Origin: a virus
Reading direction: 5' to 3' (one strand)
Virus record (IMG/VR): IMGVR_UViG_3300017967_000133
Location: 1-29,754 of that record
DNA length: 29,754 nucleotides
The notes beneath the pieces were generated by a model. The model had not been told where the DNA came from and did not search any database. It saw nothing but the letters and a program-made list of their open reading frames with translations. This document shows, piece by piece, positions 1-29,754 of this stretch. Within the stretch, counting starts at the first letter, position 1. Each line of letters starts with the position of its first letter. The translations under genes were made by a program, and so were the position numbers.

Positions 1-585
1 AACAAACCCTAAAGTAATACGAGGCTCATAGGACCCGGCACAGTGATAATAAACTTTGTCGGGTTCTCTGCCTCTGCCATAGTATCCTACTTTACAAGTC
101 CAACCGGGCTTGTCTTCCATAGTAACTATTTCTTTTGTGAGAGGATCCATGTATCTAAAGAAGCCATTGCCTGTGGGAGAATAAGACAATAGTATGTTAT
201 ATCCAGAGGCATTCCAATTATTGTGCCAACCCATGTATCCTTCTTTGGGATAAAAGACATTTACTGCTTGATTGCGAGCGCCAAGATACGCACATAGTTC
301 TTCTGCTAATTTATTTCTTTTTTCTTTGTGGTCATCGGGCGCATTTTCTGAAGTTCCTATATCAACAGACAATGTTTTTTCAGGATATCCAATATGTTTA
401 CCATCTTTTGCTACAATTTCTTTTAAGTATTCTTCACCACAGGCTTCTTCTAATGTCATGCCTTGGTGACGTTCTCTATCGTGAGCAATCTCTATTAGTT
501 TAGAGAAATCAGATTGAAAGAACCAATCACTATATTCGTTTAGTATGTCTAATACTTCTTCGTTATTAATTTCAATCCACTTCAC
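1..585 (-). CDS. 2OG-Fe(II) oxygenase-like protein, partial (C-terminus beyond the left edge)
   Basis: The frame is open from a GTG at 585-583 to the window edge, 195 codons. The GTG overlaps the TGA of the glycosyltransferase upstream (GTGA), which suggests translational coupling; no clear Shine-Dalgarno is visible. The C-terminal part looks like the double-stranded beta-helix of Fe(II)/2-oxoglutarate hydroxylases. It has G-W-H121-N-N123 followed by a beta-strand run (YNILLSYS), then 'VYYH181CA' and 'PR189ITLGF', which fit the proximal His, distal His and 2OG-binding Arg. The acidic residue of the usual H-x-D/E triad is Asn here, so catalysis is not certain. Related proteins are common in marine T4-like phages, where the substrate is mostly unknown. 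Its place after the fibre genes and a glycosyltransferase suggests modification of virion proteins or glycans, but that is inference. Confidence 0.5.
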   Translation of the reverse strand, partial: MKWIEINNEEVLDILNEYSDWFFQSDFSKLIEIAHDRERHQGMTLEEACGEEYLKEIVAKDGKHIGYPEKTLSVDIGTSENAPDDHKEKRNKLAEELCAYLGARNQAVNVFYPKEGYMGWHNNWNASGYNILLSYSPTGNGFFRYMDPLTKEIVTMEDKPGWTCKVGYYGRGREPDKVYYHCAGSYEPRITLGFV

Positions 586-1292
586 TGTAGTTGGTCCTTG
601 GGAATTGTGTGGTGATACAATACTATCTCTTCACCTTGTAGTTCTTCAAAATGATAGCCATTGACAAAGTTCCAACGAGCATCCGGTTCTTTTACATATC
701 CCCATTTAATGTTATGTCCACCATACGTAAGAAGTTTCCACATAGTAAAGGTGTCCCATCTGACAACATCTTTAGGATAATGTTGAGTATCATACCCAGG
801 TTTTCTTTGTTCTAAATACTCTGTATACCATGCACCCATAAGATCCATCATAGCAGGAGTTTTACGATAAACAAAAAATCCACAGTGACAAGTCATTTCT
901 TCCGTTGCTGATAAGTGTGTCACCTTAGAATTGTAAGGTCTGTTCTTAGTGAACACAATGTCTTTATTGCGAGGTAGAATATCAAAAACATTTTTTATAT
1001 CTTCATGTTCACACATCATATCGGCATCGAGATATGCTGTAATATCATAGGGCGTTTTATTTAGAGCCCAGAGTTTAGCACGAATATGATCGGGTATTCC
1101 TTCAGTTATCACATTGTCAAACAGTGTGTAGTCCTCAGGTTCTACCCAATGTTCATGGGTAAAGAATGTAATATTAGCTTCTGGCCAAAAATCTCGTATT
1201 GATTCTGCTAATAGTTTAGCGTGCCGATAAAATCCTTTTTGTTTTGAAGCAACAATTAAAAACCCTTTAGTTTTCTTCTTCGGCACTTTCAA
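582..1292 (-). CDS. GT-A fold glycosyltransferase-like protein (DxD motif)
   Basis: 236 residues. The N-terminus has a Rossmann-like start (GFLIVASKQKGFYRHA) with an 'ANITFFTHE' strand. 'AYLDADMM' supplies a D89-A-D91 motif, the metal and nucleotide-sugar binding DxD of GT-A glycosyltransferases (GT8-like). An invariant-looking HCGFFVY segment and a late His pair (LYHHTIP) follow. The expected role is transfer of a sugar from a nucleotide-sugar donor; the acceptor is unknown. The start used is TTG at 1292-1290, with AAGGA just upstream, inside the end of the preceding gene (26-nt overlap). The first internal ATG lies beyond the DxD region. The gene overlaps the oxygenase-like gene by 4 nt, so the two probably act together at the end of the fibre operon. 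Host glycan remodelling and virion glycosylation are equally possible. Confidence 0.65.
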   Translation of the reverse strand: MKVPKKKTKGFLIVASKQKGFYRHAKLLAESIRDFWPEANITFFTHEHWVEPEDYTLFDNVITEGIPDHIRAKLWALNKTPYDITAYLDADMMCEHEDIKNVFDILPRNKDIVFTKNRPYNSKVTHLSATEEMTCHCGFFVYRKTPAMMDLMGAWYTEYLEQRKPGYDTQHYPKDVVRWDTFTMWKLLTYGGHNIKWGYVKEPDARWNFVNGYHFEELQGEEIVLYHHTIPKDQLQ

Positions 1293-1728
1293 GATCCTTC
1301 ATCAACAAAATAGTAGCGTATGCCTGCACTTCCATAATACTTTTTGATTTACGTATTAATCTTTTGAATTGTGTATTTTTTGAATTCTTAATACTGTCAA
1401 TCTCAAACGCTTCTAATTTAGCATTGAATAGCGCTTCTTGCTTGGCTCTTGCTCTTTGAGATTCACGCCTCTCAGCACTTTTTTTAATATTTTCATTTCT
1501 TCTTTCAAGTGCTTGATTTGTGTTGTCATCTATTTGTTCTTCGGTATACTGTGTCAACACAGCTTTCATATCAGGGTTAGTGCCTTCTTTATCATGTATA
1601 GAGGCTATTTGCTCTTTACCGTTAGGCTGAACAATCGTAACAATTAGATGACGGTTTTCTCTATTAGACCAATAGGGATTTTTATATTGTTTTTTAGGTG
1701 TGTCTGCGGAAACAGATGCTTCTGCCAT
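1267..1728 (-). CDS. Conserved-type hypothetical protein with charged helical region
   Basis: 153 residues, family not recognised. Residues 15-55 look like a small beta-rich domain (NRHLIVTIVQPNGKEQIASI). Residues 60-120 are strongly charged and helical (ALERRNENIKKSAERRESQR, then ARAKQEALFNAKLEAFEI) and could form a coiled coil. The ATG at 1728 has a good ribosome site (GGAGA, about 6 nt upstream). It is the first gene after the Tyr/Gly-repeat fibre and overlaps the glycosyltransferase by 26 nt. Position suggests a fibre-associated or assembly protein, with no direct evidence of function. Confidence 0.7.
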   Translation of the reverse strand: MAEASVSADTPKKQYKNPYWSNRENRHLIVTIVQPNGKEQIASIHDKEGTNPDMKAVLTQYTEEQIDDNTNQALERRNENIKKSAERRESQRARAKQEALFNAKLEAFEIDSIKNSKNTQFKRLIRKSKSIMEVQAYATILLMKDLESAEEEN

Positions 1729-1745
1729 AATATTTCTCCATAATT

Positions 1746-1772
1746 AAAAACTATATTGTAATACTATATAGT
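1746..1772 (-). terminator. Weak hairpin with U-tract after the fibre gene
   Basis: An inverted repeat (ACTATAT at 1750-1756, ATATAGT at 1766-1772, 9-nt loop) lies in the 51-nt gap after the fibre gene. On the minus strand it is followed directly by five U. The stem is almost all A-T, so it would be a leaky terminator at best. It may only lower expression of the downstream unknown, glycosyltransferase and oxygenase genes. Confidence 0.3.
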
Positions 1773-1779
1773 CAGTTTG

Positions 1780-3033
1780 TCAAGCAGTTCTCAACCAAAG
1801 TTTGATGGTGCTCACGGTTTCAGTGCTAGCCTTAACAGTGTCGCCAGCATATGTTCCGCTAAAATCACTAGAATATGAACCACTAAAATAACCAGTGTAT
1901 GAACCGGAGTAGTTTGAAGTACCTACATAGTCACCGGAAAACGCTCGGTCATAAGCACCAGTATAATAACCAGTGTATGTTTTAGCACCAGTATAGAAAC
2001 CAGTGTAGTATCCTGTAAAGGTTCCGCCGACATAACCAGAGTAATATAAAACGTAGTCGCCTGCATAGTTACCTGAATATGCTGAAGTTCCTACGTAGTT
2101 GCCAGTGTAATCACCAGAAAATGATCCTGTATATGAACCAGTGTATGTCTTAGCACCTGTATATTCACCACTAAAAGCTTGGTTATAGGCACCGGTGAAT
2201 GTACCAGTATAAGAACCTGCATATGTAGATGAATCTACTTCTTGGCGAGTGTCAGAAAAACCACCTACGTCACCCATTTGTGTCCAAGTACCTGTTTCAG
2301 TAGGTGAAGATGATTGTACCTTGTAACAACCTACACCAGGAGTTGTGCCATAATCTTCAACGATTCTATTTCTAAAGTTAGGAACCATTTGCTCTACTTG
2401 TGCCGCTGTCATTTGCTTCATTCCGCTATCATATGTGACAGAAGAAAGGTCACTATTTGCAGAGGATGTGGGAGCAGTCTTTTGCCACAAGTAAGTAGTG
2501 TTGTTACCACTCAACACTGTATCTGTAATAGTGTAACGAGAAGTCCAAGTACCACCAGTAGGTGAAGAAGCAGCTAGATGAAATTGACCTACCGTGTAGT
2601 CTGATTCAGAAACCATATCATTAATAACTTTATCAAGTACATCAGTGTCTAGCTCAGCGTCCGTGAATTCATTGAAACCAACATCTCCGGATGTTTCCCA
2701 GCCAAGAGGACGATTAGTAATACTTTCTGAAGCTGCTGAGGTTATTTGTTTAAAGTAATAAGTAGTATCTGTTGTTGTGCCTGCTGTTGGGTGAGTACCA
2801 ATAGCATCATCTCTAGTTGTATCAGTAAAAGTGCCTATAGCAGAACCACTAAGAGCATTTGCAGTGTCCATGTTCAGGTCACCGGTAAGTGTTCCATCCC
2901 AGTCATCTGCATATTTGTTGGTAATAACATACGAGAGATACTGCTGTATCTCTGCGTCGGTCATTTCTTGGATCCCCTGAAAATTACTAGAAGTAATCGG
3001 AGTTCCAGATGCTTTAAGTCTTAGTGGGCGCAT
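1780..3033 (-). CDS. Putative tail fibre / adhesin with tandem [Y/F]-x-G repeats
   Basis: 417 residues. ATG at 3033 with AGGAAA 5 nt upstream. The N-terminal two thirds contain related modules: 'MTDAEIQQYL' near 24, 'FTDAELDTDVLDKVIND' at 123-139 and 'MTAAQVEQMVPNFRNRIVED' at 208-227. The last two are each followed by 'SSPT-(E)TGTWT' strands, at 156-164 and 242-251. Residues 271-398 are a low-complexity array with Gly about every fourth residue after an aromatic-x pair (YTG, FSG, YVG). A larger unit is repeated twice (GAKTYTG, then AFSG-[ED]Y). Such Tyr/Gly arrays occur in virion proteins of marine T4-like phages; fold and receptor are unknown. It starts 13 nt after the short fibre-like gene, so both are probably peripheral adhesive parts. 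Confidence 0.65.
   Translation of the reverse strand: MRPLRLKASGTPITSSNFQGIQEMTDAEIQQYLSYVITNKYADDWDGTLTGDLNMDTANALSGSAIGTFTDTTRDDAIGTHPTAGTTTDTTYYFKQITSAASESITNRPLGWETSGDVGFNEFTDAELDTDVLDKVINDMVSESDYTVGQFHLAASSPTGGTWTSRYTITDTVLSGNNTTYLWQKTAPTSSANSDLSSVTYDSGMKQMTAAQVEQMVPNFRNRIVEDYGTTPGVGCYKVQSSSPTETGTWTQMGDVGGFSDTRQEVDSSTYAGSYTGTFTGAYNQAFSGEYTGAKTYTGSYTGSFSGDYTGNYVGTSAYSGNYAGDYVLYYSGYVGGTFTGYYTGFYTGAKTYTGYYTGAYDRAFSGDYVGTSNYSGSYTGYFSGSYSSDFSGTYAGDTVKASTETVSTIKLWLRTA
1840..2223 (-). repeat. Coding tandem repeat: tetrapeptide-like [Y/F]-[T/S/A/V]-G-x array
   Basis: These bases encode residues 271-398 of the fibre-like protein. Aromatic-x-Gly triplets recur mostly every four residues. A longer unit starting with GAKTYTG occurs near residues 293 and 349, and AFSG[ED]Y occurs near 286 and 364. 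At DNA level the plus strand shows repeated 'accagtgta' and 'accagtata' words. Such repeats can expand or contract by recombination or slippage. Confidence 0.8.
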
Positions 3034-3046
3034 TTATGTTTCCTTA

Positions 3047-3529
3047 TTAATTCAAACGTGTACCGGAAGAATCATATATAACAGTTTCTACCATTGTATT
3101 CCAGTTTGTACTAGAGGTACCCACTAAACAAGAAGTCACTCCTGCAGGCAAATCAATTGAAGCATTTGCTGATCCTGCGTTGATAGTACCTGAAGTATTT
3201 GGATATAGTTTTACATTAACAGAAGTACCATTAGTAACAGTATATAACAAACCAGATGCTGCTGTAGGTAGCTTAACACCTTGATCTGCTGTGGCAGAAC
3301 TAACTACATTATATGTGTTGGACAATGCCGTTGCATCACCTTGAACTGTACCTGCCGCTGTAACACTAGCCGCCATTGAAGCGGTATGGTCTCCGGAAGA
3401 AGTAACATCTGCTACTGAAATGCTATCTCCGGATTGATACTTATCGCTATTTAAGTTGGTAAAGTTAGCATCAACCTCAGAATTAGTTAACGGACTACCT
3501 TTACCGGATCGTGTAGTTATTGTTGACAT
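3047..3529 (-). CDS. Short tail-fibre-like structural protein
   Basis: 160 residues. The N-terminus 'ITTRSGKGSPLTNSEVDANF' is a familiar opening of fibre and appendage proteins in marine T4-like phages; it is probably the part that attaches to the virion. The remainder is rich in Thr, Ser, Ala, Gly and Val with beta-strand patterns (GLLYTVTNGTSVNVKLYP) and no catalytic motif. ATG at 3529 with a G-rich ribosome site (GGGTAAAG). It lies between a small coiled-coil gene and the repeat fibre, each within 15 nt. A TATAAATA box 74 nt upstream, inside the previous gene, could give it separate late expression. Confidence 0.6.
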   Translation of the reverse strand: MSTITTRSGKGSPLTNSEVDANFTNLNSDKYQSGDSISVADVTSSGDHTASMAASVTAAGTVQGDATALSNTYNVVSSATADQGVKLPTAASGLLYTVTNGTSVNVKLYPNTSGTINAGSANASIDLPAGVTSCLVGTSSTNWNTMVETVIYDSSGTRLN

Positions 3530-3540
3530 TTACTTTACCC

Positions 3541-3771
3541 TTATAGTTTGTTAAGAATCTGTGAGAACATATCCTTAATTTCTTTTATGTCTTTCTTTAG
3601 TGTATTTATATCATCTTGACATTTTACAATCTGATTTTTTTGCTCTAAACGCCTTTTTTTTGCAATTTTATATTCTCGCAAAGCAGAATTGTCTCTGTTT
3701 ACCAAGGCTTGATTAGCAGCATCTCGCAAAAATTCAGGAGATTCTTTTACAATTTCTTTATTGATAATCAT
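3541..3771 (-). CDS. Small coiled-coil protein
   Basis: 76 residues, family not recognised. It is highly charged and helical throughout. Residues 35-76 show heptad-like spacing (IVKCQDDINTLKKDIKEIKD, then MFSQILNKL). It starts at ATG 3771, 6 nt after the end of the 2436-aa structural gene, with only a weak ribosome site (AGGT, distant). Small coiled-coil genes between large tail genes often encode trimerisation or assembly factors for the neighbouring fibre; that is inference. A late-type TATAAATA box lies inside this gene. Confidence 0.6.
   Translation of the reverse strand: MIINKEIVKESPEFLRDAANQALVNRDNSALREYKIAKKRRLEQKNQIVKCQDDINTLKKDIKEIKDMFSQILNKL
3603..3610 (-). promoter_or_regulatory. 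T4-type late promoter box TATAAATA (candidate)
   Basis: The minus strand reads TATAAATA followed by CACTAAAG, inside the small coiled-coil gene and 74 nt before the start of the short fibre-like gene. The match to the T4 late consensus is perfect. Several chance copies are expected in AT-rich DNA, so position is the main support. Confidence 0.4.
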
Positions 3772-3777
3772 TATATA

Positions 3778-6700
3778 TTATACCTGTAGAGCGTATGCTC
3801 TGAGTTTTCTTACCTTAGGTACATTAACAGTTGTGCTATTCAAAGGAACAATCTTGATGGCATAATACTTGAATCCTTGATATGTTGTGGTCTGAGTAGT
3901 AACTGTTCCTGCTGTAGCTGAGGTACCGCCGCCTCCTGAGAGTGTAACAGTAATCGTGCCACCATCATATCCCCTACCTGCATCCAGTATATTGATAGCT
4001 GTAACTGCTGATCCTGCTATTGTAGCAGTTGCTCTTGCTCCAAAACCATCACCTGAGTGTGTGATGGTTACAGTTGGTGCTGAAGTATATCCTGATCCGC
4101 CTGATGAAACTGCAATAGAAGCTATGCCTGTAACATCATATTCCAATACACCCTCAGTATTTAGACCAAAACTATTGGATCCTTTTGAGGGCAACCCGTA
4201 TCGGTATTCGCCATAGCTAGTTGTTGGAGAATCCGGTGTTAAATTTTTATCCATTTTTCTCCAAATAATATCATCACTGAATTTAGCTAAATCATCATCT
4301 ACGTTTTGTACTTTATAATAAACTTCAACATCGCCGGTAGAAGGAATATAATTATCCAAAATTACTATTAGATCTTCAGCATCCTGAGTATCTTCTAATC
4401 TTACTTTCCTAGAAATATACCTAGAGGATGCTGTGCCTCCAGTACGTACAGCTTCTCCGGAAGAATCATTGTTTATCTCGTTTTTATATGCGTTGAACAT
4501 CAAAGATTCCATATCAAGCATAGGACTTAAATGTTCATAAGGCGTCCTTAAAGTAAGTTCAAACGTAGCTGTTTTACTGCCATTATAGTTGGCCTGTTCA
4601 TTTGAATAACTGTAGATTGTTTTTTCTGTTACAAGATCGTTTAGCTCACCTATAGCCATAGGAGTCATTGTAGTATTTGCTGAAGCTGCTCCTGTATTTG
4701 TTAGAGCAAACTTAGGTGTAATTGTTCCTAGGTTACCAAAGTTATCAAAAGGACACTTAAATGCGTAAGAACTAACTACCCTATCGTAAATGTTATTTAC
4801 GTTTGCAGTCTTAGTTCCGTTACCTACTAACACAGAACGTATGGTCCTTTCTGTACCATCTACTGTATTAGAACCTGTAGAAACAAAACGTCCTTTTAAT
4901 ACAGTAATAGTAGAGGTTTCATCATACATCGCGGCATGATAAGAAACACGACCCAGGTTAAGTTCTGCCGTCACGGTAGCCGCAGAAGAAGGCGTACCAC
5001 CAGACAAGGTAACAGTTAAATTAGAGTTACCATCATATCCTGCTCCAGGATTAGTTAGAGTTATATCAGTAACAACACCTGCTGTTAATGAAGCGGTTGC
5101 TGTTGCCCCGGTTCCTCTACCTGTGCTATCAGTAATAGTAACTGTAGGAATTGATCCGTATCCGGCTCCTCCACTGTTACCCACAGTGAAAGTAAATCCG
5201 TGTACTTTATCGCCAACTGCAAACTTAGTGCTTGAATCACTAAAGCTATCGTAGTTAGTCCAGTCATGGTTTTTAGTTTTTAACTTGAGTTTAAAATTAG
5301 TATTTGTTGAGAATGTACAACGGTTAATTCTAAACATCATATCTTCTTTTTGTCTTGCTGACCAAGTTCTGTTGTTAGCAGATGTAAACAGTATTCCACT
5401 GTGTGCTTGCTTAGATATTACTGTATCTGAACCATGAATCTTTTTACCTAGTTCTGCAATCCAAACGGTATAGTTAGGATCGTCTGAGTCTGGAATAGGA
5501 ACAACACAATACTCTGTGTTGTTTTCTAAGTAAACAGGTGTTGGGAATGCAAAATGAGTACCCCTAGGAGTATATGTACCGTCTCCGTTGTCTATTGAAG
5601 CTGCACAGTCCCTTCTTTCCTTTCTAGATTTCGCTAGAACAATATCGCCCGGATAACCGTTAACCATATTTCTAAGTTCTAGTGTGATACCTTTATTATC
5701 TTCAGGTTTAGAAACAGTGTGGAAGAACAAATCTACAGAAGAAACATACATTCCATTATCGTATCCTTCAACCATAAATGATTGTGCCATTGGATCCCAA
5801 CCACCACACAACGCGCCATACATATCAAGATATGCTCTTGAACCTAGGCCTGCCATATCATATTCAAATTGAAAATTAGTTAAATCATAATCAAATTCAA
5901 CCGCACTAGCTGCAGGAGTGACAGTAGGAGTTGAAGGGACAGTAGTAGTGTAGTTATTAGATGGTGGTACCTCTACCGGAATATCATCATAGAAAGTTTC
6001 AAATGTAGCAAAACCTTCAGTGAGATCCTCTCCAAAGCCAGATCCAGTATAATGATTTACTCCATATGTGAGGAACGCATCTATAATAGAATCAACCGGA
6101 GCCGCAGAAGTAGGATCTTGAAACCCGATAAATGAATTTGCGCCACCATATTCAGTAGGTATAACAGTAACCGTAGTAGGCGGTACCGGAGTTGTCGCAG
6201 TTGTAGGAGTACTGGAAGACTCTGCCGGTCTATCCTGAGGATCATATGATATATCAGAAGTCCTTGTAAACACCGTACCTTCTACTATTTTAGGATCTAA
6301 AGGTGTTGACACCGCTTGTGCGGGCTCTGAGCCTGTTCTTGTTCTTGGTTGAGGAGGATTGATAACAGTATAGTGTTTGGCATTAGTAATAATAGTGCCG
6401 TCACCGCCTGTAAAAGTATTTGTAGCTCTAGATACAGTGTTTACTACACCACCTGATCGGCGGCCGCCGATAAGGCCTTTAGAAGCTACTATTACATCAT
6501 GTTTACCAGGAGGAAGTTCTTTATCTCCAATAGTAAATGTACCAGAAGCTCTACCATTTGCATTTGAAGTAAATGTACCTTTGCTAATACCTCCAATATA
6601 AATTGTATGTTCTAAATTAGAGCATAGTCCGCCAGCAGACCACTGTATTTCTTGTGATCTAATATATCCGTAATTTTTTCTACTTACCTCTTTTTCACCA

Positions 6701-9700
6701 TCATAAACACGATTTGCATTAGGTAAAGAACCAATATATGAGTATTGTGTTTCACGCCTCTTAGGTTGTATTTCATTTCTAGCATATTCAGTATAAGGTT
6801 GTACTTCAGTCTCATACCAGGTACCTATAGTCAGTAGATAAGGATCTTGATAAGACCATCTGTCTGCTCTGTGAAATGATAATTCGCCTTCATTCCATAT
6901 CTCTTCGGTATATTCTTTCCTGCCGAGTATATTTTCTCCGGGTGTACCTGTGTCGGCGGTTTGAATATAGGACAATCCATCATCTACTATTCTGTCATAA
7001 TCAAGGTGCCACGCATCATCACTGTATTCAAAGTTAGCTTCTACACCTGTTATGACATTTTCAACGTCATCAGTTGATAGCCTTGTGTCTGTCCATGCAG
7101 GATCTTTCTTTGGTCTGATTTGTAGGTCTCCATATACAGGCTGACCAACACCACAAACTGGAGGAGGAGTATCTTTTACACAGGCTTGTGTTATAGGATC
7201 CCATGTATAACCTGTGTTACACGCTATAGGAACACAGGCATTACCGGCTGCATTTAAAGTATAACCTGAAGCACATACAAGTCCAACATTAGTATTGTTT
7301 AGTGTAAATGTTGAGCTTGCTGAACCAGTAGCATTTCCATCACTATCAGTAGCATCAAGTGTGAGTTTTAAAGTTTCATTTTCAGTAATGCCTGTTTCAG
7401 TAGCAAATGTAAATGAAACGACTGCTTGAGAACCGCTGTCTATTGTAGCAGTTCCTGTTAGTGAACCAGAAGCTAAGTCTCCAGATAGAAGTGTATAACC
7501 TGTTGTACAAGAAAGAGTCCAGCCAACTGTCACACCTGAACCTACAGCACTGCCCTGTATAGTAAGTGATATAGATTCGCCTTCATCTACTGCACCTTTA
7601 TTTGTAATAGAATATTCAACTACACGTTCTGCTCCATTATCAGGATTAACTGGTTCAGGAATAACCGGTCGAAGAACACAAGCGTTAGCTACAGGGTCCC
7701 AAATATAACCAGATTGACAAGTAGGTTGAACAACAACTTCCTCATCATATAGAAGTTCCGTTACAATAGCTTCCCATTTACTAGCTTTTAAATTTTCCGC
7801 ATACATAATTTCTGCGTAAGGAACGTGTGCTATAGCTCCAGTCTGACCACACTCGTCAGATGCTCCCGAAAAATTCGGCAAAAGTGAAATAAATTCGTCA
7901 GAGAAATAAGGACGCATAACACCAATAGATTTATGTAAAGAACATTTGTAATCAGGATCATTTACTGCTGCTGTAGTAAATCCATTAAATGCGTCTACTA
8001 ACAATCCGTTTTTAAATCTATCTACACCTGATTCATCTAAGAATTTCTCATCTTTAGATGCTTGTTCTAATATAGACAGAGAAGTGTAATACTCAAGATT
8101 TTCAATTCTTTTTTCTAGGCCACCAATTTGTGACATAGTATACTTGGGATTATTTACCTTTCTAACTTTATTAGCCAAATCTAATCTTGAATAGTATTTA
8201 CCCGATGCCGCACTCAAAGAAGGATATGGTTTAGCCACAAGTGTAGCCAATGTCATATCTTTACTAGTTTTAGGCATAGGAATGCTTGGCTTTGTAGAAG
8301 CAGGATTAGATACAAGCTCAATAGAACCTGTAGGAGTGACTATAATTCTATGCCCCTGACCCAAATAGTATTCAAGATCTGTTGTAAATTCTTGTACAGG
8401 GACAGGCATAGTTAGACCATTAGAAGGTCTTGTGATAGTTATTGCACTGCTAGGATTCTGAGTTGCAGAACCTAATGTAGCCGTAGGAGTTGCTGTATTA
8501 GTTGCATAAGGTCTAAAATCTAATTCATCTCTAAGGTCTACTGTTCTGCCTTTGCTATTAACATATAAAGGCACCTCTTGTAGTTTCATTGTGTTTGCTG
8601 ATATTGCGGCTGCATATGAATCTATACAAGAAAAAGTAGGACCAGTAACAGTTCTACTAAAATAGTCAAACTTAACAAGTAAGTAAGGTCTGGCAGTAAA
8701 GTCTACAGTGGCCGAAGGTTTCTTAAATATCTTAGCGAGTCCATAGTAGTTATCTCGCTGACCGTTATCGAATCTAAACTGACTCGTTACGTCTATTCCA
8801 TCGGAAGCTGCTGAAAATGCTGAAGAATGAGCCCTGATTGATGTTATTCTAAGTACATCAGCTACACCTAAATTAAATTCTATTTCGGAAGTAGAATAAG
8901 TATCAGTACCGTCAGCAAGAAGTGTCACATATTGATCTGTATTCAGAGTTTTTGAAATTGGCGTAGTATCTGCTACTTGAACATTGGCATAAATTTTAAC
9001 ATCTAGGCCAGAAGATGCAACAGCTGTTGCTCCTAGGTCTATAGTAATTTCTGTATCACTAACTACGGTTACACTTCTGCCTGTAGCAGTGAGATCTAAC
9101 ATTTCTCCCAATGAAAGTGTGTCAGTAGGAGTAGTTGTTGTAAAAGTATCTTCAGCTACTACCTGAATATTAGCAAGAGCTGTAGTATCGCTCAATACAC
9201 CGGTCGAGTATGGGAAAGTTTCATTACCGCTTACGGTTATGGATACTTCACCATTAGCTGCTACTGTAGCACTAAATTCTTTTGTATACTGAAAATCGTA
9301 GTCGTATGTTCCGCCAGGTGCAATAGTCTTTGTATTTCTAGCCGGTAGTGGGAAAAATACTGAATTGAATGCCTTTTCTTTCAACACTGCACCGTAGTTT
9401 GCGGTACCTGCGTACTGCCAAGTGATACCACCATCTGTTGCAGTACCAGAAGTATGTGTAGGTCCTGAACCACTTGAAGCAGAAGTACCTGCTACTGTCG
9501 CAGTATATAGATAATCACCATTGTATGCAATTTGATTTGGTGCAAAGTATGTACTAGTTGCCCATGCTTTAGCATTAGCATCAATATTATTTAATACAAC
9601 GTCTGCAAAACCATCAGCATTTGTATCATTATAATACAAACTTTTTACATTTTCAAAGTTATCAGAGGTCATTTTAACATCATACAAATAAAGTCTGTAC

Positions 9701-11088
9701 TGAGCAGATGCTGAACCTACTGTCCCTGATTCGCGTACAAAGTGACGAATCTTAGCTGTACCTATAGCATTACCTGATGCTGAAGTTCCTGAAAAAGTTG
9801 CAGAAGTTACTGCTGTCTGTGCAGTATCATAAAGGGTAACTTCAGCGCTTCCGTCTACATCCCATGAACCACAAGTTTCATCTACAAGAATGTAGTTACC
9901 ATAGTTTGTAGTTATTGTAGAATCTTCTTTTGTTTCCGTATCAGTAGGTTTGTCTATTATCAATAATTTACGATTAGTCAGTCGTAAAGGATGTCCGCCT
10001 ACTTCACAATAACCGGGAGAAATTTCTGCTACTAATTTTGTAGCATCGCCACCATTAGCAGAAGTAAACACACCACCATTAACACCGTCGTTAAGGTGTT
10101 CTTTTAACTGAACAGTCAGACCATGATCTACAAAGTTACCGTATGTTTCATAGGCCCTTTCATTCATTATATCGCCTAGACGATTTAGTCCGCTGGTCCT
10201 AATATCATTTCTGACTAATCTACCATACTCCCACTGTCCGTATTCAAAAAATAGTTCGGGCAAAGTAACGCCGGTAACTGCATATGATTTTAGTTGTGCA
10301 GAAATATTATATCGGTCTGCGCCGGGTGCATTGAAGTTATAAGAGCCTGATGCTGGATCTAAAAGTGTCTCATCATCAGTGTATTCTTTTACTGCCTCTG
10401 TTAGTTCAAAACCTATTTTACGAACAACAGAGTTGCTAAAAGGATGTACGTAAGTAGACAATGTATCCGTAAGAATAAATTGTTCTTTTGCATATATTAC
10501 ACCGGGAGATAATTGTATTTTGGTTGTAGTACCATAATAGTTATCTGCATGAGTTACAGGGCTTGCAGCCAAATTACTAGTAACAAACTCGGTATTTAAG
10601 TGAGAGCCCCCTGAGATTACTTTTAATCTTTCAGCTCCAGAGAAATGTTCGTTACCTTCGCCACGGCCGTTAAAATCTAAATATGCAAGATAAAAGGCCT
10701 TTAGTGCCGGCCTTCCTGATACAGATCCTTGTACAGTGCCTATGATTTTAGCTTTGATTCCTGTAGTTTGACCTTCAACTATAGCACCTCTAAACTTCTC
10801 CATTTGTGCATTGGTCAATGCTGTTGTTGTAGTAACACCGTTAGGATAATACTCATCATTAATTTTAATATAAGGAACTGCAATAATAGATTCTTCACAT
10901 CCACTAATCACTGCGCCTTCTTTGAGTGTAAAACTTCCAAGATTAGAAATTTGATTTTGAAGAACTGTTTGTAGCTGGGTCAGTTCTCTTGCTTGTACAG
11001 CAACACCAGGTTTAAATAAAATCCTGTTATAATTTTTTGTTGCATCAAAGTCGTCAAAATACGGAGAAGTATTTAAATTGAGTGCCAT
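3778..11088 (-). CDS. Giant virion structural protein, DUF4815-type N-terminus
   Basis: 2436 residues. The N-terminus (NTSPYFDDFDATKNYNRILF, then KPGVAVQARELTQLQTVLQ) matches the DUF4815 opening of large virion proteins in marine T4-like phages; these sit in the baseplate region, probably as a wedge-peripheral or fibre component. Residues about 1-1100 hold the DUF4815-like region. At about 1121-1138 there is a CxSGYxWDPxxxACV motif, then a Calx-beta/Ig-like stretch (ITENETLKLTLDATDSDG), then two more Cys motifs at about 1271-1313. Near residue 1770 'GGWDPMAQSFMV' begins another conserved beta-rich block. Two Gly-rich GSGY modules lie near 1960-2045 and 2320-2400. No T4 gp9, gp10 or gp11 homologue is seen here, so this protein may replace them (inference). 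ATG 11088 has AGGA-TTAGGAA upstream; it starts 9 nt after gp8 ends. Confidence 0.8.
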   Translation of the reverse strand: MALNLNTSPYFDDFDATKNYNRILFKPGVAVQARELTQLQTVLQNQISNLGSFTLKEGAVISGCEESIIAVPYIKINDEYYPNGVTTTTALTNAQMEKFRGAIVEGQTTGIKAKIIGTVQGSVSGRPALKAFYLAYLDFNGRGEGNEHFSGAERLKVISGGSHLNTEFVTSNLAASPVTHADNYYGTTTKIQLSPGVIYAKEQFILTDTLSTYVHPFSNSVVRKIGFELTEAVKEYTDDETLLDPASGSYNFNAPGADRYNISAQLKSYAVTGVTLPELFFEYGQWEYGRLVRNDIRTSGLNRLGDIMNERAYETYGNFVDHGLTVQLKEHLNDGVNGGVFTSANGGDATKLVAEISPGYCEVGGHPLRLTNRKLLIIDKPTDTETKEDSTITTNYGNYILVDETCGSWDVDGSAEVTLYDTAQTAVTSATFSGTSASGNAIGTAKIRHFVRESGTVGSASAQYRLYLYDVKMTSDNFENVKSLYYNDTNADGFADVVLNNIDANAKAWATSTYFAPNQIAYNGDYLYTATVAGTSASSGSGPTHTSGTATDGGITWQYAGTANYGAVLKEKAFNSVFFPLPARNTKTIAPGGTYDYDFQYTKEFSATVAANGEVSITVSGNETFPYSTGVLSDTTALANIQVVAEDTFTTTTPTDTLSLGEMLDLTATGRSVTVVSDTEITIDLGATAVASSGLDVKIYANVQVADTTPISKTLNTDQYVTLLADGTDTYSTSEIEFNLGVADVLRITSIRAHSSAFSAASDGIDVTSQFRFDNGQRDNYYGLAKIFKKPSATVDFTARPYLLVKFDYFSRTVTGPTFSCIDSYAAAISANTMKLQEVPLYVNSKGRTVDLRDELDFRPYATNTATPTATLGSATQNPSSAITITRPSNGLTMPVPVQEFTTDLEYYLGQGHRIIVTPTGSIELVSNPASTKPSIPMPKTSKDMTLATLVAKPYPSLSAASGKYYSRLDLANKVRKVNNPKYTMSQIGGLEKRIENLEYYTSLSILEQASKDEKFLDESGVDRFKNGLLVDAFNGFTTAAVNDPDYKCSLHKSIGVMRPYFSDEFISLLPNFSGASDECGQTGAIAHVPYAEIMYAENLKASKWEAIVTELLYDEEVVVQPTCQSGYIWDPVANACVLRPVIPEPVNPDNGAERVVEYSITNKGAVDEGESISLTIQGSAVGSGVTVGWTLSCTTGYTLLSGDLASGSLTGTATIDSGSQAVVSFTFATETGITENETLKLTLDATDSDGNATGSASSTFTLNNTNVGLVCASGYTLNAAGNACVPIACNTGYTWDPITQACVKDTPPPVCGVGQPVYGDLQIRPKKDPAWTDTRLSTDDVENVITGVEANFEYSDDAWHLDYDRIVDDGLSYIQTADTGTPGENILGRKEYTEEIWNEGELSFHRADRWSYQDPYLLTIGTWYETEVQPYTEYARNEIQPKRRETQYSYIGSLPNANRVYDGEKEVSRKNYGYIRSQEIQWSAGGLCSNLEHTIYIGGISKGTFTSNANGRASGTFTIGDKELPPGKHDVIVASKGLIGGRRSGGVVNTVSRATNTFTGGDGTIITNAKHYTVINPPQPRTRTGSEPAQAVSTPLDPKIVEGTVFTRTSDISYDPQDRPAESSSTPTTATTPVPPTTVTVIPTEYGGANSFIGFQDPTSAAPVDSIIDAFLTYGVNHYTGSGFGEDLTEGFATFETFYDDIPVEVPPSNNYTTTVPSTPTVTPAASAVEFDYDLTNFQFEYDMAGLGSRAYLDMYGALCGGWDPMAQSFMVEGYDNGMYVSSVDLFFHTVSKPEDNKGITLELRNMVNGYPGDIVLAKSRKERRDCAASIDNGDGTYTPRGTHFAFPTPVYLENNTEYCVVPIPDSDDPNYTVWIAELGKKIHGSDTVISKQAHSGILFTSANNRTWSARQKEDMMFRINRCTFSTNTNFKLKLKTKNHDWTNYDSFSDSSTKFAVGDKVHGFTFTVGNSGGAGYGSIPTVTITDSTGRGTGATATASLTAGVVTDITLTNPGAGYDGNSNLTVTLSGGTPSSAATVTAELNLGRVSYHAAMYDETSTITVLKGRFVSTGSNTVDGTERTIRSVLVGNGTKTANVNNIYDRVVSSYAFKCPFDNFGNLGTITPKFALTNTGAASANTTMTPMAIGELNDLVTEKTIYSYSNEQANYNGSKTATFELTLRTPYEHLSPMLDMESLMFNAYKNEINNDSSGEAVRTGGTASSRYISRKVRLEDTQDAEDLIVILDNYIPSTGDVEVYYKVQNVDDDLAKFSDDIIWRKMDKNLTPDSPTTSYGEYRYGLPSKGSNSFGLNTEGVLEYDVTGIASIAVSSGGSGYTSAPTVTITHSGDGFGARATATIAGSAVTAINILDAGRGYDGGTITVTLSGGGGTSATAGTVTTQTTTYQGFKYYAIKIVPLNSTTVNVPKVRKLRAYALQV
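3895..4131 (-). repeat. Gly-rich GSGYTS module (C-terminus of the giant protein)
   Basis: Encodes a two-step repeat: 'IAVSSGGSGYTSAPTVTI', a Gly/Ala linker with 'ARATATIAG', then 'INILDAGRGYDGGTITVTLS' and GGGG. The same pattern recurs in gp8 and the gp7-like protein. Confidence 0.75.
4960..5205 (-). repeat. Gly-rich GSGYTS module (internal, giant protein)
   Basis: Encodes 'TVGNSGGAGYGSIPTVTI', 'GATATASLTAG' and 'ITLTNPGAGYDGNSNLTVTL'. It has the same alternation of G-x-GY, PTVTI strand and ATATA linker as the C-terminal module. Confidence 0.75.
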
Positions 11089-11097
11089 TTCCTAATC

Positions 11098-12783
11098 CTA
11101 GAATGTTAATATTGCTTTAATTGTTTCTACCTGATCTTCTTGCCTGTTAATGTAAGGCCTGTTTTCAATGTAAATAACCTCACCGGAGTTTACATTTATT
11201 TCAGGCCGGTCGGTAGAAGATGTATAACTATTTATACTCAAACCTGTAACGCTAGTTGTACTATTTGTAAGAACACTACTGGAACTTATTACGTCTATTA
11301 TAGGCTGCAACCAAACGTAATAGTTTGTGCTGTCTACTTTCTTTTGTATTACTCTAAATCTACCGCCGCCAGATGTTGTTATAAGATCATCTATATTATA
11401 TTTGGCGTGTTCGGTTGTACTACCAACTTCTATTCTGTGTGTATTAGTGCCTGTTACAGTAGTATAAACTTGTGTATCACTACCGTATTGTTTTAAGTTT
11501 CTTATAAGCCCGACTTGTCTAAAATCGTTGCCTATGAATAAATCTGTATTAGTATTGTCATCAAAATTTACGACAATACTTATATTGTTTGCATATAACT
11601 CATTTATAGGATGAGCTCCATGCCCATCGTAAGGAGAAATAACAGCTCTTGCTGTAGCTCTGGTAGCTACATCTGCATTTTCATTGCCTGCTAAATCAGT
11701 AAAGGTAATCTCAGCAAATGTGTATCCTGACCCAGAATTAGTCACAGAAACAGCAGTAATTTGCCCATCAGAATTGACTGTGGCGGCCGCTTCGGCCCCT
11801 GTACCGTCTCCCGTAATAACTACTCTAGTTCCGTTAGCCGCATAACTAGTACCCAATCCAATAATATCAATTTTATCTATAGTACCTTGAGTAGATGTTG
11901 ATTCAACAGCAGACTGTAGAGCAGGTAAAGCATCAGCATCACCGACGTTTACTACAACAGTTGCTCCTGATCCACCCCCGCCTGAAATAGTTGCAAGAGC
12001 AAAAGAGTAACCTGCTCCTGCATCTGTAATTGTAATAGCACTAACAGCGCCAGCAGAAACTGTAGCTGTTGCTGTAGCTCCACCACCGTCACCTACAATA
12101 GTAACAGTAGGTGTACTAGTATATCCTGAACCACCGTCTGTTATAGTGATAGAATCTACTTCACCATTAACATCCCCGTAAGGAGTAGTTGTAAGTTTTC
12201 TTACAGGCATATAGTTTGTATCTAAAAATTTAGTTTGATCTGATGAAGATATTTGAAACATAAACTTCCATTTATAACCATCAGACAAGATAGCTACAGA
12301 GGTAGCTGTAGACGTTGGTTTTATTGAACTTTGTGCGCCATTATTATTGTCTAAACATTTATAGACTTTATATTCATCTGTCATTACATAAAAGTTGGCA
12401 TCTTTTAATGAAGTTGCTCCTGAAGTAGCTTGGTAATAAGTAGTCTCACCTGCAGAACCAAAAACATCTATGTAAGGTCTACCGTATTCGTGGTCATAAG
12501 CGTCATACACTTGACCATTTTCCCAATCTATTCGTCTTGCAACGTGACATATATCAGCAGCATCTGCTTTTTGTGCGACAATGATATTTTTTCTATAATC
12601 ATTTAGATCACAATCGTTGTCTATAGGAGCAGGAGGCGATTGTTCGTCACTCCAAGCAGTAGTTCTACCTAAAGTAATATAAAAATAATCATGTGGGGCG
12701 CCGGTAACTACCGGTTCAACAAGATCCCGTTTAAAGGATCTTGCTAAACCGATTCGGCCCAATATAGATAGAGCTATAGCCAC
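11098..12783 (-). CDS. 8: Baseplate wedge protein gp8
   Basis: 561 residues; T4 gp8 is 334. The ends match T4 gp8. Near the N-terminus '[20 protein letters not shown]' is followed by 'PIDND' and '[16 protein letters not shown]'. The C-terminus reads '[20 protein letters not shown]', and T4 has GEMIYMENRPPI followed by DQTEEIN. In T4, a gp8 dimer is part of each baseplate wedge and contacts gp7 and gp10. The extra length is two Gly-rich repeat modules inserted between residues of about 205 and 365, ahead of the C-terminal core. ATG 12783 lies 12 nt after the preceding small structural gene. A TATAAATA box within its 3' end may serve the giant gene downstream. Confidence 0.9.
11229..11236 (-). 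promoter_or_regulatory. T4-type late promoter box TATAAATA (candidate)
   Basis: The minus strand reads TATAAATAGTTATAC near the 3' end of gene 8, 141 nt before the ATG of the giant structural gene. It is a perfect late box, but chance matches are expected in coding AT-rich DNA. Confidence 0.4.
11690..12165 (-). repeat. Two Gly-rich GSGYTS modules inserted in gp8
   Basis: The first module encodes '[20 protein letters not shown]', '[10 protein letters not shown]' and '[18 protein letters not shown]' with GGGG. The second is more diverged ([14 protein letters not shown], then [17 protein letters not shown]). T4 gp8 lacks this insertion. Confidence 0.8.
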
Positions 12784-12795
12784 TATATTTACCTA

Positions 12796-13245
12796 TTAAG
12801 AAATAGTTACAGTCCAGGTTACAGTCATGCTGTCAGAAGCACCTTTGTTGATTACTGAAAAAACAGTACGACAAAGCATTGTGCCTGCTGAAGAAGCATT
12901 AAAAATACCTGCTTCTGTAAGTGCGCCAGTACCAGTACCAGCTGCGAAAGTACAAACATACGCAACAGCGTTGTCAGTAACAGTGGTAGAGGTAAGAGCT
13001 GTACGAGATGAACCTACAGCCGAACCAAGAGCGGTATCGCCGGAAGCGGCCGCTGTGTTATCAGTACCTACTTCCATGTGTGACATGGCAGTAGCAGTTG
13101 CGTCTTTCATACGTGAAGCAATGAAGTCAAGGCCAGTGTCAACAACCAAGTTGCTTACAGTGAAGTCCTCTTTAACATTACCATGTTCATCCTTAAGTAC
13201 GACATTTACTTTACCTGTCGCTTTCATAGTTTCTTTGTTAAACAT
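12796..13245 (-). CDS. Small virion structural protein (unnamed family)
   Basis: 149 residues. The pattern is that of a phage structural protein. An N-terminal beta segment (TGKVNVVLKDEHGNVKEDF) is followed by 'NLVVDTGLDFIASRM', a Thr/Ala/Gly-rich middle, 'ALTEAGIFNAS', and a C-terminal strand 'SDSMTVTWTVTIS'. Similar 'LTEAGIF ... W-x-I' endings are seen in tail and appendage proteins of several phages; I do not recognise a T4 equivalent. ATG 13245 has a strong site (GGAGAA) 5 nt upstream. It lies between the gp7-like gene and gp8, and a TATAAATA box 195 nt upstream could give extra late expression. The long open frame on the opposite strand is a codon-bias shadow. Confidence 0.7.
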   Translation of the reverse strand: MFNKETMKATGKVNVVLKDEHGNVKEDFTVSNLVVDTGLDFIASRMKDATATAMSHMEVGTDNTAAASGDTALGSAVGSSRTALTSTTVTDNAVAYVCTFAAGTGTGALTEAGIFNASSAGTMLCRTVFSVINKGASDSMTVTWTVTIS

Positions 13246-13263
13246 TTTCGTTCTCCAAAATTG

Positions 13264-16200
13264 TTATAGTGTGTAATTAGTACCAACATAACCTTCAGCG
13301 AAATATGTTGGATCCGAATAGTCTTGTATATTTGCAGTAGCACTTTCTGTTGCTAGTGCGCCACTGTCTGTAATGTTCTTACCGAAATCTTTTGCGTCTG
13401 CTTCGGCAGCGCCTGCTGAATCTGTATTAGCATTACTTGTATTTATAACTGGTACATCAGTTGAGGTCAGTGTTTCAGCATTATTTAAATCATAACTTAT
13501 AATAAGTTGCTGTGTAGCTGTTGCACTGTCAGCCAGTACCTGTTCAATACTTACTTCTGTAACTACACTGTCTGAAGTTGTTACACTATCAGCCAATGTC
13601 TTACCGACACTTACTTGGTTTTCGTCCGCTATTGAAGCTCTATCGTCAGTTGTCGCTGTATCTGCAATCGCTCTAGTAAGTGTCCAACTAGTTCCGTTGT
13701 CAGTTGTTGTAGCTGTATCTGACGGATTCTTACCTACTGTCAGTGTGCTAGATTCTGTGGCTGTTGCCGAATCCGCCAAGCTGACCGGTATGAATATTTG
13801 TGCGGCAAATGATTCTGTAGCTGAAACGCTATCACTGAAAGAAGTTATGTAACTTATTGCATGACTTTCAGTTGCCGAAGCAGAATCATTCAGTCGCTTA
13901 CCTATTAAGACTTCATTTTCATCTTCTATTGAAGCCTTATCATCAGGAGTTGCTATGTCAGCAAGCACCTGTGAAATATTAAAATTATTTATTACCTCTG
14001 TAACAGACACAGAATCAGATGGATTTGGTTGTATGTTTAGTGCCGGTGTATCTGATACTGACTGTGCTTCAGTAAATGGTAAACTCGTTCCTATTTCTAC
14101 TGTCTCTGCTACTGTGGCTGTATCTGTAAATGATGCTGTCCACGTTAGAACAGGAACAAAAGTTTCTGACGCTGTTACTGTATCTGAAAAATCTATTATT
14201 TTTTCTAAAACATAACCAAACAATTCAGTAGCAGTAACAGTATCTGATGGGGTTACGCCCCAGTCATATAAGTATGCAAATGATTCAGTAACAGAGACAA
14301 CATCCTGTAAATACTTTTGATAGTTTATCTGAAGGCCGCCATCTCTTACATAGAAATTATTATCCAAGTAATCGCCGGCATCATTAGCAAAGTAGTTTTG
14401 TTCACCTGAATCATCTGATAAAGCTGTATCAGAAAGTCCTTTGTTTACAGAGAAAGGACCAATTTCTTCAGATGTTGTAACTGTGTCTGAAGGATTCTTA
14501 CCATACGCTACTACAAAACCGCCTTCACCTACATAAGAATCAGCATCAACCATGTAATCTTCAGCAAAGTAATCCTGTGAACCTGAGTCATCAATAGTTG
14601 CACTATCAGCCAAAGGTCTTTCTACTAGTTTAGCAACAAGTTCGCTTGTAGTTGCTGTGTCCTCTTTAACCATTTCATAGTAAACAGTAATCTCATCAGA
14701 AGTATCACCGCCTTCGCCTGCAAATATATCTTCTTCAAAGAATCTAATATGATAACCAGGTGCAGTTACAGTAATATCAGAGAAAACTATTTCATTTGTG
14801 ATTGTTAAATCACCAAATACTTCCCAGCCTGCAGGATGAATTGTTCCTTTAATAATATCATTCCAATCGCTCTGAGGAGTAGAAGATTTGACAATATAAG
14901 AATAACTTTGATATTTACGATTATCCTGTAGTCGGTTAACATCAGAGAGTTTGCCTCTGTCATCTACATATTGGCCTGTATATGAAAATAGATATCCAGT
15001 AGATAGTGTAACAGTTGCTGTTTCACCTGTAGGAGATGTAAGAACAAGATCTACTGTTCCTTTATTGAAACCATACCCAGGTGTAATTATTCTCCATGTT
15101 GAAGGAGCGTTAGAACTTGATACAGTTATTATTTTACCATAAGAATCATTGGTGCCGCCAATAATAACATAATCCTCAGCAAAGTAATCTAGTGCGTACC
15201 CTATAGCATCATCACCTGATTCATTTATAGAAAACACTTGTCCTGCTGAGAATCCTGCGTCAGCGCCTGAGTATGTTCCTGCTGATATGTTTGTTAAAGT
15301 TCTTCCTAAATATGCTTTTACATTAGAGCTTGAGGGCAACTCATCTCTTAGTACAATAAAGGTTCTTCTACTGTCAGTGTTTAAGGATAAAGTAGTAGTA
15401 GACGAGTAATATCCAGAACCCTTGGCGTCTATGTCATAATCAGTAATTACACTGTTTGCTACTTCTGCTCTAACATCAGCACCAGATCCACCAGAAGGAT
15501 CTATAATAGTAACAACAGGAGCAGCAAGATAATCTTGTCCAGCATCTGTCACTGTAACATCATTGACTTTTAACTCGCCTTCAACGAGTGTTGCTACGTC
15601 AAAGGTAAGGTCTGCACCACCGCCGCCGCCAAGATCTGCATCTGCAATAGTAATAGTTTCATCTACTATAAAACCTTGACCATCAGTAGTAATAGTAACA
15701 GTGGCATCACCCGTGCCATCAACCACAACCGTAAACTCGGCAGCTGAGCCATCACCATCTGAAGTCCAATCAGCAGTTGTGATTGTATATGTGCCTGCTG
15801 CTCGACTTGCATCGGCAGCTCCTACAGTATCTACAGTAGCAATAGGACCTTCCCATACTATAGTAGCTCGACCATCTGCACCGGGCCCGGGTATTGAAGT
15901 TCTTAATGATTCAAATTTTAGATATACTTCATACTGTTGAGGAGCGGTGTAAGCTATTTTTATTACATCTACAACTTCTGCTTCTATTTTATATAAACGA
16001 GTAAGAGTACCTGTGGTAGAATAGTAACATAAATCTATTAACTTTCCTTGAAGATTTAACACTTCATAATCGTTAGCAGATGTTACCTTAATAGACTGTG
16101 CCTGTTGCCACCTACCATCAGATGCACGTAAAACATATTTGCTTGGATATATTACGTCAACATCTTCTCCGTAAAACAAACGGAAAAATGACTCCGTAGA

Positions 16201-16776
16201 AGCCTTTGTCCCTTTGCTCTCATAGATGTCCTTAATGTGTTTATAGAAAAACTTTTTATCAACAGGAATAGTTTTAGGCCATTTTCTAGCCAGAAGCAAA
16301 CGCCATTTTTCTAACTCGTTGTCAGTTGCTTCGTCAATATCATGGTAGCTTTTATTTAATAGTAAATTGATTGGATTGTTTTCTGAGTCCATCCAATCAT
16401 AGTATTTCTCTAAGAAAGTTACAAAGGTAGTGTAATCATTTTGTACAAATTCAGGTAGGGTATACTTTACATTATTTGCGTTTACTTTTGTGTGTTCTGA
16501 TTTAGGACCATGGGCAAAATTAAGGACTGCTGTAAGTATTGCTCCACCAGAACCTGCTACAGTAACAGTAGGAGTAGAGGTATAGCCGTTACCAATGTTT
16601 GTTACAGTAACAGTAGCAATCTCACCGCCAACAACGGTACAAGTAGCAGTGGCACCTGTTCCGCCACCACCTGAGATTGTTATAGCAGGAGGATTAGCAG
16701 AATCGTATCCGCTGCCTGCGTTGGTAATTGTTATAGATTCTACGTATCTATAGAAACTAGGTATCTGATGAGACAT
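13264..16776 (-). CDS. 7: gp7-like baseplate wedge protein with repetitive adhesin-like C-terminus
   Basis: 1170 residues. Residues 12-85 are a Gly-rich GSGY module. Residues 105-225 resemble the C-terminal half of T4 gp7: '[20 protein letters not shown]', '[16 protein letters not shown]' and '[20 protein letters not shown]', against T4 'STKGIEASYKFLFKVLYNEE'. Residues about 635-650 ([18 protein letters not shown]) match the T4 region ending in 'RFVHPVGFGF'. In T4, gp7 forms the wedge core with two gp6. From about residue 700 there is no T4 counterpart. This part holds 'YFAEDY ... YVGEGG' motifs and an array of about 20-residue 'DSxSxTES' repeats running nearly to the end, which suggests an elongated, surface-exposed extension. 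The gene overlaps gp6 by 1 nt (TAATG). The gp7 assignment rests on remembered T4 sequence, synteny (6-7-8) and these motifs. Confidence 0.75.
13330..14275 (-). repeat. Coding repeat array: about 20-residue DSxSxTES units in the gp7-like protein
   Basis: Translated units include '[15 protein letters not shown]', '[15 protein letters not shown]', '[17 protein letters not shown]', '[17 protein letters not shown]' and '[15 protein letters not shown]'. Spacing is close to 20-25 residues. '[16 protein letters not shown]' and '[16 protein letters not shown]' form a second alternating unit type. Confidence 0.8.
13440..13447 (-). promoter_or_regulatory. T4-type late promoter box TATAAATA (candidate)
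   Basis: The minus strand reads TATAAATACAAGTAAT within the repeat region of the gp7-like gene, 195 nt before the small structural gene at 13245. It is a perfect box, and the function is unproven. Confidence 0.35.
15395..15840 (-). repeat. Diverged Gly-rich GSGY modules (internal, gp7-like protein)
   Basis: Encodes a chain of related steps: '[20 protein letters not shown]', '[20 protein letters not shown]', then GGGGG, '[18 protein letters not shown]' and '[17 protein letters not shown]'. This is a more diverged form of the module at the protein's N-terminus. Confidence 0.65.
16515..16745 (-). repeat. Gly-rich GSGYTS module (N-terminus of the gp7-like protein)
   Basis: Encodes '[20 protein letters not shown]' with [12 protein letters not shown], then '[20 protein letters not shown]'. 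It sits before the gp7-like core, so the core is preceded by an accessory beta module. Confidence 0.75.
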
Positions 16777-18686
16777 TAATCATCTTCTGTATATTGGCTG
16801 ACTAATATTTCTAATCCTTTTCTAGCGCCTGTTAAAGTATTAAGAACAGTATCGTCCCTAGTCAAAACAGTATTTTTAGAAGGATAAGCTACAACAGCAC
16901 TAGAACCATCCGGTGCTGATACTCTAGTCAGAACATTGGTTTTAATATCTTTAACGTCATCATGTGGTTTAAAATTAACACGTATAAAAGTGTCAGTGCC
17001 TACATAACTAGCAATAGTTGCAGTAAAATTAATTAATCCAGTATCATAATTAACAGTACCTATCAATGATATATTTTCGCCTGCTTCATTTTGTAAATAT
17101 ATTTTACCAGTGCCATTATATTCAGGGGGATTAACGCCTGTATTAGGGATGTCTACTAATTTACATTTAGTAGTTGCAGCCTCTACAGTAGCATTGAACC
17201 AAGTAGAATGTAATGTTCTAGGTTCTAATTTATTATGAAACTCCATTTGAAATGACTCAGCAGCAGTCAAAGTGCTTGGCGTAAATCTTTTTTGTAATTT
17301 AGGATTTATGTTTATAGAAATAATAGAAGAAGATACTGCTTTTACATAATCATACAGATTACTAAGATAAAAGTTTTTATTCAAAACATTTAATTCATTT
17401 GCAAAAAAGTTATCAACTGCTGCTGTAACCAAACCCTGAATGCCGCCCTGTGTTAAAACAGTAGACTTGGGATTATAAACAACACCAATTTTTAATTGAA
17501 TGTAAGTACGTATAGGATCTACAAACTCAGCCAAAATACCCAAAGGAGCCTTTGGTGCAATTATTTCTGTTTGTATAGCATCTTTATCATTCTGTGTTAT
17601 TGTTGCCCCTTCTACGGGATCCAAAGATATAAAAACCTTTCCGTAAATAGGGGGAATATTATCTTCTCCGCCCCACACAGAAACCGATTGTATGTGTGTA
17701 TTACTTGCTTTTATAAGAGATTCATAGTCAGCAGAAGTCACTGCTCTATTTCTTGTCTGATTATAACGAGGAGCAGACTGACGTATTGAGTCTATAGTTT
17801 CTCTAGCTTGTCCGCCTGAAGAATTACTGACCACAGTAACACTCACCGACTCTCCGGCAACCACAAAAGTTTCTGTAACTGAAAAAGAGCTACCAAAATT
17901 TCCATTTGCACCGGATGAGGTAATGTAATCTATAAGAACAACATTGCCTGCTTCTAGTTTTTTGCCTATATAACCATCACCAAATCTAATAAGATATAAT
18001 CCATCTACATCCTCTTCTATAAAAAATGCCTTTGTAGTTGTACCAACATCTGTAATATTAGTGTAGTTTTTGTATGTAGAAAGAGTTAGGTTTGTAGCAG
18101 ATTCTTGAACTCTTATTCTTATTGTACTAGTATCTACGTTATTATTAGGTATAACAAAAGGCCCTGATGTAGTAGTTGACTCTACTAGATATCTGTTAGT
18201 AACTCGGGTACCTTCAGTTATTGATAAGTTGTCAAAATAAAAACCGCCTACACCGTTTCTTGTTTCTTTATTTACAGTTATAGTATTTCTAGGATAAAAG
18301 TAGTAATTTTTTTGTCCTATAACTGAAGTAAAAATTAGATCTCTACTAAGAGTAAGAGAAGTGACAGAGGCCGGTAAAATTGAACCTGTAATAGCAAGAT
18401 TAATTACTGCCGTTGATCCTCTTACTGAACGAGGAGTATATCCCAAAGCTTTAGCATGAGATACTACAGAGTTTCTTTTTATAGCAGTATCTAAAAATCC
18501 TTCGTTGGCTTGTAGATGTGCCAACATGGCATTGTAATGTGTATTATAAGCCAGAGTATCAAGCAATACAGACATAGCAGACCCTTCAAAGTCGTAGTCA
18601 CTAAATTCTGATTGTGATTTTAGATATGTTTTTAGATTTTGTTTTATTGTAGAAAAATCTAATTCAGATACTTCTAATTGTGCCAT
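16776..18686 (-). CDS. 6: Baseplate wedge protein gp6
   Basis: 636 residues, close to T4 gp6 (660). The N-terminal signature is clear: '[20 protein letters not shown]', '[19 protein letters not shown]' and '[16 protein letters not shown]', against T4 'YDFEGSNMSVLLDILAYNT' and 'SVVSHAKELNYLPRS'. In T4 and in type VI secretion (TssF), this protein dimerises around gp7, and six wedges close the inner baseplate ring. The middle ([19 protein letters not shown]) is a typical baseplate J/gp6 segment. ATG 18686 is 1 nt after the gp25 stop, with AAGGTTAAGA as ribosome site. The 3' end overlaps the gp7-like gene as TAATG, fitting stoichiometric wedge synthesis. Confidence 0.95.
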
Positions 18687-18687
18687 G

Positions 18688-19092
18688 TTATCTTAACCTT
18701 GTTAAGTTTGCTGTTAATGTTTGTGGCAAGGAAAACCCAATTACTTTAAACTGTAAATATACATCATAAGAAACATCATCTGAGCCGACTGTCACATTTA
18801 GTTCTTGTATTATAACCCTAGGCTCATATGCCTCTATTACTTGTTGTATATTTTTTCTTATGGCTTCCGCTGTGATAACATCTGTTTGTTCAAACAAGAA
18901 AGCTCTGAGATTTGCCGCCTTACTATATGCAAAGGGTCTTTCATAAAAATTAGTCAGTAACAATATTCTAATTGATTGTTTGACAGCAGCTATATCTGTT
19001 TTTTTAGAAAGATCAGATGTTATTGGGTTCTTAGTAAAACCCAAATCAAAGTCCTTATAGACTCTAGATATTTTTTTAGTTTCTGTGGCCAT
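18688..19092 (-). CDS. 25: Baseplate wedge protein gp25 (TssE-like)
   Basis: 134 residues, the length of T4 gp25 (132). It carries the conserved E90-P91-R92 motif of gp25/TssE proteins (AYEPRVIIQELNV), preceded by 'RILLLTNFYERPF', the other family hallmark. gp25 binds the gp6-gp7 core and presents a strand to the first sheath ring, starting sheath polymerisation. The fold resembles lysozyme in old annotations, but no catalytic role is expected. ATG 19092 is only 5 nt after a perfect late box, so the transcript may be almost leaderless. The gene starts a gp25-gp6-gp7 block with 1-nt spacings. Confidence 0.93.
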   Translation of the reverse strand: MATETKKISRVYKDFDLGFTKNPITSDLSKKTDIAAVKQSIRILLLTNFYERPFAYSKAANLRAFLFEQTDVITAEAIRKNIQQVIEAYEPRVIIQELNVTVGSDDVSYDVYLQFKVIGFSLPQTLTANLTRLR

Positions 19093-19097
19093 ACGAG

Positions 19098-19105
19098 TAT
19101 TTATA
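19098..19105 (-). promoter_or_regulatory. T4-type late promoter TATAAATA directly before gene 25
   Basis: The minus strand reads TATAAATACTCGT and then ATG, in the 16-nt gap between the unknown gene and gene 25. T4 late boxes centre near -10, so initiation would fall at or next to the start codon. The spacing equals that before the plus-strand gene at 24951. Confidence 0.65.
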
Positions 19106-19108
19106 ACC

Positions 19109-19831
19109 TTAAATGTTAAATCTTAACCGCGAATCTGAAATTCCTTCATACTCAATTAGCGCTTCTTCTTCTTGTGCCTCTAGATCTATAACAAACTCTG
19201 GTTGTATTACTATAGGTTGCTGTCTGCCTCCTGGCAAATCTATACCCCATTTACCTGGTTCTATAACTATAGGTTTACCTCTCAATACTAGAGAACCGTC
19301 TGCTGCTTTACCATAGTCATCAACCATATGACATAAATTCTTAGCAGTTATAGCTCCATCTTTGATTAAGGATACTACATTATCATAATCTATATCAACA
19401 CCGCTCCATTTGTTTTTAAAGTTAGACACTTCATTTGCAATTTGTTCTGTTGTCAATACTGCATTTATTGCTGTTGAAGCTATTGGTTTAACTTTATTAA
19501 CAAACCCTCTCAAATCCTGAGAAAAAGACCCCTCTTCACCTTCTTCATATTCAATAGCCTGATCTGCATACTCTAATATGCCGCCAACAGGATCGTTATA
19601 GAATTTCATAACTTTTTCATAATGAGCATAATATTCTGCATATTTTTCTGCACCAATAATATATTCTGCAATGCCTTGTCCTGTAGTAGGAAAGCCAGGT
19701 ATAAAAGTAGCAGCAAGGCCTAGTAAACCAGCCGATTCATCTAGTCCGGCTAGTGTATCTAAAAGCTCCATTTGCTTAGGACTTAAACCACATCCATGCG
19801 TTGCTTCTGCTTCTGTATCGTGTTCTGACAT
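19109..19831 (-). CDS. Unknown protein between gp5 and gp25
   Basis: 240 residues, not recognised. It is acidic (many Glu), with an Ala/Gly-rich moderately hydrophobic stretch at residues 30-60 (GLLGLAATFIPGFP), a possible helical middle (INAVLTTEQIANEVSNFKNK) and a proline-containing duplicate near the C-terminus (KPIVIEP and QPIVIQP, about 15 residues apart). No signal peptide, PAAR repeat or enzymatic motif is visible. ATG 19831 has AGGA 6 nt upstream, and it is 8 nt after the gp5 stop. Its position inside the hub/wedge operon implies a virion or assembly role close to the spike, for instance a spike chaperone or hub plug. This is inference only. Confidence 0.65.
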   Translation of the reverse strand: MSEHDTEAEATHGCGLSPKQMELLDTLAGLDESAGLLGLAATFIPGFPTTGQGIAEYIIGAEKYAEYYAHYEKVMKFYNDPVGGILEYADQAIEYEEGEEGSFSQDLRGFVNKVKPIASTAINAVLTTEQIANEVSNFKNKWSGVDIDYDNVVSLIKDGAITAKNLCHMVDDYGKAADGSLVLRGKPIVIEPGKWGIDLPGGRQQPIVIQPEFVIDLEAQEEEALIEYEGISDSRLRFNI

Positions 19832-19839
19832 TTCTTATC

Positions 19840-21354
19840 CTAAGGTATTGAAGGAGTAGTAGGAGCACCGAGTGATGTTGCTACGTGTTTGTGTAAATTC
19901 AAATCAATACCTGTAATAGTAGTAACCTGGGTTCCTAAAATATTTCCAGTCACGTTATACATACCTAAATGTGATGTAATTGGTGCCGTAATTTGCCTAA
20001 CACCTGCAATAGTATTCTGTAAGCCTATAACAGAAATAGTCTGTGTTGCTCCTGATTCAAGTAATTGATTACCAACACAAGCAACCTTTTGTGAAACTCC
20101 GGAAGTCAAATCCATAGCTATTCCAGAATTTAATTTAACATATGCTGCACTTTCTAAAGAGGCCATCAGTGGACCTTGTGCTTTGAAAACAGATCCCGCA
20201 TCACAAGCAATACTTTTAGCTGCTGTCAATGTAATAGTTTTATTTCCAGATGATATGTTCATTTGTCCGCCAGATGTAAATTGTCCTCTACCCTGCGCGG
20301 TAAAACTTATGTCGTTTGCTGTACTAACAATGAAGTGACCTTGACCATCAGCGTTACCTATATTGTAGCCCACGTTTGAATGACATTCAAATACATCAGT
20401 TCCCATGACCTTAGTATGACGATTTTTTTCAACAATAGTAAATTGATTGCCTTTAATCTCCTCATACTTATCACCCTCAACAAGCATTTTACAATCACCT
20501 TTAATTGTAACATTACACCCGCCTGTTATATAAACATCTTTGCCTTGCATAACAATCTCAACATCTCTAGATACTATTTTAGTAACCCTAGTTCCGTCTG
20601 ACTGTATTTCTCTATATGTCCCTGAATTATGATACTCATGTATTCTGCCATTAAAAGGAGTATCGTCTACTTCAAATATGTGCCCTGATTCAGTTTCTTT
20701 AACGTGATTGTAAGGATACACTGAGGTTGTTCCATTTTCAAAAGTAGGAACAGTTCCTGGTTCGCTGTAGGATCCGTCTGCTGTAGTTCCCCAACGAGCA
20801 TGAGGTTCAGACCAGGTTTCGTTATACAACAAGCCGTCTGTAATACTACAAGTGTTACTAACATCTGGAGCTCTAGCAGTAGGAATCTCCTCTATTCTAG
20901 CAGCTCTTTTCTTAATTAAGCTAGCGTGTTTCTCTGCTTCTGCACCTCGGGCTAATCTTGACAAGTCGGATTCTTTGAGTCCGTTTCTACCTTCTTTAGT
21001 AGTGAAAGGATAAATGTGTTTTGGATCATTGAAACCTACTTTTTCATCTTCTACTTTTTCTGTAGGAAGGCCTGGCATCGAGCCAAGTATAATTGGTTGT
21101 TGTTCGTCATCACCATCAACAAAGAATCCTATAACAGTAGACCCGTTAGTGAGATTTGGTGTTTCGCCCACACCAGAAATACTTGTTCCTGTGACCGGCA
21201 TGACAGGAACAGCCCAAGGAAGTTTGTCTGTGGGTAAAGATTCTCTGTTTGCAGTATGATAACCAAGAATACGTACTCGGTATCTGCCTAATTGTTCGGG
21301 GTCGATTCTGTCCTCAACGACTCCTATCCACATTTTAAACTGGGGTACTAACAT
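19840..21354 (-). CDS. 5: Baseplate hub spike gp5 without lysozyme domain
   Basis: 504 residues. The N-terminal OB-fold matches T4 gp5: 'WIGVVEDRIDPEQLGRYRVR' and 'LPWAVPVMPVT', against T4 'GVVEDRMDPLKLGRCRVR' and 'LPWMSVIQPIT'. The T4 lysozyme domain that follows is absent; a short charged linker (about 110-160) replaces it. 'ESGHIFEVDDTPFNGRI' at about 225, then 'YHNSGTYREI', begin the spike stem. A beta-helix with the V-x-G rhythm follows (VYITGGCNVTIKGDCKMLVE). The C-terminus has H488-x-H490 (LNLHKHVATS), which resembles the iron-binding HxH of the P2 and Mu spike tips. The trimer would form the membrane-piercing needle under gp27. ATG 21354 overlaps the upstream hub gene (TAATG). Confidence 0.92.
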   Translation of the reverse strand: MLVPQFKMWIGVVEDRIDPEQLGRYRVRILGYHTANRESLPTDKLPWAVPVMPVTGTSISGVGETPNLTNGSTVIGFFVDGDDEQQPIILGSMPGLPTEKVEDEKVGFNDPKHIYPFTTKEGRNGLKESDLSRLARGAEAEKHASLIKKRAARIEEIPTARAPDVSNTCSITDGLLYNETWSEPHARWGTTADGSYSEPGTVPTFENGTTSVYPYNHVKETESGHIFEVDDTPFNGRIHEYHNSGTYREIQSDGTRVTKIVSRDVEIVMQGKDVYITGGCNVTIKGDCKMLVEGDKYEEIKGNQFTIVEKNRHTKVMGTDVFECHSNVGYNIGNADGQGHFIVSTANDISFTAQGRGQFTSGGQMNISSGNKTITLTAAKSIACDAGSVFKAQGPLMASLESAAYVKLNSGIAMDLTSGVSQKVACVGNQLLESGATQTISVIGLQNTIAGVRQITAPITSHLGMYNVTGNILGTQVTTITGIDLNLHKHVATSLGAPTTPSIP

Positions 21355-22691
21355 TAATTTATCCCTATATTAAATCCATTTTTAATTATTTCTACCTGCA
21401 TCATATGTTTATCATTTGTAATATAATGCCTAATAGCTGTTATTAAAAATACACCTGACAAATATTTATCAACAGCATCAGCAGCTGTATCTTCGTCACT
21501 GTTTGTTCCTGAAGCAGGATACAAAAAGTTTATACACATACCTATAGTCATATCAGTTCTACCATGAATTGTAATTTCAAATTTGGTAGCATTTAAAGAA
21601 TTTAAATAGGAATGTCTATAGTGTGTTTTGTCTATAATATAGTCTGCAGGATGTCCTTCAGGCAAATCTTTATTGTTTGTAATACCATAGTCTGTATAAA
21701 GAGATGAATTTACAGGAACAAAAGTAGTATAATTGTAAGGATTTAAATTTACATTTTTAGGTATTGCTGTGCCTTCTGCTGTTTTGTAAAAAGCAGCTGC
21801 TCCTGTGGCCATATCAAAAGTAGTTTCAGTAATTTTTTTGGTAGTTAAATCATAACTTCTTATAGCATTAGCATAGTATCCGGTTTGAATGTTTTTAAGA
21901 CTATCAATAATTTGAGGTGTTTTAATATCTATTACCCTAGTCATTTCATCAGTAAGTGACGCACCGTAATAATTATAATTGTCTCTTTTTCTTTGGAAAG
22001 TTCCGGGTATTAATTCATATACATATTCATCAAGTAACCCGTTTTCACTTTGGCTTTTTATTAGGTGTTCAAAACTTGCCAACATAAAAGTATCTTTGTT
22101 CTGAAAAAATAGAAAATCAGATGCTTTTCCTAATTGTCCTGCTGATCTTTTTGCAATATAAGAAAGATTTTTAAAAGGCGACCAAAAATTAGAAGTATAT
22201 TTTATGTTAGTTTTATGAGGTGTGTCAGTTACTAATAGCGTACTAAAATCACTTACCATTAAATAATCTTCAAATATTTTTTTAGCAACATCATTTGTTT
22301 TACCCGAAAAGGATCCTGTGACCGTGCTTTGTAGATCTATGTATCCTTCTTGGGAAATTAATTCTAATTTATATGAAACACTACTGTCTTTAATTTTTCT
22401 GTTTTTAATACCAGTAACGTGAAAATTTTTTTGATATACAATTGCGGGGTTGTCATCAAACGTAGGAGTTCTAAACTTAATGGATACAAGTTCTCCGCCA
22501 ACTATAGGCATAGATGAGATTAAATTTACATTGTCAGTAATGTAAAGTTCTGCAAATATACAAGGAGAATATATGTCCTCAAATAAATTAAGTTCTGTAT
22601 AGAATTCTAGTAAGCCGGTTCCTTCATCATATTGATTTAGAATGATAAGGTCTTCAACTATAACTGATCCGGCCTGTAATAGTTCATCCAT
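21354..22691 (-). CDS. gp27-like baseplate hub protein
   Basis: 445 residues; T4 gp27 is 391. It lies directly upstream of and overlaps gp5, where marine T4-like phages encode the hub trimer that holds the spike. Visible features fit a gp27/gpD-type tube-like protein. The N-terminal beta block (GLLEFYTELNLFEDIYSPCI) has a paired late strand 'GVFLITAIRHYITNDKHMM' and a middle with 'NFWSPFKNLSYIAKRSA', as in hub proteins that read 'PF..i..la..'. Direct sequence similarity to T4 gp27 is not obvious by eye, so the name rests on family pattern and position. It begins 8 nt inside the end of gp53 (ATGGATGA). Confidence 0.65.
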   Translation of the reverse strand: MDELLQAGSVIVEDLIILNQYDEGTGLLEFYTELNLFEDIYSPCIFAELYITDNVNLISSMPIVGGELVSIKFRTPTFDDNPAIVYQKNFHVTGIKNRKIKDSSVSYKLELISQEGYIDLQSTVTGSFSGKTNDVAKKIFEDYLMVSDFSTLLVTDTPHKTNIKYTSNFWSPFKNLSYIAKRSAGQLGKASDFLFFQNKDTFMLASFEHLIKSQSENGLLDEYVYELIPGTFQRKRDNYNYYGASLTDEMTRVIDIKTPQIIDSLKNIQTGYYANAIRSYDLTTKKITETTFDMATGAAAFYKTAEGTAIPKNVNLNPYNYTTFVPVNSSLYTDYGITNNKDLPEGHPADYIIDKTHYRHSYLNSLNATKFEITIHGRTDMTIGMCINFLYPASGTNSDEDTAADAVDKYLSGVFLITAIRHYITNDKHMMQVEIIKNGFNIGIN

Positions 22692-23202
22692 TTGCTGCCA
22701 TCAACCTTTTGTATTGAGTGACAAACTCACCCACAAATTCAGATCTTAAAAGAAAAATTTGTCTTTTAGAATCATTGAGCTCAATTTCATAATCATAATT
22801 TGTAATAGCCTGATGAAGACCGCTTGCAATTTTGCTGGCATCATAATCTACAATTACTTCAGGATCTGAATCAGTAATTTTATAATGGTGTATAGCTGTT
22901 TCATTTCCAGCGCCATACTTGTTTTTAACATACTCATCTAGTTTTTCAAGATCTTTTGGCCATTCTTCATACGGATTAGTAATATCATTGACAAGAAAGA
23001 CCAACCAATGCAATTCTGAATTTTTATATTTTTTTTGTGCTATAATATCCGGAGTTTCTCCTAGTTTAATTTCATAGCTTTCATATGACAGCTGGCCTCT
23101 TAAAGAAGACCTTGTTGCAACTCGGGTAAAAATATCTCTAACTACTCTAAGCCTACCATCCGGAAAGGGGTATGTCATCTTTGGCATTGTTTTAAAATAC
23201 AT
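22684..23202 (-). CDS. 53: Baseplate wedge protein gp53
   Basis: 172 residues; T4 gp53 is 196. The family hallmark is clear: 'SYESYEIKLGETPDIIAQKK' followed by 'HWLVFLVNDITNPYEEW', against T4 'YWVLLMCNDNYDPYYGW'. gp53 clamps adjacent wedges around the gp6 ring, and its C-terminal helix (VTQYKRLMA) is conserved in type. ATG 23202 overlaps the gp48 stop (TAATG), with a strong GGAGG about 12 nt upstream, inside the end of gp48. The order gp48-gp53-hub-gp5 keeps hub and wedge parts in one transcript. Confidence 0.92.
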   Translation of the reverse strand: MYFKTMPKMTYPFPDGRLRVVRDIFTRVATRSSLRGQLSYESYEIKLGETPDIIAQKKYKNSELHWLVFLVNDITNPYEEWPKDLEKLDEYVKNKYGAGNETAIHHYKITDSDPEVIVDYDASKIASGLHQAITNYDYEIELNDSKRQIFLLRSEFVGEFVTQYKRLMAANG

Positions 23203-24431
23203 TAGAACGAATTCCTCCAGTTAAGATCTACACCGGTTCCTGCACTATCAGTTACACCCCTTCTACTCAATGTTTCTAGTTCAGCAAATGATAACTGAAG
23301 ATTAATTTCTATTGGAGCGCCGTCAGTGTCTTTAAAAGAAGTAAAAGAATCTGCACCGCCATATGAAATTTTAACATCTGTCAACGCACACGGTGCTATT
23401 TTACTTAGATACTCATTTCTTTGTCCTTTATACCTATATTCAATTTCAAATTCAGAGGGATAAATGAGAGTATAATTAGCATCGTTTCTTTCTGGGTGCA
23501 TATGATATTTAAATAACTGTACAATGTTCATTACCGTTTGTAATTCTTTATTACTTTTTGGCATAAATTTATAACCAAAACCAAACTTTCTGAATCCCAT
23601 ACTTTGAAATAACTGTTCTTTATATGGATTCAATGTGTTGCCCGACAACAGATCAAAAGCAGCACCTAACTCTCCTGCTACACCTAACTTACCTGGTAAC
23701 TGAGCCGCGCCCTGTATTACTGATCTCCCTAATCCACCTGCTAGTCCTTTAAACTGACTTAAATTCATAGATTTGTTAGTACCAGGAATGTCAAAATCTC
23801 CTTCACCTTCAGCTCCAATTAATTCATTCAGTTTAACGCTGCCCTGAGTCATAGCCCCGCCAAAAATTCCGAGTTCTTTATTTTCCCAATTAGCAGAATA
23901 TTCAGCAGTAGGAGGTCCTGAGACAAATAACTCAATCGCTTGTTGTAGTCTTACCCTGCCAAAGTTTTTACCAAATCCAATTTCCTTTTTAGCAATGTCT
24001 ATTATATCCTCACCATTATCATTCACATCTTCTGTAATACCCAACAATGATAGTAATCCAGCTGCGACACTTACGCCACCGTTTCCGGTAGCTGCTTGAG
24101 TTGCTCGTCTTGTAAGTTCAAATCCACCTGCCAAAAGTCCAGCTGTTGACGCTGAATCTAAATTATCTAGACCTTCTTCATTGGGTCGTCCCAATTTAGT
24201 CCCAGACGTACTACCAGCAACTACTGAGGTGTTAGCAGACTGTCTAGCAGCTCTAGTATTTTCTCTAGCATTAATATAAAAAATTATACTATGTTGAAGT
24301 TCAGCAGAATCGTCACCTATATTTAGAGGATATTTAAATGTTTTTCTTTCCGCAACATCAAATTGTGCTTCAGGACCGTCCTCATTTATAGGAAAATCCT
24401 CGTCATTTATTGTTATTGCATTGTCAGCCAT
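23202..24431 (-). CDS. 48: Baseplate tail-tube cap gp48
   Basis: 409 residues; T4 gp48 is 364. The C-terminal third is a tube-like domain shared by gp48, gp54 and tail-tube proteins: 'MNIVQLFKYHMHPE', 'YTLIYPSEFEIEYRYKG', 'LTDVKISYGG' and 'EINLQLSFAELETLSR'. The N-terminal 'FKYPLNIGDD' and 'HSIIFYINARENTRAA' fit the usual start of cyanophage-type gp48. The middle is Gly/Ala-rich. gp48 sits on gp27 and below gp54 and starts the tail-tube helix. ATG 24431 is the first gene of the long minus-strand late operon, 35 nt after a perfect TATAAATA box. Confidence 0.82.
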   Translation of the reverse strand: MADNAITINDEDFPINEDGPEAQFDVAERKTFKYPLNIGDDSAELQHSIIFYINARENTRAARQSANTSVVAGSTSGTKLGRPNEEGLDNLDSASTAGLLAGGFELTRRATQAATGNGGVSVAAGLLSLLGITEDVNDNGEDIIDIAKKEIGFGKNFGRVRLQQAIELFVSGPPTAEYSANWENKELGIFGGAMTQGSVKLNELIGAEGEGDFDIPGTNKSMNLSQFKGLAGGLGRSVIQGAAQLPGKLGVAGELGAAFDLLSGNTLNPYKEQLFQSMGFRKFGFGYKFMPKSNKELQTVMNIVQLFKYHMHPERNDANYTLIYPSEFEIEYRYKGQRNEYLSKIAPCALTDVKISYGGADSFTSFKDTDGAPIEINLQLSFAELETLSRRGVTDSAGTGVDLNWRNSF

Positions 24432-24442
24432 TGGTAGTCTCT

Positions 24443-24450
24443 AATAAATA
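24443..24450 (+). promoter_or_regulatory. Late promoter-like box AATAAATA for the plus-strand operon
   Basis: The plus strand reads CTAATAAATAGTGAG, 34 nt before the gene 4 ATG. It differs from TATAAATA only at the first base, and such variants are accepted in T4-like late promoters. It forms an inverted repeat (ATAAATA/TATTTAT) with the minus-strand box. Confidence 0.55.
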
Positions 24451-24466
24451 GTGAGTTAAGTATTCT

Positions 24467-24474
24467 TATTTATA
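24467..24474 (-). promoter_or_regulatory. T4-type late promoter TATAAATA for gp48 and the minus-strand operon
   Basis: The minus strand reads GTTATAAATAAGAATAC in the only divergent intergenic region of the window, 35 nt before the gp48 ATG. The perfect box and the position make this the best-supported promoter here. Confidence 0.75.
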
Positions 24475-24484
24475 ACGATAATTT

Positions 24485-24931
24485 ATGACATACACCAAAG
24501 AATTATATCAAGGCAAGTTTAGACCGAGAAACCCGGCCAAGTACAGAGGTGATATTACAAATATAGTGTATCGTTCCGGATACGAATTGAAGTTTATGAA
24601 TTGGTGTGATCTCAATGATTCTGTACAAGAATGGGGAAGTGAAGAAATAGTCATACCCTATCGCTCACCTATAGACAACAGATACCATAGATACTTTGTG
24701 GACTTCTATGTAAAAGTATGTAATAATGATGTCACTGAAATGTATCTTGTAGAAGTCAAACCCTATCGTTTTACACAAGAACCTAAGATTCCTAAGAGAA
24801 GGACAAAAAGGTTCATACAAGAAGTCAAACAATGGGGTGTCAATTTAGCCAAGTGGGAAGCAGCTGAAGAATTCTGTAAAGACCGTAAGTGGAAATTCAA
24901 AATTATTACAGAAAAAGAACTGAACCTATAA
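24485..24931 (+). CDS. 4: Head completion protein gp4
   Basis: 148 residues; T4 gp4 is 150. Close to T4: 'KFRPRNPAKYRGDITNIVYR', 'WGSEEIVIPY' and 'LVEVKPYR', against T4 'NISKYRGDPKKITYRS', 'WGSETAVIPY' and 'IEIKPKKETQPP'. gp4 acts after DNA packaging to finish the head before tail joining. A nuclease-like (PD-(D/E)xK, TnsA-type) residue set is visible: E34 in YRSGYE, D73 in YFVDF, and E90-x-K92 in VEVKP. The ATG at 24485 lacks a Shine-Dalgarno but lies 34 nt after the AATAAATA box. It heads the plus-strand operon; in T4 it sits next to gene 53, so its placement is partly conserved. Confidence 0.93.
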   Translation: MTYTKELYQGKFRPRNPAKYRGDITNIVYRSGYELKFMNWCDLNDSVQEWGSEEIVIPYRSPIDNRYHRYFVDFYVKVCNNDVTEMYLVEVKPYRFTQEPKIPKRRTKRFIQEVKQWGVNLAKWEAAEEFCKDRKWKFKIITEKELNL

Positions 24932-24937
24932 AATCAT

Positions 24938-24945
24938 TATAAATA
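24938..24945 (+). promoter_or_regulatory. T4-type late promoter TATAAATA directly before the gene at 24951
   Basis: The plus strand reads TATAAATAGTGGT and then ATG, in the 19-nt gap after gene 4. Initiation about 6 nt after the box would fall at the start codon itself. No Shine-Dalgarno is present in the 5-nt gap. Confidence 0.65.
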
Positions 24946-24950
24946 GTGGT

Positions 24951-25526
24951 ATGGCTAATCCATTCCAAAACATAAGAGCCGCGGCAGGCGAACAGGACCG
25001 TTCATTCAGATGGTACCAAGATGCTGTTCGTAAAATGGCAAACGGCATCAATACTTTTGCTGAGGTGTCTCGTACTGACATAGGTGAGTTTACTAACAGG
25101 CTAGAGCCTGGTAATATGTATATGTTCCAATATGATCCTAAGTTTAAAGACACCCTGCCTTACTATGACAGATTTCCCTTATGTTTGCCGTTTGATGATA
25201 TATCAAACGGGTTTGTAGGAATAAACTTTCACTATTTGCCTTATATGATGAGGGCTCAGTTATTGGGTAACCTAATGAATTTTACTGACAAAGCACTAAC
25301 TGATAAAAGTAAAATAGAAGTCAGTTGGGGTCTGTTAAAAAACTTTGGCCGATTCCCACAAGTAAAACCCTCAGTGAAAAAGTATTTGTATAGTCAAGTC
25401 CAGAGCAGGTTTGTAAAGATAAATCCTGAACACTGGAGAGCTTCTATATTTTTACCGACACATGATTTTGCAAAGGCAACACAGAATCAAGTATATAGAC
25501 AAAGCAGAGAAATAATAAATGGCTAA
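24951..25526 (+). CDS. Conserved structural protein of the hub operon (T4 counterpart uncertain)
   Basis: 191 residues. The motifs look strongly conserved in type, but I cannot tie them to a named T4 product: 'RSFRWYQDAVRKMA' at 17-30, 'PGNMYMFQYDPKFKDTLPYY' at 53-72, then 'DRFPLCLPF' and 'GFVGINFHYLPYMMRAQLL' at 87-105. Proteins with this 'YDPK-K--LPYYD--PL' core occur in T4-like phages next to gp4, gp26 and tail-tube genes. A distal hub role (gp28-like) is a guess from position. ATG 24951 follows a late box by 5 nt. Its end overlaps the next gene by 8 nt, so the two are coupled. Confidence 0.6.
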   Translation: MANPFQNIRAAAGEQDRSFRWYQDAVRKMANGINTFAEVSRTDIGEFTNRLEPGNMYMFQYDPKFKDTLPYYDRFPLCLPFDDISNGFVGINFHYLPYMMRAQLLGNLMNFTDKALTDKSKIEVSWGLLKNFGRFPQVKPSVKKYLYSQVQSRFVKINPEHWRASIFLPTHDFAKATQNQVYRQSREIING

Positions 25527-26190
25527 CTCAAAATCAACTTTTGAAAACTTTTTAGGTCAAGTAAGAACTGAATATTTGCCTCGTTCGGATAAATTTGAAG
25601 TAACTTTTAGATTTCCGAATCAAAGACTACGAGATCAACAAGCTGCTGAGGAAAGCACAATATTTTCATTTGGCTTTCCTTCTATTTTTACAGTAATGTG
25701 TGAAGAAGCACAATTACCCGGATTGTCTGCTACAAACGTCCCATATAAAATAGGTCCTTGGACTGAATACAGAAACCAAAACGTAGAGTATTTGACACAA
25801 GATTCGGTGTTTACTTTTATCAGTGATGGTAACTTTGAAATACGAGATGCGTTTGAAGAATGGATATTAAAAACCGTAGACCCTGTTACAAAAGAAGCCT
25901 CTTTCCATGAATCAATATATGGGACTATTAATGTAGCTGTTTTAGATAATCAAAACAATATAAGAGCAGAGTATCAATTACAAGAAGCAATTCCTAAACT
26001 AATTAACGTAACTCCCCTTGCTTGGTCTAATACTGGACACATTAGAATTTCAGTTTCGTTTGCAGCTAAACGCTGGGTAAGTGTTGAAGGGAATCGTGAA
26101 TTTAGTCCTAGAGATGCTATTAGAGACAGACTGAGAAATAGAAGAATATTGGGCAATATAGGTGGAATAATACAAAGAATATTTGATTAA
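25519..26190 (+). CDS. 54: gp54-like baseplate tail-tube initiator
   Basis: 223 residues; T4 gp54 is 320. It has the tail-tube fold pattern: 'DKFEVTFRFP' near the start, 'VMCEEAQLPGLSATN' (the loop typical of gp19/gp54 tube proteins), 'DSVFTFISDGNFEIRDAFEE' with W following, 'DPVTKEASF', and a final 'HIRISVSFAAKRWV', against T4 gp54 'DQ(I)TTFDVTFAYRVM' and 'VQDPVTG'. It probably caps gp48 and nucleates tube polymerisation. A plain tail-tube paralogue is the alternative. The Arg-rich end (RDRLRNRRILGNIG) is like the basic or hydrophobic tail of gp54. It overlaps the preceding gene by 8 nt. Confidence 0.6.
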   Translation: MANSKSTFENFLGQVRTEYLPRSDKFEVTFRFPNQRLRDQQAAEESTIFSFGFPSIFTVMCEEAQLPGLSATNVPYKIGPWTEYRNQNVEYLTQDSVFTFISDGNFEIRDAFEEWILKTVDPVTKEASFHESIYGTINVAVLDNQNNIRAEYQLQEAIPKLINVTPLAWSNTGHIRISVSFAAKRWVSVEGNREFSPRDAIRDRLRNRRILGNIGGIIQRIFD

Positions 26191-26206
26191 ATTATAGGAG
26201 AATATA

Positions 26207-26896
26207 ATGGCGTTACCAAAGATAGATGTGCCAAAGTTTGATTTGACTTTGCCTGGGACAAAAGAAACATATGAGTTTAGACCGTTTCTAGTAAAAGAAA
26301 ATAATATTTTGACACAAGCTGCGGCCTCTGAAGATATTTTGACGCAGCTAAAAGGAGTTGTACAAATTGTAGAAAATTGTTGTATGGGCAATCTTAAAGT
26401 TGAAAGTTTGCCTTTGTATCAAATACAGTGGTTATTTCTACAGTTAAAAGCAAGATCAGTTGGAGAAGAAGTAGATTTTATTTTAACTTGTGGTGAATGT
26501 GAAGCTAAGATAAATTATCAAATGAATTTAAATGATTATGAAATTAAAGGAGATAATAGCACTACCAAAAAAGTTATGATAAATGAAAAATCTGGCCTTG
26601 TTTTTAGGATGCCGGATGCACTAACTCAAGTATCGGCAGCAGACTTAACAGATTTAGAAGTTATTATGAGAGGAATAGATCACATCTTTACTGATGAAGA
26701 AATAATCCATATTGATGATATTGAAAAAGAGGAGCTAGTAACTTTTATTGAACAGCTTCCGTTACAGGTTATAAAAGATGCAAATGAATTTTACAGCAAT
26801 GTGCCAGTTTTAATGCACATCAAAGAATTTAATTGCAGTAAATGTAACACAGAAAATAGGGTACTGATAAACAGCATAGAACATTTTTTCGCTTAA
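26207..26896 (+). CDS. 26: gp26-like baseplate hub assembly protein with Zn-ribbon
   Basis: 229 residues; T4 gp26 is 208. The opening 'FDLTLPGTKETYEFRPFLVK' and the whole layout match the T4 base plate protein family (gp26). Two CxxC pairs (C95-G-E-C98 and C210-S-K-C213) are placed to bind one zinc. gp26 is needed for hub assembly and is thought to act as an assembly factor. ATG 26207 has AGGAGA 6 nt upstream, the best ribosome site of this operon. Two codons before its stop lies a T TTT TTC slippery heptamer (26884-26890). A -1 shift would join its first 228 residues to the 60-residue gp51-like frame, as in lambda G/GT chaperones. Confidence 0.85.
   Translation: MALPKIDVPKFDLTLPGTKETYEFRPFLVKENNILTQAAASEDILTQLKGVVQIVENCCMGNLKVESLPLYQIQWLFLQLKARSVGEEVDFILTCGECEAKINYQMNLNDYEIKGDNSTTKKVMINEKSGLVFRMPDALTQVSAADLTDLEVIMRGIDHIFTDEEIIHIDDIEKEELVTFIEQLPLQVIKDANEFYSNVPVLMHIKEFNCSKCNTENRVLINSIEHFFA
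26884..26890 (+). promoter_or_regulatory. Putative -1 programmed ribosomal frameshift site (T TTT TTC)
   Basis: In the gp26 frame the codons are CAT TTT TTC GCT TAA, which gives a canonical X XXY YYZ heptamer (T TTT TTC). After a -1 slip, reading continues CGC TTA ACT without interruption for 60 codons to TAA at 27070-27072. Ten nt downstream, TTCTC (26901-26905) can pair with GAGAA (26917-26921), with extra AA/TT pairing, as a weak stimulatory hairpin. Confidence 0.6.
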
Positions 26897-27072
26897 CTCT
26901 TTCTCAAGATTCGTTGGAGAATTATTATAAAACGAATTTTCTATTGATGCAGGAACACCATTGGAGTTTAACAGAATTAGAAAATATGGTGCCTTGGGAA
27001 AGAGAAGTTTATGTTAGTATGCTCATGTCACATTTAAAGAAAAAGGCTGAAAAGAAAAAGAGTAACCAATAA
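26884..27072 (+). CDS. 51: gp51-like frame, probably expressed as a -1 frameshift fusion with gp26
   Basis: Open in the -1 frame relative to gp26. From the slip site it encodes 'FFRLTLSQDSLENYYKTNFL', 'LMQEHHWSLTELENMVPWER' and 'EVYVSMLMSHLKKKAEKKK', ending SNQ. The 'W-LTELENM-PWERE-Y' core is typical of the small gp51 proteins (hub assembly catalyst) of marine T4-like phages, and of second-frame tail chaperones generally. The first in-frame ATG (26947) would remove the conserved-looking 'LTLSQDSLENYYKTNFLL' part. A TTG at 26914 is the only earlier alternative, and neither has a Shine-Dalgarno. A 288-residue gp26-gp51 fusion is therefore the simplest reading; separate initiation at TTG or ATG is the alternative. 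Its stop overlaps the next ATG (TAATG). Confidence 0.65.
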   Translation, partial: FFRLTLSQDSLENYYKTNFLLMQEHHWSLTELENMVPWEREVYVSMLMSHLKKKAEKKKSNQ

Positions 27073-29039
27073 TGGATAACATTTTAGATTTAAGTAGCTC
27101 AATACGTTCTACTTTTGCCGGTAAACAAACAGCAAGCAGAGGCAGGGTACCTAGTCTCGCTAGTGATCTTGCAAGTTCTATATCTGAAAATACTGAAGCG
27201 TTAAAAGAATTATTAGCTAACAATTCTGAGGCTAGAAAAGAGTTATCTAATTTGGTTGATATGATACAAGAAAGCCAAGCACTAACAGGCTCTGCTTTAA
27301 AAGAAGCATTAGCAGGCATTGAAGAACAAATGGAAGTTTTAAGAAAAGCAGCAGGTAAAGATGGTAAAAAAATAGATCGTCTGTTAGGATTAAGTAAAGG
27401 CATTGCCAAAGCGACAGGTGTTAGGCAAGCTACCGCTGTTCCTGTTGCTGATTCAACTTCATCTGCTGTAGCAGATGCTACATATACAACAGGTCAAGAC
27501 ACAGACGGTAAAGGTAAAGATTCTAAAACACTAGAAGAAATTTTAAACACCTTAAAAGGAACCGGCGGTGCAGGTGGTGGGACCGGATTGATTGGCACCA
27601 TAATTGGCGGACTTGCAATGGCAATGGCAGGCGGACTTACAATATCAAAAATACTAGAAGAATTAGGATTTACAAAAGAAAGTTTTTACAACGACATTAA
27701 AAATATGCTTGGCATAGGCACTGATCCTAATGGCAATACAAGCTTAATCGGACAACCAGGATTTACATACAATCAAAACAATGGTCTAGGTCCGACTACA
27801 GTAACAAGACCTAATGGTTCACAAGTGGATCTAGAAGAAAATATTTTAGACAACACACGAGCTGATGAAATATTAGTTGCACAGGCACTAGATGGTACTC
27901 GCTCTAGACAAGTAGGAAGAGGAGTTTTAGCGACGGCAAATACAGCAGGAAGGGTAATAACCCCTGCTGTGGATGCCGCCGGAAGAATGATGAATAACGT
28001 GACAACAAATTCAAGAGGTCAGCAGATTTATAGAACAAGCCGCCCTGGCCAGGTCGCGGGCCGATATGCTTCTAGGGAAGCGAGAGAAGCACTATCTGAA
28101 AAGATCGGAAGAACCGTTGTTGCAAAAGCAGCCAGAATGGCACCAAAAGTTATTGCTAAATCTCTTCCTTTTGCAGGAGCAATCATTGGTTTGGGTGAAG
28201 GAGCCTGGCGAATGATAAACGGAGATGCTGTTGGAGCTGCTATGTCAGCTGCAAGTGGCGCTTTAGGTCCTATTACTGCAATAACAGTAGGAGCTGCTGA
28301 TATTGCAAGAGAAGTTTACAAAGAAGTGTATAGGGATCCGGAAACCGGTGAAGAGATACGACCAGAAAATGATCCATTGGTCAGGGAGCGATTGCCTGCT
28401 ATTGTTCAATTGGCAACAGCTGAATTAAAAAAACTAGTAATGGGTGAGCTTGAGTTACATAATGCAAAATCTAGTGGTTTATATGACAAAGATATTATTG
28501 GTGATTCGGAAATAGATTATGAAAAATTAGCACAAACTAATAATGCTGACCAATTGAAAGCTATTATCAATGATGATGATTTATCCGGTGAAGATATGGC
28601 AGCAGTAAGAGCAAGGTTAGCTGAAATAGAGAATATGGTACCTGAACCTGCAGCAATCAATGAAAATTCAGCTGCACTGTTAGATCCTTCACTAAGTGAA
28701 CCTTTAATGCAAGCAGCCGAAACAATGACTCCTGAAGCAAGAATGGAACTTGCCAGAGTAAATCCGGAATTGAGACCTATGATGGAAGAAAGGGGTCTCA
28801 TAGAACCTGCTACTTCGACATACGGAATGACAGGTGATGCTATTTATGCTATGACTCCGGGAAATATGAACGGAGGAACACTCGTTCAAAACATAGATCA
28901 AAGCACTAATACTACTGTTAACGGCGGCAATCAGGGCGGCACAGGTATTATTCCTTTAAGAAGCAGGCCTGAGAATAATGTATTTGAAATGTATCAATTA
29001 GGCAGAATTGCTCCTGCACTTGGGAGTGGCGCTAAATAA
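27072..29039 (+). CDS. Probable tape measure protein (gp29-like)
   Basis: 655 residues; T4 gp29 is 590. The N-terminal 110 residues are helical and coiled-coil-like (ALKELLANNSEARKELSNLV and so on). A Gly/Ala hydrophobic segment follows at about 170-192 (GLIGTIIGGLAMAMAGG), and a second one at about 365-420 (SLPFAGAIIGLGEG; ALGPITAITVGAA). The C-terminus is Asn/Gly-rich (NIDQSTNTTVNGGNQ) and ends in a conserved-looking 'LGRIAPALGSGAK'. Ejected tape measures carry such transmembrane-like segments. At 0.15 nm per residue the length would specify a tail of about 98 nm, plausible for a T4-like phage. It directly follows the gp26-gp51 pair with TAATG overlap, the position of a tape measure after G/GT. 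Sequence similarity to T4 gp29 was not recognisable by eye. Confidence 0.6.
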   Translation: MDNILDLSSSIRSTFAGKQTASRGRVPSLASDLASSISENTEALKELLANNSEARKELSNLVDMIQESQALTGSALKEALAGIEEQMEVLRKAAGKDGKKIDRLLGLSKGIAKATGVRQATAVPVADSTSSAVADATYTTGQDTDGKGKDSKTLEEILNTLKGTGGAGGGTGLIGTIIGGLAMAMAGGLTISKILEELGFTKESFYNDIKNMLGIGTDPNGNTSLIGQPGFTYNQNNGLGPTTVTRPNGSQVDLEENILDNTRADEILVAQALDGTRSRQVGRGVLATANTAGRVITPAVDAAGRMMNNVTTNSRGQQIYRTSRPGQVAGRYASREAREALSEKIGRTVVAKAARMAPKVIAKSLPFAGAIIGLGEGAWRMINGDAVGAAMSAASGALGPITAITVGAADIAREVYKEVYRDPETGEEIRPENDPLVRERLPAIVQLATAELKKLVMGELELHNAKSSGLYDKDIIGDSEIDYEKLAQTNNADQLKAIINDDDLSGEDMAAVRARLAEIENMVPEPAAINENSAALLDPSLSEPLMQAAETMTPEARMELARVNPELRPMMEERGLIEPATSTYGMTGDAIYAMTPGNMNGGTLVQNIDQSTNTTVNGGNQGGTGIIPLRSRPENNVFEMYQLGRIAPALGSGAK

Positions 29040-29061
29040 AAAAGGGGGCCTAAGCCCCCTT
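29038..29061 (-). terminator. Strong intrinsic terminator of gene 32
   Basis: An 8-bp GC-rich stem (AAGGGGGC at 29042-29049, CTAA loop, GCCCCCTT at 29054-29061) is followed on the minus strand by six U (29043-29038). It ends the gp32 transcript. The plus-strand side has only TTCTC after the stem, so termination of the tape-measure transcript would be weaker. The U-tract lies inside the last codons and stop of the plus-strand gene. Confidence 0.9.
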
Positions 29062-29077
29062 CTCGTCTGACTAGTTA

Positions 29078-29754
29078 TTAGTCATCATTTGCAAGTTTAG
29101 CAAAGTAGGACAGTGTATCATCTTCGTCATCATCTGAAACCGTAGTCTCAGCCTTTGACATCTGTGTTACCTTCTCCATGTAGTTATCATCAGCAGCGTC
29201 TCCAGTCTGACTAGAAATGCTTTCTGCTGTGCCTACCTTGGCACTGCTACCCAATACAAAGTCCAACTTCTTTTTGAGTTCGTCATAAGACTTGAAATTG
29301 CTAGGATCTACAATAGCAGCTAACGAATGTTGCTGTCCCCAAATAGCCTCAATAGCTGAATCATCATCTGCTACTGCTGAAGGAGCTGCAAACTCAGACT
29401 TGTCATAGTTACGATAACCTTCTACCTGACGAATCTTGAGTTTAAAGTTAGCACCATCCCAGAAGTCAAATGGATTCATTGGAGCCTCATCCTGAAACTC
29501 TGGCTGCATTGCGTCTTTGATCTTATCAAAGATCTTCTTACCAAACTTGTAAAGGAATACTTTACCGTTGTTAGAAGGATTGCCTGAATCCTCAACAACA
29601 AGAATGTTTGCGTAATAAGAAAGCCTACGCTTCTGCTTACGAGCAATTTCCTTGTTTGCTTCTACACCACTGTTCCAAAGCTCTGAGTTGAGTTCTGATA
29701 CAGGGTCTGTCTGCTTGAGGGTTGTAATTGAGTTTTCGATATACCACTTACCTG
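29078..29754 (-). CDS. 32: Single-stranded DNA-binding protein gp32, partial (N-terminus beyond the right edge)
   Basis: The frame is open from the right edge to TAA at 29078, 225 codons visible, so the ATG at 29509 is internal. Core gp32 motifs are clear: 'KRRLSYYANILVVED', 'NGKVFLYKFGKKIFDKIKDA', 'NPFDFWDGANFKLKIRQVEG' and 'YRNYDKSEF', against T4 'KRKTSYWANILVVKD', 'FGKKIWDKI' and '[20 protein letters not shown]'. It ends in the acidic tail (DDDEDDTLSYFAKLANDD) that contacts replication and recombination partners. The T4 zinc-binding Cys residues just before 'KRKTSYW' have no counterpart here (DPVSELNSELWNSGVEANKE). gp32 coats ssDNA during replication, recombination and repair, and in T4 it represses its own mRNA. 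It is transcribed toward the tail operon. Confidence 0.95.
   Translation of the reverse strand, partial: GKWYIENSITTLKQTDPVSELNSELWNSGVEANKEIARKQKRRLSYYANILVVEDSGNPSNNGKVFLYKFGKKIFDKIKDAMQPEFQDEAPMNPFDFWDGANFKLKIRQVEGYRNYDKSEFAAPSAVADDDSAIEAIWGQQHSLAAIVDPSNFKSYDELKKKLDFVLGSSAKVGTAESISSQTGDAADDNYMEKVTQMSKAETTVSDDDEDDTLSYFAKLANDD

Follow-up and report, generated by a model that had tools for sequence, protein, structure and literature searches.

Mirror-related Tyr-Gly arms in a phage fibre-like protein point to an out-and-back beta needle

Results

A Tyr-Gly array at the end of a baseplate operon

We analyzed a 29,754-base virus record, referred to throughout as the window, whose minus strand carries a T4-like baseplate operon encoding the tail tube cap, wedge and hub proteins, gp8 and then a 2436-aa DUF4815 protein. 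This last protein (DUF4815/phrog_358; 3778-11088, minus strand) adjoins gp8 and contains stretches that match baseplate, connector and head families; elsewhere in the window, a 655-aa ORF on the plus strand (27072-29039) matched no PHROG family at E ≤ 0.001. At the downstream end of the operon lies a 417-aa ORF that carries a dense array of Tyr-Gly repeats. The features of this locus, in the direction of reading, are:

3047..3529, minus strand: 160-aa protein directly upstream of the fibre gene, found in 55 of the 66 loci with at least 2.5 kb of upstream sequence
1780..3033, minus strand: fibre-like protein with the array, whole ORF, 417 aa, delimited by the ORF and its orthologues
2254..3033, minus strand: conserved N-terminal region without a known family, residues 1-260, AlphaFold pLDDT mostly >90
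2056..2223, minus strand: N-arm, residues 271-326, Tyr/Phe-x-Gly-x tetrads, proposed from sequence symmetry
2146..2157, minus strand: hexad break GAKT (Lys295) of the N-arm, predicted to pair with GTSN at Ser373 (295 + 373 = 668)
2080..2091, minus strand: hexad break GTSA (Ser317) of the N-arm, predicted to pair with GAKT at Lys351 (317 + 351 = 668)
2011..2055, minus strand: proposed tip, residues 327-341 (YVLYYSGYVGGTFTG), mirror axis at Tyr334 (i + j = 668), from sequence symmetry
1978..1989, minus strand: hexad break GAKT (Lys351) of the C-arm, predicted partner of Ser317
1912..1923, minus strand: hexad break GTSN (Ser373) of the C-arm, predicted partner of Lys295
1843..2010, minus strand: C-arm, residues 342-397, proposed from sequence symmetry
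1783..1842, minus strand: conserved C-terminal return strand, residues 398-417 (..STETVSTIKLWLRTA), pLDDT 94-95 from residue 401
1267..1728, minus strand: 153-aa charged protein, helical by eye, directly downstream of the fibre gene; candidate fibre chaperone by position
582..1292, minus strand: 236-aa GT-A-like putative glycosyltransferase with a YLDADM motif and a sub-threshold match to Pfam Glycos_transf_2
1..585, minus strand: 195-aa 2OG-Fe(II)-oxygenase-like protein, labelled by motif (conserved His121, His181 and Arg189), running off the window

An initial sequence-only reading had described an aromatic-x-Gly array in a fibre protein at this position, and both parts of that description held. 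Residues 271-398 (1840-2223 in minus-strand translation) contain 26 [YFW]-x-G steps, compared with a mean of 7.0 (s.d. 2.0, maximum 16) in 10,000 shuffles of the 135-residue array (residues 266-400), and the position of the gene supports a fibre-like protein of the baseplate operon. Steps are mostly spaced by 4, with some 6s and 8s; a single 3 and a single 5 occur close to the centre, and alternate positions hold small residues (Thr, Ser or Ala). A collagen-like fibre was rejected for lack of Gly at every third residue: among the 27 Gly, 17 Gly-Gly pairs fall at lag 4 and 1 at lag 3, in agreement with the earlier remark that the period differs from that of collagen. The aromatic-x-Gly array in the 417-aa protein is real, and it is not a plain array. 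The repeat DNA of the window is degenerate, as Tandem Repeats Finder (TRF) reported 2.6 copies of 24 bp with 76% matches; in the relative L019, two neighbouring units are 96% identical in DNA.

Relatives share a repeat grammar and differ widely in length

Two scans of viral contigs returned relatives from at least 79 loci (one scan took 80 of 107 relatives), numbered here with the prefix L. Excluding the incomplete rows L063 and L066-L069, the first set comprised 75 complete sequences, the window included, which reduced to 57 distinct proteins; the 9 that do not end in LW were handled separately, leaving 48 LW-ending proteins for analysis. The proteins of L001 and L002 are identical to that of the window. 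Close complete relatives share the conserved N-terminal region and the C-terminal peptide (..ETVSTIKLWLRTA and similar), and distant relatives end in ..ETYTLYVRTA. The N-terminal region (residues 1-260) appears by eye to hold three similar helix-plus-strand modules, and its sole PHROG match was a helicase at E=0.29, which we took as chance.

The array unit consists of tetrads, [YF]-[TSAV]-G-x, with each tetrad run closed by a hexad that has Lys (GAKT, GDKT, GPKN) or Ser (GTSA, GTSN) in fifth position. The larger duplicated units noted from the sequence alone correspond to these hexad-closed runs; they are often 22 residues long, and their length is not constant, with runs of 10, 18, 26, 30 and 34 residues also present. 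Across the 48 distinct proteins, 1260 of 1333 steps are even and 73 are odd, which therefore points to beta-strand alternation with Tyr/Phe and Gly on one face; the other face is mostly Thr, Ser, Ala and Asn. Total length runs from 317 to 641 aa, and the number of YxG steps after residue 225 ranges from 6 to 81. The suggestion that repeat number can vary is thus supported, and the array is not constant in length, a property that had been named as grounds against it.

When 50,697 phage records were searched, the fibre protein matched only one, Phage C48C1, annotated as Kyanoviridae, and the 153-aa, glycosyltransferase-like and oxygenase-like proteins each likewise matched only this phage. A collection of bacterial and archaeal genomes yielded no relative of the fibre; 17 stretches there fitted the pattern and none was confirmed. 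From the T4-like, cyanophage-type neighbours and the C48C1 relative, we infer a marine phage origin. No title concerning such an array appeared among the literature matches listed (for example, the best 15 of 777).

Two arms of matched length flank a shared axis

Splitting each array at a central motif, [YFDSH][YF][SAG]G[YFVR], with the tip placed by hand in L053, L056 and L057, revealed two arms whose lengths are tightly coupled. The C-arm exceeds the N-arm by 21 residues in 37 of the 48 proteins, by 20 or 22 in another 10, and by 15 in L065, while the N-arm itself spans 15 to 178 residues (r=0.9994 between arms); examples of N- and C-arm lengths are 66/87 in L012 (418 aa), 88/109 in L017 (462 aa) and 110/131 in L019 (506 aa). 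The first automatic choice of tip placed 44 of 48 proteins within 20-22, missing L007-L009, where a second motif was picked, and L065; a stricter tip motif raised the arm-equality count to 47/48. A tree of the N-terminal region requires at least 24 length changes in the N-arm and 25 in the C-arm, compared with 6 in the difference between them. All of these symmetry counts, and those that follow, come from related sequences, so that nominal p-values overstate independence.

An axis search that used no motif and simply maximized aromatic-Gly pairs arrived, in 47 of 48 proteins, at one common offset from the array ends (-15); L070 tied with a second axis, and L065 gave a tied value of -13. Of 201 hexads, 200 lie opposite a hexad when the axis is set at -15. 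Other offsets from -24 to +24 brought at most 20 hexads into register, except ±22 (96-98), which is the unit length. The hexads that face each other are also of opposite type: 96 of 100 pairs set Lys against non-Lys (93 Ser, 3 Asp), compared with a mean of 51.5 and a maximum of 74 such pairs when hexad types were shuffled within proteins (2000 shuffles). The clearest case is L029, with seven hexad pairs, all complementary. Gly lies opposite Tyr at 1157 of 1354 positions and opposite Phe at 121 of 236 (odds ratio 5.6; 47 proteins, L065 omitted, pairs counted from both sides), and Phe is commoner where the opposite residue is larger. Axis shifts of 4 and 8 gave Tyr/Phe-Gly odds ratios of 0.62 to 1.53. 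By its sequence symmetry, the array of the window protein is therefore read as two mirror-related arms about residue 334.

Swapping arms between proteins provided a control. Hexad register was 0.99 within proteins (L065 omitted) and fell to 0.44 when arms were exchanged between proteins of equal arm length (112 pairs, with partners' N-terminal regions <80% identical) and to 0.11 between proteins of unequal arm length (1894 pairs; 0.27 for the 86 pairs differing by 22). The aromatic-Gly share was 0.83 within proteins, 0.79 for equal-length swaps and 0.68 for unequal ones, and complementarity is complete among those hexads that still face one another after equal-length swaps. Because swaps largely retain both, aromatic-Gly share and hexad complementarity discriminate less than register.

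Equal arms extend further across the family than the residue code

Four further scans supplied 45 distinct proteins outside the first set, of which 43 were analyzed for the axis. Setting aside, from 43 names, two without an LW end, one incomplete protein, four without a recognisable tip and L147, which has two tips, the arm difference was 18-23 in 35 of 35 proteins with one tip (21 in 20 of them; N-arms 28-121, r=0.9992). The residue-level axis was kept in 20 of the 43 fresh LW-ending proteins, with 82 of 322 hexads in register and 34 of 41 pairs setting Lys against non-Lys. Since arms are equal in 35/35 proteins and the axis is kept in 20/43, arm equality holds generally across this sample, and the Tyr-Gly/Lys-Ser code is, as judged from these sequences, confined to one large part of the family.

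The residue-level axis is lost in clades with Arg hexads (SRT, SRN), comprising L107/L108, at -19, and L117-L142, as well as in L147, L223 and L224; in L090 and L093 the axis is kept and hexad register is absent. In the Arg-hexad clades the midway position of the tip motif is retained, but neither Tyr-Gly pairs nor hexads align at the fixed axis, and L107 and L108 partly align four residues off it. The 663-aa ORFs of L107 and L108, outside the 43, gave axes of -33 and -11 and count as misses. Distant relatives ending in ..LYVRTA yielded no unique axis in this search (7 of the 9 non-LW proteins were run again).

Several of these loci have distinctive architectures. L117, L119, L125, L142 and relatives have G-S/T-R-T hexads and odd-length spacers, with equal arms and a lost Tyr-Gly register. 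L147 (2501-3745) contains two tip motifs, YQRFFAGFSG, with arms of 44/118 and 96/66, and fits no single hairpin. L107 and L108 each carry two distinct LW-ending YxG fibre ORFs (663 aa plus 527 or 510 aa). In the distant relatives L076 (3819-5489) and L078 (4989-7508), the array is interrupted near its middle by a segment of roughly 100 residues or more that looks globular and might be a receptor-binding tip domain borne by two arms.

Predicted structure and alternative folds

AlphaFold modelling of the window protein as a single chain with a 45-row alignment gave a mean pLDDT of 78.6, with values of about 90 or higher through most of residues 1-265. Strands were predicted at 259-301, 309-325, 339-355 and 365-415, on both sides of the axis, and pLDDT was <50 in most of 288-386. 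The model of the short-armed L053 protein (mean pLDDT 87.9) placed strands at 249-274 and 295-329 around the predicted axis at 285.5, with residues 272-297 at pLDDT <50. Foldseek searches with both models gave no credible match (best E 0.18 and 0.68 in PDB, 0.013 in viral structures), nor did a VIA-align fold search (best Z 4.8); the second-ranked BFVD hit was a fragment of T4 gp37, weak at E=0.054 and prob 0.05. With pLDDT <50 over most of both arms in both models, the arm pairing is well supported by the sequence rather than by structure.

Low model confidence is also what a disordered, low-complexity Gly/Tyr/Ser/Thr linker with regularity of mutational origin would produce, and AlphaFold gives strands here yet pLDDT <50 over most of the arms. 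We regard such a linker as very unlikely, as arms that stay matched through at least 24 length changes, together with matched breaks and Lys/Ser complementarity, are signs of selection acting on a structure. A membrane glycine zipper, suggested by Gly at each fourth residue, can for practical purposes be set aside. In a Pfam scan of relatives, covering L029, L022 and L075 only, Gly-zipper_YMGG matched L029 at 70.1 bits against a cut-off of 28.9, and Gly-zipper_Omp matched too; however, Thr, Ser and Tyr abound in the arms, where aliphatics are scarce (ILVM 19/369 in L029), strands and no helices are predicted there, the hexads preserve beta parity, and Pfam matches nothing in the window protein at E ≤ 1.

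The other candidates are beta structures. The even-period alternation and the many 22-residue units would both suit a one-way beta-solenoid or amyloid-like stack with 22-residue rungs and Tyr and Gly ladders, possibly with exposed, glycan-binding Tyr, along the lines of the Gly/Tyr solenoid first proposed from the sequence. Unit length nevertheless varies from 10 to 34 residues, and a one-way stack needs no equal arms, mirror-register breaks or Lys-Ser opposition, which makes this fold improbable; the variable units and the mirror-symmetric array fit an antiparallel out-and-back hairpin. The dense exposed Tyr of that proposal is less likely as well, since the Tyr/Gly face looks packed, with Tyr mostly opposite Gly, and stacking of Tyr on glycans becomes a less likely putative function of the fibre. 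The arms could still pair if each chain formed its own two-stranded ribbon or paired with one other chain, and here the symmetry data, which bear on arm-arm pairing alone, are silent on chain number. A single ribbon with 60-180-residue arms would be expected to leave the Tyr face open, and the T4 gp37 needle is a trimer (PMC6957217); we consider these chain arrangements rather unlikely.

Likenesses to T4 gp37 and other phage fibres

The nearest parallel to a paired-arm hairpin is the receptor-binding tip of the T4 long tail fibre, gp37 domains D10-D11. There, a D11 needle (residues 882-1009) is inserted in a collar domain (811-881 plus 1010-1026), two 50-residue arms (882-931 and 960-1009) on either side of the tip (932-959) form its stem, and G921 of one subunit packs against F970 of another (PMC6957217); a second source describes the needle as six-stranded and antiparallel (PMC9659904). 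The G921/F970 contact is mirror-related about the T4 tip, because 921 + 970 = 1891 = 882 + 1009. Our axis search applied to the T4 needle placed 1891 level with 1910 and 1889, at 5 pairs each, and so serves as a weak positive control. As in D10-D11 of gp37, the window protein appears to have equal arms around a tip and a C-terminus that returns to the base, here by sequence symmetry, and an aromatic residue of one arm opposite a Gly of the other, here proposed at most layers.

The two proteins nonetheless differ in much. Compared with gp37, the YxG fibre has Tyr-Gly repeats, arms of 15 to 178 residues, a Lys/Ser break code, a short conserved turn rather than a larger receptor-binding tip, and an N-terminal region without a known fold. 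Profile comparison by hhalign against gp37 found no similarity (Prob 0.14, E 0.4 over 11 columns), the window protein matched no Pfam family at E ≤ 1, the collar domain included, and the arms of L001 (the window protein), L012, L019, L029 and L043 contain 0 His, so that HxH iron sites are absent there; the C-terminal peptides of the YxG fibre and gp37 are alike by eye only. Because sequence similarity, a Pfam collar and arm His are all lacking, we do not file the YxG fibre in the gp37 family. Host-range variants of T4 with duplications of a small adhesin domain were reportedly described by Tetart et al. in 1996; both there and here a fibre tip is altered by segment duplication, whereas here units appear to be gained or lost in both arms together.

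Other fibres share single aspects of this design. The short repeat of the T4 gp5 spike has a VxG consensus. In gp5, a triple beta-helix is built from octapeptide units, which likewise makes a beta fibre with a short repeat (PMC3004832); there it is a one-way intertwined helix, unlike the mirror-paired arms proposed here. The tail fibre of Alteromonas phage R22Y has six HxH motifs, and its authors compare it with the gp37 tip (PMC11705849). Both would be marine phage fibres with a periodic motif, with histidine-iron motifs in six places in R22Y and Tyr-Gly at most layers here. The single relative among the phage records, WJE88074 of Phage C48C1 (3348 aa, hypothetical), has a related N-terminus (30% over residues 2-324), YxG and YxR arrays, an ..ETYTLYVRVA end and the same downstream genes; it differs in being about eight times longer, with several inserted globular stretches by eye. 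This 3348-aa protein, encoded at L022 (12013-22056), also contains a repeated stretch whose copies start near residues 2008 and 2083. Neither C48C1 nor the other giant arrays show a simple mirror by eye.

A conserved set of genes follows the fibre

The genes downstream of the fibre keep a constant order. All 62 loci with at least 3.2 kb of downstream sequence encode a relative of the 153-aa protein there, not always adjacent to the fibre (L015, L016, L076, L078), and the order fibre, 153-aa, glycosyltransferase-like, oxygenase-like, all on the same strand, holds in 61 of these 62, sometimes with other genes intervening; the sole exception, L078, ends inside the second downstream gene, and the 62 loci include near-identical contigs. 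Phage C48C1 shares this order, and all three downstream proteins were present at nine Arg-type loci that we inspected. Five distant loci (L223-L227, flanks ≤2.5 kb) gave no match to the cassette proteins. The conserved order suggests a cassette for fibre modification or assembly.

As with T4 gene 38, which follows gene 37, the gene after the fibre is a candidate chaperone by position; searches with the 153-aa protein found no similarity to gp38 and only weak PHROG matches. We take YLDADM of the 236-aa protein to be a DxD-type motif, hence its glycosyltransferase label, and 6 of 15 members of its family have sub-threshold Pfam matches. The oxygenase-like label is given by motif, from the conserved His121, His181 and Arg189, and database searches give it no support. 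The G-x-K breaks might suggest that the two enzymes act on Lys only; the nine Arg-type loci retain the same enzymes, which counts against this. An enzyme pair beside a repetitive fibre recalls, by analogy, the collagen-modifying enzymes of mimivirus.

Discussion

We consider it probable that this tail-fibre subunit is an out-and-back beta-hairpin needle resembling the T4 gp37 tip, with a Tyr-Gly interior in place of His-iron. The baseplate-associated subunit would be anchored by its conserved N-terminal part, from which the chain would run outward as one beta arm to a short turn at the tip (residues 327-341) and back as a second arm of equal length, with the conserved C-terminal strand rejoining the base. 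The arms would pair as antiparallel strands, and three chains would form a needle of six strands, like that of the T4 gp37 tip. The Tyr/Gly face would point inward and the Thr/Ser/Asn face outward, each Tyr of one arm filling the gap left by a Gly on the other, and the Lys/Ser hexads would set the register of the arms. If each residue spans 3.3 Å, the needle would be about 20 nm long here. It would expose its tip to the host surface and change in length as units are added to each of the two arms. The 153-aa neighbour is possibly a chaperone for folding; the glycosyltransferase-like and oxygenase-like neighbours may be enzymes that modify either the fibre itself or the surface that it contacts. 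Among these elements, we infer the trimeric needle, the interior position of Tyr and the functions of the neighbours.

A broader version, which we offer tentatively and with some doubt, is that the arms recognise each other by a residue code, with Tyr/Phe against Gly at each layer and Lys-type against Ser-type hexads at the breaks, which would fix their register in a manner comparable to base pairing; needle length would then evolve in matched, quantised steps of both arms, and the neighbouring enzymes would decorate the finished needle.

Such a fibre would represent a design whose length can be adjusted over roughly an order of magnitude while its fold is kept by a pairing rule that is readable in the sequence and that predicts neighbouring residues one by one. 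Its natural length variants would be useful for asking how fibre reach affects host contact, and designed beta needles could use the array as a modular scaffold. Whether phage fibres undergo modification after synthesis is a question prompted by the conserved enzyme pair, and the fibre itself may mark a group of phages that is almost missing from the phage records searched.

Follow-up and report, generated by a model that had tools for sequence, protein, structure and literature searches.

The stretch of DNA analysed here, hereafter the window, is a 29.8-kb record from an uncultured marine T4-like phage (IMGVR_UViG_3300017967_000133), in which the neighbouring genes match the T4-like head closure, DNA end protector, tail tube, tail tube cap (gp48), gp53 and gp6 families. 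All the features of the junction are on the plus strand. The gene of gp26 (positions 26207-26896; 229 amino acids) has an AGGAG Shine-Dalgarno sequence upstream and would encode the short form of a chaperone (TAC-N, or 'G'). Its end carries the slippery heptamer T TTT TTC (26884-26890), a -1 tandem slip site with T at 26884, TTT at 26885-26887 and TTC at 26888-26890, followed by GCT and, one sense codon past the heptamer, by the zero-frame stop TAA (26894-26896). After a slip, the -1 frame (26890-27072), corresponding to gp51 and designated TAC-C ('T'), starts with CGC at 26890 and comprises 60 codons and the stop TAA at 27070-27072. This stop overlaps the ATG of the next gene (27072-27074) in the motif TAATG, from which an ORF of 655 amino acids starts (27072-29039). 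The first-pass annotation of this DNA had described the heptamer in slip phase at the end of gp26 and a -1 frame open for 60 codons up to TAATG, and both are read at these positions. In a scan of the window's genes, about 9,365 codons in all, TTTTTTN is met in slip phase a single time, and T TTT TTC at 26884 is the sole slippery heptamer adjoining a zero-frame stop. The same junction is carried by two other contigs (L001 and L002) and therefore does not come from a base-calling error; a sequencing error as the source of the junction was ruled out by this recurrence and by the conservation described below. Elsewhere in the window, a second in-phase slippery heptamer, TTTAAAC, is located inside the tape-measure-like gene (27542-27548), where the -1 frame stays open for 52 codons, and an ORF of 2436 amino acids is found on the minus strand (3778-11088), inside the baseplate gene region.

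The protein gp26 is a full-length member of the family PF12322 (positions 2-219, E = 1.8e-46, 159 bits for a cut-off of 24.5), and the Pfam search gave no match to a chaperone family beyond this one. It also matches positions 5-232 of phrog_150. The product of the -1 frame matches phrog_634 ('baseplate hub assembly catalyst', gp51; positions 56-116, E = 1.6e-26) and positions 232-281 of phrog_150. As the match of gp26 to phrog_150 ends at position 232, where that of the -1 product begins, one profile spans both parts. The AlphaFold2 model of gp26 has a mean pLDDT of 93.4 and, with Foldseek, matches the predicted structures of T4-like hub chaperones from a wide set of phages, baseplate hub chaperones in their annotation; in the PDB, no fold match was obtained at E<=0.001 and no solved tail assembly chaperone was found. 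TAC-C is a small, conserved helical domain, for which Pfam gave scattered weak matches without pattern and whose fold search returned phage proteins that do not clearly pass an E value of 0.001. No fold relation to a chaperone of solved structure came out of these searches. The known G/GT pairs are very diverse among themselves, so the missing fold or sequence match bears on homology and not on the two-product mode. Because no fold homology to lambda gpG was found, the proposed tape measure chaperone function is based on gene position and on the logic of two products. Two Cys-x-x-Cys pairs, CGEC and CSKC, are present in gp26 of the window (26489-26500 and 26834-26845) and might bind zinc; similar pairs occur in several relatives (KVP40-like phages, Aeh1, T4 gp26) and are absent from many cyanophages.

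The ORF at 27072-29039 is probably the tape measure gene, the product of which would be the client of the chaperone. It lies directly after TAC-C, its length is near that of T4 gp29 (590 amino acids) and one hydrophobic segment is present in each of the two proteins. The first-pass annotation had called this gene tape-measure-like, a description that stands for its position, length and character and that no family model confirms: the search against family profiles gave no convincing match and none to a tape measure profile. Right after this gene, an inverted repeat, GGGGGCCTAAGCCCCC, followed by TTCT (29040-29065) looks like an intrinsic terminator, and a converging gene lies opposite.

The conservation of the slip site was analysed in a set of 98 loci composed of the window, 17 phage loci and 80 contig loci. 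The contig loci were found by a scan with patterns of the TAC-C domain that do not contain the slip site; a scan from gp26 was impossible, its divergent alignment having no sufficiently conserved stretch. Of 100 single-copy loci, 98 have TTTTTT[C/T/A] in one and the same phase, the run starting at the third position of a codon of the gp26 frame. Both the slip site and its phase are conserved in relatives, together with the open -1 frame, so that the sequence checks proposed in the first-pass annotation turned out in its favor; the locus counts cover related sequences and so are not independent events, and the agreement across families is nearly complete. The gp26-gp51 loci of the Kyanoviridae and of the KVP40-like, Aeh1-like and Emdodecavirus phages share the slip site, the phase and TAC-C with the window. 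From a set of 94 loci, 89 representatives were defined that differ by more than 10% of their DNA (under 90% nucleotide identity). In all of them the codon before the T run ends in T (log10 P of -16.9, calculated from codon usage) and TTT is invariably the first Phe codon (log10 P of -12.6), both values being overstated since relatives are treated as independent; TTT represents only 72% of the Phe codons of these genes. The second codon is TTA in 11 loci, which replaces Phe by Leu in the zero frame and keeps the six Ts, and nine of these 11 loci still encode Arg in the -1 frame by means of AGR. In these loci, conservation concerns the run of Ts and what the -1 frame encodes, and not the amino acid of the zero frame. 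The distance from the heptamer to the zero-frame stop is exactly one sense codon in 76 of the 89 representatives. At the junctions L011, L042, L054, L064, L074, L090 and L097, about 8-9 extra sense codons (e.g. VLPSLTTA) precede this stop, and the short form of these relatives gains a small tail.

The two exceptions to the canonical heptamer are Vibrio phage K476 and Ackermannviridae phage Kuja (junctions L014, 2200-2405, and L019, 2220-2435), which represent two distant lineages and both have CTT TTT; they were left out of the counts on the sets of 98 and 94 loci. The sequence CTTTTT allows good re-pairing for one tRNA only. The junction of K476 has TAATG, where translation could restart. It is possible that Kuja and K476 use a different mode of slip or restart, akin to the GTTTTT motif of the Vandenendeviridae. 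In the Vandenendeviridae and Andersonviridae, a tail chaperone gene likewise has a conserved -1 frameshift on a T run (PMC12846349); the comparison concerns the slip motif, and the five-T motif GTTTTT is nearer to CTTTTT than to the site of the window.

Candidate stimulatory signals were detected on both sides of the slip site. A Shine-Dalgarno-like motif is present 11-15 nucleotides upstream of the heptamer in 64 of the 98 loci, against a mean of 3 and a maximum of 15 for in-phase upstream controls. A conserved Glu-Gly accounts for part of this motif. The Glu is encoded by GAG in 26 of 42 cases, compared to a background of 28% (P = 5e-6); the excess is also seen against the 40% observed for Glu before Gly elsewhere (P = 0.003). 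Downstream, the folding of the RNA in the 98 loci gives mean z values of -1.19 and -1.35 for windows of 50 nucleotides from +10 and +20, with a peak just after the slip site and values near zero in most windows farther away. Strong stems with spacers of 4-7 nucleotides and differing sequences are found in the cyanophages P-SSM2, P-RSM6, S-PM2 and S-CAM3 and are lineage-specific; other relatives have no strong stem after the slip site. Unlike many cyanophages, which display the Shine-Dalgarno-like motif and strong downstream stems, the window has neither at its slip site: the region 26897-26960, where many relatives have a possible stimulatory stem, shows weak structure only (z values of -0.9 and -1.5; best adjacent hairpin of -2.0 kcal/mol). 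The slip may be less efficient in the window, or may rely on the heptamer alone.

The -1 signal of Escherichia coli dnaX consists of a Shine-Dalgarno-like motif about 10-14 nucleotides upstream, a slippery heptamer and a downstream stem. This architecture is that of many relatives of the window, with the difference that dnaX uses an A-run and yields a shorter frameshift product, whereas a T-run and a longer product are observed here. The homopolymer at the junction, which reaches seven or more Ts in some relatives, could also suggest that the RNA polymerase and not the ribosome slips, generating frame-shifted mRNAs. However, most runs have six Ts, a length that is short for known bacterial transcriptional slippage, and the run always begins at the third codon position, as tandem slippage of tRNAs requires. 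Moreover, a positioned Shine-Dalgarno-like motif and a downstream structure are stimulators of ribosomal frameshifting. Slippage of the polymerase is consequently considered highly improbable.

The first-pass annotation had noted that the second frame has neither a Shine-Dalgarno sequence nor an ATG ahead of its conserved part. This is confirmed in the window, where the first ATG of the -1 frame is located 63 nucleotides after the start of the heptamer, within the conserved region, and it extends to relatives: a Shine-Dalgarno core precedes the first ATG of the -1 frame in one of 94 loci, whereas such a core stands before gp26 in 67 of 91 cases and before the downstream ORF in 38 of 89. In 44 of the 94 loci, no ATG, GTG or TTG is present in the -1 frame before +57. 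When pairs of these start-less loci are compared over the stretch before +57, the differences at codon positions 1, 2 and 3 of the -1 frame amount to 2174, 1632 and 4246, respectively. This excess at third positions indicates that the stretch between the slip site and the first start evolves as a translated frame. Judged from these sequences, TAC-C has no translation start of its own. It is usually otherwise represented in GenBank, where gp51 is annotated as a separate small gene, often from an internal ATG (e.g. in S-CAM3, S-RSM4 and Mosig), which would suppose re-initiation after the stop of gp26, at a TTG or at such an ATG; the window has a TTG at +30, without a Shine-Dalgarno site. The scarcity of Shine-Dalgarno cores and of usable starts is at odds with this explanation. 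In addition, coding sequence is conserved upstream of such starts, the annotated starts would remove the conserved N-terminal third of the domain, and in T4 the domain sits within one long protein. A start of its own for gp51 was rejected, and a separate gene is very unlikely. The shape of the sequence and the weak stimulators of the window could also be those of a decaying, unexpressed remnant of a formerly fused gene, but TAC-C is intact and strongly conserved in all loci, with variation in excess at third positions. A pseudogene was rejected on account of this conservation across loci, and we consider a remnant hardly conceivable.

The proteins gp26 and gp51 of T4 are listed as hub assembly chaperones, and gp51 is absent from the virion (PMC3004832). 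Both belong to the same protein family as the product of the window, with matches to phrog_150 at positions 14-235 for T4 gp26, which ends in GLKEFFELL, and 13-280 for T4 gp51, C domain included; the two proteins also align with each other (E = 2e-6). On these alignments, they are paralogues, gp26 being equivalent to the short product and gp51 to the long product, in frame (N plus C domains). The first-pass annotation had assigned gp26 to G and gp51 to the T domain. This assignment fits the marine phages; it does not apply to T4, where gp51 is the whole long form and gp26 its short paralogue, and the marine 'gp51' is the counterpart of no more than the C-terminal portion of that protein. In a search for copy number in 18 phage genomes, T4, a Krischvirus and RB43 were found to have two copies, the one short and the other long and in frame; they differ in this respect from the window with its single frameshifted gene. 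The 15 other genomes, searched whole, have one copy, which is followed in each by a -1 frame resembling TAC-C; the heptamer is canonical in 13 of them, the others being Kuja and K476 with CTTTTT. The extension is therefore fused in frame in 3/3 two-copy genomes and kept in the -1 frame in 15/15 single-copy genomes. No remnant of the slip site is found in T4 gene 26, which reads GAG TTC TTT GAG, the heptamer being gone. In an unrooted tree, the six proteins of the two-copy phages all fall to the same side of a branch (97/96), which agrees with a single duplication. As other Straboviridae still frameshift, we infer that frameshifting is older than the duplication, the tree itself being unrooted. 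Among these Straboviridae, the TAC-C frame is unannotated in the Aeromonas phages Aeh1 and ZPAH1, the Vibrio phage vB_VmeM-32 and the Cronobacter phage S13, where it lies in the -1 frame after T TTT TTC/T (L100, 2250-2425; L101, 2235-2457; L102, 2205-2377; L103, 2220-2392).

Xu, Hendrix and Duda reportedly described in 2004 a conserved frameshift of tail assembly chaperones of the lambda gpG/gpGT type. The locus of the window resembles lambda in having a short form and a predicted -1-frameshifted long form, a slip site at the end of the first frame, a C domain without its own start and a position directly before the (probable) tape measure gene. It differs by its slip site, T TTT TTC, lambda having its own, and no relation of sequence or fold was detected. 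Since the slip site is conserved, the -1 frame is coding, and the extension is in the -1 frame in 15 single-copy genomes and fused in three two-copy genomes, it is highly probable that gp26 and the following -1 frame constitute one gene, encoding a T4-type tail assembly chaperone with a short and a long form produced by -1 frameshifting (G/GT-type). Most ribosomes would stop at the end of gp26 and release the short form (TAC-N). A minority would slip back by one base, with tRNA-Phe on TTT and TTC of T TTT TTC, and read 60 more codons, giving a long form (TAC-NC) that ends in the small helical domain TAC-C (gp51). The roles of lambda gpG and gpGT suggest, by analogy, that TAC-N would coat the protein of the tape measure and that TAC-NC would bring in the subunits of the tail tube. 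Synthesis of the fusion, the ratio in which it is made and its action on the tape measure are inferred.

The first-pass annotation had proposed to bring T4-like tails into the G/GT scheme. The reading is sound, and very probably not new. Vladimirov, Gautam and Davidson (2022, Virology 566:9-15), as cited in PMC10885494 and PMC12846349, named these genes T4-like tail assembly chaperones, in a paper whose title stresses a mechanism other than frameshifting. According to the account of it in PMC10885494, some T4-like phages have a short and a long gene in place of frameshifting, and it is the reference given in PMC12846349 for frameshift signals on T runs in T4-like phages. From these citing papers, the idea of frameshifting for T4-like chaperones is very probably already in the literature. 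The present analysis adds the scale, the lack of an own start for TAC-C, the candidate stimulators, the clean division of the genomes by copy number, one or two, and four phages in which the frame had gone unannotated.

In the T4 superfamily, recoding may well have been replaced by duplication, a scenario that we favor with reserve. The frameshifting single-copy gene would be ancestral and kept in marine phages, KVP40-like, Aeh1-like and Emdodecavirus phages and others, whereas the line of T4, RB49-like and RB43-like phages would have duplicated it into a short 26 and an in-frame long 51 and lost the slip site. The frameshifting lineages would set the ratio of short to long form through lineage-specific signals (internal Shine-Dalgarno-like motif, T6 heptamer, downstream stem), of which the lineage of the window would keep the heptamer alone. 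In most of the public genomes looked at, 'gp51' is either given as a tiny gene of its own, with a start that is doubtful, or missed (Aeh1, vB_VmeM-32, ZPAH1 and Cronobacter phage S13). These annotations are corrected when gp26-gp51 is read as a single gene with a frameshift. That some T4-like phages would obtain the same chaperone pair through recoding, and T4 through duplication of the gene, offers a natural comparison, and this contrast makes the question of why the ratio of short to long form matters directly testable in a laboratory phage.
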